From an uncultured Flavobacteriaceae bacterium (GTDB taxonomy: Bacteria; Bacteroidota; Bacteroidia; Flavobacteriales; Flavobacteriaceae): DNA of 64,000 nt. The position numbers and the translations under genes were made by a program. Positions 1 to 64,000 of the stretch are shown piece after piece (position 1 is the stretch's first letter; the number at the start of each line of letters is the position of its first letter). Location: positions 62,001 through 126,000 of the forward strand of contig CANMSN010000007.1 of NCBI GenBank assembly GCA_947500585.1, written 5' to 3'. The notes beneath the pieces are model-generated. The model was not told where the DNA came from and ran no database searches. It saw nothing but the letters and a program-made list of their open reading frames with translations.

Positions 1-18
1 ATGTTGAACTTCAATAGC

Positions 19-2808
19 TTAATATTTTAAAGTAAAATGATTTTTAAAAATTCTTCCATCTTGAAGTTTTATTGAAAACCAATAATCATCAGAAGGTAAT
101 TTTTTGCCATTTGTAGTGCCATTCCAGCCATCGCCAATAGGGCTTATTTCTTTTACTAATTTACCATAGCGATCATAAATAAGAATTTTAGTGTCTGGTT
201 GAAACATACTAGATACACCATATACTTGCCAAGTGTCGTTAAAACCATCATTGTTTGGTGTAAAGTATTTTGGGAAACCTATTACAGAAACGTTTTGACT
301 AACTTCACCGCAATTGTTTTCTACATCATTAACCGAAACTTGGTAAATACCAGGTTTCACATTTTCAAAAACATTACTATCTTGATAAGGGGATATCAAG
401 TCATTGTTTTCATCACGTAACTGATATTGATAAGTTCCTTCACCAGAAACAAAAACTGTAATGGTATTATTTTGAGATACATCTTTAACCTCAAAAGGTT
501 TTTCAGGATTAAATACAGCATTATTTGAAGGGTCAACGATAATAGTCCTTTCCTTAGTACACTCAGTAACTTTATCGGTTACCATAACTGTATATGTGCC
601 AGCTTCGTTTATTTGTGTTTCATAATTAGTATCACTATTTGACCAAGTATAAAAATAATCATCTATGTTATTAGTATTCAAACCAGCATTAAGTGTTATG
701 GTTTCAGGATAAAAATTAGTACAATAATAGGTAAGGTCTTCTACATCGATATCTGGTAAAACATTCACTTTTAATAAAACAGTTATTATACTAAAACATG
801 CATTATCATTTTCTACCCGAGCATAAATCGTTTCCGAATAAGGATTGCTGGTGTTAGTATAAGACGTATTCCCTAAATCATTTTCTTCCAAAAGCGCATC
901 ACTTTGCGTTTTATAATAAGTAATTGGATAAATAAAGCTGTTTCTACTTTGAATACTAGTAGTTATATCGTTTAAATTAAAGGTGTTAATACCATCTTCC
1001 GAATTTAATTCATCACAGACTTGATACAAAAAAGGATAAATTTGTTGAAGATTTAAATTTAATGTTAATATAGAGATATCGAAACAATTAGTATCTGTAT
1101 TATACACTTCAACATGTATAGGGTTGGGATTATCTGCATCATAGATGTAATTATCAGCAGTTAAGATTTCTGAGTTACTATCTCTGCTAGCATTAGTAAA
1201 AAATCTAGTGGAAAGATTTGAAAGTCCTCCAGTTAAATCTTCATTGGCTTGGTTTAAATTAAACCTCGTGAAACCACCTAAAATTCCATCTTCGTCACAT
1301 TGTATAAGTTCAGCATCATATGCTACAGGGTTTGGGGCAAAAGTAACATTTGCAATGCCTTCAAAGGTTTCACTACAGTCATTCGTATTTAAATCTATAA
1401 AAACTTTATATAAGCCTGCGGATGAGATTTCTAATTCGAAATCTGATTCTGTAATTGGTATTCCATTTAATTCGGTAAGAGGTACTCCGTTTAAAGACCA
1501 AATATAACTTGCCATGGGAAATTCTGGAGCCTTTAAGGAATATTTATCACCATCACATAATTGTAAACTTGTAGATTCGGAATTATTTCTAATAATATCT
1601 ACTTTTTCAGCAAAAAAGGAGGTTATAAATGGCGGTAAGCCTTGTCTTGAGTTTCTACTTAAAGGAATTGCATTGTGTTTATAATCACATGATAATCCTA
1701 AGGCATTTGGTGTATTTATTACAGACAAAAAAGGAGACCCAAGTGGGTATGTTATACTCATTGCTCTGTATATTCTTCCATCAGGACCTAATTGTAAACC
1801 ACCTCTATATATTTGTCTATTATCAATAACAATTTCACTACTGCTTACATCTGCAGCAGTTAAATTATATTGCAATAAAGAACCATATTGCTCTGATGGG
1901 GAATTAAATTCTTCTCGTGTAGGATTATAATAAGCTGAAACATACAAGAGATTGTTATTTTGAGAAAACTCAACACCATATGGCGACTGTGGTTTAGCAG
2001 CTGGAGAAAAATTAATATTAATTTGATTTTGATTACTTACTTTTCCGGTATTAACATCAAAATCATAAAGGTATAAACCAGAAGTGGCATTAGCGCAAGC
2101 AATTTTAGTGCCGTCTGGAGATAATTTTAAATAACCTCTTGGATCTTGTATGAAAATATCATCGAAAGTTGAAGATACAGGCGTGGTAATTATTCCAGTA
2201 TCAGTCACTGCATAAGCGTGAAATGTGTTGAAAAAATTATCTGTAGCGAAACCATTTAATGATGCAAAAGTTATTACCCAAAGTGCCTGAGTTTCACAAT
2301 CTTTTACAACAGCACTAATTTTTTCAGAACTATCTTCAAGTAAATTAATATTTTTAGATGTAACATCACCAAAAGTACCATTTAATGTCATGTCCACAAT
2401 AGAATAGTTAAACCCTCTATCTGGATCATCTCCTATTGAGGTGTCTACTGTAAAAATGTAATAAATATTTGGGTCTTTTGGTTTTGGAATTACAATGGCA
2501 GATTGTGTGCTTGAAGGATCTCCAAATAAGCCATTACCTATATTTCCATTAGCATTAGGCATTGGTCTATGTAATCTGTCCCAAACAGTTATACCATCTG
2601 TATAAAACAATAAATCACCATTAGCATCAGAAATAGTAGTACATCCCTCATCAGTATTTAATTGACTGTCTGTTAGCTCTGTTATACTTCCATTGGGGTT
2701 AAAACTTATACCAGCATTTTCACCAAAGTACCAATTTGAAGCTTCGTTTTGGGCAATACAATTTAACCCTATAAAACAGATTAATAATAAAATGAGGGTA
2801 TTTTTCAT
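19..2808 (-). CDS. Large secreted protein with T9SS type B (gliding-motility-associated) C-terminal domain
   Basis: A 929-residue exported surface protein. The N-terminus (MKNTLILLLICFIGLNCIAQ) is a typical signal peptide. An upstream in-frame ATG at 2832 would add eight residues ahead of it and lies inside a likely -7 promoter element, so the start at 2808 is preferred. Residues of about 25-400 contain WYFGENAGISF and repeated blade-like stretches (LKLSPDGTKIA, GLQLGPDGRIYRA) that suggest a beta-propeller. The middle is Ig-like and acidic. The last 80 or so residues (YFTPNNDGFNDTW, ILIYDRYGKLV, GWNGTTNGKKLPS) are a type B sorting domain, which directs proteins through the type IX secretion system. 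In this phylum such genes are often followed by a PorP/SprF-like gene, which would lie outside the window here. The specific role is unknown; adhesion or gliding-associated surface function is inference. Confidence 0.9.
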   Translation of the reverse strand: MKNTLILLLICFIGLNCIAQNEASNWYFGENAGISFNPNGSITELTDSQLNTDEGCTTISDANGDLLFYTDGITVWDRLHRPMPNANGNIGNGLFGDPSSTQSAIVIPKPKDPNIYYIFTVDTSIGDDPDRGFNYSIVDMTLNGTFGDVTSKNINLLEDSSEKISAVVKDCETQALWVITFASLNGFATDNFFNTFHAYAVTDTGIITTPVSSTFDDIFIQDPRGYLKLSPDGTKIACANATSGLYLYDFDVNTGKVSNQNQININFSPAAKPQSPYGVEFSQNNNLLYVSAYYNPTREEFNSPSEQYGSLLQYNLTAADVSSSEIVIDNRQIYRGGLQLGPDGRIYRAMSITYPLGSPFLSVINTPNALGLSCDYKHNAIPLSRNSRQGLPPFITSFFAEKVDIIRNNSESTSLQLCDGDKYSLKAPEFPMASYIWSLNGVPLTELNGIPITESDFELEISSAGLYKVFIDLNTNDCSETFEGIANVTFAPNPVAYDAELIQCDEDGILGGFTRFNLNQANEDLTGGLSNLSTRFFTNASRDSNSEILTADNYIYDADNPNPIHVEVYNTDTNCFDISILTLNLNLQQIYPFLYQVCDELNSEDGINTFNLNDITTSIQSRNSFIYPITYYKTQSDALLEENDLGNTSYTNTSNPYSETIYARVENDNACFSIITVLLKVNVLPDIDVEDLTYYCTNFYPETITLNAGLNTNNIDDYFYTWSNSDTNYETQINEAGTYTVMVTDKVTECTKERTIIVDPSNNAVFNPEKPFEVKDVSQNNTITVFVSGEGTYQYQLRDENNDLISPYQDSNVFENVKPGIYQVSVNDVENNCGEVSQNVSVIGFPKYFTPNNDGFNDTWQVYGVSSMFQPDTKILIYDRYGKLVKEISPIGDGWNGTTNGKKLPSDDYWFSIKLQDGRIFKNHFTLKY

Positions 2809-2829
2809 ATTTTGCATAGCGATAGCTAT

Positions 2830-2837
2830 CAAAGATA
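2830..2837 (-). promoter_or_regulatory. Candidate -7 element (TATCTTTG) of the T9SS type B gene
   Basis: Read on the minus strand the bases are TATCTTTG, matching the Bacteroidota TAnnTTTG element, about 22 nt ahead of the ATG at 2808. No matching TTG was found 17-23 nt further upstream, so this is half a promoter. A perfect 10-bp palindrome, GATAGCTATC (2821-2830), abuts it and could be an operator or chance. Confidence 0.4.
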
Positions 2838-3042
2838 TTATAAATCTTGCTTTTTTAAATAATTTATAAGTTAAAAAGCTAAAAAAGGAACTTTATTGTA
2901 AGTGTTTTATCTTTAAGTTAATTAAATAAAGAAGCTATTTAATGTTTTAGAGTAAAATGCCCATTAAAAACTCTAACTTCTATAAGCATTACAGGAAACA
3001 ATTAATCATTAAGATTGTAATATAATAATCAACCAAAATTTA

Positions 3043-3867
3043 CTACAAATCTCGATTTTGTAATAATCTAAACGACAAAAAGACGAATAGGGCAGTCCAT
3101 CCTAAAACTATGGCAATTTCATACCAGTGTACAGCATAATCATAAGCTAATTCTGCTTTTTCTGGAAATTTAGACATAGCGACACGCTGAAAAGGTTGGT
3201 CTATTAATTTGTACATAGATTTTAAGGGAAAGAAATTCTGAATTTTTTCAGCAGTATTCATGTCTAATTTCCAAGTTAATAAACCGAAAATAATCCACTC
3301 TAAAATGTATAAAATGAATAAAAAGGCAAGCGCAAAAGCAGACCGTTTTACAAGCATGCCAAAAAACAAACATAAACTGAAAAAGCCGACTAGCTTTACG
3401 AAATAAGCTACTAAAAAATTGGTTTCTTGAATAATGATACTGAATTCATTATAGCTTGAATAGTATAAGCCAATACAAAATGAAATAAGCGTAATTAATA
3501 CTGTTGATACTAATGAAAAGAATACAATAGTATAGAATTTAGAAAGAATGAATTCCTTTTTACTTAAGCCATCAATAAGGTTTTGTTTAATGGTTTTATT
3601 GCTATACTCATTACCAATCATACTTACCACTACAATAGCAAAAAAGAATTTAAATTGTGACGCGAAAAAGGTTGTTAAATGCCAGATTATCGGGAAGTTA
3701 AAAACACCTAATTCACCAAGTTCTAAAGTAAAAAAACCAAAGACATTAATTTTTAATGATGATAAAAGAATAACAAAAAAAGGTAATATGAAGGATACAA
3801 AAATGAGTATTTTACTAGTTCTATTAAGTAAAAGTTTTTGTAATTCTAAATTTAAAAGTCGTAACAT
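3043..3867 (-). CDS. ABC-2 type transporter permease
   Basis: A 274-residue inner-membrane permease. About six hydrophobic segments are visible: around residues 20-40, 58-82, 107-132, 148-172, 178-200 and 247-265. The N-terminus (MLRLLNLELQKLLLNRTSK) resembles ABC-2 family permeases, in which a short cytoplasmic stretch precedes the first helix. It lies 19 nt downstream of the ATPase gene ending at 3887, in the same direction, so the two very likely form one operon and one exporter. The substrate cannot be read from the sequence; related pairs include antibiotic-resistance and gliding-type (GldA/GldF) systems. No third subunit is nearby. Confidence 0.85.
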   Translation of the reverse strand: MLRLLNLELQKLLLNRTSKILIFVSFILPFFVILLSSLKINVFGFFTLELGELGVFNFPIIWHLTTFFASQFKFFFAIVVVSMIGNEYSNKTIKQNLIDGLSKKEFILSKFYTIVFFSLVSTVLITLISFCIGLYYSSYNEFSIIIQETNFLVAYFVKLVGFFSLCLFFGMLVKRSAFALAFLFILYILEWIIFGLLTWKLDMNTAEKIQNFFPLKSMYKLIDQPFQRVAMSKFPEKAELAYDYAVHWYEIAIVLGWTALFVFLSFRLLQNRDL

Positions 3868-3886
3868 AAGTTGTATTTTGGTTGGT

Positions 3887-4783
3887 CTAGTTTTTATCTG
3901 TTAATTGTAAAAATTGTTCTTCTAAACTTTCTTTACGTTGCACTAAATAGCTGAGAATGATGCCTTTTTCAAAAAGTTGTTTGTTGAAATCTTCAGATTT
4001 CATGGGTTCATTTAAAAATGCAGTAATTAAATCATTTTGAACTTTAATATTTCCAAAAGCATTATGGTTTTCTAGGAATAATATTAATTCATCTTTTTTA
4101 TTACATTTCAATTCAAAAAAGCCATGACTTGAAATCATTTCATCCACGCGACCTGAATATAGCTTCTCGCCTTTGCGAAGTACAACAACGTGCGAACAAA
4201 CTTTTTCAACTTCATCTAGTAAATGCGATGCTAATAAAATAGTTGTGCCTTTAGCGGCAATTTGTTTTATAATTTCTCTAATTTGATGAATGCCTTGTGG
4301 GTCTAATCCATTTGTTGGTTCATCTAAAATTAAAATTTCAGGGTCATTTAATAATGCAGAAGCAATGGCTAAACGTTGTTTCATTCCTAAAGAATAGGTG
4401 CTGAATTTATCGTTTTTTCTATCTAAAAGACCAACAACTTCTAACTTTTCATCTATTTTACTATAATCAATCCCTTTAATTTTACAAACTAGTTTTAAGT
4501 TTTGTGAAGCTGTCATGTATGGGTAAAAATTGGGGCGTTCAATAATGGCTCCTACTTTTTTTAAAGCATCATGCGTTGAGGTGTTACCATCAAACCAATG
4601 AAAATTCCCTTCAGTTTTGTTTACAACATTTAAAACAATACCTAGTGTAGTTGATTTTCCGCTACCATTAGGACCCAAAATACCATAAACATTACCTTTG
4701 TTTATAGTGAAAGAGAGGTCTTTTACTGCGGTTAAATAGCCGAATTTTTTTGTGAGGTTATTGATTGTTAGTATAGACTCCAA
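3887..4783 (-). CDS. ABC transporter ATP-binding protein
   Basis: A 298-residue cytoplasmic ATPase that powers the permease encoded just downstream. The motifs are complete and in order: Walker A GPNGSGKS (37-44), signature YSLGMKQRLAI (130-140), Walker B LILDEP with D154 and E155, and switch histidine in LLASHLLDEV (H187). Residues after about 215 form the C-terminal extension common in the CcmA/drug-exporter class. It is the first gene of a two-gene minus-strand operon. The 136 nt ahead of it separate it from a divergent plus-strand gene and contain a 6-bp inverted repeat, ATGTCG...CGACAT (4798-4819), that might be an operator. Confidence 0.92.
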   Translation of the reverse strand: MESILTINNLTKKFGYLTAVKDLSFTINKGNVYGILGPNGSGKSTTLGIVLNVVNKTEGNFHWFDGNTSTHDALKKVGAIIERPNFYPYMTASQNLKLVCKIKGIDYSKIDEKLEVVGLLDRKNDKFSTYSLGMKQRLAIASALLNDPEILILDEPTNGLDPQGIHQIREIIKQIAAKGTTILLASHLLDEVEKVCSHVVVLRKGEKLYSGRVDEMISSHGFFELKCNKKDELILFLENHNAFGNIKVQNDLITAFLNEPMKSEDFNKQLFEKGIILSYLVQRKESLEEQFLQLTDKN

Positions 4784-4919
4784 ATTATAATTTTTTTATG
4801 TCGAGTTTCAAACCGACATGGGTTAGTTATTAAAGTATGACGATGGTCATCAGTTTTTGTTACAACAAATCGAGTTTCTAATTAAATAATTTATCTTTTT
4901 TTGAATAACTTTACAAGCT

Positions 4920-5981
4920 ATGCAAGATTTAAAGATATCTAAAAAGAAGCCATCATTTCCTATAACCTCTAAATTACATGATTATTTAATGAGGTACGAT
5001 AGAAATACCAAAATCCCCATTTTTTATGATGATTTATTACGTTTTCAAGGTTCGGTTGTGGTATATGATAAAGACGATAATGATACACTTTGGATTCGGG
5101 TTTTTTACAATGAGTTTGAAAGAGAAGAAATAGATTTATCGCTTAAAAAAGTGTATACCATTTTACATTCTGATGGTAATATAGATACCATTCCTTTTTT
5201 AAATGTTGATGCTATTGATTTCTGTACTTTTGGAAATTCTAAACCATTCAGAATAAAAATTAGAAATATTTTGAATGATAATTTCATCTATTTTTATATT
5301 AAAACTGCGGATGCTTCTCGTGTTTATGGCTTAGAATTAGAGCATATGTTATCACCATATAATTTAAATTTTCTTGTATATAAAAACACATTAATTGAAG
5401 AGCATATTGCTGGAATACCAGGTGATGAGTTTATAAAAAATATACTGCCTAAATGTGATAAAGCTGAAAAGGCTCAAATAGCAAAAGAGTTTGTAAAGTT
5501 TAACGAACGCTGTATGATAAGACTTTTGGGCGATATGCGATCTTATAATTACGTTATTGTACCTACACATGATTTTGATCATGTGGTTTATAAAATTAGA
5601 CCAATAGATTTCGATCAGCAATCTTATGAGGGTAAGTTTAATGTTTACCGACCACAATTTTTTAAAGAGAATTTAAAAATGGTAGAGTTAGTTTCTGGAA
5701 GTATGCAGAAACTTTCCATAGATCAGTATAAAACAGAAGAACGTTCTATTTTAGTAAAGCGTTTAAAAAGTTTTCAAAACAGAATAGGAAAACTTTTAGA
5801 TTGTATGGAAGCAGACTCTATTTCAAAGGAAGAAAATATAGATTTATTAAAGTCTAAAATTTTTGATTACACCCAAGATGTTAAATTTAAACGCTGTAAA
5901 AACATGGGACAAATACTTAAGCATTCGTTAGCTTTTTTAACTAAAAACTATGAGAATGTAAAATTAGAAAGTTTGAAATAA
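4920..5981 (+). CDS. Conserved-looking protein of unknown function, possibly kinase-like
   Basis: 353 residues, no signal peptide and no membrane segment, so probably cytoplasmic. I do not recognise the family. The C-terminal half contains KEFVKFNERCMIRLLGD, then RSYNYVIVP and RPIDFDQQSYEG. The spacing of the asparagine and of an aspartate in a D-F-D context recalls the catalytic loop and metal-binding Asp of protein-kinase-like folds, but this is only a resemblance. The last 100 residues are helical and lysine-rich. It is transcribed alone, divergently from the ABC operon. It ends exactly where the convergent gene begins its stop codon (TAA at 5979-5981, next stop at 5982), leaving no intergenic base. 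Confidence 0.8.
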   Translation: MQDLKISKKKPSFPITSKLHDYLMRYDRNTKIPIFYDDLLRFQGSVVVYDKDDNDTLWIRVFYNEFEREEIDLSLKKVYTILHSDGNIDTIPFLNVDAIDFCTFGNSKPFRIKIRNILNDNFIYFYIKTADASRVYGLELEHMLSPYNLNFLVYKNTLIEEHIAGIPGDEFIKNILPKCDKAEKAQIAKEFVKFNERCMIRLLGDMRSYNYVIVPTHDFDHVVYKIRPIDFDQQSYEGKFNVYRPQFFKENLKMVELVSGSMQKLSIDQYKTEERSILVKRLKSFQNRIGKLLDCMEADSISKEENIDLLKSKIFDYTQDVKFKRCKNMGQILKHSLAFLTKNYENVKLESLK

Positions 5982-6497
5982 TTAATTCCAGTTTTCGTCA
6001 AAATCTAAACTGTCATAGTCATCTACATCAATGCCATCTTCAAACTCATCAAATTCATCTAGACTATCAGCTTCAAACAATTTTTCTGGTGCAGCATCTG
6101 GAACTTGACCCTGAACAAACATTAAGTTAGGGTAGTCAGTGCCTTGAGCTTCATCAACAATTTCGGCTAATTCAACATAAAATGTCCACATGCTTAAAAA
6201 GTCGTACACATAAATAAGTTTAGTTTGCATTTCGTGTACAACATCATTAATAATGGTTTCATTCATTAATCGAACAGATTCTTGTCCTTCACTCAAGTCA
6301 ACCATTGAAATTTCCTCGCTCTGATCCCATTGATCGTTACTTAAATAAAACGACGCCATTTCTAACCCATCAAAACCAAAGGATTGGGTTATAATGTTAT
6401 GCAAATCTTCTAAAGTGTCCGTTTCACGAATCTCTAAATCGCGAAAAATATCATCTTCAGTATCATTATCAAGAATAACTCTAAATCTATAAACCAT
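5982..6497 (-). CDS. Plasmid pRiA4b ORF-3-like family protein
   Basis: 171 residues. The start (MVYRFRVILDND) and the block TLEDLHNIITQSFGFDGLEMASFYLS followed by conserved hydrophobic strands match the pRiA4b ORF-3-like family, which is widespread and whose function is not established. The C-terminal 30 residues are an acidic tail rich in Asp and Glu (DEFDEFEDGIDVDDYDS), as is common in Bacteroidota members. It sits between the unknown gene at 4920 (convergent, no gap) and ctaA (38 nt upstream, same strand). Nothing suggests a mobile element here despite the family's plasmid-derived name. Confidence 0.8.
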   Translation of the reverse strand: MVYRFRVILDNDTEDDIFRDLEIRETDTLEDLHNIITQSFGFDGLEMASFYLSNDQWDQSEEISMVDLSEGQESVRLMNETIINDVVHEMQTKLIYVYDFLSMWTFYVELAEIVDEAQGTDYPNLMFVQGQVPDAAPEKLFEADSLDEFDEFEDGIDVDDYDSLDFDENWN

Positions 6498-6535
6498 GGT
6501 AAAAAATTAGGATACAAAGGTATGTTTTTTTTCAA

Positions 6536-7552
6536 TTATTTACTGAATCGATGTAATGTAAATGTCATGGCGCTTAGCAAGAAAAAAGCCCCAACTTGAT
6601 GCATAACACCCAGCCAAACAGGAACTTGTAATAAAATTGTAAAAACGCCTAAAGCAAATTGAATCCCTACTATTATTATTAGTGCTTTTATACCTTTAGA
6701 TTGAAGTAAAGTAAGGTTGATTTTTTTTGAATTTTTCCAAATAAGGAAAATAAAAAGAACAACGATGTATGCTAAGGTTCTATGAATAAATTGTACACCA
6801 CTTTTACCTTCAATAAAGTTTTTGTAAACAGGACTTTGCTCTATATAAACAGTTTCGTGTATAAACTTGCCCTCATTCATCATAGGCCAATGGTTGTGAA
6901 TAAAACCAGCATCTAAGCCAGCTACAAAGGCACCATAAATAATTTGAATGATTAATACGATGAAGCCAAATCTAACCAAGTTTCTGAAGCTTTTATTTAT
7001 CTGTTTCTTATCTGGGTATATTAAATCTAAAGCTACCCAAAAGGTATAGGCAAATGTTAAAAAGGCTGTGGTTAAATGTGCGGCAAGTCTATAATGACTT
7101 ACATCTGGATTATCTACTAAACCACTTTTAACCATATACCAACCTAAAAACCCTTGAAATGCTCCCATACAAAGCAAAATAATGGCCTTTTTAATAGTAG
7201 ATTTTGATAGTTGTTTTGTGATTAAAAAATATAAGAATGGTAACAAAAACACTAAACCTATGAATCTTCCAATAACACGATGTAACCACTCCCAGAAATA
7301 AATATCTTTAAAATCTTGTAATGAAAATTGATTGTTTAGTTTTTGATATTCTGGATACTGCTTGTATAAATCGAAAGCCTCTTGCCACTCTAAATCATTC
7401 ATTGGCGGAATAGTGCCAGAAATTAGTTTGTAATTAGAAATTGAAAGTCCAGAGTGCGTTAATCTGGTAATGCCCCCTACAACTACCATGACAAAAATCA
7501 ATAAACATCCAGTTAATAGCCAATAGATTACTTTTTTATTATCCTTTTTCAT
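6536..7552 (-). CDS. ctaA: Heme A synthase (COX15/CtaA family)
   Basis: An integral membrane enzyme of 338 residues that oxidises the C8 methyl group of heme O to give heme A for cytochrome c oxidase. About eight hydrophobic segments are visible. Family motifs with heme-ligand histidines are present: GGITRLTHSGLS near the N-terminus, EWLHRVIGR, HYRLAAHLTTAF, FIHRTLAY and MHQVGAFFLLSA. The open frame extends to 7609, but the extra 19 residues would overlap the upstream GNAT gene, and MKKDNKKVIYWLLTG is a normal start, so 7552 was chosen. That start lies 1 nt after the GNAT stop region, suggesting coupled expression with the upstream genes. Confidence 0.93.
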   Translation of the reverse strand: MKKDNKKVIYWLLTGCLLIFVMVVVGGITRLTHSGLSISNYKLISGTIPPMNDLEWQEAFDLYKQYPEYQKLNNQFSLQDFKDIYFWEWLHRVIGRFIGLVFLLPFLYFLITKQLSKSTIKKAIILLCMGAFQGFLGWYMVKSGLVDNPDVSHYRLAAHLTTAFLTFAYTFWVALDLIYPDKKQINKSFRNLVRFGFIVLIIQIIYGAFVAGLDAGFIHNHWPMMNEGKFIHETVYIEQSPVYKNFIEGKSGVQFIHRTLAYIVVLFIFLIWKNSKKINLTLLQSKGIKALIIIVGIQFALGVFTILLQVPVWLGVMHQVGAFFLLSAMTFTLHRFSK

Positions 7553-7553
7553 A

Positions 7554-8006
7554 TCAAGTAAGTTCTTTTTTAAAGCACAAACTATTCTGTATATTTTTAT
7601 ACTGCCCAAAGTTTGGAATAATTTTATAATTATTTTTTTTATAAAAATTTACTGCTTCAACTTGTCTTTTACCAGTTTCTAAAATGCACGAATTAAAGTT
7701 TAATTCTTTAGCCCAAACTTCTAGCTCAATCAATATTTTTGATGCAATACCCGAACTTCTTTCCTCTGGTATAGTATACATGCGCTTAATTTCCACACTA
7801 TTTTCGTCAAATTTTTTGAAAGCACCACATCCGACAGGTTTATTATTAGAATAGGCAATAATTGTATTTTTTAAAACATCTATATTATTAAATTGATGAT
7901 AAAAATCATGGTCATTGCCATCTATTATTTTTAAATAATCATCAAGTTGCTTTACTAAATCAACAAAATCTATATGTTCAGAATTGGCTCTTATAAGTTC
8001 AATCAT
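7554..8006 (-). CDS. GNAT family N-acetyltransferase
   Basis: A 150-residue acetyltransferase that would use acetyl-CoA; the acceptor is unknown. The core reads KPVGCGAFKKFDENSVEIKRM (beta strands 3-4), then the acetyl-CoA loop PEERSSGIASKILIELE, equivalent to the Q/RxxGxG/A motif, and ILETGKRQVEAVNFYKKNNY, a classical GNAT C-terminus. It starts 3 nt after the cca stop codon and ends about 1 nt before the ctaA start, so cca, this gene and ctaA appear co-transcribed on the minus strand. The co-transcription is probably a matter of position and not of a shared pathway. Confidence 0.85.
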   Translation of the reverse strand: MIELIRANSEHIDFVDLVKQLDDYLKIIDGNDHDFYHQFNNIDVLKNTIIAYSNNKPVGCGAFKKFDENSVEIKRMYTIPEERSSGIASKILIELEVWAKELNFNSCILETGKRQVEAVNFYKKNNYKIIPNFGQYKNIQNSLCFKKELT

Positions 8007-8009
8007 TTT

Positions 8010-9428
8010 TTATGAATTTTTGATTAAACCTAGTTTTTTACCTTTTTCTAGCATCAATTTGTACGCAGCATCGAATTCATTAGGAATTTCACCTTCTAAA
8101 ATAGCTTCTTTTATAGTTTCTTTAATAATGCCAATTTCTTTTGAAGGCTTTAAATTGAATGTTTTCATAATTTCTTCACCAGAAATGGGCGGTTGAAAGT
8201 TTCGGATGTGATCGCGTTCTTCAACTTCAATAATTTTATCACGAACTATTTTAAAATTGTTATGGTATTTATTGAATTTTTTAGGATTTTTTGTGGTTAT
8301 ATCTGCTTCACAAAGTGTCATTAAGTCATCAACAAAATCACCAGCATCAAAAACCAAACGACGCACTGCAGAATCGCTTACTATATCTTGCGCTAAAACA
8401 ATAGGGCGGGAACTCATAAACACCATTTTTTGGACAAACTTCATTTTATCATTCAATGGCATTTTTAACCTTTTAAATAAATGATATACCATTTTTGAGC
8501 CTTCAAATTCATGAGCATGAAATGTCCAACCTACTTTTTTACTAAACTTTTTTGTAGGTGCTTTTCCAATATCATGTAAAAGTGCAGCCCATCTTAACCA
8601 AAGATTTTCTGTGTTCTTAGCAATATTATCAACCACTTCTAGTGTATGATAAAAGTTGTCTTTGTGGCGTTGCCCCTCAACTTCATCTATACCTTTTAAA
8701 GCAGTAAGTTCTGGTAAAATATATTCTAACAATCCTGTTTTTTCTAATAATAAGAACCCGATAGATGGTTTTTTACTTTCTAAAATTTTATGAAGCTCTA
8801 CTACAATCCGCTCTTTGGTTATTATTTTTATTCGAGAGCAATTTTTTAAAATGGCTTTTAAAGATTTATCTTCAATAGTGAACTCTAATTGAGTAGCAAA
8901 ACGAATGGCGCGCATCATGCGTAATGGGTCGTCACTATAAGTTATATTTGGATTTAGAGGTGTTCTAATGATTAGTTTTTCTAAGTCTTTTATTCCGTCA
9001 AATGGATCAAGTAAATCTCCAAAATTATCTTCACTTAAGCTAAGTGCTAATGCATTTATTGTGAAATCTCTTCGGTTTTGATCGTCTTTTAACGTGCCAC
9101 TCTCAACTGAAGGGTTTCTACTGTTTTCATGATAAGATTCTTTTCGAGCACCAACAAATTCAATTTCTATATCATTAAATTTCAGCATTGCCGTACCATA
9201 AGTTTTAAAGACTTGAACTTTTGGTTTATTAGGTAAGTTTTTAGCGACTTGTTTTGCTAATTGAATACCATTACCAATGGCAACGATATCTATATCTTTT
9301 GCATTTCCACGTTTTAAAATGAAATCGCGAACAAATCCACCTATAACATAACAATCTAAACCTAATTGTTTGGCAGACTGAGATATAATATTAAAGATTG
9401 GGTTATTTAATGCTTCTTTATAATTCAT
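8010..9428 (-). CDS. cca: CCA tRNA nucleotidyltransferase with HD domain
   Basis: A 472-residue enzyme that adds or repairs the 3' CCA end of tRNAs. The class II nucleotidyltransferase head shows GGFVRDFILKR followed by the metal-binding pair in KDIDIVAIG, then RRDFTINALALS and DPLRMMRAIRFATQLEF. A C-terminal HD phosphohydrolase-type domain follows, with ALLHDIGKAP. The frame is open up to 9530, but that extension is lysine-rich and unlike the family. MNYKEALNNPIF at 9428 is the usual N-terminus. First gene of the cca-GNAT-ctaA run. Confidence 0.93.
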   Translation of the reverse strand: MNYKEALNNPIFNIISQSAKQLGLDCYVIGGFVRDFILKRGNAKDIDIVAIGNGIQLAKQVAKNLPNKPKVQVFKTYGTAMLKFNDIEIEFVGARKESYHENSRNPSVESGTLKDDQNRRDFTINALALSLSEDNFGDLLDPFDGIKDLEKLIIRTPLNPNITYSDDPLRMMRAIRFATQLEFTIEDKSLKAILKNCSRIKIITKERIVVELHKILESKKPSIGFLLLEKTGLLEYILPELTALKGIDEVEGQRHKDNFYHTLEVVDNIAKNTENLWLRWAALLHDIGKAPTKKFSKKVGWTFHAHEFEGSKMVYHLFKRLKMPLNDKMKFVQKMVFMSSRPIVLAQDIVSDSAVRRLVFDAGDFVDDLMTLCEADITTKNPKKFNKYHNNFKIVRDKIIEVEERDHIRNFQPPISGEEIMKTFNLKPSKEIGIIKETIKEAILEGEIPNEFDAAYKLMLEKGKKLGLIKNS

Positions 9429-9717
9429 TAATGAATTTTGCAGTTTTACAGTCTTATAAATGTGCTTAACAATGCTAAGTTTAATTAGCTTAATAGTTTT
9501 TAAACTTTTAACACGTTTTACACTTTGCAAATTTACGATATAGAATACAGCTTTTAAAACCTCTATTGTTATTTATTTAAATGATGCTGGGTAGGACATA
9601 GCTCCATTGGTAATGACTAAATTTGAAGTATTATTTATTTTTATATTAGTTTTTGAGTAGTACGATAAAAATGTAGTTACTAATTCTATTAGATCAATTA
9701 TAGTGTTTTAAGTAAGT

Positions 9718-10389
9718 CTATGAGAGGCTTTCTTCTTTTACCAATAAAACCTGATAGGCGTTAATTAAAATTTTCCATCCTCTTTCAAGCATGTATGCTA
9801 TAACAGTTTTGCCTTTTCCTCCTCCAGGTAAACCACAATCGTCTATAAGTACAATTGAGTTTCTATGCAATTTATCTTCAATAATTTTAAATTCTTTTAA
9901 ATGATGTTCTTGGCTTTTTTTTTGAATTTTAACATCTTTTCTAGAGTAGTCATAACTGTCCAAATATAAAAAATCTATAGGCTTATTGAATGTTTTAAGA
10001 AACTCTAATGAGTCGTTTAAATGTAATTTAACAAAGTCTTGTAATTGTTGGTTATTAACCTCTTTTTGTGCACCTTTTACCGAATGTTCACTTATATCAA
10101 CCGAATGCATTTGAGCATTGTTTTGTTTTGCCCATTTACCAAATACTATAGTTGCTGCTCCATCAGTTTTAGTTGCCTTTAATCCTTTTCTTGAGGTTCC
10201 AGTTTCAATTATTACTTTAGCATTTCTTTCATCTAAGAGTTTTAGTGTTTTTGCAAACGTAATTCTACGTCTTCTAAAATTATATTTAAAAGGCATAAAT
10301 GGATATAATGATTTATGCTTAATGAATTTTATTGAATAATGTATTAATACGGGTAATAATATTAAAGCAATAATTATTTTAATAATCAT
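9718..10389 (-). CDS. Membrane-anchored methyltransferase-like protein
   Basis: 223 residues. A single hydrophobic segment at residues 2-20 would anchor the protein to the membrane. The rest resembles a class I SAM-dependent methyltransferase fold: VIIETGTSRKG takes the place of the nucleotide-binding loop, MHSVDISEH the acidic residue after strand 2, and DFLYLDSYDYS plus SIVLIDDCGLPGGG later strands. The D-D-C-G-L-P-G-G-G loop near residue 180 recalls the Methyltransf_24 and TylF-like groups. It lies 36 nt downstream of a glycosyltransferase in the same direction, at the edge of a lipopolysaccharide-type block, so a sugar or lipid acceptor is plausible but unproven. Confidence 0.7.
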   Translation of the reverse strand: MIIKIIIALILLPVLIHYSIKFIKHKSLYPFMPFKYNFRRRRITFAKTLKLLDERNAKVIIETGTSRKGLKATKTDGAATIVFGKWAKQNNAQMHSVDISEHSVKGAQKEVNNQQLQDFVKLHLNDSLEFLKTFNKPIDFLYLDSYDYSRKDVKIQKKSQEHHLKEFKIIEDKLHRNSIVLIDDCGLPGGGKGKTVIAYMLERGWKILINAYQVLLVKEESLS

Positions 10390-10425
10390 TATATTTTTTT
10401 AAAAGATTAAAGACAAATTTAGGGT

Positions 10426-11502
10426 TTACTTTTTATATAGAATATTTTTATAAACTTCAATATATTTTTTTGCGGCATCATTCCAATTAAAACTTTGTGC
10501 ATGGTTTTTATAAGCTTCAGATAATACATCGGTATTGTTATTAAATTTGCTTAAACCAGATTCTACTATTTTTGCCATATAATCAGGCTCATAATTATCC
10601 CAATAAAAAGCATGTTTTTTACCAACTTCGGGTAAAGACGTATTATTGGATAAAAAAACAGGTTTGCCAAATTGCATAGCTTCAATAGGAGGGATACCAA
10701 AACCTTCTCTTAAAGAAGGAAAAACAAAAGCATCACAATTTTGTAAATAATACTGTTTGTCAGTTTCAGAAATTTTTCCAGTTATAAAAACTCTATTTTC
10801 TAATTCTAATTCTGATATAATTTTCTGCAAAGTATCTTTGGCATATGCAGTTTTATTATTTCCAGACAGGACAAGATTATATTCTGGTAAAAATTCGAGC
10901 ATTTTTACTAAAGTATGAAAATTTTTACGTTCGCTAAATTCGCCTATACTAAAAAAGTAAGGCCGTTTCGTTATCATTTTTGGGTGATAATTTTCTGGAA
11001 TCTTAATATCTTGAATAGGATTGCCATTATAAATAACATATTCTGGAATATCGGGAATTTTAAAATACTGATGTGTTGACGCTTTAGCGTAATTTGAAAT
11101 ATATGTTATAGCGTGGCTTCTATTTAGTTTTTTCTGAAAATTAACATTACGTTTATGAGACATATTATTCGATTCTTCATCTATAAAGTTAACATCATGT
11201 ACCGTTAATAAATAAGGGATATTATGGTAGGGTTCTATTTTAATATTCTGATTTAAACAATGCCATAAATCAAATTTTTTTCGAATACTAAAAGCTCTAT
11301 GCCTTCTAAGTGAATTGTAGGTTCTGTAATTGAAATAATCTCCAAATTCCTTTTTTAGGATATCAGTGTTTTTTGCATGAAGCGTCATTTTAAAATCTAA
11401 CACATTTGCATTATAAAGCCCCTTTACTAAATGATAATTAAACTGACCAAAGCCAGAGAATTGGTTTTTTATGTTGTGCGATTCTAAAAAAATATTTGGC
11501 AT
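10426..11502 (-). CDS. Glycosyltransferase family 4
   Basis: A 358-residue cytoplasmic retaining glycosyltransferase of the GT-B fold. The C-terminal domain carries FSIGEFSERKNFHTLV and the donor-binding EGFGIPPIEAMQFGKPV with its E-x7-E pair, followed by SLPEVG. The N-terminal acceptor domain begins MPNIFLESHNIKNQFSGFG. It is the first gene of a two-gene minus-strand unit with the methyltransferase-like gene and is divergent from the WaaP-like kinase at 11590. The surrounding GT9, GT2 and kinase genes suggest lipopolysaccharide core synthesis. Donor and acceptor sugars are unknown. Confidence 0.88.
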   Translation of the reverse strand: MPNIFLESHNIKNQFSGFGQFNYHLVKGLYNANVLDFKMTLHAKNTDILKKEFGDYFNYRTYNSLRRHRAFSIRKKFDLWHCLNQNIKIEPYHNIPYLLTVHDVNFIDEESNNMSHKRNVNFQKKLNRSHAITYISNYAKASTHQYFKIPDIPEYVIYNGNPIQDIKIPENYHPKMITKRPYFFSIGEFSERKNFHTLVKMLEFLPEYNLVLSGNNKTAYAKDTLQKIISELELENRVFITGKISETDKQYYLQNCDAFVFPSLREGFGIPPIEAMQFGKPVFLSNNTSLPEVGKKHAFYWDNYEPDYMAKIVESGLSKFNNNTDVLSEAYKNHAQSFNWNDAAKKYIEVYKNILYKK

Positions 11503-11589
11503 TTCTCTTTTTTACAAAGAAAGTAAATATATGAATGAATTACTGGAAGATTTTTATTAAAAGAAAAAAAGTAGTTGTAATATTGCCTC

Positions 11590-12351
11590 ATGAAACGTGT
11601 TTTTCAAGAAACATATAGATCGTTTAAAAACGAACTCGACGGCTTTATTCAAAATTTTGATACCTCTGGAGAAGACTTTGGTAATCAAGATAGAAATTCT
11701 TTAAAATTATTTCACCTAAATGGGCAAGTTGTTAATATTAAGTCTTTTAGAGTTCCAAATCTCATAAATCAAGTTGCATATAAGTTTTTTAGAAAAAGTA
11801 AAGCACAACGTTCATTTGAATACGCTAATAAGCTAACTAGTTTAAATGTTGGAACACCAGAACCAATTGCTTATTATGAATTTAAAACACTTTTTTTATT
11901 TAAGAAAAGTTATTATATAAGTGAACAATTAGATTGTGATTTAACCTACAGGGAGTTAACCACTAATTTTGATTTTCCAGATTACGAAAATATACTTAGA
12001 GCTTTTACCCGATTTACTTTTGATTTACATGAAAAAAACATTCATTTTTTAGATCACTCACCAGGAAATACTTTAATTAAAAAAACGCGCAAAGAATATA
12101 ATTTTTTTCTAGTTGATTTAAACCGAATGGAATTTAAAACTTTAGATTTTGAAACTAGAATTAAGAATTTTTCAAAACTGACGATTCATAGATATATGGT
12201 TGAAATTATGAGTGATGAGTACGCAAAATGCTCAGGTGAAAGCTATAACAGAATTTTTAATTTAATGTGGAAAGAAACTGAAGCTTTCCAAGAAAAATAT
12301 CATCGAAAAAGACGTTTAAAAAAGAAGTTGAAATTTTGGAAAAGGAACTAA
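11590..12351 (+). CDS. Lipopolysaccharide kinase-like protein (Kdo/WaaP family)
   Basis: A 253-residue protein with a protein-kinase-like fold, probably phosphorylating a sugar of the inner core. What is seen: an N-lobe with a lysine in VVNIKSFRVPN; a catalytic-loop-like HFLDHSPGNTLI, in which Asp and Asn are spaced as in WaaP/KdkA enzymes; and FFLVDLNRMEF in the position of the metal-binding Asp. The C-terminus is strongly basic (RKRRLKKKLKFWKRN), consistent with binding at the membrane surface. Its stop codon overlaps that of the convergent GT2 gene by 3 nt. The neighbouring GT9, GT4 and GT2 genes support a lipopolysaccharide role. Confidence 0.8.
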   Translation: MKRVFQETYRSFKNELDGFIQNFDTSGEDFGNQDRNSLKLFHLNGQVVNIKSFRVPNLINQVAYKFFRKSKAQRSFEYANKLTSLNVGTPEPIAYYEFKTLFLFKKSYYISEQLDCDLTYRELTTNFDFPDYENILRAFTRFTFDLHEKNIHFLDHSPGNTLIKKTRKEYNFFLVDLNRMEFKTLDFETRIKNFSKLTIHRYMVEIMSDEYAKCSGESYNRIFNLMWKETEAFQEKYHRKRRLKKKLKFWKRN

Positions 12352-13106
12352 GGTTTTGTTTTGTTTAGTTTATAAAGTTTGATGTATTTTAAAAACGTTA
12401 CGTTGTATGTTTGCACACAAATCACAAAACCATTTAATCCATCTAAAAATCCTAATCTTAAAAAATAGGCTTTAAAGAATGCCCATAATGGTCTGAAAAT
12501 AATTTTAAATAGCGAAGATTTTTTACCTAGTTTGTTGTAGGCATTAGCTGCTATAGTAGAAAAATGCTCTACTTTTAAATTATGTTCACTATAATCTCTA
12601 TAAATCCAGTGTAATAAATCGCCTTTAAGTTTACCAGAATTTAAACCCTTTTTAAGGGTGTATCTGTCATGCGGATTTATACCTTTCCATTCGCCACTAT
12701 CTTTTTTAAAGAGCCTCAGTTTTTTATCAGGATACCAGTCCGAATGTTTAATCCATTGCCCACAATAATTATTTAATCTATTACAATAATACCCATCAAA
12801 AGTCCAGTCGGCCTTAACTTTTAAAATAGACTTTTTTAATACTTCAGATAAAGCTTCATCACCATCTAAAGATAAAATATAATCATATTTGGTTTGCGAA
12901 AGTGCAAAGTTTTTTTGTTCAATATAACCTTCAAAAGGATTTTGAATAAATCTTACTTTATACTGTTTACATATTTCTGGTGTTTTATCTGTAGAAAAAG
13001 AATCTACAACAACAATTTCATCAACAACATCAATTAAAGATTTTAAACACTTTTCTAAATGTTCTTCTTCATTATATGTAATTATGACTCCAGATAGTTT
13101 AATCAT
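12348..13106 (-). CDS. Glycosyltransferase family 2 (WaaE/KdtX-like)
   Basis: A 252-residue GT-A fold enzyme. The nucleotide-binding start reads SGVIITYNEEEHLEKCLKS, followed by VDEIVVVDSFSTDKT and the metal-binding SLDGDEALS. Later blocks (YCGQWIKHSDWYPDKKLRL, GDLLHWIYRDYSEH) are typical of the bacterial group that includes lipopolysaccharide core glucosyltransferases such as WaaE. A hydrophobic stretch near the C-terminus (around residues 205-235) may touch the membrane. It shares a 45-nt divergent intergenic region with the GT2 gene at 13152. A second GT2 of the same subgroup lies at 43694. Confidence 0.87.
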   Translation of the reverse strand: MIKLSGVIITYNEEEHLEKCLKSLIDVVDEIVVVDSFSTDKTPEICKQYKVRFIQNPFEGYIEQKNFALSQTKYDYILSLDGDEALSEVLKKSILKVKADWTFDGYYCNRLNNYCGQWIKHSDWYPDKKLRLFKKDSGEWKGINPHDRYTLKKGLNSGKLKGDLLHWIYRDYSEHNLKVEHFSTIAANAYNKLGKKSSLFKIIFRPLWAFFKAYFLRLGFLDGLNGFVICVQTYNVTFLKYIKLYKLNKTKP

Positions 13107-13151
13107 TTGAATGTTAAAATAATTTAGGTAAAAATAACTATTTTTGTATCA

Positions 13152-13973
13152 ATGAAAGTACAAGATGTTTCAGTAATTATTAGCACATATAATCAACCAA
13201 TTTGGTTAGAAAAAGTTCTTTGGAGCTACGAAGCACAAATTTTTAGAAATTTTGAAGTGGTTATAGCTGATGATGGCTCAAACGATACTACACGACAACT
13301 TATTGATAGGGTTAAAAAAGAAGTAAATTACCCCATTCAGCATATTTGGCATGAAGATAATGGTTTTCAAAAATCACAAATTTTGAATAAAGCTATTCTT
13401 GCATGTAATTCAGATTACATTTTAATGAGTGATGGAGATTGTATTGCCAGAAATGATTATGTCACTGTGCATATTGATAATAAAGAAGCTGGATATTTTC
13501 TTTCGGGAGGGTATTTTATGTTGCCTATATCTATATCAGACATGATATCCAAAGAAGATATTTTATCACAACGATGTTTTGATGTTAAGTGGTTAAAAAA
13601 TAATGGTTTAAAACCATCTTTTAAAAATAATAAATTAAGTGCTAAAGGATTTAAAAGTAATTTTCTAAATGCTATTACGCCCACAACACCAAGTTGGAAT
13701 GGGCATAATGCTTCTGGTTGGAAAGCAGATATTTTAAAAGTGAATGGTTTTGATGAGCGTATGCAATATGGTGGACAAGATCGTGAATTGGGAGAGCGCT
13801 TGGTTAATTTAGGTGTAAAATCAAAACAAATAAGGTATAGTGCTATATGTTTGCATTTAGACCATCCAAGAGGTTATAAGAATCAAGAATCTATTGATAA
13901 AAACTTAGCAATTCGTGCAACTACGAAAAATGAAAAACGAATTTGGACAGATTTTGGAATTAAAAAAATATAG
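13152..13973 (+). CDS. Glycosyltransferase family 2 with GT7-like C-terminal domain
   Basis: A 273-residue inverting glycosyltransferase. The GT-A head has VSVIISTYNQPIWLEKVL, ADDGSNDTT and a DxD-type metal site in LMSDGDCIARNDY. The C-terminal part, TPSWNGHNASGWKADILK then VNGFDERMQYGGQDRELG, matches the galactosyltransferase (GT7) C-terminal domain, where the E/D-rich loop binds the acceptor. It ends 1 nt before the stop of the convergent GT9 gene. A likely -7 element TATTTTTG (13139-13146) lies just 5 nt ahead of its ATG, which would make the leader very short if used. Confidence 0.87.
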   Translation: MKVQDVSVIISTYNQPIWLEKVLWSYEAQIFRNFEVVIADDGSNDTTRQLIDRVKKEVNYPIQHIWHEDNGFQKSQILNKAILACNSDYILMSDGDCIARNDYVTVHIDNKEAGYFLSGGYFMLPISISDMISKEDILSQRCFDVKWLKNNGLKPSFKNNKLSAKGFKSNFLNAITPTTPSWNGHNASGWKADILKVNGFDERMQYGGQDRELGERLVNLGVKSKQIRYSAICLHLDHPRGYKNQESIDKNLAIRATTKNEKRIWTDFGIKKI

Positions 13974-13974
13974 A

Positions 13975-15099
13975 TTATCTGTTTTCTAAATACTTATTTA
14001 GTTTTGGAATGATTAAATCAGGCGAAAAGATTTTGTATAATTCAGATGCATCATTTTTCATTTTTTTTATGGTTTTCCCATTATATAAATTTGGCTTAAT
14101 ATCTTTTAAATGAATTGAAAGATGTGTTTTTCCATCTTCAAACATGCACCAAGCATCTTTTGATATCCATGGAGAGAAAATTGAGAACGTTGAAACATTA
14201 AGTGCTTTTGCCATATTTATGGCACCACCTTCATTACCAATTAATGCAGTGCAATGTTTAGTAATACTTAGAAATTCTCTTAAGTTTTTACCAAATAAAT
14301 TAAAATAAATGTTTTGCTGTGTTTCAGGTTTGCATGAGTTATAAACTAACTTAGCATCAGTTTTTTGTTTAGGTATATAATTAAATAATATTTGACCTTT
14401 TGTCTTTAAAACGATGTTATCAATGAGCTTAGACATGTAGGTGGGAGGATAAGTTTTACTCTCGCTACTTCCTAATACACTTATCATATATAAAGGCTTA
14501 CTGAAATCTATTCCAAACTTAGTTAATAACTTTTTAGAGTTACTTATTTCATTGGATGTTAAATAAATCTTTGGTTTAATTACTTCAGGTTTTGCATTTA
14601 AAATAGGCTCTAAAAATTTTAATCTGTTTTCTATAGCTAAACCTGCACTGGTTTTAGGTTTCTTTTTTTCTTTGTAAGTATTGGTATATATGAAAGAAGT
14701 ATACCATTTATGCTTAGATATTTTTGTTGTTGCTCCAGATAGCAAAGTAATTAAGTTACTTGAAAACTTAGAATATACATCAATTACAATATCATACTTT
14801 TCATGTTTAATTATTTTAGCAAATTTAAAAAGTGCATTTTTACTGGATTCAAGGTCTTTAGTAAAAAAGATGAAATTATTTATAAACGGATTGTTTTCAA
14901 CAACAGGAAAAGTGTGCTCGTTAATTAAATAGTCCAATTGAGCTTTTGGGTATTTTAAGCGAAGTGCTTCAAACAAAATACTGCTTGTAAGTACATCGCC
15001 TATCATTTTTTGCTGTATGATTAAAATTTTTGTCAAATTAATGCTAAAACGTATACTCTTAAATACTAGTAAAAATAAGTTTATAAAATTACTAAACAA
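13975..15099 (-). CDS. Glycosyltransferase family 9 (heptosyltransferase-like)
   Basis: A 374-residue GT-B enzyme of the ADP-heptose:LPS heptosyltransferase family. Motifs: KILIIQQKMIGDVLTSSILF near the N-terminus, LNVSTFSIFSPW late, and the donor-site block TALIGNEGGAINMAKALN, in place of the usual D/N-S-G-x-x-H-x-A. Most GT9 proteins begin close to KILIIQQK. The first 23 residues here (MFSNFINLFLLVFKSIRFSINLT) form an extra hydrophobic stretch, so a later non-ATG start (a TTG precedes TKILII) cannot be excluded. The enzyme probably adds a heptose or similar sugar to the lipopolysaccharide core. Confidence 0.85.
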   Translation of the reverse strand: MFSNFINLFLLVFKSIRFSINLTKILIIQQKMIGDVLTSSILFEALRLKYPKAQLDYLINEHTFPVVENNPFINNFIFFTKDLESSKNALFKFAKIIKHEKYDIVIDVYSKFSSNLITLLSGATTKISKHKWYTSFIYTNTYKEKKKPKTSAGLAIENRLKFLEPILNAKPEVIKPKIYLTSNEISNSKKLLTKFGIDFSKPLYMISVLGSSESKTYPPTYMSKLIDNIVLKTKGQILFNYIPKQKTDAKLVYNSCKPETQQNIYFNLFGKNLREFLSITKHCTALIGNEGGAINMAKALNVSTFSIFSPWISKDAWCMFEDGKTHLSIHLKDIKPNLYNGKTIKKMKNDASELYKIFSPDLIIPKLNKYLENR

Positions 15100-15153
15100 T
15101 TATAATACTTACTAAAATGTCAATACATTTGTACTATTAATTTAAAAAGGATT

Positions 15154-15840
15154 ATGCAAAATAAACATTTTTACTATTGGATTTTGCCTGCAGTTGTAGT
15201 AACTGTTTTAATAATATTAAATTATTCTGGTGTAGCGGTTTTACAAGCATTTGTTGCACCTGAGATAAATAGAGAGTTTGGAGTTCTAGAAAATTTACAA
15301 TCTTTAGTTATTTTGGTTATTATTTTCATTTGTATTAAAGGCGCCATAAAAACCCCATCAAGACTAGAAAAAGTAATTTATGTCTTTGGGAGTTTATTTT
15401 TCTTTGTCGCTTTTTTAGAAGAAATAGATTACGGACTTCATTTTTATGAATATATAAATAACATAGCTCCAGAGCAAAAGGTAGTTACGAGAAACTTTCA
15501 TAATATAAATGATAACGAATATTTATACGAAGTAAGGCAAGTAATAATTGTAACACTTGTTATATTTTTTATCCTACTACCATTATTAAAGAATAAAATT
15601 CAAAACCAATACATCAAGCATTTTATAGCAGATAAAATGATAATAACCACTTTTATTGTTTATGTTTTAATTGGGGGGCTTTTAGTACGTATGCTTCCAA
15701 AATTAGGAATGCCACATAACCCTTCGTTATTTGGTAATCACCAAGAATTTGAAGAGTTAATTTCTTATTACATGATCTTGCTTTATGTTTACGAGATTAT
15801 TTTATTAAAGCCTTCAATCTTTAAAATCTCGAAAACATAA
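15154..15840 (+). CDS. Polytopic membrane protein of unknown function
   Basis: 228 residues with about six hydrophobic segments (roughly 8-28, 47-63, 73-90, 128-147, 163-183, 204-222). Conserved-looking polar pieces sit between them: FLEEIDYGLHFYEY after helix 3, RNFHNINDNEYLYE before helix 4, and NHQEFEELISYY before helix 6. A similar arrangement of E-E, N-x-H-N and E-E-x-x blocks occurs in an unnamed bacterial membrane family, but I cannot name its function. It follows the lipopolysaccharide genes on the opposite strand and is transcribed alone. TACATTTG at 15124-15131 is a possible -7 element. Confidence 0.75.
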   Translation: MQNKHFYYWILPAVVVTVLIILNYSGVAVLQAFVAPEINREFGVLENLQSLVILVIIFICIKGAIKTPSRLEKVIYVFGSLFFFVAFLEEIDYGLHFYEYINNIAPEQKVVTRNFHNINDNEYLYEVRQVIIVTLVIFFILLPLLKNKIQNQYIKHFIADKMIITTFIVYVLIGGLLVRMLPKLGMPHNPSLFGNHQEFEELISYYMILLYVYEIILLKPSIFKISKT

Positions 15841-15883
15841 AGCAAGATTATTTAGTTTTAAGTATTTGGGGTGTTAGTAATTA

Positions 15884-16699
15884 TTAAACCGCCACATCAT
15901 TCTCACGAAGCGCATTGTTTAACGAGGTTTTCTTATCGGTGCTTTCCTTACGCTTACCAATTATTAATGCACAAGGTACTTGAAATTCACCAGCAAGAAA
16001 TTTTTTAGTATAACTCCCAGGTATAACTACAGAACGGGCAGGAACACGACCTTTCATTTCCACAGGAGTTTCTCCAGTAACATCTATTATTTTAGTACTC
16101 ATCGTTAAAACAACGTTAGCCCCTAAAACAGCTTCAGTTTCAACATGAACACCTTCAACAACAATACAACGAGATCCTACAAAAACATTGTCTTCTATAA
16201 TTACAGGTGCGGCTTGTAAAGGTTCTAAAACACCACCTATACCAACACCACCAGATAAATGTACATTTTTTCCTATTTGAGCACAACTTCCAACGGTAGC
16301 CCAAGTATCTACCATACTGCCTTCATCTACATAAGCGCCAATATTAACATAACTTGGCATTAAAATAGTACCAGCAGAAATATAGGCACCATGTCTTGCT
16401 ACTGCATGAGGAACTACACGAATTCCCTTATCAGCATACCCCTTTTTTAATGGAATTTTATCATGAAATTCTAGAGGTCCACACTCAATAGTTTCCATTT
16501 TCTGAATAGGAAAATATAAAACAACAGCTTTTTTAACCCATTCGTTAACTTGCCAACCACCTTCAATAGGTTGAGCAACTCTTAATTCGCCTTTGTCTAG
16601 CAGGTCTATTACATTTCTAATTGCTGTAGTTGTTTTTTCTTTTTTTAAAAGGTCTCTATTTTCCCAAGCTTGTTCTATGGTTTGCTGTAATTCTGTCAT
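15884..16699 (-). CDS. dapD: 2,3,4,5-tetrahydropyridine-2,6-dicarboxylate N-succinyltransferase
   Basis: A 271-residue cytoplasmic enzyme of the succinylase branch of lysine and diaminopimelate synthesis, so it feeds both protein and peptidoglycan. A helical N-terminal domain (MTELQQTIEQAWENRD) is followed by a left-handed beta-helix with hexapeptide repeats (SAGTILMPSYVNIGAYVDEG, WATVGSCAQIGKNVHLSGG, VFVGSRCIVVEG). The length is normal for the family. An in-frame ATG at 16720 lies within the likely -7 promoter element at 16718-16725, so translation almost certainly begins at 16699. Encoded alone; other dap genes are not in the window. Confidence 0.95.
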   Translation of the reverse strand: MTELQQTIEQAWENRDLLKKEKTTTAIRNVIDLLDKGELRVAQPIEGGWQVNEWVKKAVVLYFPIQKMETIECGPLEFHDKIPLKKGYADKGIRVVPHAVARHGAYISAGTILMPSYVNIGAYVDEGSMVDTWATVGSCAQIGKNVHLSGGVGIGGVLEPLQAAPVIIEDNVFVGSRCIVVEGVHVETEAVLGANVVLTMSTKIIDVTGETPVEMKGRVPARSVVIPGSYTKKFLAGEFQVPCALIIGKRKESTDKKTSLNNALRENDVAV

Positions 16700-16717
16700 T
16701 ATTAAGTTTATTTTGCG

Positions 16718-16725
16718 CAAATATA
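16718..16725 (-). promoter_or_regulatory. Candidate -7 element (TATATTTG) of dapD
   Basis: On the minus strand the bases read TATATTTG, matching TAnnTTTG, with about 18 nt to the dapD ATG at 16699. No TTG is found at the expected -33 distance. The element helps fix the dapD start. Confidence 0.5.
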
Positions 16726-16971
16726 ATGGGTATCGATTAAAAAAGGAATGAATTATCTATAATAATTAGATTCCAAAACTTATAAAATTTAACTGATTTT
16801 GTACATCTTTTATAGATTGCTAAAATCAAATGTTCCTTGAAGTAAAAAAATATGTCGATTAAGAGTCTTTTTTTTGTGTTTTATCGATTTAATAGCGCGT
16901 TTCAACTATTCACCGATAAAACTTAGTAGCTTCACTTGTTATCGAAAATTCAATGAGTTACAACTAATTTA

Positions 16972-17004
16972 TTGCGTTTAACCTCTAACCCAAACTTATA
17001 TTTG
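16972..17004 (+). promoter_or_regulatory. Candidate promoter of the small secreted protein gene
   Basis: TTG (16972-16974), a 22-nt spacer and TATATTTG (16997-17004) fit the flavobacterial -33/-7 pattern. Transcription would begin near 17010, which supports the ATG at 17028 over the one at 17019. Confidence 0.6.
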
Positions 17005-17027
17005 CATCATCAAACAAAATGAATCCG

Positions 17028-17345
17028 ATGAAAACAAATTATTCCCTCTTATTAATTTTATTGCTTTCATTCACTTTCGTGAATGCACAAAGTGAAGTTT
17101 CAAGTATAGAAGTTGAAAACAACAGTGTTATTTCTGTTTCTAAAATGAATAAAGAAGTTACTAAAACATTTAATAGTGTTTTAAATGTGATAAATAAAAA
17201 ACAAGACTTATTAATTGATGCTTCAGAGGTAAAAGAAGTAATAGCTCGTACTAATAGTGATATTAGAACGTATTTAAATAGAAAAAGAAAGGTAGATAAT
17301 ATTAAAGTATTATTTCCTAAAATAAATAGAGCGGTTAAAGCTTAA
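17028..17345 (+). CDS. Small secreted protein of unknown function
   Basis: 105 residues. MKTNYSLLLILLLSFTFVNAQ is a standard signal peptide with likely cleavage after NAQ. The mature part is about 85 residues, helical and rich in Lys, Asn and Val, ending KVLFPKINRAVKA, with no cysteine and no sorting domain, so it is probably periplasmic. The upstream ATG at 17019 would add three residues and leave almost no leader after the predicted transcription start. It has its own promoter and is followed by a strong terminator at 17387, so it is a single-gene unit. No family was recognised. Confidence 0.75.
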   Translation: MKTNYSLLLILLLSFTFVNAQSEVSSIEVENNSVISVSKMNKEVTKTFNSVLNVINKKQDLLIDASEVKEVIARTNSDIRTYLNRKRKVDNIKVLFPKINRAVKA

Positions 17346-17386
17346 AATTAAAGATTTCAAATATTATTAATTAAGGTTCAACATTG

Positions 17387-17426
17387 AAGAAAGACTGTCT
17401 GGGAAGACGGTCTTTCTTGTTTTATT
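17387..17426 (+). terminator. Intrinsic terminator after the small secreted protein gene
   Basis: A hairpin with left arm 17387-17400 and right arm 17405-17418 has a perfect 9-bp base (AAGAAAGAC with GTCTTTCTT), one mismatch and four more pairs, and is followed by a T-rich run (17420-17426). Confidence 0.85.
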
Positions 17427-17452
17427 AAACTATTTTTGTTTAAAATTTATTT

Positions 17453-17863
17453 ATGGCTCGCATTTTAGCAATAGATTATGGTTTAAAAAGAACTGGAATA
17501 GCAGTAACAGACGAGTTACAAATAATTGCTTCTGGTTTGACTACTGTTAAAACCAATGAACTTTTAGTATTTTTAAAAGATTATACAATTAAAGAAAAGG
17601 TAGAATTATTTTTAGTTGGTGAACCAAAGCAAATGGATAATACTGCTTCAGAAAGTGAAACGTTAATTTCACCTTTTATAGTTAAATTAGAAAAGTTAAT
17701 TCCTCATATTCCAATTAAGCGTGTAGATGAACGCTTTACTTCAAAAATGGCATTTCAAACCATGATTGATAGTGGTTTGAAAAAAAACCAACGAAAAAAC
17801 AAAGCTCTAGTGGATGAAATTAGTGCAACACTTATACTACAAAGTTATTTATACTCTAAATAG
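17453..17863 (+). CDS. ruvX: Putative Holliday junction resolvase RuvX/YqgF
   Basis: 136 residues, the normal length. The RNase H-like fold is marked by ILAIDYGLKRTGIAVTD with the first catalytic Asp (D8), FLVGEPKQ in the middle strand with its Glu, KRVDERFTSKMA, and the C-terminal LVDEISATLIL with the last acidic residue. The family acts in pre-16S rRNA 5' end processing in E. coli and is annotated as a resolvase elsewhere. It precedes def and a DUF5606 gene in the same direction. TATTTTTG at 17431-17438 is a possible -7 element 14 nt before the start. Confidence 0.93.
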   Translation: MARILAIDYGLKRTGIAVTDELQIIASGLTTVKTNELLVFLKDYTIKEKVELFLVGEPKQMDNTASESETLISPFIVKLEKLIPHIPIKRVDERFTSKMAFQTMIDSGLKKNQRKNKALVDEISATLILQSYLYSK

Positions 17864-17954
17864 CTAAATTTTCAATAAAGTAATTTTTTATCTGTAAAAC
17901 CTGCCAATAAATAGTAAGTATTGTATTTTTGCAATTAATATTTTAATGTAAAAA

Positions 17955-18545
17955 ATGATTTTACCTATAGTTGCATACGGCGACCCTGTTTTAAAAAAGA
18001 AGGCATCTGATATAACTAAAGATTATCCCAAGCTTGATGAGCTTTTAGCTAATATGTTCAAAACTATGTATAATGCATATGGAGTAGGTTTAGCTGCACC
18101 TCAAATAGGATTACCAATTCGTATTTTTTTAGTTGATACTTCTCCTTTTGCTGAAGATGAAGATTTTACAGAAGAAGAACAAAATACCTTGAAAAATTTT
18201 AAGCGTGTGTTTATTAACGCTAAAATAACGAATGAGGAAGGTGATGAATGGGCGTTTAACGAAGGCTGTTTAAGTATTCCAGATGTTAGAGAAGATGTTT
18301 TTAGACAACCAAAAGTAACTATTAGTTATGTTGATGAAAATTTTGAACCGCATACTGAAGTCTTTGATGGATTAATAGCAAGAGTCATACAGCATGAATA
18401 TGACCATATTGAAGGTGTTTTATTCACTGATAAACTTTCAAGTTTAAAGAAACGTCTAATAAAAGGAAGACTTAGTAATATATCAAAAGGAAAAATAGAT
18501 GTGGATTACAGAATGCGTTTTCCTAACCAAAAAAAGAGAAGATAA
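17955..18545 (+). CDS. def: Peptide deformylase
   Basis: A 196-residue metalloenzyme that removes the formyl group from the N-terminal methionine of new proteins. All three motifs are intact: GLAAPQIG (45-52), EGCLS (103-107, with the metal-binding Cys) and HEYDH (147-151, two metal-binding His and the catalytic Glu). A short acidic insertion (about residues 66-80, EDEDFTEEEQN) is usual in Bacteroidota. TATTTTTG at 17924-17931 may be its -7 element. The gap of about 90 nt to ruvX means it may be expressed independently. Confidence 0.96.
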   Translation: MILPIVAYGDPVLKKKASDITKDYPKLDELLANMFKTMYNAYGVGLAAPQIGLPIRIFLVDTSPFAEDEDFTEEEQNTLKNFKRVFINAKITNEEGDEWAFNEGCLSIPDVREDVFRQPKVTISYVDENFEPHTEVFDGLIARVIQHEYDHIEGVLFTDKLSSLKKRLIKGRLSNISKGKIDVDYRMRFPNQKKRR

Positions 18546-18548
18546 TAT

Positions 18549-18578
18549 TTGTAAGCCATCAATAAACAAATATATTTG
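18549..18578 (+). promoter_or_regulatory. Candidate promoter of the DUF5606 gene
   Basis: TTG (18549-18551), a 19-nt spacer and TATATTTG (18571-18578) match the flavobacterial promoter consensus closely. The ATG at 18601 follows 22 nt later. Confidence 0.65.
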
Positions 18579-18600
18579 CGCCTTTCAATAAAATAATTTT

Positions 18601-19029
18601 ATGAGTTTAGATAAAATACTTTCAATAGCAGGAAAACCTGGATTATTCAAATTAGTGGCACAAACACGTGGAGGGTTTGTTGCAGAATCTTTAATTGACA
18701 ATAAACGTATATCTGTTAGTGTGCAGCAAAATGTTAGTGTTTTAAGTGAAATTGCCATATACACTTTATCAGAAGAAATTCCTTTAAAAGAGGTTTTTAA
18801 AACAATGAAGGAAAAAGAAAATGGCGAAAAAGCATCTGTAAAACCTAAAGATAGTAAAGATAAACTTGAAGAATATTTCTTTGATATTTTGCCAGATTAT
18901 GATGAAGATAGAGTATATGCCAGCGATATTAAAAAAGTAGTGCAATGGTATAATTTATTACAAGAACATAATCTGTTAGATGCATTATCAGACGATGAAG
19001 ATGAAACAACATCAGACGAAGAAGAATAG
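18601..19029 (+). CDS. DUF5606 domain-containing protein
   Basis: 142 residues. The N-terminal 70 residues (LDKILSIAGKPGLFKLV, TRGGFVAESLIDNKRIS) are the DUF5606 domain, found mainly in Bacteroidota next to def and ruvX, as here. Its function is not known. A lysine-rich linker follows (about 75-90). Next comes a helical segment, YFFDILPDYDEDRVYASDIKK, and then an acidic tail (SDDEDETTSDEEE). No signal peptide or membrane segment, so cytoplasmic. It has its own promoter and terminator. Confidence 0.88.
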   Translation: MSLDKILSIAGKPGLFKLVAQTRGGFVAESLIDNKRISVSVQQNVSVLSEIAIYTLSEEIPLKEVFKTMKEKENGEKASVKPKDSKDKLEEYFFDILPDYDEDRVYASDIKKVVQWYNLLQEHNLLDALSDDEDETTSDEEE

Positions 19030-19050
19030 ATTCTATTTGTATATACATTT

Positions 19051-19077
19051 AAACCTCCCTTTAGTGGAGGTTTTTTT
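19051..19077 (+). terminator. Intrinsic terminator after the DUF5606 gene
   Basis: A perfect 8-bp stem, AAACCTCC (19051-19058) with GGAGGTTT (19066-19073), a 7-nt loop, then a run of T. Confidence 0.88.
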
Positions 19078-19141
19078 ATGCCATTTTTGTAAGTAATCTT
19101 GATGTTTCCCGACATTTTAAACATCTAACAATTTGGCAAAA

Positions 19142-19813
19142 ATGAATTCACTTTGGTTTTTTGATGATGTTAACCTTTTTAAGGTGCTATGTCCACATAA
19201 GTTTAAGGCCTATAAATCAGGTCATGACTTTGATGCTTACAAAAAGAAAGATTATATCTATTTTGAAGAAGATTCAGCTAACAAAGTTTATTTAATAGAA
19301 AAAGGCAAGGTAAAAATTGGCTACTTTAGTGAAGATGGAGAAGAGGTTGTAAAAGCTATTTTAACCCGTGGCGAATTATTTGGTGAAACCGCAATACTTG
19401 GAGAATCTAAGCGTGAAGAGTTTGCACAATCTATTGATAATTCTACAAGTATTTGTCCTATAGGCGTTGAAACTATGCATAATTTAATGCGAGATAATCA
19501 AACATTTAGTTTTAAAATATATAAAGTTATTGGTTTTAAATTAAAAAAACTAGAAAGGCGTTTGCAGTTATTACTATTTAAGGATGCTAAAACTAGACTT
19601 ATAGAATTTCTTGATGAATTGTGTTCAGATTATGGTTATGATTGCGAAAAAACAGGAGATAAAGTCATTCATCATCCATACACTCAAAAAGATATTGCTT
19701 CATTAATTGGTACTTCTAGACCAACACTAAATATTCTTTTAAACGAATTAAAAGAAGAAAAAGTTATCCAATTTACCAGAAAAGAAATAAGAATTCATAA
19801 AAATATTGCCTAA
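19142..19813 (+). CDS. Crp/Fnr family transcriptional regulator
   Basis: 223 residues. A cyclic-nucleotide-binding-like beta-roll spans about residues 25-130 (KDYIYFEEDSANKVYLIEKG, GEEVVKAILTRGELFGET). A long dimer helix follows, then a Crp-type winged helix with the recognition region TQKDIASLIGTSRPTLNILL. No cysteine cluster for an Fe-S centre is seen at the N-terminus, so an Fnr-type oxygen sensor is unlikely; the ligand is unknown. The frame opens with a TTG at 19133, but the ATG at 19142 is the likely start. It may act on nearby genes, but no target site could be tied to it. Confidence 0.9.
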   Translation: MNSLWFFDDVNLFKVLCPHKFKAYKSGHDFDAYKKKDYIYFEEDSANKVYLIEKGKVKIGYFSEDGEEVVKAILTRGELFGETAILGESKREEFAQSIDNSTSICPIGVETMHNLMRDNQTFSFKIYKVIGFKLKKLERRLQLLLFKDAKTRLIEFLDELCSDYGYDCEKTGDKVIHHPYTQKDIASLIGTSRPTLNILLNELKEEKVIQFTRKEIRIHKNIA

Positions 19814-19834
19814 TGTTAGGTAGCTAACATTTTA
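19813..19834 (+). terminator. Hairpin terminator after the Crp/Fnr gene
   Basis: A 7-bp stem, ATGTTAG (19813-19819) with CTAACAT (19824-19830), has a 4-nt loop and a short TTTAT tail. It begins at the last base of the stop codon. Confidence 0.55.
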
Positions 19835-19888
19835 TAAAATTGTTGCATCATACTTTTGAAGTATTAAGAAACTTTAAAAGAAAATACG

Positions 19889-21292
19889 ATGATTAAAAGA
19901 ATTTTTTTAACGGTAATTACAATAGGTTTATTAATGACCTCTTGTAGTGATGATGATGCAACACCAATAATTCCTGATGCTGGAGTCCTTTCAGGTGGTC
20001 CATTCACTTTTGTTGCTGGAGATGGTATTGTAGATAATGTTAGCGGTATAACTACGGACCCGAATGCAATTGGTTCAAATAGAACTTTTGTAGTTACAGA
20101 TTTAGACGGAAACATATTAGGTCTTCCAGGGGATATTACTGCACTTGAAGGTGTAGATTTTGATGGTGCTGGAGTAGGAACTTGTCTTATTTGGTATTTA
20201 AGGTATGAAGATGGCTTAGTTGGTGCTGAAGTTGGTATGAATGCCAATAATTTAGAAGGTAGGTTTGATTTATCAAACTCAATTTCTGTTTTTAGAAACC
20301 CAGAGCCAGATGCAGGAACACTTTCTGGAGGGCCATTTACATTTATTGCTGGAGACGGAATGGTTGATAATGTTAGTGGGATTACAACCGATGCCAATGC
20401 AGTAGGAACTAATAGTACATTTGTAATTACAGATGCAGATGGAAATATTTTAGGATTGCCAGGAGATTTAGCTGCTTTAGAAGGTGTAGATTTTGATGGA
20501 GCTGGAGTAGGAACTTGTCTTATTTGGTATTTACGTTTTGAAGATGGTTTAACAGGTGCAGAAATGGGTATGAATGCTAGTAACTTACAAGGTAGCTTCG
20601 ACTTATCAAATTCAATTGCTGTTTATAGAAAGCCACAACCAGAAGCTGGAACTTTATCTGGTGGCCCTTTTACATTTTGTGTAGATGGAGAAGTTGATAA
20701 CGTAAGCGGAATTACTACTGATATGAATGCAGTAGGAACCAATAGTACATTTGTAATTACAGATGCAGATGGAAATATTTTAGGATTGCCAGGAGATTTA
20801 GCTGCTTTAGAAGGTGTTAATTTTGATGAAGCAGGAGCAGGCGTATGTTTAATTTGGTATTTACGTTTTGAAGATGGTTTAACAGGAGCAGAAGTTGGTA
20901 TGAATGCAAGTGGTCTTCAAGGATTTTATAGTTTATCTAATTCAATATCTGTAACCCGTAATGAAGTAAGTGCTGGTATAATTAGTGGTGGGCCATTTAC
21001 TTTTAATGTTGATGGAACTCCAGATTTTGTTAGTGGTATTACTTTAGATGGAACAGCTAAGGGTACAAATAGTACATGGGTAATCACCGATGCGTCAGGA
21101 AATATACTTGGGTTACCACCAACATTAGCAGATGTTGAAGGTGTTAATTTTGATGGCGCAGGACCAGGTGTTTGTTTAATATGGTATTTACGCTACGAAG
21201 GTACTTTAACAGGAGCTTCAATGGGACAAAATGCAAATGATTTGCAAGGTTGTTTTAGCTTATCAAATTCTATTACTGTAACAAGAAATTAA
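19889..21292 (+). CDS. Surface lipoprotein with four tandem repeats of about 110 residues
   Basis: 467 residues. The N-terminus ends in a lipobox, GLLMTSC, with lipidated Cys19, followed by S-D-D-D. This resembles the SDDFE-like export signal that sends lipoproteins to the outer face of the outer membrane in Flavobacterium. Four repeats fill the rest: residues 30-140, 141-251, 252-359 and 360-467. Each carries SGGPFTF, DNVSGITTD, GNILGLP, a G-V/A-C-LIWYLR core and LSNSI. Similar modules occur in many flavobacterial secreted proteins with no assigned function. Flanked by terminators on both sides, it is expressed alone; TACTTTTG at 19851-19858 may be its -7 element. Confidence 0.88.
   Translation: MIKRIFLTVITIGLLMTSCSDDDATPIIPDAGVLSGGPFTFVAGDGIVDNVSGITTDPNAIGSNRTFVVTDLDGNILGLPGDITALEGVDFDGAGVGTCLIWYLRYEDGLVGAEVGMNANNLEGRFDLSNSISVFRNPEPDAGTLSGGPFTFIAGDGMVDNVSGITTDANAVGTNSTFVITDADGNILGLPGDLAALEGVDFDGAGVGTCLIWYLRFEDGLTGAEMGMNASNLQGSFDLSNSIAVYRKPQPEAGTLSGGPFTFCVDGEVDNVSGITTDMNAVGTNSTFVITDADGNILGLPGDLAALEGVNFDEAGAGVCLIWYLRFEDGLTGAEVGMNASGLQGFYSLSNSISVTRNEVSAGIISGGPFTFNVDGTPDFVSGITLDGTAKGTNSTWVITDASGNILGLPPTLADVEGVNFDGAGPGVCLIWYLRYEGTLTGASMGQNANDLQGCFSLSNSITVTRN
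19976..21289 (+). repeat. Four in-frame tandem repeats (333, 333, 324, 324 bp)
   Basis: Units begin at 19976, 20309, 20642 and 20966. Units 2 and 3 share long identical DNA stretches (for example around 20410-20475 and 20750-20815), pointing to a recent duplication or gene conversion. Unit 4 is the most diverged. Confidence 0.85.
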
Positions 21293-21320
21293 ATAGTTAA
21301 TTTTTTACTTTGTTAGATTT

Positions 21321-21352
21321 AAGGCATAATCTCGACTTAGAGATTATGCCTT
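21321..21352 (+). terminator. Hairpin after the repeat lipoprotein gene
   Basis: A perfect 13-bp stem, AAGGCATAATCTC (21321-21333) with GAGATTATGCCTT (21340-21352), and a 6-nt loop. The downstream tract is only moderately T-rich (TTAATAATTT), so termination is likely but not certain. Confidence 0.75.
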
Positions 21353-21366
21353 AATAATTTATAGAT

Positions 21367-21927
21367 ATGCCAGTTTCAAAAAGCCAAAAGAAGAACATAT
21401 TATTCTTAATTGTTATTGCAGTTTTAATTATACCGCAAACGCGACAACCCATTCAAGTATTATTACATAAAGGATTGGCATTGATAAGTCCTTCAATAAC
21501 TAATGAGAGTAAACAACCAAATATTGAAAATTACAATTGGAAGTTAAAAGATATAAATGGATCAGTTTTTAATCTTGAAGAAACAAAAGGCAAAGTTGTT
21601 TTAATCAATTTTTGGGCTACTTGGTGCCCGCCATGTATTGCGGAAATGCCAAGTATGCAATCATTGTATGATGATTATAAAAATAAAATTGAATTTGTTT
21701 TTGTTTCAAACGAGTCTAAAACTGTTATTAAGACCTTTTTAAATAAGAATGAATACTCGTTTAGGGTATTTAATCCTATATCGGAATCTCCAGAATTTTT
21801 CAACATAAAAAGTATACCCAGAACTTTCTTAATTGATAAAAAGGGTAATATTGTAATTGATAAAAGTGGAGCAGCCAACTGGAATAGCAATTCTGTTAGA
21901 AATACTATTGATGCAATGTTAAATTAA
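21367..21927 (+). CDS. TlpA-like membrane-anchored thioredoxin
   Basis: 186 residues. A hydrophobic N-terminal segment (about 10-27, NILFLIVIAVLIIPQ) anchors the protein with its C-terminal domain in the periplasm. The thioredoxin fold has the active site FWATWCPPCIAEMPSM (C-P-P-C) and the cis-proline region SIPRTFLIDKKGNIV. Family members reduce disulphides in cytochrome c maturation or in other exported proteins; the partner here is unknown. It ends 12 nt before the convergent crtY stop and is not part of the carotenoid operon. Confidence 0.9.
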   Translation: MPVSKSQKKNILFLIVIAVLIIPQTRQPIQVLLHKGLALISPSITNESKQPNIENYNWKLKDINGSVFNLEETKGKVVLINFWATWCPPCIAEMPSMQSLYDDYKNKIEFVFVSNESKTVIKTFLNKNEYSFRVFNPISESPEFFNIKSIPRTFLIDKKGNIVIDKSGAANWNSNSVRNTIDAMLN

Positions 21928-21939
21928 AAAACAATTAAA

Positions 21940-23085
21940 CTATAAGGTTTTGAAAAAGGCTTTAATAAAAGACCAAGACAATAACGACCACATAATTTTA
22001 ATTTCTTCAAAAAAAGAGGATTCTTCATCTAAAAAACGAAACATAGTTTGTATGGAATTTTTGCTATAAAACTGCTGAAAAATCCATTCACCCTTATGGT
22101 TTTCATCTTTTAGAACTTTTAAAAATATTTTATCGTAAAGCTGAAACCTTTTTTTAAATAAATTGCTAGAGGGTATTCTATTTGTTTTTAGATTGTCTAC
22201 TATTATGCTAACTTTTTTCTCGGTGTGTTTAAATGAATATCCGGTAGAAGCTTTTACCCAGCCACCACCAGTACCAATTTTTGTAATATGTTTGGTATTA
22301 AACTTTTCAAAAGGATAGGTCGTCATAGGTATTTGTCCCATTTCTGTTTCAATAATTGAATAAGATTCTATGTTAAGATACTTAGTAATATATGTTTTTA
22401 TAAACTTATCATAGGTTGATTCATTAACCTTATTCTCAGTAAAATAAGTAAATTCTATTAAAGCTTCATTTTCACTAAAAGGTAAAACATAAGTGAAAGT
22501 AGTTTGGTTATCATCTTTTAAACGATAATCCATCATTACCATGTTGTTTACATCAAAAGCCTTAATTTCGGTTTTGATAATATATCCTTTAAAATGTTGA
22601 ATTAAGTTTATGTGATTTTTTGAAGTTTCAAAATAATCTTTAGGAATTCTACTATCAAAAACATGGGAAGCACTATAGGTATTGGTTTCTGTTTGTACAA
22701 TAACTCGATTGTCTTCTTTTACAGATATTACACGATCAATAATAAACTGAATTTTTTTATTCTGGTTAAGTTTTGTTTTAGCGTAATTGTAAAAATCTAT
22801 GGCTCTTATCGATTTATAACTGTATGGAGCAAGTTTTAAATCAATACTTTTTTTTGATGTGTAAATTGAAGCTTCTTTCCAAGATTTATAGGTGATAGCA
22901 TTCCATTTTGAAACCCCTGATTCCCAAAAACTCCACGTTTTATCATTTGTGTTTTTTTCAGAAGGATCAATGAGCGCAATACGCTTATCTTTAAAAAAAG
23001 AATCTGAATTTAGTTTTAAAGCAAGTTGTAGTCCAGCTAAACCATTTCCAATAATTATATAATCGAAATGATGATTATCTGTCAT
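21940..23085 (-). CDS. crtY: Lycopene beta-cyclase
   Basis: A 381-residue flavoprotein that closes the two beta-ionone rings of lycopene to give beta-carotene. FAD binding is shown by YIIIGNGLAGLQLALKL at the N-terminus and IALIDPSEKNTNDKTWSFWE after it. The central PLRF-like and GQIPMTTYPF regions and the C-terminal TKIGTGGGWVKASTGYSF are characteristic of CrtY-type cyclases. It is the last gene of the carotenoid operon, 15 nt after crtZ. The product would be hydroxylated by CrtZ to zeaxanthin. Confidence 0.93.
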   Translation of the reverse strand: MTDNHHFDYIIIGNGLAGLQLALKLNSDSFFKDKRIALIDPSEKNTNDKTWSFWESGVSKWNAITYKSWKEASIYTSKKSIDLKLAPYSYKSIRAIDFYNYAKTKLNQNKKIQFIIDRVISVKEDNRVIVQTETNTYSASHVFDSRIPKDYFETSKNHINLIQHFKGYIIKTEIKAFDVNNMVMMDYRLKDDNQTTFTYVLPFSENEALIEFTYFTENKVNESTYDKFIKTYITKYLNIESYSIIETEMGQIPMTTYPFEKFNTKHITKIGTGGGWVKASTGYSFKHTEKKVSIIVDNLKTNRIPSSNLFKKRFQLYDKIFLKVLKDENHKGEWIFQQFYSKNSIQTMFRFLDEESSFFEEIKIMWSLLSWSFIKAFFKTL

Positions 23086-23100
23086 TATGAAGTTTAAAAA

Positions 23101-23550
23101 CTATTTTTTAAAATATTTGAATGGTACGAAAAGCATTCCAAAACATTCACCATCTTTCTTTCCTAGATGTTTATGATGAATTTTATGAGCGCGTCTTACA
23201 CCTTTTGCGTACCAATTATTTGCGTTTCGGAAGAATTTAAAACGTTGATGTATGAATATATCGTGTACTAAAAAATAAGATAAACCATAAGCAAAAATAC
23301 CCAAGCCAATAGGCAAACCTGCCCAAAATCCTTTATATTTCCAAAGTAAAAAACAACTTATACTTACTATGGCATAGAAAATAAAAAAAGCATCATTTCT
23401 TTCAAACCAACTATCATGATCTTTATGGTGGTGGTCTTTATGTAAACTCCATAAAAAACCATGCATAATGTATTTATGCGTAAACCACGCCATAAATTCC
23501 ATTGCGCAGTAGGTTGCTATAAAAACGAGTATCCAAAGTAATATTTCCAT
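23101..23550 (-). CDS. crtZ: Beta-carotene hydroxylase
   Basis: A 149-residue membrane di-iron hydroxylase that converts beta-carotene to zeaxanthin through beta-cryptoxanthin. Histidine clusters of the fatty acid hydroxylase superfamily are visible: HKYIMHGFLWSLHKDHHH, HDIFIHQRF, and RAHKIHHKHLG. Three or four hydrophobic segments separate them. It starts 7 nt after the crtB stop codon and 15 nt before crtY, so it belongs to the same transcript. The length is usual for bacterial CrtZ. Confidence 0.94.
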   Translation of the reverse strand: MEILLWILVFIATYCAMEFMAWFTHKYIMHGFLWSLHKDHHHKDHDSWFERNDAFFIFYAIVSISCFLLWKYKGFWAGLPIGLGIFAYGLSYFLVHDIFIHQRFKFFRNANNWYAKGVRRAHKIHHKHLGKKDGECFGMLFVPFKYFKK

Positions 23551-23557
23551 AAAAAAA

Positions 23558-24397
23558 TCACATTAAATTTAATTGATATTTTACATAACTACGCATTAAT
23601 AACTCTATTTTTTTAGGGTTAGAAACACGTATGCGAGTATTTTTAATTTGTAAGGCGGGTGTCTTTTTTAATTTTTTTAATAATTGATGATAATACCTGT
23701 AAGCCATAAAAACACCAAATTTGGCTTCTATAGGTAGCTTTTGTATGCCACTAAGACCTTTTTCAAAATCAGCTTCAATATCATCAATAATATCTTGCTT
23801 AGACTTTTCATCCAAATTATTTAAATCGGTATTTGGAAAGTAAGTTCTATCTAAACCTTCAAAATCAGCTTTTAAATCTCGTAAAAAATTCACTTTTTGA
23901 AATGCAGAACCTAAAGACATAGCTGTGTCTTTTAATTCATCGTATTTCGCATTATCACCATTAACAAATACTTTTAAGCACATTAGGCCAACAACATCAG
24001 CAGAACCATAAATATATTGTTTGTATTCTTCTTCAGTTAAATATTCTGTTTTATGTAAATCTAATCGCATGCTATTCATAAAAGCATCAACTAAAGATTT
24101 ATCAATATTATATTTATGAAAAGTGTGTTGAAAGGCGTTTAAGATTGGGTTTAAACTAATTTTATCTTTTAAGGCATTTTCTAAATCATCCGAAAATCTA
24201 TTAAAAAGTGTTGCTTTGTCATAATCATGAAAAGAATCTACAATTTCATCAGCAAAACGCACAAAACCGTATATGTTATAGATATCAAATCTTATAGATT
24301 TATAAAGCATTTTAGTAGCTAGCGAAAAAGACGTGCTATAAGACTTAGTTACTAATTTACTGCAATTATAAGAAACGGTATCAAAAAGTGCCTTCAT
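23558..24397 (-). CDS. crtB: Phytoene synthase
   Basis: A 279-residue enzyme that joins two geranylgeranyl diphosphates into phytoene, the first committed carotenoid step. Both aspartate-rich motifs are present: FADEIVDSFHD (D-E-I-V-D) near residue 50, and NFLRDLKADFEGLDRTYFP (D-L-K-A-D) near residue 165. SYSTSFSLATKML near the N-terminus is also typical. It starts immediately after the crtI stop, with no spare base. The geranylgeranyl diphosphate synthase gene (crtE) is not in the window and must lie elsewhere. Confidence 0.95.
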   Translation of the reverse strand: MKALFDTVSYNCSKLVTKSYSTSFSLATKMLYKSIRFDIYNIYGFVRFADEIVDSFHDYDKATLFNRFSDDLENALKDKISLNPILNAFQHTFHKYNIDKSLVDAFMNSMRLDLHKTEYLTEEEYKQYIYGSADVVGLMCLKVFVNGDNAKYDELKDTAMSLGSAFQKVNFLRDLKADFEGLDRTYFPNTDLNNLDEKSKQDIIDDIEADFEKGLSGIQKLPIEAKFGVFMAYRYYHQLLKKLKKTPALQIKNTRIRVSNPKKIELLMRSYVKYQLNLM

Positions 24398-25861
24398 TTA
24401 ATTATGATGTTTTATTACTAAATCTGCTACCAGTTTTCCAGATATGAGTGACGGTGGCACACCTGGTCCTGGAACCGTAAGTTGACCAGTAAAAAATAGA
24501 TTATTAACTTTTTTACTTTTCAGCTTTGGTCTTAAAAATGCCGTTTGCAGTAAGGTATTTGCCATACCGTATGCGTTTCCTTTGTATGAATTGTAATCTT
24601 TAATAAAGTCATTCAAACAAAACGACTCTTTAAATATAATATCTTTTTTTACATTTTGCGAGGTTAAATTTTCAAAACGGTCAATTATCTTATTAAAATA
24701 TGTTTCTCTCAATTCTGGTGTGTCCTCTATACCTGGCGCAAGCGGAATTAAAAAAATACCGGCTTCTTTTCCTTCTGGAGCTGAATTTTTATCAGTCTTA
24801 CTTGGGAAACTAGCATAGAACAAAGGGTTTTCTGGCCATTTAGGATTATCGTAAATAGCTTCAGCATGAACATCAAAATCGACGTCAAAGAATAAAGTAT
24901 GATGGTCTACATTTATTAGTTTTTTATCAAAACCTACATAAAATAATAAGGATGATGGCGCAAATGTTTTTTTACTCCAGTAATTTTCTGAATATTGCCT
25001 GTATGGTTTTTCTAATAAAGTTTCAGTATGATGGTAATCGGCACCACTAACTACAATATCAGATTTATATTCTGTTCCATTAGAAATAATGCCTTTGGCG
25101 TTACCATTTTCAATGATGATTTTCTCGATAGGAGCTTCTGTTTTAATAGTTACTCCCAATTCTTTAGCCAAACTTTCCATAGCAAGAATAACTTGATACA
25201 TGCCATTTTTTGGATGGAAAGTGCCCAGACCGAAATCGGCATAATTCATAAAATTATAAAATGAAGGGGTATCGCTTGGTTTTGCTCCTAAAAACAATAC
25301 AGGAAATTCTAGAATTTTGGCTAATCTATCATTCTTAAACTCTTTTCTAACATCTCTCTTTATATTGCTAAAAAACTGGTTGAGTTTTTTTATAGTTGCA
25401 GGTGTAACGAGCTCTAATGGAGAAACTCCAGGGTTATAAACAAGATCTTTAATAGCTATATTATAGTTACTTTTAGCATTTTCTATGAATTTATTTAGCT
25501 TTTTAGAACTTCCAGTTTCCTCTTTTTCGAAAGCTAATAATATTTTTTCTAAAGTATCTTCAATAGTTATAAAGTCGTCTTTACCAAAGTAAACGCTGTA
25601 AGCTGGACTTAGTTTTTCTAAAGCATAATAATCTGAAGGTTTTTTATCAAAGTCTGAAAAAAAACGTTCAAAAACATCGGGCATCCAGTACCAAGTTGGT
25701 CCAATGTCAAATGTAAAGCCACCTTTGGTTAATTGTCTTGCGCGACCGCCTATGGTTTTGTTTTTTTCAAAAACGGTTACTTTGTAACCTGCTTTAGCCA
25801 AATAGCACGAAGCTGCTAAAGATGAAAACCCTGATCCTATTACTGATATTGTTTTTTTCAT
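24398..25861 (-). CDS. crtI: Phytoene desaturase (CrtI type)
   Basis: A 487-residue flavoenzyme that desaturates phytoene to lycopene. The N-terminal dinucleotide fold SVIGSGFSSLAASCYLAKAG and VTVFEKN, TFDIGPTWYW in the substrate region, and the C-terminal LFFTGQLTVPGPGVPPSL are diagnostic of CrtI. An ATG at 25873 would add four residues but lies inside a likely -7 element, so 25861 was chosen. It follows the MerR-type regulator gene after 46 nt and leads crtB, crtZ and crtY. Confidence 0.95.
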   Translation of the reverse strand: MKKTISVIGSGFSSLAASCYLAKAGYKVTVFEKNKTIGGRARQLTKGGFTFDIGPTWYWMPDVFERFFSDFDKKPSDYYALEKLSPAYSVYFGKDDFITIEDTLEKILLAFEKEETGSSKKLNKFIENAKSNYNIAIKDLVYNPGVSPLELVTPATIKKLNQFFSNIKRDVRKEFKNDRLAKILEFPVLFLGAKPSDTPSFYNFMNYADFGLGTFHPKNGMYQVILAMESLAKELGVTIKTEAPIEKIIIENGNAKGIISNGTEYKSDIVVSGADYHHTETLLEKPYRQYSENYWSKKTFAPSSLLFYVGFDKKLINVDHHTLFFDVDFDVHAEAIYDNPKWPENPLFYASFPSKTDKNSAPEGKEAGIFLIPLAPGIEDTPELRETYFNKIIDRFENLTSQNVKKDIIFKESFCLNDFIKDYNSYKGNAYGMANTLLQTAFLRPKLKSKKVNNLFFTGQLTVPGPGVPPSLISGKLVADLVIKHHN

Positions 25862-25870
25862 ATTGTTCAA

Positions 25871-25878
25871 CAAATATA
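25871..25878 (-). promoter_or_regulatory. Candidate -7 element of crtI, overlapped by a palindrome
   Basis: On the minus strand the bases read TATATTTG. A perfect 11-bp palindrome, TTGTTCAACAA (25863-25873), overlaps its end, and one TTAAACA lies at 25887-25893, resembling the pair ahead of the regulator gene. The leader would be only about 4 nt, so it may be a secondary promoter or a regulator site. Confidence 0.4.
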
Positions 25879-25907
25879 ATTAAAAGTTAAACAATTTTAT
25901 CAGGTAT

Positions 25908-26807
25908 TTATAAATCTTTAACTAAATTTTCAATGGAATTGTAAATAGTTATACTTTCTTGCAAATTGGAAGCATCAAAATCTGCAAGTTTTGGACCTAA
26001 AAGCATGAATTTTGTGTTTTCTTTTTGTAGCAATAAATCATTAAACTCATTTATATAGGTTGGAATATTTTCAATTTCAGGATAAACGGTAAAATAAGAA
26101 ATAAATGTAATTTCATCAAAAAATTCAAGTAAATCACTTAAACTATCCATGGGCACACTTTCGCCTAAAAATATGGTGTGATAGCCTTTACTTCGTAATT
26201 GATAATTTACAAATAACAAACCTATATCATGAATTTCTGCATCTGGTAAAAACAGTATAAATGTTTTTGTTACAGGTTTAGGCTCTAAACTTTGAAGACG
26301 CTCTATGTTAATTAATATTTTTTGTTTTATATGTACGGATAAAAAATGTTCATGAGCTGGAGTAATGGTATTGGTTTGCCACAAAAGACCTATTTCATTT
26401 AATAGTGGCATAAAAACATCATAGAATATTTCGCTGAAGGTTTTATTCTCAATGAGGTTGTTATACGTATTGTAAAACAAAACTTGATCAAAGTTAATCA
26501 TGGCCATTTTCAATGCATTAATGGCATGGTCTTCAACTTTGGCTCTCGAAGCTATTTCTCTTACCTTAATTGGAATTTCATCCTCGGTTAAATCGGCAAT
26601 TTTAGAAATTTTAAGCCCATTATTATTTAAATAAGATATATTTAAAAGCTTTTGGAAGCTAGTAAGACTGTAATTTCTAATATTTGTTTCCGTTCTATTC
26701 GGGCTCAGTAAATTATAGCGTTTTTCCCATATTCTTATGGTATGTGCCTTAATACCAGTAAGGTTTTCTAAATCTTTAATACTAAAATTAACCTGAATAT
26801 TGTTCAT
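25908..26807 (-). CDS. MerR-type regulator with cobalamin-binding domain (CarH/LitR-like photoreceptor)
   Basis: 299 residues. A MerR winged helix (about 8-75) contains SIKDLENLTGIKAHTIRIWEKRY. A helical cobalamin-lid domain follows, with the W-x9-E-H signature intact (W143, E153, H154). A Rossmann-type B12 domain then has E-I-H-D-I-G with H193 as the candidate lower cobalt ligand, and FLGESVPMDSL. In CarH proteins these residues bind adenosylcobalamin, and light breaks the tetramer off DNA to switch on carotenoid genes. It is the first gene ahead of crtI on the same strand, so it probably represses its own operon in the dark. Light sensing is inferred from motifs and context only. Confidence 0.88.
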   Translation of the reverse strand: MNNIQVNFSIKDLENLTGIKAHTIRIWEKRYNLLSPNRTETNIRNYSLTSFQKLLNISYLNNNGLKISKIADLTEDEIPIKVREIASRAKVEDHAINALKMAMINFDQVLFYNTYNNLIENKTFSEIFYDVFMPLLNEIGLLWQTNTITPAHEHFLSVHIKQKILINIERLQSLEPKPVTKTFILFLPDAEIHDIGLLFVNYQLRSKGYHTIFLGESVPMDSLSDLLEFFDEITFISYFTVYPEIENIPTYINEFNDLLLQKENTKFMLLGPKLADFDASNLQESITIYNSIENLVKDL

Positions 26808-26813
26808 AGTTTA

Positions 26814-26846
26814 TTAATTTTCTTTAAACAAAATTAAACATATTAA
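26814..26846 (-). promoter_or_regulatory. Candidate promoter and operator of the regulator-crt operon
   Basis: The minus strand has TAATTTTG (26836-26829), a TAnnTTTG match, about 22 nt before the regulator ATG. It is embedded in phased repeats: TTAA begins at 26814, 26824, 26834 and 26843, and two of these are exact TTAAACA copies (26824-26830, 26834-26840), one helical turn apart. No good -33 TTG was found. Confidence 0.4.
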
Positions 26847-27151
26847 TTGATTCATATATTATAATTCGATAAATATTTTCAAAAACTATGAATAATCTTT
26901 TTTTAAGTGTAGTTATTTCTTTAATCTCAAATAGAATAACTTTATTTCTCTTATGACTTACTTTTTAATAAAAATGTTTTTGTAAACACTTAGTAATCTT
27001 GCAAATAGATATTCTTACAAATAATGACGATGTAATGAATGAATTGAAAAATTTTAGTGGTATAAAACGTATTTTAACGAAAATAATAGCTGTGTATAGA
27101 AAATATCTTTAAAGTTAATTATTTCTATGTTTTTTTGTGTCCGCAAGTGTG

Positions 27152-27179
27152 TTGAGCACTTACAAAAAACCTAAATTTG
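27152..27179 (+). promoter_or_regulatory. Candidate promoter of the EPS operon
   Basis: TTG (27152-27154), a 17-nt spacer and TAAATTTG (27172-27179) fit the consensus and would give a leader of about 140 nt before the ATG at 27323. The TTG lies in the loop of an inverted repeat, AAGTG (27145-27149) with CACTT (27157-27161), flanked by TTTTTTGT and ACAAAAAA, a possible operator. Confidence 0.45.
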
Positions 27180-27322
27180 ATTGATAGCACAAATAAATTT
27201 AAAAATGGAATTAGCGTATTGGGAAACGCGCTTAACAAATTTAAATATTTAAGATAATAATAAATCTCTAAATGTTATTAATTTATTTCCAAGCATAGAA
27301 ATAAATTTTAATAAGTTGCTAT

Positions 27323-28678
27323 ATGAAAACTAGGAGTTACTCTCACCTGATTATACCTTTTTCTATACTTATTCATTTAATTATAATAAATGGGACACTA
27401 TTTATTATGACTCCTGATACCTATGTTATTTTTTCAAGCATAGTATTCTACAATGTTTCTTGGTTAATAATTACACATAGTTTAAATTTTTATCCTACTG
27501 CACGTAGAGAGAAATTTATGACTAACATAAAAAAGATGTTTTATCTGTATATTATTTATGGACTAGCATATTTCTCTTGGTTTGCTTTTAGTGGTATACA
27601 GCCAGAGTATATACAATATCATATTCTTATATATCTAATAATATGTGCGTTACTCACACTTTACAGATGGATTTTTTTTATGTTTATAAGAAATTATAGA
27701 CTGAGTGGTGGTAACTACCTTAATGTTGTAGTTATAGGGCGTGATAAAAATTTGAAGAAAATAAGAAAAGTATTTGATAACGCATATTTTGGTTATAGAT
27801 ATTGTGGTTTTTTTGATGATAAACCTTCAGAAAGTCCAACCTATCTTGGCGAAATTTTCGATTGCTTTAAATATATTATTGATAATAATGTAGATGAAGT
27901 TTATTGTACGGCTGCAAAATTATCAAAATCAGAATTGCAAAACCTCATAAATTTTGCAGACAACAATTTGATAAAACTTAAAATAATTCCTGACAATAAA
28001 GATATTTTTACTACTGCAATGACCGTTCAGAAGTATGATAATATCCCTGTTTTAGATGTAAGAACAGTGCCATTAGATGCGGATTTTGGACGTACGGCTA
28101 AGCGTGTATTTGATGTTGTTTTTTCATCAATAGTGATATTAACCTTGTTGTCATGGTTAGTCCCATTACTTTATGTTATTATAAAGTTAGAGTCCCCAGG
28201 TCCTTTATTTTTCAGACAAAAAAGGCATGGGCTAAAACGCCAAGCGTTTAATTGTATCAAGTTTAGATCGATGACTTGTAATGGAGATGCTAATACCAAA
28301 ATGGCAACAAAAAATGATATGAGAATTACACGTATTGGTAAAATATTGCGCAAAACAAGTATTGATGAACTTCCACAGTTTTTTAATGTTTTTGTGGGAG
28401 ACATGAGTGTGGTTGGTCCACGACCACATATGGAACAGCATACTACTGACTACGAAATATCTGTAGATAAATATTTAGTTCGTCATTTTGTAAAACCAGG
28501 TATTACTGGTTTAGCGCAAATAAAAGGTTATAGAGGTGAAATTATTAAGCCTTCGGATATATTAAATAGAATTAGGTTAGATATTTTGTATGTAGAAAAG
28601 TGGTCGTTTTTGTTAGATTTTAAAATTATTCTTTTAACCGTTTTCAATGCCATAAGTGGCGAGGAAAAGGCATACTAA
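27323..28678 (+). CDS. EPS-initiating polyprenyl glycosylphosphotransferase
   Basis: A 451-residue inner-membrane enzyme that transfers a sugar-1-phosphate (commonly glucose or galactose) to undecaprenyl phosphate, the first step of repeat-unit assembly. About four N-terminal hydrophobic segments lead to a Rossmann-like domain (NVVVIGRDKNLKKIRK). A further helix follows near residue 270, then the catalytic bac_transf domain: FRQKRHGLKRQAFNCIKF, TSIDELPQFFNVF, DMSVVGPRPHMEQH and VKPGITGLAQIKGYRGE. The WcaJ-type architecture is complete. It leads the plus-strand EPS operon and is followed after 29 nt by the antiterminator. Confidence 0.92.
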   Translation: MKTRSYSHLIIPFSILIHLIIINGTLFIMTPDTYVIFSSIVFYNVSWLIITHSLNFYPTARREKFMTNIKKMFYLYIIYGLAYFSWFAFSGIQPEYIQYHILIYLIICALLTLYRWIFFMFIRNYRLSGGNYLNVVVIGRDKNLKKIRKVFDNAYFGYRYCGFFDDKPSESPTYLGEIFDCFKYIIDNNVDEVYCTAAKLSKSELQNLINFADNNLIKLKIIPDNKDIFTTAMTVQKYDNIPVLDVRTVPLDADFGRTAKRVFDVVFSSIVILTLLSWLVPLLYVIIKLESPGPLFFRQKRHGLKRQAFNCIKFRSMTCNGDANTKMATKNDMRITRIGKILRKTSIDELPQFFNVFVGDMSVVGPRPHMEQHTTDYEISVDKYLVRHFVKPGITGLAQIKGYRGEIIKPSDILNRIRLDILYVEKWSFLLDFKIILLTVFNAISGEEKAY

Positions 28679-28707
28679 AATAAAATATAAATTAAAATTA
28701 TAGAATT

Positions 28708-29178
28708 ATGAGTTGGTTTGTATTATCTGTAAAAAGAAGTCAAGAAAAAAGAGTTGCTGAAATATTATCTAAGATGAATATTGAAGCATTTAGTCCAATG
28801 ATAGAAGAAGTTAAATACTGGAGTGATTATAAAAAAATTATTGAAACACCATTGTTTAAATCATATGTTTTTGTAAATGTACCAGAGAAATATAGAGGTG
28901 TGGTTTTTGGAATACCAGGGGTAAAAGGATATCTGTTTTTAGAAAACAAACCAGCTTTGGTTAGAGATGAAGAAATAAACATCATAAGAAAATGGGTGAT
29001 GGAAGATACTTACGATTTGGTAATGTTGTCTAAATTGATTTCAAGAAACGAAATTGCTATTCAGAAATGGTTAATGAAAAACAATTCAGGTGTTAAGTGG
29101 ATTGGAAAAAGCAACGTTTCATTACTACTTGAAGAAATGAATGCTTTAGTAAAAGAGAAATTGAGAGATGTGGTTTAA
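28708..29178 (+). CDS. upxY: UpxY family NusG-like antiterminator
   Basis: 156 residues. The NGN domain is clear: SWFVLSVKRSQEKRVAEIL, FSPMIEEVKYWSDYKK, TPLFKSYVFVNVPEKY and GVKGYLFLENKPALVR. The C-terminal 50 residues occupy the place of the KOW domain (RNEIAIQKWLMKNNSGVKWIG), but the usual glycines of the KOW turn are largely missing. Relatives in Bacteroides bind the leader of their own capsule operon and let RNA polymerase read to the end. Here it is the second gene, although upxY is usually first. A hairpin follows at 29369. Confidence 0.87.
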   Translation: MSWFVLSVKRSQEKRVAEILSKMNIEAFSPMIEEVKYWSDYKKIIETPLFKSYVFVNVPEKYRGVVFGIPGVKGYLFLENKPALVRDEEINIIRKWVMEDTYDLVMLSKLISRNEIAIQKWLMKNNSGVKWIGKSNVSLLLEEMNALVKEKLRDVV

Positions 29179-29368
29179 TTTTCTAAAATAGCTTTCATGC
29201 ATTCTAAACATATTTTAAATATCAAATTTTTATAAAAATAGGATTGATACTGTGAAAAAATCAAATTGATTGCAATTCCCTCTTCAAGCAGTCTAATTCC
29301 TTTGAATTCTAAAAAAAAAGATGTTCCTTTGAGGATATATTATATGCAAAATATTAATCTAAATTAAT

Positions 29369-29393
29369 GTTTCAACAGTTCCCTGTTGTAAAC
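29369..29393 (+). promoter_or_regulatory. Stable hairpin between upxY and wzc
   Basis: Left arm GTTTCAACAG (29369-29378), loop TTCC, right arm CTGTTGTAAAC (29383-29393): a 10-bp stem with one bulged T. No T-run follows, so it is not a simple terminator. It could be a pause, an antitermination target or an RNA-processing site. The surrounding gap (29179-29451) is AT-rich with no other gene. Confidence 0.45.
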
Positions 29394-29451
29394 ATAGTTT
29401 AATAATCGAAATATAATATTCAAATATTAAATAAAGTAATTATAAGTGAAA

Positions 29452-31740
29452 ATGGAAAAGGATATCTCTAAAATCATACTTGGTTATTTAAAATATTGGT
29501 ATTTGTTCTTAGTAGGATCAGTTATTTGTTTGGTATTAGCTTTTTTACATATACGTTATAATATTACACCAGAGTATTATATAAGTGGTAAAATTTTACT
29601 TAATGATAAAGAAGAAGGAGGGGGGAGCGCAGGTTTAGAATCATTTAATAATCTTGGGTTAGTTAAGAATTCTAACAATATTCAAGACGAAATAGGGGTG
29701 TTACAATCATTCGATTTAATGTTACAAACAGTAAATAAACTAGGTTTCTCTGTAGGTTATTTTGCTGAGGGTAGATTTAGTGAAATAGAAATCTATGAAA
29801 AAGCACTCCCTTTTAAAGTAGTTATAAACGATAGTGTAAGTACTAAAAGTGGTACAATAGGAAAAATCATAATTATAGATGAAAACAGTTATCGAATTGA
29901 AACAGTTAATTATGACGAGAGTATAAATAAAAGTACACACAATTTTGGAGAAAATATAAATTCAGATTTTGGCGAATTCTATTTAGAATTAACTTCGAAT
30001 GAAGTTGATTTTAAGTCGCAATCACCTGTAATAGTTCGTTTCAGAGATGTTAGTCAAATGGCGTTAAATTATAATAGTAAATTAGGTGTTTATAATGTCT
30101 ATGATAGTGGAGGAGGGCTCTTAGAATTATCTTTAACAGATGCTATTCCCCAGCGAGGAGTAGACATAATTAATAAACTTATTGAGGTATATGCCGAAAA
30201 TTCTGCAGAAAACAAGAATTTCCTTTCAAAAGAATCATTAAAGTTAATAGATGAACGACTAGAATTATTAACAACAGATCTTAATCTTGCAGAAAAAGGG
30301 GTTGAAATCTATAAACAAAGTAATGATTTAACAGATGTTAGTTCTGATGCTGCACGATTTGTAACTTTAGCTGATGAAGCTGATCGTGAGTTAGCTAGCT
30401 TACGTACTGAAATTAATATGTTAAATTCTTTAGAGACTAGTTTAAATCAGTCTTCAGAATTATCTTTTTCTTCAATTAGTTCTTACAATATACAAAACCC
30501 TATACTTAGTGGTTCTATTTTAGCATATAATTCAGCAATACAAAATAGAAAAAACCTTATTAGTGCTTCAGGTACAGGAAACCCAATGTTACCTGAAATT
30601 GAGAGGCAATTATTAGATAGTAAAAACAATATTTTACAAAATATAAGAAGTGTTAAAACTCAACTAAATAGGTCTTACAGAGATTTATCGAATAAGTCGG
30701 CTCAATATAGATCAAAAATATCTTCGGTTCCTACTGCTGAACGAGCACTTTTAGAAATTAATAGAGATCAAGGAATTAAACAGAGTCTATACCTTTATTT
30801 ACTACAAAAAAAGGAAGAAGAAGCTCTATCCATTAGTGTTCCTTTTTCTGACACTCGTATTATTGAAATTCCTAAGGCTACTAGCTACCCAGTTACTGGT
30901 TCAAAAACTCCTATATATTTAGGTGCTTTACTTCTTGGTGTGTTTATTCCTTTTATTTGGGTGTTTTTGAAAGATATGTTAAACACTAAAGTGTTAGATG
31001 TAGTAGATATTGAGATAGCTACAAACAGTCCAATATTAGGTAAAATTGTCAGTAACAAATCTAAGGAAGTATTGGTTGTTAATGCAAAAAGCACTAGTCC
31101 TGTAGCTGAGCTTTTCAGATTAATGAGGCACAATCTGAAATTTCTATCACAAGGTAAAAGCAATCAAGTAATCATGGTTACTTCAGGAAAACCAGGTGAA
31201 GGAAAGACGTTTATATCTATTAATATTGCAGCAAGTTTAGCAATTACATCTAAAAAAGTGGTTGTTTTAGGTTTTGACTTGCGTGCTCCAAAACTAATGA
31301 AAGATTTGGAATTGAACTACCATTATGGGATTTCAGATTTTATAGTGGATCCAAAGCTTAAAATAGATGATATTATAACACCATATAACAAAGAAAACAA
31401 TCTTTTCTTTATTGGGTCAGGAGCGATTCCTCCTAATCCTGGAGAATTAATACTCAATGAACGTGTAGAAGAATTAATTCATGCACTTAAAAAGAGATAT
31501 GATTACATTATAATTGATTCTCCACCTATTGGTAAAGTTTCTGATGCATATTCTCTAGGACGTTTAGTGGATTCAACATTATTTGTAGTTAGATATAATT
31601 ATACAAAGAAGGAAGAGTTAAACATTATTAATGAAATATCACAAAATAAGAAGTTAAATCCACTTATGGTTGTATTAAATGATGTAAAATTGGATAAATC
31701 TGGTGTTTACAGCTATGGGTATGGCCATAATAGCAAATAA
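29452..31740 (+). CDS. wzc: Wzc-type polysaccharide co-polymerase with tyrosine kinase domain
   Basis: A 762-residue inner-membrane protein that controls chain length and export of the polymer. The Wzz-like N-terminus has its first helix at about residues 15-35. A periplasmic coiled-coil region includes a GNVR-like stretch (ITEAERALLEINRDQGIKQ-like, near 425-450), and a second helix lies near 485-505. The cytoplasmic BY-kinase has Walker A GKPGEGKT (about 579-586), Walker A' VVVLGFDLRAP (about 603) and Walker B YIIIDSPP (about 685-692). The tail (GVYSYGYGHNSK) has only three tyrosines. A GTG lies two codons upstream; ATG at 29452 is preferred. No wza or wzb gene is in the window. Confidence 0.92.
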   Translation: MEKDISKIILGYLKYWYLFLVGSVICLVLAFLHIRYNITPEYYISGKILLNDKEEGGGSAGLESFNNLGLVKNSNNIQDEIGVLQSFDLMLQTVNKLGFSVGYFAEGRFSEIEIYEKALPFKVVINDSVSTKSGTIGKIIIIDENSYRIETVNYDESINKSTHNFGENINSDFGEFYLELTSNEVDFKSQSPVIVRFRDVSQMALNYNSKLGVYNVYDSGGGLLELSLTDAIPQRGVDIINKLIEVYAENSAENKNFLSKESLKLIDERLELLTTDLNLAEKGVEIYKQSNDLTDVSSDAARFVTLADEADRELASLRTEINMLNSLETSLNQSSELSFSSISSYNIQNPILSGSILAYNSAIQNRKNLISASGTGNPMLPEIERQLLDSKNNILQNIRSVKTQLNRSYRDLSNKSAQYRSKISSVPTAERALLEINRDQGIKQSLYLYLLQKKEEEALSISVPFSDTRIIEIPKATSYPVTGSKTPIYLGALLLGVFIPFIWVFLKDMLNTKVLDVVDIEIATNSPILGKIVSNKSKEVLVVNAKSTSPVAELFRLMRHNLKFLSQGKSNQVIMVTSGKPGEGKTFISINIAASLAITSKKVVVLGFDLRAPKLMKDLELNYHYGISDFIVDPKLKIDDIITPYNKENNLFFIGSGAIPPNPGELILNERVEELIHALKKRYDYIIIDSPPIGKVSDAYSLGRLVDSTLFVVRYNYTKKEELNIINEISQNKKLNPLMVVLNDVKLDKSGVYSYGYGHNSK

Positions 31741-31831
31741 AGAATTAATACTTTGGAACATTTTTTAGAAAAAAATCTTACAAATTTATTATTAGTTGAA
31801 TTATTTTAAAAACACTGTTAAAACACTTCAA

Positions 31832-33106
31832 ATGCACTCTTATTATAACAAGGGTCTCTACTTATTTAAGCATATTTCTATTACTGGTCTTGCACAAATT
31901 TTAGTTCAGGCAATAGGTTTTATAAGCGGTATTCTGATTATAAGAGTGTTATCCTCACAACAATATGCATTTTATACACTCGCAAATGCTTTTTTGGGAA
32001 CAATGACAGTTATTGCAAATGCTGGTATTTCAACAGGTGTGATGGCAGAAGGAGGAAAGGTATGGCAAAATAAGGAAGAGCTTGGAGAAGTATTGTCAAC
32101 TGGTTTTGAGTTAAGAAAAATATTTTCATTAATTAGTTTGATATTAGGGCTTCCTGTTTTAATCTATTTGTTAATAAAGAATGATGCGAGCTATTACACA
32201 GCTATTTTAATTGCACTAGCCTTAATTCCAGCTTTTTTTTCAATATTATCAAATTCGCTTTTAGAAATTGCTCCAAAGCTCCATCAAGACATAGTGCCGT
32301 TACAAAAAAATATTATAGGAGTCAATTTAATGAGGCTGATATTTTTATGCTCCATTATTTTTATATTTCCACTAGCGCACTTGGCTATTTTGTCTTCAAG
32401 TATATCAAAAGTTATTGGAAATGTTAGGTTGCGCAGAATTGCAAGTAGAAGAGTGAATTTGGAAAAAAGACCATCTAAAAAGGTTAGAAAAAGTATTTTG
32501 AAAAAAGTAAAGCGTATTTTACCAGATGCTATTTATTACAGTTTATCTGGACAAATTACCATTTGGTTATTGTCCATATTTGGGAGTACTGAATCTGTAG
32601 CTGAAATAGGTGCGTTAGCTCGTATTTCAATATTATTAAGCGTTATACCAATATTATTTAGCACTTTAATTGCTCCTCGTTTTTCTCGATCAATAGCTGA
32701 TTTTAGAAAATTAATAAGAATTTATCTAGGTACTCAGGTTGTTCTGTTATTTGGATTATCTTTCATTGTTTTAATTGTATGGTTTTTTTCAGAAGAAGTT
32801 TTATGGATATTGGGTGAAAGTTATTCCCATTTGAATTATGAAATTGTTTTGGCTATATCAGGTGGAGCAATAGGAGTTATGTCTGGAGTTTTATATAATC
32901 TTTCGTCTAGTCGTGGATGGATTTTACACCCCGTTATATATATAGGTTTAAATATATTAACTTTAATTGTGGTTATAGTTCTTTTCGATGTTTCTACTTT
33001 AAGGGGAGTACTTTGGCTTAATATAGTAATTGGTTTAGTTCAACTAATAGCACTTGATTTTTACGGACTTTATGAAATTTTTAATCTTAAAATAAAAACT
33101 AAATAA
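31832..33106 (+). CDS. Oligosaccharide flippase (Wzx-like)
   Basis: A polytopic inner-membrane protein of 424 residues with about twelve hydrophobic segments, of the MATE/MVF-type polysaccharide flippase superfamily. It would move lipid-linked repeat units to the periplasmic face. The start region (YLFKHISITGLAQILVQAIGFISGILIIR) matches the typical first helix of the family. The open frame reaches back to a TTG at 31796, but the ATG at 31832 is the more likely start. A basic loop (about residues 200-225, RLRRIASRRVNLEKRPSKK) sits between the halves. It lies between wzc and a glycosyltransferase gene in the EPS operon. Confidence 0.87.
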   Translation: MHSYYNKGLYLFKHISITGLAQILVQAIGFISGILIIRVLSSQQYAFYTLANAFLGTMTVIANAGISTGVMAEGGKVWQNKEELGEVLSTGFELRKIFSLISLILGLPVLIYLLIKNDASYYTAILIALALIPAFFSILSNSLLEIAPKLHQDIVPLQKNIIGVNLMRLIFLCSIIFIFPLAHLAILSSSISKVIGNVRLRRIASRRVNLEKRPSKKVRKSILKKVKRILPDAIYYSLSGQITIWLLSIFGSTESVAEIGALARISILLSVIPILFSTLIAPRFSRSIADFRKLIRIYLGTQVVLLFGLSFIVLIVWFFSEEVLWILGESYSHLNYEIVLAISGGAIGVMSGVLYNLSSSRGWILHPVIYIGLNILTLIVVIVLFDVSTLRGVLWLNIVIGLVQLIALDFYGLYEIFNLKIKTK

Positions 33107-33128
33107 AACTATTATTTAAATTAAAAAA

Positions 33129-34118
33129 ATGAATATGAATTCAGCAATATGTACATTATACGAAGGGAATTTTCATTATGGGGTTGCGGCCTTAACTAAT
33201 TCTTTATATATGAATGGGTTTAGAGGAGATATTTATATTGGGATTAGAGATGAATTGCCCGCATGGGCAGTGACTGCTTTTAGTAATGATGATTTAGATT
33301 GGAATGAAGGTAAAACTTTTAATGTTACAAATGACCTAAATCTTCATTTTTTAAAGTTAGAGACAAAATATCATTTTGCTAACTACAAATCTTATTTTAT
33401 GCATGAGCTTCTGGAAGGTCCTGCTAAAAATAAAGATAGTTTGTTTTATTTTGATCCAGATATAATAATCAAACAACCATGGATTGTTTTTGAGAATTGG
33501 GTAAATCATAATGTCGTTGTGGTTTGCGAAGATGTGAACTCTCCTTTGACTGAGTTTCATTTACGAAGACTGGCATGGCGACGTGATTTTGAAAAAAGTA
33601 ATTTAAAATTAGTTTTTAAAAATTCAATTTATGTGAATGCTGGTTTTTTAGGTGTATCAAAAAATCACAAAAGTTTTTTAAAAAAGTGGATTGAAGCACA
33701 AGAAATAGTGGCAGAGCTTTTAGGAGGAGTAGAATATACTCCTTTTTCTAATGTGGGAAAAGGATTTAAAACTTTGTCTGAAGAAGATTTAAGCCCATTT
33801 TCCCCCTATTCCACAACAGATCAAGACGCATTAAATATTGCAATAGAACTTTGGAATGATGGCAAGGTTAGTTTTATGGGTAAGGAGGGGATGGATTTTG
33901 GTCCAGGTGCAAATTTGATGTCTCATGCCCTTGGAAACCCTAAACCATGGGAAATTAAAATTTTGAAAGAAGCTATTAAGGGAAGAAAACCAAAACAAAC
34001 GGATAAAGATTATTGGACCAATTGTAATGGTCCAATTAAGTTACATAGTAACGCAGAAATAAAAAATAAAAAGCTTTGTATAAAAATAGGAAAACTATTA
34101 AATATTTTACGCAAATAG
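33129..34118 (+). CDS. Putative GT-A type glycosyltransferase, 3' end joined to IS remnant
   Basis: 329 residues, cytoplasmic. The opening (SAICTLYEGNFHYGVAALTNSLY) and the metal-site-like FYFDPDIIIKQPW (D-P-D), with YVNAGFLGVSKNHKSFL and STTDQDALNIAI further on, resemble nucleotide-sugar transferases of the GT-A fold, close to GT8-like proteins. The exact family is uncertain. The last ten or so codons and the stop (34116-34118) overlap sequence that, in another frame, belongs to an IS982 transposase fragment, so the original C-terminus may have been replaced. It follows wzx by 22 nt in the EPS operon. Confidence 0.72.
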   Translation: MNMNSAICTLYEGNFHYGVAALTNSLYMNGFRGDIYIGIRDELPAWAVTAFSNDDLDWNEGKTFNVTNDLNLHFLKLETKYHFANYKSYFMHELLEGPAKNKDSLFYFDPDIIIKQPWIVFENWVNHNVVVVCEDVNSPLTEFHLRRLAWRRDFEKSNLKLVFKNSIYVNAGFLGVSKNHKSFLKKWIEAQEIVAELLGGVEYTPFSNVGKGFKTLSEEDLSPFSPYSTTDQDALNIAIELWNDGKVSFMGKEGMDFGPGANLMSHALGNPKPWEIKILKEAIKGRKPKQTDKDYWTNCNGPIKLHSNAEIKNKKLCIKIGKLLNILRK

Positions 34119-34453
34119 GCGATTGTACCTTAATTGGAGATAAAGGCTATCTGTTTACAGAAGTTCAACTCAATCTTTTCGAAACCTGTAACATAAAATT
34201 AGATACATCTATGAGAACCAATCAACATAATTACAGAAAACAACCTTATCTATTTAGAAAATCCAGAAAGCGCATAGAAACGCTGTTTTCCCAACTTTGT
34301 GACCAATTTATGATAAGACGTAATTATGCGAAGTCTTTTGAGGGGTTTAAAACTAGTGTATTGAGTGAAATAATAGCATTAGCAACTGTTCAATACATCA
34401 ATAAGTTTATCTTTGGTAGGAAGATCAATAATATTAAAATCAGCATTATTTAA
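34100..34453 (+). pseudogene. IS982 family transposase, C-terminal fragment
   Basis: In frame with an ATG at 34076, the translation from about residue 9 matches the C-terminal part of IS982-type DDE transposases: CTLIGDKGYLFTEVQLNLF (with one catalytic Asp), RKRIETLFSQLCDQFMIRR (catalytic Glu) and NYAKSFEGFKT, then VQYINKFIFGRKINNIK. Only about 118 residues of a protein normally near 290 residues remain. The N-terminal part with the first catalytic Asp is gone, so it cannot be active. It lies between two glycosyltransferase genes. Confidence 0.88.
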
Positions 34454-34467
34454 AATGAACAACGGGT
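34100..34467 (+). mobile_element. Remnant of an IS982 family insertion sequence (right end)
   Basis: The transposase fragment is followed by AAAATGAACAACGGGT (about 34452-34467). Read inward from the end this gives ACCCGTTGTTCATTTT, which fits IS982-family terminal repeats beginning ACC. No matching left end was found upstream; the left part has been deleted. The exact left junction near 34100 is estimated from where the transposase similarity starts. Confidence 0.65.
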
Positions 34468-34508
34468 TAATTATAATATATTAATTAAGATTAGAGTAAT
34501 ATAATAAT

Positions 34509-35591
34509 ATGGATATTTTAGTACTTAGTAATTGCCCGTTAATTGAAAGCCAAGGTTCAGGTTATGTTATACTTAATACTTCTAAATGTATGCAAAGTCT
34601 GGGACATAAAGTCAAGTTGATTGGGCCAGAATCACTTTCTTTACTTAAGTTTTTAAATAGTAGAGCACGTATTTATAGAATGATTCTGGGAATGGCTTTA
34701 TGGGTTTTAACTCATAAAATTAAAAAATATGATTTAATTGTTTTTTATGGTGCTGAATCTTTTTTAGCAGTTTACCTCATAAAAAAAGTTTTAAGAATAT
34801 CAACACCAATTATGTTGCATTCTAATGGAATAGAAGTTTTAGCAAGAGAATTGCCTTCATTTACAACAAAAAAATGGTATAATTTTAATTTAGATAAATT
34901 TTATATTTATTGCTACAATAAGGTTGATGGACTTTTAAGTGTTTCAAAAGAACAATACGATTATTCGATAAATGTTTTGAAATTAGATAAGAATAAAGCG
35001 TTTTATATAAATTTAGGTTTGCCCGAAATTTATTTTGAAAATCAAAATAAATTTAAAAAGAAAAAAATTATTACATATTGTGGTGGTTGGTTAAAAAGAA
35101 AGGGGGTATTTGCAATGGTCGAAGCTTTAGAAGTAATTTTAAAAAAATTTCCTCAATACAAATTTAGATTAATAGGAGTTGGAATTGATTTTAAGATTGA
35201 GGAATATTTCTCAGAACAAATTTTGGACTCGATTGAACTTATTCCCTATGTTAGTGATAAGTTAGAGCTTATGAATTTATACAAAGAGTCTGAGATATTT
35301 TTGTTTCCGTCAAACGCTGAAAGCTTTGGTCTAGTTGTTGCTGAAGCTATGTATTGTAAATGTGCTACAATTACCGGGCCTATGGGATTTGCAGCAGAAT
35401 TAAAGAATATGGATGAGGCAATAATAATTGATGGCGTAAGTTCTCACAAAATAATAAAAGCCTTAGAGGAGTTAATTAACGATGATAGATTGATAGAAAA
35501 GTTATCAGAGAATGGTCATCTGAAAGCATCCAAATTGACATGGGGAAATTTCAAGTACAAATTGGAAATTATTATTAATTTAATTACATAA
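34509..35591 (+). CDS. Glycosyltransferase family 4
   Basis: A 360-residue GT-B glycosyltransferase. The N-terminal acceptor domain begins [19 protein letters not shown]. The C-terminal donor domain contains [20 protein letters not shown] and the family block [19 protein letters not shown], with its two glutamates eight positions apart, followed by [10 protein letters not shown]. It begins 42 nt after the presumed end of the IS982 remnant. The short AT-rich stretch between them may have lost original operon sequence. Donor sugar unknown. Confidence 0.87.
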
Positions 35592-35671
35592 AATGCAATA
35601 TTGAAATTTATTATTATTGTAACTTATTGGTATGCGTTTTTTTGAACAATAGAAAATTAAAATTAAATTTT

Positions 35672-37006
35672 ATGAAAATAACAGTAATAGGAACAGGCTA
35701 TGTCGGTTTAGTAAGCGGTACCTGTTTTGCGGAAATGGGAAATAAAGTAACCTGTATTGATGTAGATGAAAATAAGATAAATAAGTTAAAAGAAGGTGTT
35801 GTCCCTATTTATGAGCCTGGATTAGAATCTATGGTGTCGAGAAACCATGAAAGGAAAACATTGAAGTTTAGTACTAAACTTTCAGAGCATCTAGATGGAT
35901 GTGATGTTGCATTTATAGCTGTTGGTACTCCTATGGGAGATGATGGTTCTGCTGATTTAAAGTTTGTACTACAAGTAGCAAAAGAAATAGGAGATCACAT
36001 GTCTACCCCTCTTATTATTGTAGATAAATCAACTGTGCCAGTAGGTACAGCAGATAAAGTTAGAGCTACAATTAATGAAGCCTTAGAAAAACGAAATGTA
36101 AAAATTGATTTTGATGTGGTATCTAATCCCGAATTTTTAAAAGAAGGCGATGCGATTAACGATTTTATGAAGCCTGATCGTGTGGTAATTGGAGCCGATA
36201 AACCTGAAACAACTGAAAAAATGCGTAAGTTATACTCTACGTTTTTTAGAAGTGGTTCGGCGCGTCTAATTGCGATGGATGTACGATCAGCTGAAATGAC
36301 AAAATATGTTGCTAATGCTATGTTGGCAACAAAGATTTCATTTATGAACGAAGTAGCTAACATTTGCGAGCGTGTAGGTGCCGATGTTAACGATGTACGT
36401 ATAGGCATTGGTTCTGATAGCCGCATAGGTTATAGTTTTATTTATCCAGGTAGTGGTTATGGAGGATCATGTTTTCCTAAAGACGTGAAAGCACTTCATC
36501 GCACAGCTAAAGAAAATGGATATGATGCACGCTTGATATCAGCTGTAGAGGCAGTTAATGATACTCAAAAATTAGTTATTGCTAAAAAGGTTGTGAAACA
36601 TTTTGGAGAAGATTTATCAGGAAAGACTTTTGCTGTTTGGGGTTTAGCTTTTAAACCAGATACCGATGATATGCGAGAAGCACCTGCCATATATATAATT
36701 AAGGATTTGGTATCTCGGGGAGCAACTATAAAGGCCTATGATCCAAAGGCTATGCACGAAGCTCAAGAATTTTACCTAAAGGACGAGTCCAATGTTACAT
36801 ATTGTAATTCAAAATATGAGACGTTAACAGGGGCTGATGCGATGATTTTATTAACAGATTGGAAAGAGTTTAGAATTCCCGATTTTGAGGAGTTAAAAAC
36901 TCAATTAAATCAAGCTGTGATTTTTGATGGTAGAAATCAGTATGATGATAAAATAATGAAAGAGAGAGGCTTTAAGTATTATCAAATAGGAAAACAACCT
37001 TTGTAA
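35672..37006 (+). CDS. ugd: UDP-glucose 6-dehydrogenase
   Basis: A 444-residue cytoplasmic NAD-dependent enzyme that oxidises UDP-glucose to UDP-glucuronate, supplying an acidic sugar for the EPS. Motifs: [19 protein letters not shown] (2-20, NAD site), [31 protein letters not shown] (152-170), and [14 protein letters not shown] with catalytic Cys267. The frame is open to 35627, but [13 protein letters not shown] at 35672 is the family's usual start. Close relatives include GDP-mannose dehydrogenases; the overall sequence favours Ugd. It is the only uronate-forming enzyme recognised in the window. Confidence 0.93.
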
Positions 37007-37067
37007 GCGATATTTGTCATTTAATTTTAAGTAAGAGTCTTCTATAGTTTCTTAATAAATAGTATTT

Positions 37068-38189
37068 ATGAAGATTATTTTTGTTTGTGGATCATTGGAA
37101 CCTGGAAAGGATGGTGTTGGAGATTATACTCGAAGGTTGAGTTCTGAATTGATAAAGAAAGGTGTTTCAGTGGGTATATTGTCGTTTTATGATAAGGGAA
37201 TAGAAAATTCTTTAAATGAAATTCAACAAGACGATAGACAAAATATTGAGTGTTATCGCTTGTCAAATCAATTAAATATAAGTAAGCGTACCTTTTTAGC
37301 GAAAAAATGGATTGATTCTAAAAATCCTGAATGGTTAAGTTTGCAATTTGTTATTTATTCCTTCAATAATAGAGGTTTGCCTTTTGGACTCGGTAAACAT
37401 TTAAGATACGTGGGGAGTAATAGAAAATGGCATGTTATGTTTCATGAGACATGGTTAGGCTTAAAGAAAAAAGATCCTATAAAGTATCAACTAATAGGAG
37501 AAATGCAGAAGAGAATAATTAAGTCTTTAGATTTTAATTTAAAATTTGAAGCGATACATACGCATACAAAGTTTTATCAAAGAGAGTTAAGAAAGCTTAA
37601 GTTTAAACCAACTTATCTCCCAATTTTTAGTAATATCCCGATACGAAAGAAAAGCATTACATGTGTAAAATCAGGGAATGAAATAGTTCAGGAATATACA
37701 TTTGTTGTATTTGGTCTGATTCATCCCAAAACACCAATAGGTATGTTTGCAAAAGAGTTTTCTGATTATTTTAAGTCTAAAAGTAATGTGCAAGGTAGGA
37801 TAATTTTGATCGGAAGATCTGGTAATGAGTTGAAAGAATGGATAACTGAATTGAAGATTCATAATGTTAGTTTTAGTGTTTTAGGAGAAAAGTCTGCTGA
37901 AGAAATTTCTGAAATATTTCAAGAAGCTTCCTTTGGTATTACAACCAATCCAATTTTTGTTGTGGAAAAAAGTGGAACCGTTGCAGCAATGCGTGAACAT
38001 AATTTACCAATTCTAGTTGTGTCAGAAAATATTCAACCTAAAGATAATTTTAGAATAAAGTTTGATTCAGATTTATTCGAATACAAGTCAGGGAATTTTG
38101 ATAATTTTATGAATAGAAAATTTAGTAAACCGCAGGTATCTAGTTTAGGTGAAATTGCTTCTAAGTTTTTATCAGATTTGCATATTTGA
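37068..38189 (+). CDS. Glycosyltransferase, GT-B/GT4-like
   Basis: 373 residues. The start, MKIIFVCGSLEPGKDGVGDYTRRLSSELI, is typical of the acceptor domain of GT4-type enzymes, including the glycine-rich G-V-G-D-Y-T loop. The donor domain is diverged: the usual E-F-G-x-x-x-x-E block appears as TNPIFVVEKSGTVAAMREHN, keeping one glutamate. LIHPKTPIGMF stands in the place of the first strand of the domain. It may use an unusual donor or have altered activity. It follows ugd after 61 nt in the EPS operon. Confidence 0.75.
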   Translation: MKIIFVCGSLEPGKDGVGDYTRRLSSELIKKGVSVGILSFYDKGIENSLNEIQQDDRQNIECYRLSNQLNISKRTFLAKKWIDSKNPEWLSLQFVIYSFNNRGLPFGLGKHLRYVGSNRKWHVMFHETWLGLKKKDPIKYQLIGEMQKRIIKSLDFNLKFEAIHTHTKFYQRELRKLKFKPTYLPIFSNIPIRKKSITCVKSGNEIVQEYTFVVFGLIHPKTPIGMFAKEFSDYFKSKSNVQGRIILIGRSGNELKEWITELKIHNVSFSVLGEKSAEEISEIFQEASFGITTNPIFVVEKSGTVAAMREHNLPILVVSENIQPKDNFRIKFDSDLFEYKSGNFDNFMNRKFSKPQVSSLGEIASKFLSDLHI

Positions 38190-38236
38190 ACCGAGCATGA
38201 TGAGAACCATTAAAATGTTACAATAAAAAGTATATT

Positions 38237-39475
38237 ATGAATAAGATTTCAGTATCCCACCCAACGAGTAATCAGAATAATAGAGAAGTAGTAAGAGGGC
38301 TAAAAAAGGCTGGAATGTTAAGAACATTTTATACTTCGATAGCTGTATTTCCAAATGATTTTTTTGATAGATTAAGTAAGTTTAGGCCCTTTAGTGATTT
38401 AGTTAGAAGAAAATTTAGTTCAGATTTAAGGTATATTACAAAGGCATGGTCTAATAAAGAGTTAATGAGAATGGTAGCAAAAAAAATGCGATTAAACTTT
38501 TTGACTAAACATGAGGTTGGAGCATTATCTGTGGATGCTATTTATCATTCTTTAGATAAGAAAGTTGCTAAAAATCTAAGAAAAGATTCAAATTTGGGTT
38601 TAGATGCTATTTATGCCTATGAGGATGGTGCTTACTATTCTTTCGTTGAGGCAAAAAAGAGAGGGATAAAGTGTATTTATGACCTACCAATTGCCTATTG
38701 GGAGACCAGTAAAAGATTATTAAAAGAAGAGGCTGAAAGATTGCCTGATTGGGCAGAAACTATTAGAAGTGGCTTGTCAGATTCTGAGGAAAAACTAAAA
38801 AGAAAAAAAAATGAGTTAAGTCTTGCTGATGTTGTAGTAGTTCCTAGTTATTTTGTAAGAGACTCATTACCTCAATGGGCAAAAGATAAAAAGATTATTA
38901 TGACACCTTTTGGATCACCTAATAATTTTAAAAGGAAGGTTTTCAATATAGATAATAAGTCTCCTTTAAAAGTTTTATTTGTAGGTTCTATGACCCAAAG
39001 AAAAGGACTTGGGGATTTGTTTGAGGCAATAAAAATGATTGACAAATCACGAGTAGAACTTATTGTACTGGGTTCATTAGCCGCACCGATGGAATTCTAT
39101 AAAAGTCAGTTAAACAATTTTACTTACGAAAAAGGAAGGCCACATTATCAAGTTTTAGAATTGATGAGATCTTGTGATGTTTTTTGTTTGCCGTCATTGG
39201 TTGAAGGAAGGGCTCTTGTAATGCAAGAGGCAATGTCCCAAGGTTTGCCAATGATAATAACTCCAAATACAGGAGGCGAAGACCTAATAATTGAAGGTCA
39301 AACAGGTTTTTTAATACCTATACGATCACCTGAACTTATTGCAGAAAAGATAAATTGGTTTCTTGAAAACAGATTACAAATAGCTGATATGGGAAAAAAG
39401 GCACAAGAACATGCTCAAGATTATACTTGGAAAAAGTATAGTGATAATATCGTAAATGTTTTAGCAAACATCTAA
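38237..39475 (+). CDS. Glycosyltransferase family 4
   Basis: A 412-residue GT-B enzyme. MNKISVSHPTSNQNNREVVRGL at the start is similar to a group of EPS glycosyltransferases that begin with a short H-P-T motif. The donor domain shows VLFVGSMTQRKGLGDLFEAI, then PSLVEGRALVMQEAMSQGLP with the glutamate pair and NTGGEDLI. The central region is strongly basic and helical (EEAERLPDWAETIRSGLSD). It lies 47 nt after the preceding glycosyltransferase and 21 nt before the polymerase-like gene. Confidence 0.87.
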   Translation: MNKISVSHPTSNQNNREVVRGLKKAGMLRTFYTSIAVFPNDFFDRLSKFRPFSDLVRRKFSSDLRYITKAWSNKELMRMVAKKMRLNFLTKHEVGALSVDAIYHSLDKKVAKNLRKDSNLGLDAIYAYEDGAYYSFVEAKKRGIKCIYDLPIAYWETSKRLLKEEAERLPDWAETIRSGLSDSEEKLKRKKNELSLADVVVVPSYFVRDSLPQWAKDKKIIMTPFGSPNNFKRKVFNIDNKSPLKVLFVGSMTQRKGLGDLFEAIKMIDKSRVELIVLGSLAAPMEFYKSQLNNFTYEKGRPHYQVLELMRSCDVFCLPSLVEGRALVMQEAMSQGLPMIITPNTGGEDLIIEGQTGFLIPIRSPELIAEKINWFLENRLQIADMGKKAQEHAQDYTWKKYSDNIVNVLANI

Positions 39476-39496
39476 ATTTAATAATAGAAAATATAA

Positions 39497-40810
39497 ATGA
39501 GAAGAACTGATTTGTCAGTAATAAATAACAGTTTAAAATGGGGTGTTTGGTTATACTTTATTTTGCTAATTTTTGAAGGTGCGCTGCGTAAATGGGTTTT
39601 ACCAGGACTTGCTACTCCTTTACTGGTAGTAAGGGATCCTATTGCTATATGGTTGATCTATACAAGTTGGAACAAAAACTTGTTAACCTTAAATTTTTTT
39701 ATAATTTCTATGGCTTTTGTTACATTTCTTAGTGTTTGTTTTTCTTTAATTTTTGGGCATGGGAACTTATCAGTAGCAATTTATGGAGCAAGAATTTTAG
39801 TTATTCATTTTCCTCTTATGTTTGTGATCGGTAAAATTTTTTATCGCGAAGATGTAGAAAAAATGGGAAGGATATTACTTTTAATTGCTATTCCTATGGC
39901 TATTCTAATTGGCCTACAATTTTATAGTCCTCAGTCAGCTTGGGTAAATCGAGGTGTTGGGGGCAACATGGAGGGGGCAGGTTTTAGTGGTGCTATGGGG
40001 TATTTTAGACCACCTGGCACGTTTTCATTTACCATAGGGAATGTTATGTTTTTTAATTTTGTTTCATGTTTTGTGCTCTATTTTTGGATTACAGAAGCAA
40101 AAATTAATAAATTAGTTTTAATTGGATCTACTATAGCCCTTATAGCATCTATTCCTTTATCTATAAGTAGAACACTACTTTTCTCTGTTGCTATAGTTCT
40201 GTTATTTTCTTTAATTTCAGTAGTTAGTAAGCCTAAGTTTTTACTGCGAATGATTTTGTCAATTATTGTCCTAACATTATTGATTTTAGTCTTAAGCGAA
40301 ACAACTATAATGCAAACATCAATGGGGGCATTTACCAACAGATTTGAAAATGCTAGCACAGGTGAAGGAGGTGTAGGCTCTTCCTTGTTTAATCGTTTTT
40401 TCGGAGCCATGATTGATGCTTTAGTTAATACTAATGATGTACCTTTTTTTGGTTATGGTATAGGGATGGGAACTAATGTGGGAGCAATGCTTATAACAGG
40501 TAAAGCTCAATTTTTATTTGCAGAATGGGAATGGCTAAGGATTGTTGGAGAAATGGGGTTTGTATTGGGGGTTTTAATTATTTTAATTCGTTTTTCTTTT
40601 TGTAGTTTCATTTTTTTTAAGAGCTTAAAATTTCTCAAAAAAGGAGATTTATTACCTTGGCTTCTTTTAGGTTCGGGATTAGTTATTATTATTCAAGGGC
40701 AATGGGCACAACCTACCATTCTTGGCTTTAGCACTTTAATAGGGGGATTAATATTAGCTTCATCTCAAAGTATTAATAATTCTTTTAAATTAAATCAGAA
40801 TAAAAAATAA
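39497..40810 (+). CDS. O-antigen polymerase-like membrane protein (Wzy-like)
   Basis: 437 residues with about eleven hydrophobic segments and a long periplasmic loop near residues 255-320. The N-terminus (WLYFILLIFEGALRKWVLPG) and FRPPGTFSFTIGNVMFFN match a group of Bacteroidota proteins with O-antigen-ligase-type topology. In an EPS operon with Wzx and Wzc, the likely role is joining repeat units at the periplasmic face. Function is assigned from topology and context; Wzy sequences are poorly conserved. Confidence 0.75.
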   Translation: MRRTDLSVINNSLKWGVWLYFILLIFEGALRKWVLPGLATPLLVVRDPIAIWLIYTSWNKNLLTLNFFIISMAFVTFLSVCFSLIFGHGNLSVAIYGARILVIHFPLMFVIGKIFYREDVEKMGRILLLIAIPMAILIGLQFYSPQSAWVNRGVGGNMEGAGFSGAMGYFRPPGTFSFTIGNVMFFNFVSCFVLYFWITEAKINKLVLIGSTIALIASIPLSISRTLLFSVAIVLLFSLISVVSKPKFLLRMILSIIVLTLLILVLSETTIMQTSMGAFTNRFENASTGEGGVGSSLFNRFFGAMIDALVNTNDVPFFGYGIGMGTNVGAMLITGKAQFLFAEWEWLRIVGEMGFVLGVLIILIRFSFCSFIFFKSLKFLKKGDLLPWLLLGSGLVIIIQGQWAQPTILGFSTLIGGLILASSQSINNSFKLNQNKK

Positions 40811-40822
40811 ACCTTATTTTCC

Positions 40823-41974
40823 ATGAATAGTTCTATTCGTTTTATATTAATTGGTAATTATGTTTTAGATAAACAAGAAAGTATGCAGAGGTTTGCATAT
40901 ATGTTAAATTCAGGTATAATATCAAAAGATATAGATTCAAAAATATGGAATCCTACAGTTTTTTTAGGAGGCTTATTTAAATCAACTAACAGAGGAATAG
41001 GAAAATGGGTTGCATATGTAGATAAATATATCATATTTCCTTTTATTTTAATTTTCAAGTCGCAATATGAAATGAAAAATGACCCTAATCTGTATTTTCA
41101 CATTTGTGACCATTCCAACGCACCCTATCTGAAGTTTTTGCCAAAGGATCGTACTAGTATTACCTGTCATGATGTTTTAGCCATAAGAGGCGCTTTAGGG
41201 TTCCAAGATGCTTATGCCCTGCCTTCCAAATTTGGTTATATTTTCCAAAGATGGATTTTAAAACACTTAAAAAGAGCAATACGTCTTGCTGCCGTGTCTG
41301 AATTTAGTTTAAATCAATTAAAAGCTTTATCTGAAAATGAAACGAATAAGGAAAAGTGGGTCGTTATTTCTAATGCCTTTAATGCACCATTTTCAGAAAT
41401 GAATAAAGAAAGCTATAATGTATTACTTAGTGATATGAATTTGAGATCAGAAGAACCATTCATTTTACATGTTGGTACAGCGCACCCTCGTAAAAATAGA
41501 CTTTTCTTATTACATGTGCTTCATGAAATGCGTAACGAGTGGAATGGTAAATTATGTCTAGCAAGTAAACCTTTAGATAAAGAATTTACTGCATTAGCAA
41601 AGCAGTTAAATTTATCGCATAGAATTGTTTCAGTCGTTAGACCAGATCACAATCATCTAGTAGCCTTATATAGTGCATGTGAAGCCTTTGTTTTTCCTTC
41701 ACTATCGGAAGGGTTTGGGTGGCCAGTTATTGAGGCACAAGCTTGCGGGGCTCCCGTTATTGCTAGTAATTTTGATCCGATGCCTGAAGTGAGTGGGGGG
41801 GCAGCTATACATGCCCATCCGAAAGACGCTAAAGCTTTTGCAGCAGCAATATTGTCTTTAAAAGATGAGGGTCTGCGAAAAAAATTGATAGAAAGTGGTT
41901 TTAAAAACATAGAACGATTTCAAGTTGATTCCATGATTGAATCATATTTAAAATTATATACGGATACGAATTAA
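40823..41974 (+). CDS. Glycosyltransferase family 4
   Basis: A 383-residue GT-B enzyme. The donor domain is complete: FILHVGTAHPRKNRLFLLH, then FPSLSEGFGWPVIEAQACGAPVI with both glutamates and a PEVSGGAAIHAHP ending. The acceptor domain contains a His-rich stretch (FHICDHSNAPYLKFLP). GC content rises locally in this gene (33 of 60 bases are G or C at 41701-41760), unlike its neighbours. It starts 12 nt after the polymerase-like gene. Confidence 0.88.
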   Translation: MNSSIRFILIGNYVLDKQESMQRFAYMLNSGIISKDIDSKIWNPTVFLGGLFKSTNRGIGKWVAYVDKYIIFPFILIFKSQYEMKNDPNLYFHICDHSNAPYLKFLPKDRTSITCHDVLAIRGALGFQDAYALPSKFGYIFQRWILKHLKRAIRLAAVSEFSLNQLKALSENETNKEKWVVISNAFNAPFSEMNKESYNVLLSDMNLRSEEPFILHVGTAHPRKNRLFLLHVLHEMRNEWNGKLCLASKPLDKEFTALAKQLNLSHRIVSVVRPDHNHLVALYSACEAFVFPSLSEGFGWPVIEAQACGAPVIASNFDPMPEVSGGAAIHAHPKDAKAFAAAILSLKDEGLRKKLIESGFKNIERFQVDSMIESYLKLYTDTN

Positions 41975-42024
41975 GTGTTTTAATTTAAACACTATTTTAT
42001 TATAAATTTTATATAATAAGTAAA

Positions 42025-43212
42025 ATGAAAATTCTCAGAGTCATAGGGGGTATGGATCCCAAAGGAGGAGGACCTTGTCAAGGGATTCGTAATTCGATTC
42101 CTGCTTTACAAACCTTAGGCGTGCACAACGAGGTGGTTTGTTTAGATGCGCCTGATTATGATTATTTAGGTAGTGATTCTTTTTTAATCCATGCTATTGG
42201 CCCTTCCGTAGGGCCTTGGAGCTATTCGAAAATGCTTATTCCATGGCTACAAAAACATGCAGAAGATTTTGACCTCATCATTGTTCATGGTCTTTGGAAA
42301 TTTTCAAGTTTTGCGGTGTATAAGGCACTTAAAGAATTGAAAGGAAACACAACTCCCTATTTTGTAATGCCACATGGTATGTTAGACCCTTATTTCCAAA
42401 AAGCACCTGAGCGTCGTTTAAAAGCCATTCGAAATTGGTTGTTTTGGAAACTATTTGAATCTAAGGTTATTTCACATGCAGCAGGGGTTCTATTTACCTG
42501 TCAAGAAGAATTGATGCTTGCCAGACGAACCTTTACACCTTACAAACCAGTGAAAGAATTAAATGTGGGGTACGGTATTCAAGCACCACCCGTGTATCAT
42601 GATAAAATGAATGAAGCTTTTAAATTAGTAAGTAAGGAACTTAACGGTAAACCTTATTTATTATTTTTAAGCCGTGTGCATAAAAAGAAGGGTCTTGATT
42701 TATTGCTAGCCGCTTATAAAATATGGGTGGATCTGACAAAGGAAAATGAAAAGCTTGATCTAGTTATTGCAGGACCTGGTCTAGAAACCGATTATGGTAA
42801 GGGGCTTTTGAAAGCCGTTGAGAACGACTCGACCTTAAAACAATATGTGCATTTTACAGGCATGCTTTCAGGGGATGCTAAATGGGGGGCTTTTTATGGA
42901 GCTGAGGCGTTTGTTTTGCCAAGTCATCAAGAGAATTTTGGGATTGCCATTGTGGAGGCCCTTGCCTGCGGAAAGCCCGTTTTAATATCGGATAAAGTTA
43001 ATATTTGGCGTGAAATTAAAAATGAGGCAGCAGGTTTTGTTGAAAATGATGATTTTGAAGGGGCAATTAATCTATTATCAAAATGGGGAAAATTGACATC
43101 TATTGAAAAAAAAATCATGAAACAGCGTGCTAAAAAAACATTTTTAAAACATTATTCTATTGAACCTGCAGCTAAGCGTTTGTTAGATGCATTAAGAAAA
43201 GTTATAGAATAA
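42025..43212 (+). CDS. Glycosyltransferase family 4
   Basis: A 395-residue GT-B enzyme. The start, MKILRVIGGMDPKGGGPCQGI, carries the glycine-rich acceptor loop. YLLFLSRVHKKKGLDLLLAAY and PSHQENFGIAIVEALACGKPV form the donor domain, the second with its glutamate pair. As in the preceding gene, GC is locally high (29 of 60 bases at 42901-42960), suggesting these two genes have a history different from the AT-rich genes around them. It is followed by a 481-bp region without a sound gene. Confidence 0.88.
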   Translation: MKILRVIGGMDPKGGGPCQGIRNSIPALQTLGVHNEVVCLDAPDYDYLGSDSFLIHAIGPSVGPWSYSKMLIPWLQKHAEDFDLIIVHGLWKFSSFAVYKALKELKGNTTPYFVMPHGMLDPYFQKAPERRLKAIRNWLFWKLFESKVISHAAGVLFTCQEELMLARRTFTPYKPVKELNVGYGIQAPPVYHDKMNEAFKLVSKELNGKPYLLFLSRVHKKKGLDLLLAAYKIWVDLTKENEKLDLVIAGPGLETDYGKGLLKAVENDSTLKQYVHFTGMLSGDAKWGAFYGAEAFVLPSHQENFGIAIVEALACGKPVLISDKVNIWREIKNEAAGFVENDDFEGAINLLSKWGKLTSIEKKIMKQRAKKTFLKHYSIEPAAKRLLDALRKVIE

Positions 43213-43693
43213 ACATATTAAATATGCACAATACAAATATTTTTAAGCATCTTGCTTTTATTTTAAGAGATTTTGGAGCAAAATATATGGCAGGAGATTT
43301 ATGTTTATTTTGAGATAAACATTTTGGGGTTTTGGAATTTAATAGTGGAAGGTGATTACTATATTTATGAGTTTATTAGCATAAATTAATAAGGAAAAAT
43401 TAGTCTATGAAAAAAAATGTAATCATTTCTAGTTATTCCCTTTTAATAGTTAAAACTCTCGATATCGTAAAACTAGTTCTCCTCTCATTATTTAAACAGG
43501 TCATGGTAAATTCATTTGGCTGTCTATTGAGACCTTTGCTGATATTTCCGGAATTGTAAAAAAGGGAGTTGATATTGGAGTAAGATACTTTTTTAAAAAA
43601 CACATATAACTGTATAGTAATTAAGGGGTATTAATATAAGCTAATAAGAGAGCTAATATTTAAAGGATAATAAAAAAAATATAATAAAAAAAT
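43213..43693. other. 481-bp gap with apparent gene debris
   Basis: No intact gene. Several short frames look protein-like: 43224-43313 (29 residues, MHNTNIFKHLAFILRDF...), 43407-43559 (50 residues, MKKNVIISSYSLLIVKTLD...) and, in another frame, 43496-43609, which reads IETFADISGIVKKGVDIGV and has no start codon. The last two overlap and could be one frameshifted gene. No family was recognised. The 3' end (43640-43690) is very AT-rich. Confidence 0.4.
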
Positions 43694-44509
43694 ATGATTT
43701 CTATTGTGATTCTAACAAAAAATGAAGAAAAAGATTTGCCTAAGTCTTTAGGGTCTGTAACATGGAGTGATGATATTCATATTCTTGATTCAGGGAGTAC
43801 AGATAATACGATTCACATAGCCAATACTTATGGGGCTAGTGTAAGTTATAATCCGTTTAAAAGCTTTGGTCAACAACGTAATCATGCAATTGATAAGTTG
43901 GAAATAAAGAATGAATGGATTTTATTTTTAGATGCTGATGAAGTAGTGACCGATAAGTTCAAAAAAGCTATGTTTGACGCTATTGAGAAAGCTGATGAAA
44001 CTATTTCTGGGTTTTATTGTTGTTGGAAAATGATACTTGAGAATACTTGGCTAAAACACTGTGACAATTTTCCAAAATGGCAGTTCAGGTTAATGAAAAG
44101 AGGTATGGCCAGATTTACAGATTTTGGTCATGGACAAAAAGAGAGTGATGTAAAAGGAGAAATAAAATATTTAAAAGAACCGTATTTACACTATGGTTTT
44201 TCAAAAGGATGGACTCAATGGATTGATAGACATAACAGATATTCTACACAAGAAGCAATTGCGCGAGCACAAAATAAGCCTCCATTTAAAAGTGTCTTTT
44301 CAAAAAATTCAAGTAAACGAAACCCAGCGCTTAAATCTTGGCTTACAAAGTTACCGGGTTGGCCTTTTATTCGTTTTTTTCAAGCATATATTTTAAGCCT
44401 AGGCTTTTTGGAAGGGATTCCTGGTTTTATTTATTGTATTAATATGGCATACTATGAGTTTATGATTCAGATTAAAATTAGAGAACACAGAAAGGCAAAG
44501 TTAATATAG
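43694..44509 (+). CDS. Glycosyltransferase family 2 (WaaE-like)
   Basis: A 271-residue GT-A enzyme. The start, MISIVILTKNEEKDLPKSL, and VTWSDDIHILDSGSTDNT lead to the metal site LFLDADEVVTDKF. The later blocks NTWLKHCDNFPKWQFRLM and PYLHYGFSKGWTQWIDRHN place it in the same subgroup as the gene at 12348. A hydrophobic C-terminal stretch may associate with the membrane. It is the first gene after the debris region and is followed after 16 nt by the VanZ-like gene. Confidence 0.87.
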   Translation: MISIVILTKNEEKDLPKSLGSVTWSDDIHILDSGSTDNTIHIANTYGASVSYNPFKSFGQQRNHAIDKLEIKNEWILFLDADEVVTDKFKKAMFDAIEKADETISGFYCCWKMILENTWLKHCDNFPKWQFRLMKRGMARFTDFGHGQKESDVKGEIKYLKEPYLHYGFSKGWTQWIDRHNRYSTQEAIARAQNKPPFKSVFSKNSSKRNPALKSWLTKLPGWPFIRFFQAYILSLGFLEGIPGFIYCINMAYYEFMIQIKIREHRKAKLI

Positions 44510-44525
44510 GTAGTTATGCGTATTT

Positions 44526-44918
44526 ATGTATCTATTTCATTCCTTATTTTTTTTTGTATTTATAGTTGTATATTTTAGTTGGATTAGTAGCCCTAGGTTT
44601 TCGCTAAACGATATTGTTCCAAATTGGATTGCAATTTGGGCAGATAAACATGAAAATGATAATATTAGAACCGCCATACCATTATTTTTTTTAGGGTTGG
44701 TATCGGGTTTGTTTTTAATATTAAAACGACTAAGAATAAGCAAGTGGCTTTTATGTTTTATTTTATTAATTATATTGGTTTTAATAGCAGAATTAGGCCA
44801 ATTATTATTACCTCTTAGATCTTTTGATTGGAAAGATGTATTTTGGGGAGCTATAGGTGCAGCAGCTGGGTTGTGCATTATGTATATTTTAAAATTATTA
44901 TTTAAAAAAGAATTGTAA
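44526..44918 (+). CDS. VanZ-like membrane protein
   Basis: 130 residues with about four hydrophobic segments. The pattern AELGQLLLPLRSFDWKDVFWGAIGA matches the VanZ-like family core (E-x-x-Q, then R-x-x-x-x-x-D). The founding member gives low-level teicoplanin resistance, but the biochemical role of the family is unknown, and members are common in polysaccharide loci. It fits tightly between the GT2 gene and the WcaI-like gene (14 nt gap), so it is co-transcribed. Confidence 0.85.
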   Translation: MYLFHSLFFFVFIVVYFSWISSPRFSLNDIVPNWIAIWADKHENDNIRTAIPLFFLGLVSGLFLILKRLRISKWLLCFILLIILVLIAELGQLLLPLRSFDWKDVFWGAIGAAAGLCIMYILKLLFKKEL

Positions 44919-44932
44919 ATAATTTAATAGCT

Positions 44933-46183
44933 ATGTCAAGAATAAAAATGCGTGTTTTGCTTATTGGTTATAACTTTTCACCAGAACCAACAGGTATAGG
45001 CAAGTATAGTGGGGAAATGATAGATTGGTTGGCAAAAAAAGGCTATGATTGTGTTGTGGTAACAACTTACCCTTATTATCCATATTGGAAAGTTCAAGAA
45101 CCTTATTTTAAAAAACGGTTTTGGTACCACAAGGAAATAACAAATTTTGAAACAGGAGGAAGTATAACTACCTACCGTTGCCCAATGTATGTGCCAGCAG
45201 AACCATCAGGTAAAAAAAGAATGCTTTTAGATTTATCATTTATGATGTCTTCGTTTTTTCAACTGGTAATATTATTATTTAAAAAAAAATGTAATACAGT
45301 TATCACTGTAGTACCGTCATTTCAATTCGGACTCTTAGGATATTTCTACAAATTATTTAAAAAGTCTAAAACTGTTTACCATATTCAAGACTTACAAATT
45401 GAGGCTGCCCAAGATTTAAACATGATTTCATCAAAAAAAGTTTTAAGCCTACTTTATAAGGTTGAAAAATTTATTTTTAGTAAAACAGATATAATTAGTA
45501 GTATTTCTGAGAAAATGGTATCCAAAATAGAATTAAAGACAAACAAAAAAGTTGTGCTATTTTCCAATTGGTCAGATACTGAGTTTTTTACACCGATAGA
45601 AAACAAAAAGGATTTAAAAACACTTTTCGGATTATTACCATCAGATAAAGTTATTTTATATTCTGGAGCTATAGGGGAAAAACAAGGTTTAGAAAATATA
45701 ATTTATGCGGCCGAAAAATTTTGTAATAAAAAACACATTAAGTTTATTATTTGCGGAACTGGTCCTTACAAAGAAAAATTACAGAATTTAACAAAAAGAT
45801 TAAGCTTGAATAATGTTTTATTTTTTCCTTTACAGCCCACGGAAAATTTTAATAAGTTTTTAAATATGGCCGACGTACATTTAGTTATTCAAAAAGCTAA
45901 AGCGAGCGATTTAGTAATGCCATCAAAATTAACAACTATTTTATCAGTTGGTGGGTTGGCACTTATTACAGCAAATGTTGATTCTGGTTTGCATGCTTTA
46001 ACTAAAAAATATAAGATGGGTATTTTAGTAAAGGCAGAAAATCAAGAAGCTTTGAATAATGGCATTGAAGAGGCTTTGACAAGTAATATGCGTAACAAAA
46101 TTATGAATAATGCTCGACAATATGCAGAAAACTATTTAGAAATTAATATTGTGATGAAGGCTTTTGAAAAAGAAGTTCTATAA
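44933..46183 (+). CDS. wcaI: WcaI-like glycosyltransferase (GT4)
   Basis: A 416-residue GT-B enzyme. The start region MRVLLIGYNFSPEPTGIGKY, then TTYPYYPYWKVQEPY and YRCPMYVPAEPSGKKRM, are characteristic of the colanic acid glycosyltransferase WcaI group. The donor domain has ILYSGAIGEKQGLENII and MPSKLTTILSVGGLALI in place of the common E-x7-E block. The first ATG at 44933 adds five residues to the conserved start at 44948; either is possible. It ends the first stretch of the EPS operon before a gap of about 490 bp. Confidence 0.85.
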   Translation: MSRIKMRVLLIGYNFSPEPTGIGKYSGEMIDWLAKKGYDCVVVTTYPYYPYWKVQEPYFKKRFWYHKEITNFETGGSITTYRCPMYVPAEPSGKKRMLLDLSFMMSSFFQLVILLFKKKCNTVITVVPSFQFGLLGYFYKLFKKSKTVYHIQDLQIEAAQDLNMISSKKVLSLLYKVEKFIFSKTDIISSISEKMVSKIELKTNKKVVLFSNWSDTEFFTPIENKKDLKTLFGLLPSDKVILYSGAIGEKQGLENIIYAAEKFCNKKHIKFIICGTGPYKEKLQNLTKRLSLNNVLFFPLQPTENFNKFLNMADVHLVIQKAKASDLVMPSKLTTILSVGGLALITANVDSGLHALTKKYKMGILVKAENQEALNNGIEEALTSNMRNKIMNNARQYAENYLEINIVMKAFEKEVL

Positions 46184-46676
46184 TGATAATAACTCATTGA
46201 GTATAATGATGGTTTAAAAAGTGAAAAGTTGTAAGTTTTACTGATGATTTATCATTCGTTTTAGATGTAAACGCTGATAGTTAAAGACTAATTTTACGAA
46301 TTTATCTGATTTGTTTAACATTGTATTTATTATATATAATAAACCTTTTCTAATATTTGAAGAAAAAGTATCATTATACAGCTTATAAGCATATAATATA
46401 TAAGTAATATTAAATTAGTATTATTTTAAATGTATAGAAGTTAGAATAAATAATTAAAAATAGTATTTTCGATAAAATTTTTAATTTATCAATTAATACT
46501 CTACTACTACAATAGTAAAAATAGATGGATTGGAAATATTGGAAAAGCGCAAAAACTTGGATAGTAAAATGGAATAAGTTTTTTTGTCCCTAAAGACATT
46601 AGTTAATAAAAAATAAAACATATATAACCTGTTGAGGTTGCAACAGAAATTAAGACAAATGGTAAAATTATAAATA
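46184..46676. other. 493-bp AT-rich gap in the EPS locus
   Basis: No gene is supported. The region is very AT-rich (15 G/C of 60 at 46201-46260). A 22-codon frame at 46525-46593 (MDWKYWKSAKTWIVKWNKF...) looks protein-like but is too short to judge. No clear TTG/TAnnTTTG promoter was found, though one is expected because the genes after it may need their own transcription start. Confidence 0.5.
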
Positions 46677-47819
46677 ATGAAGATAGGAATCATTACAATA
46701 CTAAATGTAAATAATTACGGTGCAGAGTTACAAGCTCATGCTTTAAATAAAAAGTTAACCTTACTTGGTTTTGATAATGAAATAATTAATTATTTCCATA
46801 ATCATAATACAGAATTTATTTTTGAAAAAGAATCGAAACCAATTTTTGAAATAAAACCGATAGCTAAATTAAAAGCAAAAGTCTTAGTTTTATTAAATAA
46901 ATACAGTAAAATTTCAAACCCTAACATTGCTAAAAAAAGATTAATGAGGTTTGATTCCTTTCATGACCAATATTCTAAAGTTTCAATGCCTATTAAAAGT
47001 ATTACGGATTTATATTCCAAAGATTTTGAGTATGATATTTTTATAGTAGGCAGTGATCAAGTTTGGAATCCCAATAATCAAATAAATATTGAACCTTATT
47101 TCTTAACGTTTGCCCCAAAAGGAAAGAAAAAAATCTCTTATGCATCAAGTTTTGGTGTTGGAAGTATTTCAAAAGAAAACTTTGCTAAATATAAAAAACT
47201 ATTAGGGAATATAGATTTTTTATCGTGTAGAGAAAAATCAGGAGTTGAAATTATTAAAGAAATTACAGGGAAGCAATCTACTCATGTTTTAGATCCAACT
47301 TTATTATTATCAAAAGAAGAATGGTCAATTATAGCAGTTCCTTATGAGGAAGAAGAACCTTTTATCTTAGTGTTTGTTTTTAAAAATTCAAAATATGTAA
47401 CTGATTTAGCATATGATTTACAGAAAAAGACTGGGTATAAAATTATAAGAATATGTAAAAATGAAATGAGAGTTGAATCAGATAATAAAATATTGAATAT
47501 TAGAGATGCTGGCCCAAGAGAATTTTTAGGAATTTATCAAAAGGCAACTATTGTTTTAACAACATCCTTTCATGGAAGTATATTTTCTTTAATTTTTCAG
47601 AAGCCGTTTTATTCAATTACTCCAGGTAGAAAAAATAATAATGCAAGACAAGAGAGCCTGTTAAAAATGTTTGGATTGGAAGATCGATTAATTAAAGAAG
47701 GCCAGCCTTTTCCTAAAAAAGATAAAATTAACATTGATTTTTCAACGGTTCAAAGAATTATTGAGAAAGAAAAAAGTTCGTCCTTAAGTTTCTTAAAGAA
47801 CGCTATCGAAAAGGTGTAA
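46677..47819 (+). CDS. Polysaccharide pyruvyl transferase family protein
   Basis: A 380-residue GT-B-like enzyme that would transfer pyruvate from phosphoenolpyruvate to a sugar as a ketal, adding negative charge. Family motifs: GIITILNVNNYGAELQAHAL at the N-terminus, DIFIVGSDQVWNPN near 125, KKISYASSFGVGSI, and the C-terminal TTSFHGSIFSLIFQKPFYSI with the conserved His. It directly precedes the F420-hydrogenase-beta-like gene (21 nt gap), a pairing seen in other bacterial polysaccharide loci. Confidence 0.9.
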   Translation: MKIGIITILNVNNYGAELQAHALNKKLTLLGFDNEIINYFHNHNTEFIFEKESKPIFEIKPIAKLKAKVLVLLNKYSKISNPNIAKKRLMRFDSFHDQYSKVSMPIKSITDLYSKDFEYDIFIVGSDQVWNPNNQINIEPYFLTFAPKGKKKISYASSFGVGSISKENFAKYKKLLGNIDFLSCREKSGVEIIKEITGKQSTHVLDPTLLLSKEEWSIIAVPYEEEEPFILVFVFKNSKYVTDLAYDLQKKTGYKIIRICKNEMRVESDNKILNIRDAGPREFLGIYQKATIVLTTSFHGSIFSLIFQKPFYSITPGRKNNNARQESLLKMFGLEDRLIKEGQPFPKKDKINIDFSTVQRIIEKEKSSSLSFLKNAIEKV

Positions 47820-47840
47820 AATATTACAATTAGTAAAATA

Positions 47841-49250
47841 TTGATGATGGATAAAAATGTTACTGATTTAGAAAAAGTAGTTAATGGAGGTTATTGTACA
47901 GGCTGTGGAAGCTGCTCCTTTGTCACTAAAGCTCCGATGAAAATTAATGAATACGGAGAATATCAGCCAGATTTAGGAGTTATTAATTCTCTTAATAACT
48001 CTATTATAGAGAAAGCGGAAAATGTGTGCCCCTCTTTAAATTTCTCTTTTAATGAAGATGTTCTTGCAGAAAAATTTCTAAAAAAAGATTGTTCAGAAAA
48101 AAGTAATTATATTGGTCCTTACCAAAGTGTTTATGGCGGTTTTGTTAAAGAGAAGTCCTATAGAAATAATGGTACATCTGGTGGTTTTGGTACGTGGATT
48201 GGAGCAGCATTGTTTGAAAAAAGATTGATTGATGGCGTAATACATATAAAAGAAAGTAAAAGAATTAATGATTCTGATCCATTTTTTAGATATGGAATAA
48301 GTAATAATATATCAGAAATAACAAAAGGATCTAAAACTAAATATCACGTCATTGAAGTTTCTGAAGTGTTAAGCCTAATTAAAGATAAACCTGGCAAATA
48401 TTTATTTATTGGTTTGCCATGTATGGTTAAAACAATACGTAGAATTCAATTGATTGATCCTATAATTAAGGAATCTATTAAATATACTGTTGCACTTGTT
48501 TGTGGACATTTGAAGAGTATCAATTGGACATTATCATTAGCTTGGAGTAAAGGGATTCATCCAAGTGAAGCAGATAATTTTTTGTATAGAACAAAGGCTA
48601 AGGATATTTCAGCAAGAGCATATGTGTTTACAGCGTATTCAAAAAATAAGGAAGTTAGGGAGGATTCGGGAAATGTAGTCGGTGGAAAATTTAATCAAGG
48701 AGCTTTGATGTTACCGGCATGTAATTTTTGTGATGATGTTGTAGGTGAGACTGCTGATTTAACAATAGGAGATGCATGGTTACCACAATTTGAGATAGAC
48801 TCTCAAGGAACTAATTTGTTAATAGTCAGGAACTCTGAAATTCATGATTTAATTAAAGGAGCTTTTAATGAGGGCAAAATTCAGATAGTAGGTTTGACTG
48901 AAAAAGATGTAATTGATGCTCAATCTGGTGGGTTTAGACAAAGAAGAGAAGGATTATCTCATAGGTTAAATAAAGTTGATAAAAAAAACATTTGGAGACC
49001 AACTAAAAGAATAGAGCCCAATAGTTTTAAGATATCTCCACTAAGGAAGCTAATTTATAATATTCGTTTTGAAGTTACATTAAATTCTAGAGAGTATTTT
49101 AAAGAGGCTTTACTAAAAGATAATTATGATTTATATAAAAAAAGAATGTTTGTTCAACTAAAAATTTTAAGATTTTTAGAGATATTAAGTTCATCTCCAA
49201 GAATTATTAGAAAAAAAATAGCAGTGATTAAATTAAAGATGTTCAGTTAA
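47841..49250 (+). CDS. FrhB/FdhB-like iron-sulfur protein (coenzyme F420 hydrogenase beta family)
   Basis: 469 residues. The N-terminus has a cysteine cluster, YCTGCGSCSFV (C19, C22, C25), with another Cys in VCPSL near residue 63, fitting a 4Fe-4S site. Then come the FrhB N-terminal domain (YRNNGTSGGFGTWIGAAL) and C-terminal domain (YLFIGLPCMVKTIRRI, ACNFCDDVVGETADLTIGDAW). In archaea relatives reduce coenzyme F420; Bacteroidota are not known to make F420, so the substrate here is open. It is next to a pyruvyl transferase and overlaps the acetyltransferase gene by 1 nt. Confidence 0.88.
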   Translation: MMMDKNVTDLEKVVNGGYCTGCGSCSFVTKAPMKINEYGEYQPDLGVINSLNNSIIEKAENVCPSLNFSFNEDVLAEKFLKKDCSEKSNYIGPYQSVYGGFVKEKSYRNNGTSGGFGTWIGAALFEKRLIDGVIHIKESKRINDSDPFFRYGISNNISEITKGSKTKYHVIEVSEVLSLIKDKPGKYLFIGLPCMVKTIRRIQLIDPIIKESIKYTVALVCGHLKSINWTLSLAWSKGIHPSEADNFLYRTKAKDISARAYVFTAYSKNKEVREDSGNVVGGKFNQGALMLPACNFCDDVVGETADLTIGDAWLPQFEIDSQGTNLLIVRNSEIHDLIKGAFNEGKIQIVGLTEKDVIDAQSGGFRQRREGLSHRLNKVDKKNIWRPTKRIEPNSFKISPLRKLIYNIRFEVTLNSREYFKEALLKDNYDLYKKRMFVQLKILRFLEILSSSPRIIRKKIAVIKLKMFS

Positions 49251-49810
49251 TGGTAGAAAAAAGTATTTCTATGACTGATACGCGTCATAAATTTTCAATT
49301 AAGAATAAGTTTGCAAGAATTTTATGGATTATTGCTTGTACTATTTTTTTTAAAAATCTTAAGCCTAGATTTTTTAGGAAATGGAGAATTCTTTTGTTAA
49401 AAATTTTTGGAGCAAATGTTAGTTGGAAGTCAACAATTCATTCAAGTGTTAAAATATGGGCTCCTTGGAATTTAGAAGTAGGTGAATATTCGTGTATTGG
49501 CCCCTTGGTAGATTGTTATAACCAAGGAAAAGTAGTAATAGGAAAAAATGCTACAATATCACAAAAAGCATATTTATGTGCTTCAAGTCATGATTTTACC
49601 AAAACAAGTCATGACTTAATTTTAAAACCAATTACTGTAAGGGATAAAGCATGGGTAGCTGCAGGGGCTTTTTTAGGACCTGGAGTTACAATTGGTGAAG
49701 GAGTTGTAGTTGGAGCTCGTTCCGCTGTATTTAAAGATGTCCTAGCATGGTCAGTTGTAGGGGGGAACCCAGCGATGTTTATAAAAAAAAGGGTGATTGA
49801 TGATTTATAA
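49250..49810 (+). CDS. WcaF-like sugar O-acetyltransferase (hexapeptide repeat)
   Basis: A 186-residue left-handed beta-helix acetyltransferase. After a basic, hydrophobic N-terminal region (about 20-50), the hexapeptide repeats begin with VSWKSTIHSSVKIWAPWNLE, and include CLASSHDFT-like CASSHDFTKTSHD (with the catalytic His) and VAAGAFLGPGVTIGEGVVVG. It resembles WcaF of colanic acid synthesis, which acetylates a repeat-unit sugar. Its ATG overlaps the stop of the preceding gene (TAATG), so the two are probably translationally coupled. Confidence 0.87.
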   Translation: MVEKSISMTDTRHKFSIKNKFARILWIIACTIFFKNLKPRFFRKWRILLLKIFGANVSWKSTIHSSVKIWAPWNLEVGEYSCIGPLVDCYNQGKVVIGKNATISQKAYLCASSHDFTKTSHDLILKPITVRDKAWVAAGAFLGPGVTIGEGVVVGARSAVFKDVLAWSVVGGNPAMFIKKRVIDDL

Positions 49811-49919
49811 AAATGAAGACTGTGATCATAATTTATGATACAGTACGGTACTATGAAGTATATATAAATAATATTATGTGACCTTCGAAGAAAAACTCTT
49901 TAATAAATAGAAAACAATT

Positions 49920-51371
49920 ATGCTATTTAACTCAATAGACTTTGCCATTTTTTTACCAATAGTGTTTATTCTTTATTGGTTCGTAACAAGCAATAATTTA
50001 AAATTCCAAAATTTATTATTATTAGTTGCAAGTTATTTGTTTTATGGTTGGTGGGATTGGAAGTTTTTATCCTTAATCCTTTTTAGTACGATAATAGATT
50101 ATTACATAGGATGCAGTCTCCAAAAGGAAGTTAATAATTCAAAAAGAAAAATGTTATTATGGGTTAGTATATCAGTAAATTTGGGATTTCTGGGATTCTT
50201 TAAATATTATAATTTTTTTGTAGACAATTTTATTGCTGCTTTTTCTTTTTTTGGGTCAGAAATAAAACCAAATACACTTAATATTATATTGCCAGTTGGG
50301 ATTAGTTTTTATACGTTTCAAACCCTAAGCTATACTATTGATGTCTATAGAGAAAAACTTAAACCTACTGATGATTTTATTGTTTTTGCTGCTTTCGTAA
50401 GTTTCTTTCCTCAATTGGTAGCTGGTCCAATTGAAAGAGCAGCGCATCTCCTTCCTCAGTTTTATATTAAAAGAAAGTTCGATTACAGTAAAGCAATTGA
50501 CGGGATGCGTCAAATACTTTGGGGCTTATTTAAAAAAATTGTAATAGCTGATAACTGTGCTGTTTTCGCTAATGATATATTTAATAATTATCAAGACTAT
50601 TCTGGCAGTACATTAATTTTAGGGGCTTTGTTTTTTACATTTCAAATTTATTGTGATTTTTCTGGATATTCTGATATTGCCATTGGTACGTCACGTTTGT
50701 TTGGTTTTGATTTAATGAAAAACTTTTCCTTTCCTTATTTTTCAAGAGATATTGCTGAATTTTGGAGACGTTGGCATATATCACTTTCTACTTGGTTTAG
50801 AGATTATTTATATATTCCTTTGGGAGGCAGCAGAGGTGGTATTTGGATGAAAACACGAAATACATTTATTATTTTTATAGTAAGTGGTTTTTGGCATGGT
50901 GCCAATTGGACATTTATAGTTTGGGGGGCTTTAAATGCGATTTACTTCCTCCCACTTTTACTAACTAATAACAATCGTAATAATTTAGATGTTATAGCCA
51001 AGGGTAAAATATTCCCTAGTTTTCGTGAAACCTACCAAATGCTTTTAACTTTTTCACTAACAGTGCTTGCTTGGATATTTTTTAGAGCAGAAAACATCCA
51101 TCATGCTCTAAGTTATATTGCAAATATAGGGAATAGATCATTGTTTAGTGTGCCTAGTTTTGATACTATGAAACCAATAAATTTATTAATAGTGCCTTTA
51201 ATTTTCTTCTTTTTTTTAATAGAATGGTTTGGCAGAGATTCTGAATTTGGAATGCAATTTATTGGTTTGAAATGGAATAGGGTTTTTAGGTGGTCGTTAT
51301 ATTTGGGCGTTGTTATTTGTATTTTTATTTTTTCGAGTCAAGAACAAGCTTTTATATATTTTCAATTTTAA
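49920..51371 (+). CDS. MBOAT family O-acyltransferase (AlgI-like)
   Basis: A 483-residue integral membrane enzyme with about ten hydrophobic segments that passes acyl groups across the inner membrane for polymer O-acylation. Hallmarks: LPVGISFYTFQTLSYTIDVY, AGPIERAAHLLPQF, FWRRWHISLSTWFRDYLYIP and SGFWHGANWTFIVWG with the catalytic His. Alginate AlgI has the same pattern. It is followed after 4 nt by an SGNH-type protein, recalling the AlgI-AlgJ/AlgX pairing. Confidence 0.93.
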   Translation: MLFNSIDFAIFLPIVFILYWFVTSNNLKFQNLLLLVASYLFYGWWDWKFLSLILFSTIIDYYIGCSLQKEVNNSKRKMLLWVSISVNLGFLGFFKYYNFFVDNFIAAFSFFGSEIKPNTLNIILPVGISFYTFQTLSYTIDVYREKLKPTDDFIVFAAFVSFFPQLVAGPIERAAHLLPQFYIKRKFDYSKAIDGMRQILWGLFKKIVIADNCAVFANDIFNNYQDYSGSTLILGALFFTFQIYCDFSGYSDIAIGTSRLFGFDLMKNFSFPYFSRDIAEFWRRWHISLSTWFRDYLYIPLGGSRGGIWMKTRNTFIIFIVSGFWHGANWTFIVWGALNAIYFLPLLLTNNNRNNLDVIAKGKIFPSFRETYQMLLTFSLTVLAWIFFRAENIHHALSYIANIGNRSLFSVPSFDTMKPINLLIVPLIFFFFLIEWFGRDSEFGMQFIGLKWNRVFRWSLYLGVVICIFIFSSQEQAFIYFQF

Positions 51372-51375
51372 TTTT

Positions 51376-52287
51376 ATGAAAAATTTTCTTATCAAAATAA
51401 TATTATTTGGCCTTATTCTTTTTGTTTTGGATAAGTTTTTTCTAGTTGTAAGAAATAAAGCGCCAGAATTTGATAATGATCGCAGACTTGAGTATGTCCT
51501 AGATGGAAAAGTAAATAAGGATTTAATTGTATTTGGTTCATCTAGAGCAAATGAAGATATTGCCACATGGTTGTTGGAAGATGCTTTAAAGTTAGATAGT
51601 TACAATCTTTGTTACGGAGGTTCAGAAATCGAACTTCAAACATTCATTTTAAAGCAATTACTGAAAGAAAATCAAAAACCTAAGTTGATAATTAAGATTA
51701 TAGATGATGATTTTGAGCTAACCTATAACTCAGCAAATGTGTTTAGAGTTGACAGGCTTATTCCATTGGTAAAGTATCCAGTTATTAGAAATGAGTTAAT
51801 TAGTAGAGGTGAAAAAAACGCTATAATGTCTAAACTATTTGTATTACATCAATTAAACAAATCAAATTTTGATTTTAGATCACCCAAAAAAGTGAATGAT
51901 ACTATACTGAAGTATGGTAATATAACATTAAATAAAGTGCCAAAAAGAAAATTCGAATGGACTTTTGGTACAAAAACTAGTTATTCTTCAGATAAAGAAA
52001 TTAAAAGTAAATATGAAAGTTTTAAAGAATTTCAGGATTTATGTGTCAGTAATAATATAAAGTTGGTTCTAAGTATTCCACCAAGTTATAAAGTTTTAAA
52101 TAAAGAGTTTGCTGAGCGAATTAGAGAATTAAAATTTAAAGAAAGTTATTTTCATGTATATGACCAAAGTAAAATAGAATATAAGTCAAGTAATTACTTT
52201 AATGATTTAATACATTTGAATAGTTCAGGTGCTGAAATTTATACGCATGATTTAATTTTATTTATAAAAAATAACATAAAAATTTAG
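51376..52287 (+). CDS. SGNH/GDSL-like protein, likely partner of the MBOAT
   Basis: 303 residues. An N-terminal anchor helix (about 4-24, FLIKIILFGLILFVLDKFF) suggests a periplasmic catalytic domain. The SGNH pattern is visible: VFGSSRANEDI (block I, Ser55 or Ser56) and FNDLIHLNSSGAEIY (block V, D277 and H280), plus IKLVLSIPPSYK in the middle. The frame extends to 51310, but the start at 51376 follows the MBOAT stop by 4 nt and gives a clean anchor. In alginate and similar systems such proteins take the acetyl group from the MBOAT and place it on the polymer. Confidence 0.82.
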   Translation: MKNFLIKIILFGLILFVLDKFFLVVRNKAPEFDNDRRLEYVLDGKVNKDLIVFGSSRANEDIATWLLEDALKLDSYNLCYGGSEIELQTFILKQLLKENQKPKLIIKIIDDDFELTYNSANVFRVDRLIPLVKYPVIRNELISRGEKNAIMSKLFVLHQLNKSNFDFRSPKKVNDTILKYGNITLNKVPKRKFEWTFGTKTSYSSDKEIKSKYESFKEFQDLCVSNNIKLVLSIPPSYKVLNKEFAERIRELKFKESYFHVYDQSKIEYKSSNYFNDLIHLNSSGAEIYTHDLILFIKNNIKI

Positions 52288-52379
52288 TGATAGGTTTAAA
52301 TTCCTAATTTGATGCGAAAATATAATCGTTTTATTTAACAAGAATATCTTTTAAAAAGGTAGAATAATATTAATTTTAA

Positions 52380-53417
52380 ATGAGTAAATCAAAAAGAATT
52401 TCCAATCTTGACCTATTCAGATTTTTTGCAATTTTTCTAGTTGTATATTTCCATTTATCCCAAATGTTTTTGTCTCAATATTTTTTTTCATACCGATTTT
52501 TCAAAGTAGGAGCATTAGGTGTTGAGCTTTTTTTCGTATTAAGCGGATTCTTGGTAGCTGGTTTATATTATAAAGTTAAAAAGGAAAAAATTAATTTACG
52601 TTTGTTTTGGTTACAGCGATTTTTAAGAACTTATCCACCCTATCTGGCTGCCTTAATAGTGTCTTTTTTAATGGTATATTTTTTTAGAAATGAAAAATTC
52701 GATTTTGGATATTTAGTTTTTTTACAAAATTTTTACGACAAAATTCTTTTTTTTAAGGTGTCTTGGTCTTTATGTGTAGAGGAACATTTTTATTTATTAT
52801 TTGTTGTATTTGCATTAATTACTATGGGTTTGTCAAAAGTAAGAATAATGACTGCATGGATTATTATTTGTTTAGTTCCTTTGGTTCTTAGGTTTGTTTT
52901 GGGATATAATAACTATGAATTAGGTGGGTTTTATAAGTCGGCTTCAATTTTTAGAATAGACGGAATAGCTATAGGTGCGTTTTTTGCTTATATAATAAAT
53001 AATTATACAATAAAATATAAAGGGAAATTCATTAATAATATGTTATTGTTAATAGTTTTGATTTCAATTGGACTATGGATTAGTGGTGAGCCAAGTTATT
53101 TAAAGTATACAGTAGGTTATTTTTTGTTTGTACTAAATGCTGCTTTGTTAATGGTATCACTATATTTCTCTTCTCCTGTCAAGATTGGAGAAACCTATTT
53201 TGTGAAACAAATAGCTCTCATGGCTTATTCAATATACTTGACACATCCTTGGGTTCTTAATTTTTTTGATATTCTTCAAAAAAAGTTAAACATTAACAAT
53301 TTCATTGCAGCTATAATTTCATTAATTAGTATTTTGATTCTAGGATATACATTTTATCTTATTATTGAAAAGCCAACAATAGTGATGAGGAATAACTTGT
53401 TGAATAACAAAAAATAG
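52380..53417 (+). CDS. Acyltransferase 3 family protein (OafA-like)
   Basis: A 345-residue polytopic enzyme with about ten hydrophobic segments. RISNLDLFRFFAIFLVVYFHLS holds the conserved Arg and His of the family, and KVGALGVELFFVLSGFLVAGL the second block. SWSLCVEEHFYLLF and a late LTHPWVLN also fit. Such enzymes O-acetylate surface glycans using cytoplasmic acetyl-CoA. It is the last gene of the plus-strand EPS locus, 92 nt after the SGNH gene, and converges on the beta-helix protein gene. Confidence 0.9.
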   Translation: MSKSKRISNLDLFRFFAIFLVVYFHLSQMFLSQYFFSYRFFKVGALGVELFFVLSGFLVAGLYYKVKKEKINLRLFWLQRFLRTYPPYLAALIVSFLMVYFFRNEKFDFGYLVFLQNFYDKILFFKVSWSLCVEEHFYLLFVVFALITMGLSKVRIMTAWIIICLVPLVLRFVLGYNNYELGGFYKSASIFRIDGIAIGAFFAYIINNYTIKYKGKFINNMLLLIVLISIGLWISGEPSYLKYTVGYFLFVLNAALLMVSLYFSSPVKIGETYFVKQIALMAYSIYLTHPWVLNFFDILQKKLNINNFIAAIISLISILILGYTFYLIIEKPTIVMRNNLLNNKK

Positions 53418-53538
53418 TTTTAAATATTAATATTGAAAATAAAACTTGAACTTAAAAAAAATAAAACTCATATATCACTATTCACTTATTTTAATTATTT
53501 AGATTTTGTTAATTAAATGATTTCTTTTTAATTCACTG

Positions 53539-56500
53539 CTACTGCTTAACTAATAATTGTGGGTAGGCATCCGCAGCACCATCTATAATAGTTCTAGGGG
53601 TGCTGTTAACAAAATCTACCATTACCTTACTTAAATCTGATCTATTTAAAACTTCATTATTTATTAAAGTACCTTGAAATATTGCTGGTACAGTAGAATT
53701 TATAATATTATTCCATAAATAAGCCCTTTTATTTGTTACTTGTAATGAAACTCCTGTATCTAAGAAATTACAACCCTCAGCATGGAAATTGGCACTTACT
53801 ACATTTGATACGCCATTTCCGCTAAAATCACAGCCATAAAAACTAACAACAGCATTACCGCCTATTACAGCTGCTCCTGTATGATTTGTAAAAGTGCTAT
53901 TAGATACGTATAAACCATTAGACTGAGAACAATTAAGAGCTATATCATTACCATCGAATTTACAATCTATCCAGGCATTAAGATTGTTTGCGCGATTTGC
54001 AATCATATCTAAGCCAATACCACAGTTGATAAACTGGCATCTGTAAAATACTGTTTTGTCCACATACATACACGTAGGGTAAAGTGTATTACCAGGTTGT
54101 GTATAGTCTATGTCTTGAAAAATACCTTTGTTGCAATTAACAAAGTTTAAATTAGCAAAGAATGTATTATCTACGGCATAAAATTTATTTAAGTGTATAC
54201 CGTAGTTTTGGTCGCGAAATACAAGATTTTTCCACGGAATATTACTCATTTGCATAAAAACATTTTCCTTACCAATAGGGTTAACTTCAAGACCTGCTGA
54301 ACCACCTTGTAGTGTTAAGTAAGCTAAAGTGTAGTTTACACCTGTTAAATTAGATCCTCCGGTTAAATCATCCTGTGCTAACACTAGAGGGAAATCATCT
54401 GTTATACCAACAATAGCTGTTTTACCCGTTCCTTTCCCTATTATCCCTTGTTTATTTGTAAGAACTAAAGGTTGAGATATGTAATAAATACCCGCATCAA
54501 GTTCAGCAATTCCGTTAGTATCAATTAAAGCTTGTATAGCTGCACTTTGGTCTGCTTGCCCTGTTCTGTTAGTAGCCCAGTTAGCACCTGTTGGATTTGG
54601 TAGCGTTGGTAAATTAGGTTTAGCTATAGGGGTATATTCTGTACCTTGAATCATAGCAGTAAAATCAGCTGCATCTTGCCCAGTAATTGGTGGATTTGTA
54701 GCAGTACCGTTTAAAGTTAAATCTGACGTATTATTATGGTGTGCTTGTAATGTTAATGTATTGGCTTCATTAGCGTTTGCAATCGTATTTCTAATATTTA
54801 TACCTAAAAATTTACTTCCAGGCCTAATAATATTGCCACCATTACCTGAGCTATTTAGGTATTTTCTGTTCATTAAAATTTCATCGGCTTCAAGGTCAAT
54901 ATCAGGTGCACCTGTAAATGCAAAACCTGTAGTGTTAAACATTTTAAGTTTACCTACATTTCTAACATAAAAAGCTGCTCTACCTGTACCATCAACTTGA
55001 CTCCAATATTCAGAATCCGCACCAAGAAGGGTATGGTTATCTAAGGTGTTGTACTCTGTAGTATTGTATTGCGAGGTTAATAAAACTCTTGATAGTTCAA
55101 TATTTCCGTAACTTGGTGTTGTTATATTTCCAATCATTGTAACATGATTATCAATAGACTGAGAAAACACTCTTTTAAAAATATTATTTCTAAAATAACC
55201 AGAACTACTACAATCAAATGTGGTTCTTCCTCTTGATATATCAACAAATTCAGAATCTTCTAATGTGCAATTTATACAAGTTAAAAGGCAATTATAAACA
55301 CTTAGTAATTTCACATTTGAAGTAACGCCTCCAGGAGCAAAATCTATATCAGCATTAATACCTTCAATACGAATGTTTGTAGAACCACCTGGTATAGTGA
55401 TGTTACCTACAATAGTTCCGTTGTTTTGAGGGTAACCATATAAGCGCATATTATCAGATAGCGTTAAAGTGCCACTTCCAGAATAATCACCTGCACCTAA
55501 TCGAACTGCACCATCAGTATTTAAAACACTTTGAATGGTTGATGCGTTTTCAGGGGCAACATAGGTTGCTGCGAAATAATCAATTTCTACAGGCATATTG
55601 TCGGTTAGCGAAACCGAATTAGTAGTAAAGGTTTCGACATTACTATCTGAACTTTCATTATCAGCATCATCTATAGCACGAATAGTTAAATTATAATTAG
55701 TTTCTGGAGTTAAACCTGTGATCAGGTAATTGGTTATATTCCCAGTTGAAGCGACTAATAAATTCCCACTATTATAAACTCTGTAATTAGTTACACCCAC
55801 ATTATCGGTAGCAGCAGTCCAACTTAAATCAGCTGTTGTCTGAGTAATGTTAGATGCAACTAAATTAAGAGGGTTTGTCGGGGATGTTGTATCAGGTTCT
55901 AAAGTAATAAAAACTTCATTATTACTATCACCAGATTCATTATTTGCCGCATCTATAGCTCTGATAGTTAAATTATAAGCTGTATTTGCATTTAATCCTG
56001 TAAGTGTATAACTGGTTACATTACCAGTAGAAGCTATTAATAGATTACCATTATTATAAATTCTATAGTTTGTTACAGCCACATTATCTGTAGCAGGTGT
56101 CCAAGATAAATCAACGGTAGTTTGGGTAATATTGCTTGCTACTAGATTAAGAGGAATTGAAGGATTTTCCGTATCAGGAGTTACTATTGCTGCAGTGTTA
56201 AAATTGGCATTATTACTATCATTAGATTCATTACCAGCAGCATCCAGAGCTCTAATAGTTAAATTATAAGCTGTATTTGCATTTAATCCTGTAAGTGTAT
56301 AACTGGTTACATTTCCAGTAGAAGCTACTAATAAATTACCATTATTATAAATTCTATAGTTTGTTACAGCCACATTATCTGTAGCAGGTGTCCAAGATAA
56401 ATCAACGGTAGTTTGGGTAATATTGCTTGCTACTAGATTAAGAGGAATTGAAGGATTTTCGGTGTCAGGAGTTACTATAGCTGCAGTGTTAAAATTGGCA

Positions 56501-57717
56501 TTATTACTATCTCCAGATTCATTATTTGCCGCATCTATAGCTCTGATAGTTAAATTATAAGCTGTATTTGCATTTAATCCTGTAAGTATATAACTGGTTA
56601 CATTACCAGTAGAAGCTATTAATAGATTACCATTATTATAAATTCTATAGTTTGTTACAGCCACATTATCTGTAGCAGGTGTCCAAGATAAATCAACGGT
56701 AGTTTGGGTAATATTGCTTGCTACTAGATTAAGAGGAATTGAAGGATTTTCCGTATCAGGAGTTACTATTGCTGCAGTGTTAAAATTGGCATTATTACTA
56801 TCATTAGATTCATTACCAGCAGCATCCAGAGCTCTAATAGTTAAATTATAAGCTGTATTTGCATTTAATCCTGTAAGCATATAACTGGTTACATTACCAG
56901 TAGAAGCTATTAATAGATTACCATTATTATAAATTCTATAGTTTGTTACAGCCACATTATCTGTAGCAGGTGTCCAAGATAAATCAACGGTAGTTTGGGT
57001 AATATTGCTTGCTACTAGATTAAGAGGAATTGAAGGATTTTCGGTGTCAGGAGTTACTATAGCTGCAGTGTTAAAATTGGCATTATTACTATCTCCAGAT
57101 TCATTATTTGCCGCATCTATAGCTCTGATAGTTAAATTATAAGCTGTATTTGCATTTAATCCTGTAAGTGTATAACTGGTTACATTTCCAGTAGAAGCTA
57201 CTAATAAATTACCATTATTATAAATTCTATAGTTTGTTACAGCCACATTATCTGTAGCAGGTGTCCAAGATAAATCAACGGTAGTTTGGGTAATATTGCT
57301 TGCTACTAGATTAAGAGGAATTGAAGGATTTTCGGTGTCAGGAGTTACTATAGCTGCAGTGTTAAAATTGGCATTATTACTATCTCCAGATTCATTATTT
57401 GCCGCATCTATAGCTCTGATAGTTAAATTATAAGCTGTATTTGCATTTAATCCTGTAAGTGTATAACTGGTTACATTACCAGTAGAAGCTATTAATAGAT
57501 TACCATTATTATAAATTCTATAGTTTGTTACAGCCACATTATCTGTAGCAGGTGTCCAAGATAAATCAACGGTAGTTTGGGTAATATTGCTTGCTACTAG
57601 ATTAAGAGGTATTGAAGGGTTTTCGGTATCAGGTACTGGTGCTTTATCAAGTGGGTAGTAGTTTTGCGAAAAAACTACACTTGAAAAAAATAAAAAAAGA
57701 ATAATTATATTTTTCAT
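53539..57717 (-). CDS. Secreted multi-Fn3 protein with C-terminal beta-helix region
   Basis: 1392 residues. A signal peptide (MKNIIILFLFFSSVVFSQ) is followed by seven fibronectin type III domains: six nearly identical 97-residue units from residue 30 to about 611 and one diverged unit to about 705. The rest is two parallel beta-helix stretches, the first from ENASTIQSVLNTDGAVRLGAG, the second from RTGQADQSAAIQALIDTNG to GTGKTAIVG, which resembles pectate-lyase-superfamily proteins. No T9SS C-terminal domain is seen (end AYPQLLVKQ). Its start overlaps the upstream stop (ATGA). A uronan lyase, epimerase or glycan-binding role is possible but unproven. Confidence 0.88.
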   Translation of the reverse strand: MKNIIILFLFFSSVVFSQNYYPLDKAPVPDTENPSIPLNLVASNITQTTVDLSWTPATDNVAVTNYRIYNNGNLLIASTGNVTSYTLTGLNANTAYNLTIRAIDAANNESGDSNNANFNTAAIVTPDTENPSIPLNLVASNITQTTVDLSWTPATDNVAVTNYRIYNNGNLLVASTGNVTSYTLTGLNANTAYNLTIRAIDAANNESGDSNNANFNTAAIVTPDTENPSIPLNLVASNITQTTVDLSWTPATDNVAVTNYRIYNNGNLLIASTGNVTSYMLTGLNANTAYNLTIRALDAAGNESNDSNNANFNTAAIVTPDTENPSIPLNLVASNITQTTVDLSWTPATDNVAVTNYRIYNNGNLLIASTGNVTSYILTGLNANTAYNLTIRAIDAANNESGDSNNANFNTAAIVTPDTENPSIPLNLVASNITQTTVDLSWTPATDNVAVTNYRIYNNGNLLVASTGNVTSYTLTGLNANTAYNLTIRALDAAGNESNDSNNANFNTAAIVTPDTENPSIPLNLVASNITQTTVDLSWTPATDNVAVTNYRIYNNGNLLIASTGNVTSYTLTGLNANTAYNLTIRAIDAANNESGDSNNEVFITLEPDTTSPTNPLNLVASNITQTTADLSWTAATDNVGVTNYRVYNSGNLLVASTGNITNYLITGLTPETNYNLTIRAIDDADNESSDSNVETFTTNSVSLTDNMPVEIDYFAATYVAPENASTIQSVLNTDGAVRLGAGDYSGSGTLTLSDNMRLYGYPQNNGTIVGNITIPGGSTNIRIEGINADIDFAPGGVTSNVKLLSVYNCLLTCINCTLEDSEFVDISRGRTTFDCSSSGYFRNNIFKRVFSQSIDNHVTMIGNITTPSYGNIELSRVLLTSQYNTTEYNTLDNHTLLGADSEYWSQVDGTGRAAFYVRNVGKLKMFNTTGFAFTGAPDIDLEADEILMNRKYLNSSGNGGNIIRPGSKFLGINIRNTIANANEANTLTLQAHHNNTSDLTLNGTATNPPITGQDAADFTAMIQGTEYTPIAKPNLPTLPNPTGANWATNRTGQADQSAAIQALIDTNGIAELDAGIYYISQPLVLTNKQGIIGKGTGKTAIVGITDDFPLVLAQDDLTGGSNLTGVNYTLAYLTLQGGSAGLEVNPIGKENVFMQMSNIPWKNLVFRDQNYGIHLNKFYAVDNTFFANLNFVNCNKGIFQDIDYTQPGNTLYPTCMYVDKTVFYRCQFINCGIGLDMIANRANNLNAWIDCKFDGNDIALNCSQSNGLYVSNSTFTNHTGAAVIGGNAVVSFYGCDFSGNGVSNVVSANFHAEGCNFLDTGVSLQVTNKRAYLWNNIINSTVPAIFQGTLINNEVLNRSDLSKVMVDFVNSTPRTIIDGAADAYPQLLVKQ
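55885..57630 (-). repeat. Six tandem 291-bp Fn3-coding repeats
   Basis: Units run from 57630 downward in 291-bp steps with long identical stretches. Two variants exist. Type A (D-A-A-N-N-E-S-G-D) fills units 1, 2, 4 and 6; type B (D-A-A-G-N-E-S-N-D) fills units 3 and 5. The alternation in units 3-6 suggests that a 582-bp two-unit block was duplicated. A seventh, diverged unit follows (about 55600-55884). Confidence 0.92.
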
Positions 57718-58454
57718 TGTCCAGAAATTATATAAGCATTTAAACCAGATTTTCTCAGTAGTCCAAACCTAACGTTTCCACTATTACTATTAAATTGTGC
57801 ACTTCCCGCATTTGTATAGTTTAGAGTTACACCAGGACTAGCATTAACTGTTAAAATTGCTCCGTTGTGGGCTTCAAGATTAACTATATCTCCAATTTCC
57901 ATAGCTGTAAAATTAGATGTAATGGTTAAATTAGATGAAGCAGTACAAGCTATAGTATTGTTTACATCGTTACTAGTTATATTTCTTGTAGATGATAATG
58001 GGATTATTTCTGCTTTATATGGTTCTGTAGTGATTGAACCTGTAAGACTTTCAGCAGTTTTGGCATGTAAAGCATATGGCACACTTAAAAGCTGACTTAC
58101 TCCAATAATATTATAATTTGTCCCACCAGTTACATCTACTTGGGTTTCGACAAAATATTGACTTTGGCCCCAAGGAATACTACTAAAATTTCCTTGGATT
58201 ATATCTCCTGTACCAATTTCTAAGGAAATTAAACCATTACTGTTTGTTTTTACTAAGTGGTTTTCTTCATAAATTGTATTATCCCCAGTTGTACCTTGAA
58301 GAATAAGTATTTTAATACTAACCTCAGAATCAATAACTAAATTATTGTCACTAGATCTAATTATAGCTTGATAGCTAATTTTTTCTGGTGATTGAGCTAA
58401 AAGAGTTAGTGTTGAGCCAATGTAAATTAATAGAGTAAAAATATATTTCATCAT
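57714..58454 (-). CDS. Secreted protein with conserved Bacteroidota fibre-like N-terminal module
   Basis: 246 residues. Signal peptide MMKYIFTLLIYIGSTLTLLAQ. The first 120 mature residues (KISYQAIIRSSDNNLVID, VSIKILILQGTTGDNTIYEE, GLISLEIGTG, SQLLSVPYALHAKTAE) match a module very common at the N-terminus of Bacteroidota secreted and tail-fibre-like proteins. The C-terminal half is a beta-rich stretch ending GNVRFGLLRKSGLNAYII. No sorting domain. It is the middle gene of a three-gene operon, 1 nt after the T9SS protein and overlapping the Fn3 gene by 4 nt, so the three products probably act together. Confidence 0.85.
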   Translation of the reverse strand: MMKYIFTLLIYIGSTLTLLAQSPEKISYQAIIRSSDNNLVIDSEVSIKILILQGTTGDNTIYEENHLVKTNSNGLISLEIGTGDIIQGNFSSIPWGQSQYFVETQVDVTGGTNYNIIGVSQLLSVPYALHAKTAESLTGSITTEPYKAEIIPLSSTRNITSNDVNNTIACTASSNLTITSNFTAMEIGDIVNLEAHNGAILTVNASPGVTLNYTNAGSAQFNSNSGNVRFGLLRKSGLNAYIISGQ

Positions 58455-58455
58455 T

Positions 58456-58995
58456 TCAATTTTTTATAATTTTAAATGTTTTTAATAGTTTTTCTTTAGC
58501 AAAAACTTGAAGAATGTATATTGAAGTACTTAAATTAGTTAAATCTATAGTCGAATTTTGATTTAAAATAGTACTCTTGTGGAGTAACTTTCCTTGATAA
58601 TTATATAAATGATAAGAATTTAATTGATTTGTAAAGTCGAAACCTTCAGTAGTTAAAGTAACATAATCGGTTGTTGGGTTTGGATGTACTATTGCTTTTA
58701 CATCAGTTTCCATTATGTCATCTGGTACATCAGAATCTTCGTTATTTGTGTTTTCTTCGTTATCGTTTTTAATACCATGCTGTATACCTTTTGTAATCTG
58801 ATAATTATTGTCTTCTATTTGAGAGAAAAAAACTTGACCAATAGAATAAGAAATGGATCCAGAATTTCCAGACAAATCATTACCAGTGGTATTTATGGAA
58901 TTGATTAAATCATTACTCTGACTAAAACTCTTTAAAGATAAGAGTAGTAATAGCAAGAAGATAGGTGAAATTTTTTTTGGGGAGGTAGGATTCAC
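58456..58995 (-). CDS. Small secreted protein with T9SS type A sorting domain
   Basis: About 179 residues from a GTG at 58995. This start is chosen because it places a proper signal peptide (SPKKISPIFLLLLLLSLKSFSQ) at the N-terminus; the ATG at 59094 would bury it behind 33 odd residues. The mature part (SGSISYSIGQVFFSQ, QITKGIQHG) resembles a short module common before sorting domains in this phylum. An acidic linker (about 105-120) leads to the type A domain: HPNPTTDYVTLTTEG, YHLYNYQGKLLHKS, LSTSIYILQVF. It is the first gene of the operon with the fibre-like and Fn3/beta-helix proteins. Confidence 0.82.
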   Translation of the reverse strand: MNPTSPKKISPIFLLLLLLSLKSFSQSNDLINSINTTGNDLSGNSGSISYSIGQVFFSQIEDNNYQITKGIQHGIKNDNEENTNNEDSDVPDDIMETDVKAIVHPNPTTDYVTLTTEGFDFTNQLNSYHLYNYQGKLLHKSTILNQNSTIDLTNLSTSIYILQVFAKEKLLKTFKIIKN

Positions 58996-59094
58996 AGTTA
59001 TTTTGGGATTTAAATATTTTTCAATTTCTTTGACAATAGTATTTAAAAATAAAATAAAAACGACAAAACACTGGTTTTTTTCGATAAACTGCAA

Positions 59095-59569
59095 TTTTAT
59101 TATTCGGTAAACTGTAAAAATGAAGTAAATACAATATGAATGTTTTTTTGTTAATTTATTATAACTACGTTCATATTTAGTTTTTAGATGGTACTTTTCA
59201 AAAAAAAATGTAAAAAAATAATTTTTAAGGGTAAATCTTGAATTTCAAATATAAGATTAAAAGTAAATTTAATAGATGAAATGCTATAGAATGTTGATAA
59301 ATCTATGTATTTGTTAATAACTATATAAATAGAAAAGTTTTTTTTTTGAAAGATGAATTATAAAGAGTGTTTATGTGTTTTCAAGATGTGATAAAATAAA
59401 TACACTAAGTTTTAAAATAGTTTCACAAACTATTTTAAACTCTATAATATACATTATGTGGTTATCTTTACTAACTATTTTATAGTTAAACTACCAATTA
59501 GTTATAAATACTCTTTTTGGATAGAGTTTTAACACAGATTCAATTATAATTTTTTATATGAGAATTTTA
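59095..59569. other. 475-bp AT-rich intergenic region with palindromes
   Basis: No gene is supported. Features seen on the way: TATATTTG on the minus strand (59253-59246), a possible -7 element but about 250 nt from the chosen start; a strong hairpin (59408-59441); and a second palindrome TAACTAT-TTT-ATAGTTA (59472-59488). The rest is low-complexity AT-rich sequence. Confidence 0.6.
59408..59441 (-). terminator. Strong hairpin downstream of the HAD-family gene
   Basis: The arms AGTTTTAAAATAGTTT (59408-59423) and AAACTATTTTAAACT (59427-59441) pair over 15 bp with one bulged T and a 3-nt loop. On the minus strand a T-rich but interrupted stretch follows, so it may end transcription of the HAD-family gene about 130 nt after its stop. 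Confidence 0.5.
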
Positions 59570-61621
59570 TTATTTTTTGTAAAACTTACTTAATTTTAGC
59601 TTTACCATGGGTTTTAAATGCTTTATGTTATCCTCAAGTTTTTTCTTAGTTATTAAATTTCTAATAAGAGACTTCATGTTGCGTTGAGGATCTAGTTTAA
59701 GTAAAATTTGAGGTAGAGTTTTACTACGGGAGTATGATGCGTCAAACCATTGGGTAAAATGACCTCTTTTTTTCCTACTAGAAAACATATACTGCAAAGC
59801 TTTTAAAACACTAAACGATGGCGCAAATTTTCTGATATTTAATTCTTCAATATCACCACTGTAGTATAAGTCACCAAGTATTGAAGCTACTTCAGGAGTC
59901 GCATCTTCTAGCATTTCGATAAGAATGGGTGTAATGGCTTCAAAAGAGGTTTCAATTTTTGGGTTTGAAGCGAGTGATTTACTAAGTTTTTGAGAAAAAT
60001 TCTGGATACCTTGTTTATAACTTTCTACTCCCCATTTTTCTATATGTATTGGGGGGTCTTTTAGTACTGGCTTGAAATGTCCATTTTCGTCTTTTTCGTA
60101 GCTAATGGTTGTCCCATGATTACATTGCAAAAGTAGTTCTAGAATAGGTCCGATTCCGGGTTTGTTTGAAGGAAACATATAGGCTGGTACTTTTCTGTTT
60201 TCTGGTAATGTGTAAGCACTAAAATGAGTTACAGCAAAATAGTAGGAAGTCAACTTGAAATTAGGTTTTTTACTTTTTAAAATCTTATGTATAGTATCCT
60301 GAAGAGTTCCTCTCCATCCGATATCGACAAAGCCCACCCTTTCATTCTTAAGTAGGCCTTCTTGCTCAAAATAGCCAATAACAGTTTTGCGATAGATAGC
60401 TGCCTCTGATTCAATTTTGGTTTTTAAGCTAGAATTATTAAGTAAGGCATTTTTCAAAAGGTTTATATGATTTAGTGTGAGTCGATTATCAAATCCGTGA
60501 CTGACTATTGATTTTTTCAAATCAGAATCTAGATAATTAATTAGTATATCTACCTCGAAATGTAACCGTTTTGCAACACGATTAAAAGTAATTATATTAT
60601 CCATTTCTTGAAAAATCCAATCAAAGCATTGCGTTGTTACACGGAAAATTGATGCAAAATATGTAGCCTGTCGGGAAGTATAAAGATAGTGTATCTCTAC
60701 ATCGAACTGAAAACAAGTAATAATCTCCTCAGCTATAATTTTCAAAAGATAACCATCACGTGCCAGAAAATAAATGTGTTTAATTCCTTCACTAACAGCT
60801 TGTTTGAGTAAATTGTAAACAAACCCATAAAACATGGGTCCCATGAAACTTGCTCCGAGACGATAAGAAGGCTTTAAATTATACCCTTCAAGTCTAGTTT
60901 GCTTACTTGCACCTACAACAAGCTGAAGGAAAGTATTCTGTTCTTCTTTGAAGTAACTTTTCTCAACTTGACTCAGGATAGAATCTTTATAAAAAACAGA
61001 TTTGACTCCTGAACGTTCTGCCATAATACAATCACTGTGGAAGTTATCCCCTTTGTGGATCAACGATAATGGTATGATTTTCTGATCATTACAAACATGG
61101 CGATAAAGCGTACCATCAGATTTACGTATCTTTAGTTCAGATGAAAGGTAAAGTGGTAAGGAACTCAAACGAGGATTAGCCTTTTCAAGCATTTGTAAGA
61201 TTATTGTCTTACTAAGATACATATCTGAAATTAGAAGCACTTTATTTCCCAATTCTAGAAGCTCAATTACTTTAGAAACATTTTCTGGAATAGAATAACA
61301 ATTCTCGATTTCAAGTGACTCTTCCAGTTCCTGAAGTTGAAAGAGTTGCTTATCTTTTATCTCAGGATGTTCTGAACCTAACGCTGAATATATTTCTTCA
61401 AGAGTAATTTCTGGATAAGACGATTTTTCATGAGCTAATTTTTGTGCTCTTATCCTTAAGTTTACAAATTCATCTATAAAATAAATTGGGAATTCTAAAT
61501 CTCTAATTTCTTTAAGCTTTTCTCTTAATGACACAAAGATACCTTTGTCATTAGCAAATTTTCTGGAAATTAAAGTGTCAAAAATGTCAAATGAATAGTT
61601 GGTCATATTCTTAAATTTCAT
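59570..61621 (-). CDS. Large HAD-superfamily protein of polysaccharide loci (COG5610-like)
   Basis: 683 residues. The N-terminal 220 residues form a HAD-type phosphatase: motif I SFDIFDTLISR with D12 and D15, motif II-like VLLISDMYLS, and IHKGDNFHSDCIMAERSGV as motif IV. The remaining 460 residues are a second region with YFLARDGYLLKIIAEE, HYLYTSRQATYFAS and RVGFVDIGWRGTLQDTIHK, as in COG5610 proteins found in capsule and O-antigen loci. No signal peptide, so cytoplasmic. The substrate is unknown. It stands alone between terminators, 188 nt after fcl. ATG at 61606 is an alternative start. Confidence 0.82.
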   Translation of the reverse strand: MKFKNMTNYSFDIFDTLISRKFANDKGIFVSLREKLKEIRDLEFPIYFIDEFVNLRIRAQKLAHEKSSYPEITLEEIYSALGSEHPEIKDKQLFQLQELEESLEIENCYSIPENVSKVIELLELGNKVLLISDMYLSKTIILQMLEKANPRLSSLPLYLSSELKIRKSDGTLYRHVCNDQKIIPLSLIHKGDNFHSDCIMAERSGVKSVFYKDSILSQVEKSYFKEEQNTFLQLVVGASKQTRLEGYNLKPSYRLGASFMGPMFYGFVYNLLKQAVSEGIKHIYFLARDGYLLKIIAEEIITCFQFDVEIHYLYTSRQATYFASIFRVTTQCFDWIFQEMDNIITFNRVAKRLHFEVDILINYLDSDLKKSIVSHGFDNRLTLNHINLLKNALLNNSSLKTKIESEAAIYRKTVIGYFEQEGLLKNERVGFVDIGWRGTLQDTIHKILKSKKPNFKLTSYYFAVTHFSAYTLPENRKVPAYMFPSNKPGIGPILELLLQCNHGTTISYEKDENGHFKPVLKDPPIHIEKWGVESYKQGIQNFSQKLSKSLASNPKIETSFEAITPILIEMLEDATPEVASILGDLYYSGDIEELNIRKFAPSFSVLKALQYMFSSRKKRGHFTQWFDASYSRSKTLPQILLKLDPQRNMKSLIRNLITKKKLEDNIKHLKPMVKLKLSKFYKK

Positions 61622-61702
61622 ATCCCAAAGGTTTTAAAAAGGTTGTTTTTAAAAAATTGATTTAAAAAGGGACAATGAGATTAATTAATTTGGTAATCAA
61701 TA

Positions 61703-61730
61703 ATAATAAAATTAGTCTAAATAAGACTAA
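61703..61730 (-). terminator. Intrinsic terminator after fcl
   Basis: On the minus strand a 7-bp stem, TTAGTCT with AGACTAA (arms at 61712-61718 and 61724-61730), is followed by a T-rich run (TTTTATTATTATT). It lies about 80 nt past the fcl stop and separates fcl from the HAD-family gene. Confidence 0.6.
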
Positions 61731-61809
61731 ATTATTGGATGTTATGCGATTTAGTCTAGTTGAATTGATCAAAAATTAAAAATGATGTATACATTCTATT
61801 AATTATTTA

Positions 61810-62889
61810 TTAACTTAAATACCAGTTAAAAACTTTATTAATTCCTTCTTCTAAAGAAATTTTATGTTTCCAGCCTAGGGCATTAAGTTTAGATGGGTCT
61901 GTGAGCTTTTTCATGGTACCATCTGGTTTATTAATATTGAAATATAAATGACCTTCAAATCCTATCTTATCTTTTATTAATATTGCTAAATCTTTAATTG
62001 ATATATCTACTCCAGTACCTATATTAATATGTGTGTTGCGAATCTCTTCAGTATTTGTTATGCAATCATCAAAGCTTCTGTTTTCCATTAAAAACACACA
62101 AGCATCTGCCATATCTTCACTCCATAAAAATTCACGCATAGGTTTTCCAGTTCCCCAAACTTCCAATTGTACTCGATTATCAATTTTTTTAATACCATAC
62201 TTATCAAGTATAGTTGTAATTTTTATTTCTGAAGCATTACCATCTACACCTTCAATATGCATTTTGTTTAGGTCTTGTCTAATAAAATCCCAGTTATTTT
62301 CGTCTAAAGACTTTCCTAAAATCATTTTTCTAATTAATGCTGGAAGCACATGAGATTTTTCTAAATCAAAATTATCATTTGGACCATATAAGTTAGTAGG
62401 CATTACAGATATAAAGTTAGTACCATATTGTAAATTATAACTTTCACACATTTTTATACCTGCTATTTTTGCTATGGCATAAGGTTCGTTTGTGTATTCT
62501 AAAACATCAGTAAGCAAATAATCCTCTTTCATAGGTTGAGGACAGTTTTTTGGATAGATACATGTACTACCTAGAAACATAAGTTTTTTTACACCATTTA
62601 AATAACTCTGATGTATAACATTATTCTGAATGCATAAGTTCTCATATATAAAATCAGCACGATAGGTATTGTTTGCAATAATACCACCAACTTTTGCCGC
62701 AGCTAAAAAAACAAACTCAGGCTTTTCTTTAACAAAAAACTCTGCAACAGCTTTTGCATCTGTTAAGTCTAATTGGCTATGAGTTCTAGTAACAAAATTA
62801 TTATATCCTTTAGACTCTAAATTTTTTATAATGGCACTTCCAACTAAACCCCTATGACCAGCTATATATATTTTGGATTTTTTTTCCAT
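61810..62889 (-). CDS. fcl: GDP-L-fucose synthase
   Basis: A 359-residue short-chain dehydrogenase (epimerase-reductase) that converts GDP-4-keto-6-deoxymannose to GDP-L-fucose. Motifs: YIAGHRGLVGSAIIKNLES (NADPH site), AAAKVGGIIANNTYRADFI, STCIYPKNCPQPMKED, and the catalytic NEPYAIAKIAG (Y-x3-K). The length exceeds the E. coli enzyme by about 40 residues, with an insertion near 205-245, as is usual in Bacteroidota. It lies 59 nt downstream of gmd; together they supply L-fucose, probably to the EPS. Confidence 0.94.
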   Translation of the reverse strand: MEKKSKIYIAGHRGLVGSAIIKNLESKGYNNFVTRTHSQLDLTDAKAVAEFFVKEKPEFVFLAAAKVGGIIANNTYRADFIYENLCIQNNVIHQSYLNGVKKLMFLGSTCIYPKNCPQPMKEDYLLTDVLEYTNEPYAIAKIAGIKMCESYNLQYGTNFISVMPTNLYGPNDNFDLEKSHVLPALIRKMILGKSLDENNWDFIRQDLNKMHIEGVDGNASEIKITTILDKYGIKKIDNRVQLEVWGTGKPMREFLWSEDMADACVFLMENRSFDDCITNTEEIRNTHINIGTGVDISIKDLAILIKDKIGFEGHLYFNINKPDGTMKKLTDPSKLNALGWKHKISLEEGINKVFNWYLS

Positions 62890-62948
62890 GATAAGATTAG
62901 ACTAACAAGTTGATGTTCTTTTTTTATTCAATTAAACTTTTACAAAAT

Positions 62949-64000
62949 TTATTCAGCTTGCTTTAAAATTTCATGTCCAGCTTTTATCAAATCAACGTCT
63001 TTCTTCATTAGTCTAACATCAGATTCCATCATATCTTTAATCAAGTTTTCTAAATCGTATTCAGGAACCCAACCTAATTTTTCTTTTGCTTTTGTCGGGT
63101 CACCAATTAATAAATCTACTTCTGTTGGACGGAAATAAGACGGATCAACTGATAAAACTTCTTTACCTATTTCTACTTGAAATTCTTTGTTATTACAATT
63201 GGTTACAAAAGCTTTCTCATCTACCCCTTTACCTCTAAACTCTAGTTCGATTCCAACCTCATTAAAAGCCATACGAACAAAATCACGAACAGTTGTCGTT
63301 ACACCTGTAGCAATTACCCAATCTTCAGCTTTTTCAGCTTGTAAAATCATCCACATCATGCGAACATAATCTTTGGCATGCCCCCAATCTCGTTGTGCTT
63401 CTAAATTTCCTAAAAATATTTTTTCTTGTAAACCCAATGCTATTTTCGCTACAGCTCGAGTTATTTTTCTTGTCACAAAAGTTTCTCCTCTTCTTGGGGA
63501 TTCATGATTAAATAAAATACCGTTACAAGCATACATGCCATAAGCTTCTCGATAGTTTTTGGTTATCCAAAATCCATAAATTTTAGCTACACCATAAGGA
63601 GAACGAGGATAAAAAGGAGAGTTTTCATCATAAAAACCTCTTTCATTTTTATTCTCAGGTAATCCACCATACAACTCAGAAGTAGAGGCTTGATAGATTC
63701 TTGTTTTCTTTTCTAAACCTAAAATCCTTACTGCTTCTAATATTCTTAAAGTTCCCAACCCATCAACACTACCAACGTATTCTGGCATATCAAAAGAAAC
63801 CTTAACATGCGACATTGCTCCCAGATTATAAATTTCATCTGGCTGAGATTCTTGAATAATACGAGTTAAATTCATAGAATCTGTTAAATCTCCATAATGT
63901 AATTTCAATCTTTGATTTGGATCATGTGGATCTTGATATAAATGATCAATTCTATTCGTATTAAATAGAGATGATCTTCTTTTAATCCCATGCACCATAT
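62949..64000 (-). CDS. gmd: GDP-mannose 4,6-dehydratase (5' end beyond the window)
   Basis: At least 349 residues. The reading frame runs off the right edge, and the N-terminal glycine-rich NADP site (normally about 25 residues before [12 protein letters not shown]) is missing only because of the window limit. Seen: [44 protein letters not shown], and [14 protein letters not shown] (Y-x3-K), with [14 protein letters not shown] later. It makes GDP-4-keto-6-deoxymannose, the substrate of Fcl encoded next. Confidence 0.95.

Follow-up and report, generated by a model that had tools for sequence, protein, structure and literature searches.

The window analyzed here, a stretch of 64,000 nucleotides from an uncultured Flavobacteriaceae bacterium, contains a putative three-gene surface cassette, all on the minus strand: gene 1 (58456-59094), gene 2 (57714-58454) and gene 3, the cargo gene (53539-57717), which overlaps gene 2 by 4 nt. 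By Pfam, the genes around the cassette are mostly EPS genes. On the plus strand lies an EPS locus (27323-53417) with Pfam matches to a sugar transferase, a Wzc-like kinase, a dehydrogenase, glycosyltransferases, and pyruvyl- and acyltransferases; its MBOAT gene (49920-51371) and acyltransferase-3 gene (52380-53417), also plus-strand, were identified by eye. The dehydrogenase (35627-37006, plus strand) had been named a UDP-glucose dehydrogenase in a preliminary description of the DNA, which stands at the level of the UDP-glucose/GDP-mannose dehydrogenase family, but the substrate does not, as Pfam cannot separate the two. Upstream of the cassette and sharing its strand are fcl-like and gmd-like genes (61810-63998), the former (61810-62889) recognized by an epimerase family match and the latter (62949-63998) by eye; their homologues adjoin the cassette in several relatives too.

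Gene 1 encodes a 212-residue protein with a T9SS type A tail (TIGR04183; 37.5 bits against a cut-off of 23) and is the proposed surface base of the cassette. SprA is present in the bacterium's own genome. Neither gene 2 nor gene 3 has a T9SS tail by Pfam and NCBIfam profiles, and none of 15 spike domains (the C-terminal part of gene 3, described below) matches TIGR04183. Gene 3 was thus rejected as a T9SS cargo for lack of a C-terminal sorting domain, a feature that gene 1 carries in all 25 cassettes examined. The preliminary description was right that gene 3 has no such domain, but found this odd beside a tailed operon partner; with gene 1 tailed throughout, the absence is not odd in context. 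The partner it had in mind proves to be gene 1, two genes upstream, and not the adjacent gene 2.

Two distinct domains make up gene 2. The N-domain (58050-58394, minus strand; about residues 21-135) is similar to NF053851 (Bdello_MAT_N), the profile of Bdellovibrio mosaic adhesive trimer (MAT) fibres, with a match at E ≤ 0.001 in 13 of 13 cassette members. The match is weak; at 48.7 bits the window copy falls under the curated cut-off of 60, and membership of the family was rejected. Gene 2 differs further from MAT fibres in its short length and its C-terminal adaptor domain, the cargo being encoded by a separate gene. This C-domain (57717-58016, minus strand; residues 147-246) is homologous to a phage domain located directly upstream of the spike in phage contigs L048 and L049, both by hhalign (99.2, E 1.7e-19) and by BLASTP (43% over 96 aa, E 9e-19). 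Its fold resembles CBA120 TSP4 (Z 9.6), where the match spans residues 78-178, or XD1. Published work describes XD1 as an apparent spacer and assigns tailspike binding to XD2 and XD3 (PMC8825819). The predicted model of gene 2 as a whole is weak (pLDDT 71, pTM 0.48).

Gene 3 is an open reading frame of 1392 codons with an ATG start, whose product looks secreted, the signal peptide being judged by eye only. Behind the presumed signal peptide is a short tag, QNYYPLD (57646-57666, minus strand; residues 18-24), followed by seven Fn3 repeats (55612-57621, minus strand; about residues 33-702). Pfam identifies this N-terminal region as Fn3, with seven stretches (E 7.6e-83), bearing out the repeat number given in the preliminary description. 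At the DNA level the repeats form a tandem array of 6.6 copies with a period of 291 bp and 92% matches, and repeats 1 to 6 are 88-99% identical; the array is a recent expansion, and relatives have from 0 to 10 copies. The tag conforms to the pattern Q[NST][YF]x[YP], which was drawn up only after the sequences had been inspected and which occurs in 25 of 26 cargo genes, compared with one of 608 other ORFs and none of 97 signal-peptide-like ones picked by a crude, home-made rule. The sole cargo without the tag (L012) belongs to the sole locus without an adaptor gene. Eleven of the loci (L126-L136) had been chosen for the presence of the adaptor, which leaves the 14 loci selected for the spike as the only free test of the association of tag with adaptor; 13 of these have both and one neither. 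It is proposed that the tag may serve as a docking peptide.

The remainder of gene 3 (53542-55602, minus strand; residues 706-1392), referred to here as the spike, gives nothing usable in Pfam, PHROGs, NCBIfam or PDB sequences. A predicted model (mean pLDDT 89.8, pTM 0.92) has strands consistent with two tandem beta-helices, lending support to the C-terminal beta-helix of the preliminary description. VIA-align structural matches include many phage tailspikes as well as AlgE, RbmB and WceF, with Z of 15-18.5 over 239-300 residues (rmsd 2.7-3.6), mostly on the C-terminal half; the tailspikes among them span Z 14-18.5. Seven residues (D1107, R1168, D1183, N1184, D1220, K1221 and R1242) are invariant in all 24 aligned bacterial and phage sequences; judged from register and not from coordinates, they would lie on a common face, and the segment containing them (53983-54399, minus strand; residues 1107-1245) is a candidate binding or active face. 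The spike has an invariant Asp/Lys/Arg set. No known catalytic signature was found in it, and the occurrence of the same fold in binding proteins counts against a catalytic reading. Kinship with AlgG/AlgE in particular did not hold up. The spike shares the beta-helix fold with these mannuronan C5-epimerases, RbmB and PL6 lyases, but has no Pfam or NCBIfam profile match to such families and lacks DPHD, the signature motif of the epimerases.

Homologues of the spike are encoded in nine IMG/VR phage contigs, where, in the contigs tested, they adjoin terminase, portal, head or endolysin genes; coverage of the query is nearly end to end in L036 (residues 6-687) and L037 (residues 2-687). The spikes of L048 and L049 are sister to the window copy in the tree (99/97). 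The adaptor domain was found in two of the six phage contigs whose upstream sequence was covered, and with the phage adaptor as query its own contig was the only match. An upstream ORF module of L036 and L037 (A5) was tried as a further relative of the gene 2 C-domain and rejected (hhalign 0.1 on a scale of 0 to 100). One more protein appears to be common to both sides: L127 has a pectate-lyase-like cargo that shares 36% identity over 632 aa with the neighbouring gene of phage contig L048. Profile searches with the pectate-lyase-like and propeller-like cargoes gave no viral relative, and the phage link of the former comes from L048 only. By tblastn, the window protein had no match among INPHARED phages or PLSDB plasmids, nor did two phage spike copies in INPHARED, so the phage evidence comes from the IMG/VR contigs alone. 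At least four changes between bacterial and phage labels occur on the spike tree, which suggests that spike genes may have been exchanged repeatedly. In a shuffle test 75 of 500 shuffles were as low, and the phage label is without strong clustering; this fits an interleaving of phage and bacterial copies on a tree that gives no direction of transfer.

The trait is rare: among 397 genomes of the family, the spike occurs in seven (one of them weak) and the adaptor in 15. One bearer of the cassette is Flavobacterium saccharophilum DSM 1811. In nine of the 15 genomes with the adaptor the cargo behind the adaptor differs from the spike, the full set comprising six spikes, three pectate-lyase-like proteins, five propeller-like proteins, one of which carries an SGNH esterase domain (PF13472), and one PF14099 lyase. 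Two or more EPS homologues are present at 13 of 14 spike loci and in none of 20 control stretches, taken at fixed steps along three genomes that each have a cassette, and four or more at 10 of 11 further cassette loci, so that EPS-synthesis homologues lie beside 23 of the 25 tested loci. The exceptions are L014, which has spike, adaptor and tag but zero tested EPS homologues within its 22 kb, and L133, with none in the identical test. The EPS link suggested in the preliminary description thus gains support from conserved synteny, as does its proposal of an EPS-modifying enzyme or scaffold, which is further supported by the tailspike/EPS-enzyme fold and by the occurrence of enzyme families as cargo in two relatives. 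That description did not include the phage relatives of the spike, the partial identity of gene 2 with a phage adaptor, or the variation in cargo.

Gene order, the T9SS tail, the common domains and tag, the differing cargoes, phage homology and EPS linkage are observed, and on this basis we propose, with a probability of about 0.6, that the locus is a surface-display cassette, by which a phage-type, polysaccharide-active tailspike is held on the cell and acts on the cell's own EPS. The T9SS would export the gene 1 product and anchor it on the surface; gene 2 would dock onto this base through its MAT-like N-domain and would receive the N-terminal tag of gene 3 with its C-domain. The Fn3 repeats would be a spacer, and the beta-helix end would bind, and probably cleave or modify, EPS from the neighbouring locus. 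Docking, trimer formation, catalysis, the substrate and the direction of gene transfer are what we infer. A constant adaptor and tag with exchanged cargo would be comparable to phage receptor-binding modules, and would presumably follow changes in EPS structure. The proposal gives no outer-membrane route for the products of genes 2 and 3, both of which are without a T9SS tail. A more specific version, which we hold tentatively and at somewhat under even odds, is that a phage-derived tool holder, its adaptor and tag forming a coupling that phage spike genes have as well, sits on a MAT-like/T9SS base, and the EPS locus swaps EPS-editing heads (spike, pectate-lyase-like, esterase-propeller and lyase) that are traded in both directions with phages attacking this EPS. 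In that case MAT-type N-domains would have gene 1 as their surface partner, at least in the group studied here.

The displayed spike might instead act as a lectin that binds EPS uncut and holds it to the cell in the form of a capsule. A T9SS base and a variable-length Fn3 stalk would suit such a tether, but two of the alternative cargoes carry enzyme families (an SGNH esterase and a PF14099 lyase) and the spike has its invariant Asp/Lys/Arg set, which make this reading unlikely. An anti-phage function, in which the spike removes or hides the EPS that phages with a related spike use as receptor, or blocks such phages, would draw on the sharing of spike, adaptor domain and pectate-lyase-like protein by bacteria and phages and on the repeated exchange suggested by the label changes; it is improbable, EPS processing being the simpler account of the EPS linkage and enzyme cargoes. 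Many Flavobacteriaceae secrete polysaccharide-degrading enzymes, and the uronan-lyase-like fold of the spike would also be in keeping with degradation of foreign (e.g., algal) polysaccharide as food. With EPS-synthesis homologues beside nearly all tested loci, a role in foraging seems very improbable.

No such cassette was described in the titles and abstract openings that the literature searches listed. One precedent is WceF of Pantoea stewartii, a stewartan hydrolase with a tailspike fold whose gene lies in an EPS cluster (PMC7949094). Like the secreted-looking spike protein, WceF (PDB 6tgf; Z 15.0, 239 residues, rmsd 2.9) is an exported, tailspike-like beta-helix with linkage to EPS genes. 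It is a single protein with a Tat signal and a P22-type head domain, whereas the cassette has three genes, a T9SS-tailed partner, a separate adaptor, a tag and varying cargo. In branched tailspike complexes (CBA120 TSP1-4, with T4 gp9/gp10 domains), one protein has domains that hold other, exchangeable spikes (PMC8825819, PMC11414711). The cassette resembles them in the fold of the gene 2 C-domain and in having a spike and an adaptor homologous to phage-contig genes (the adaptor in two contigs); it differs in its place in a bacterial EPS locus, in matching XD1 and not the spike-binding XD2/XD3, and in having a MAT-like/T9SS base in place of a baseplate.

If the proposal is true, host EPS loci and phages share one set of polysaccharide-active heads, including the coupling of head to holder, which would offer a way of guessing the bacterial slime on which a given phage spike acts, and a route to EPS-editing enzymes. 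It would also provide a candidate anchor for MAT-type fibres. Upstream ORFs at 30 MAT-N loci are mixed, so that gene 1 and gene 2 go strictly together only within the examined cassettes: 11 (L071-L077, L079, L081, L085 and L090) have, by eye, a T9SS-tail-like ORF upstream, and the remainder a porin-like ORF, another fibre, an unrelated ORF or none. Four of the 11 are this cassette.

The cassette that ends in gene 3 (53539-57717, minus strand) is best read as a surface-mounted, exchangeable head that modifies EPS, a reading to which we assign a probability of roughly 0.6. Gene 2 (57714-58454, minus strand), the adaptor gene, lies upstream of gene 3 and overlaps it by 4 nt; gene 1 (58456-59094, minus strand), upstream of gene 2, encodes a protein with a T9SS type A tail. 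The lack of such a tail in gene 3 had been considered odd in the preliminary description. This was not borne out, because all 25 gene 1s (picked for adjoining an adaptor gene) bear TIGR04183, and a gene 3 without the tail is usual for the cassette. SprA is present in the same genome, as are 60 T9SS-tail matches, the last of them under the cut-off. Between fcl and the cassette lies a gene (59570-61621) for a 683-aa protein without a Pfam match, whose start looks HAD-like by eye.

The 1392-aa product of gene 3 carries 7 Fn3 domains (Pfam), encoded as a tandem repeat with a period of 291 bp. This array is a recent expansion, with repeats 1-6 sharing 88-99% of their DNA sequence; Fn3 copy number ranges from 0 to 10 across cassette cargoes. 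The Fn3 domains of gene 3 have relatives in two other ORFs of ~850 aa in this genome (G000:C1:416967-420853, loci L002-L005). Searches with the C-terminal spike (residues 706-1392) against Pfam, PHROGs, NCBIfam and the sequences of the PDB yielded nothing usable. In the AlphaFold2 model (15 rows; pLDDT 89.8, pTM 0.92), its predicted pattern is two tandem beta-helices, with a helix opening each. The best VIA-align match is Geobacillus virus E2 ORF18 (Z 18.5, 294 residues, rmsd 3.1), and many phage tailspikes, AlgE, RbmB and WceF follow at Z of about 14-17, mostly over model residues 345-680. Foldseek ranks GH55 and PL6 enzymes at the top, at TM of 0.2-0.3 and rmsd of 16-20. Viral models gave 76 matches at E<=0.001, including phage pectate-lyase/tailspike and giant-virus beta-helix proteins, with TM to the query of at most about 0.3 among the best 50 of the 76.

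Profile scans place the spike in nine IMG/VR phage contigs, about seven lineages once near-copies are merged; three (L040, L045, L050) hold only a partial spike gene, and the copies of L048 and L049 stop without the conserved last residues. Among the contigs tested, terminase is encoded on L036, L044, the L037/L047 contig and L049, portal on L036, L040 and L049, the major head protein on L046 and endolysin on L048. Position and fold suggest that the phage homologue is a virion spike. In a tree of 24 spike sequences bacteria and phages are interleaved, with 5 label changes, at least 4 of them forced by well-supported branches; the window spike is sister to L048 and L049 (support 99/97), in a tree that gives no direction of transfer. 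Several phage fibre-region ORFs, one of them a spike (L046 4289-6847, 6849-9137, 9151-11469 and 11500-12183; L047 12465-15095), have Sec-like signal peptides by eye, which is odd for virion proteins. The ORF directly upstream of a phage spike (L047 4416-6980, equal to L037 2364-4928) shows weak similarity to an esterase (phrog_3341, E 0.0049), an echo of the esterase of one bacterial cargo.

In L048 and L049, the ORF immediately preceding the spike ends in a stretch homologous to the gene-2 C-domain, aa 147-246 (hhalign 99.2, E 1.7e-19; 41 and 43% identity over 96 columns by BLASTP). By six-frame search the adaptor domain is matched in only these two of the nine phage contigs, six of which cover the upstream sequence. 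Viral models gave 174 matches at E<=0.001, mostly phage proteins among the best 50 of the 174. The C-domain model resembles the capsid spike of phage Pa223 over 92 residues (Z 11.4, rmsd 2.1) and the segment 78-178 of CBA120 TSP4 over 90 residues (Z 9.6, rmsd 2.6). PMC8825819 describes that segment of TSP4 as XD1, gp9-like and apparently a spacer, whereas XD2/XD3 bind the other spikes; the adaptor reading is therefore based on gene pairing and the tag, not on the fold match by itself. The N-domain resembles the MAT family NF053851 at 48.7 bits, under the cut-off of 60, and 13 of 13 cassette members match it at E<=0.001. According to PMC10769870, the MAT N-domain presumably binds a surface element yet to be identified; gene 1 is a candidate for that partner here. 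A second MAT-N-like fibre gene in this genome (G000:C14:27809-28467, L035) likewise follows a gene for a small protein with a T9SS tail. At L133 (4246-7046, G080), gene 2 is a long variant of 650 aa, internally repetitive and phage-like at its C-terminus, perhaps an intermediate form; its cargo is a PF14099 lyase and transposase-like genes adjoin.

A scan of genome contigs, which relies on short peptide patterns and may miss further loci, found at least 14 spike loci, every one in Flavobacteriaceae, and the adaptor domain at 13 of the 14. Among 397 family genomes the spike is matched in 7 (one weakly, E 5.9e-4) and the adaptor domain in 15; the latter occurs in 5 of 395 genomes sampled across the phylum, all five from Flavobacteriaceae and three of them new. 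In Zobellia uliginosa DSM 2061 (L018 9142-9881) a frameshift splits gene 2, through assembly error or as a broken gene. Across the 15 family genomes, the cargo gene that comes after the adaptor gene encodes a spike in six cases, a pectate-lyase-like protein with no Pfam match in three cases, a propeller-like protein in five cases (grouped by alignment at 29-37%, L132 by near-identical ends; NHL under cut-off in two) and a PF14099 polysaccharide lyase in one case (E 3e-39). One of the five propeller-like cargoes bears an SGNH esterase (PF13472, 44.3 bits against a cut-off of 32.9; GNSI and DGLHP motifs). The pectate-lyase-like cargo of L127 is related to an L048 phage ORF (36% identity, 632 aa, E 1e-120; phrog_11548, "pectate lyase"); this ORF has the adaptor domain at its end and the spike gene after it, which puts two heads and the adaptor next to each other in a single phage. 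The tag pattern Q[NST][YF]x[YP] follows the presumed signal peptide in 25 of 26 cargoes; among 608 other ORFs it occurs in 1, and among the 97 of these whose starts resemble signal peptides it occurs in none. The sole tag-less cargo, bacterial locus L012, is also at the sole locus that lacks an adaptor gene. Because 11 of the 26 loci were picked for holding the adaptor, the free test of tag and adaptor is the 14 spike-selected loci. At L129 (5856-7037, G231) a glycosyltransferase-like gene separates adaptor and cargo genes, and the cargo is still tagged.

A search with 16 proteins of the window's EPS region detected 2-6 EPS homologues at 13 of the 14 spike loci, at distances of up to about 10 kb, compared with none in 20 control stretches (20 kb, three genomes). 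Several Flavobacterium loci are one syntenic place and not independent; the link is seen in Flavobacterium, Pareuzebyella (1 of 2 copies), Pricia, Zobellia, Algibacter and Tamlana. Ten of 11 further cassette loci have 4-7 homologues, and L133 has none by the same test. The main rival, in which the displayed spike would be purely an EPS-holding lectin, we consider unlikely. For an EPS-modifying head the closest precedent is WceF, a stewartan hydrolase of tailspike-like fold encoded in an EPS cluster (PMC7949094). Phages are known to swap tailspikes on conserved coupling domains (PMC11414711); among the literature matches listed, no title or abstract opening described a three-gene cassette with a common adaptor and tag and several classes of cargo. 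Aligned bacterial and phage spikes (24) share invariant R843, D901, E903, D1107, R1168, D1183, N1184, D1220, K1221 and R1242. When right-aligned on the coil strand, D1183, D1220 and N1245 take the equivalent position on successive coils, a register that, read from the alignment rather than from coordinates, suggests one polar face of the spike.
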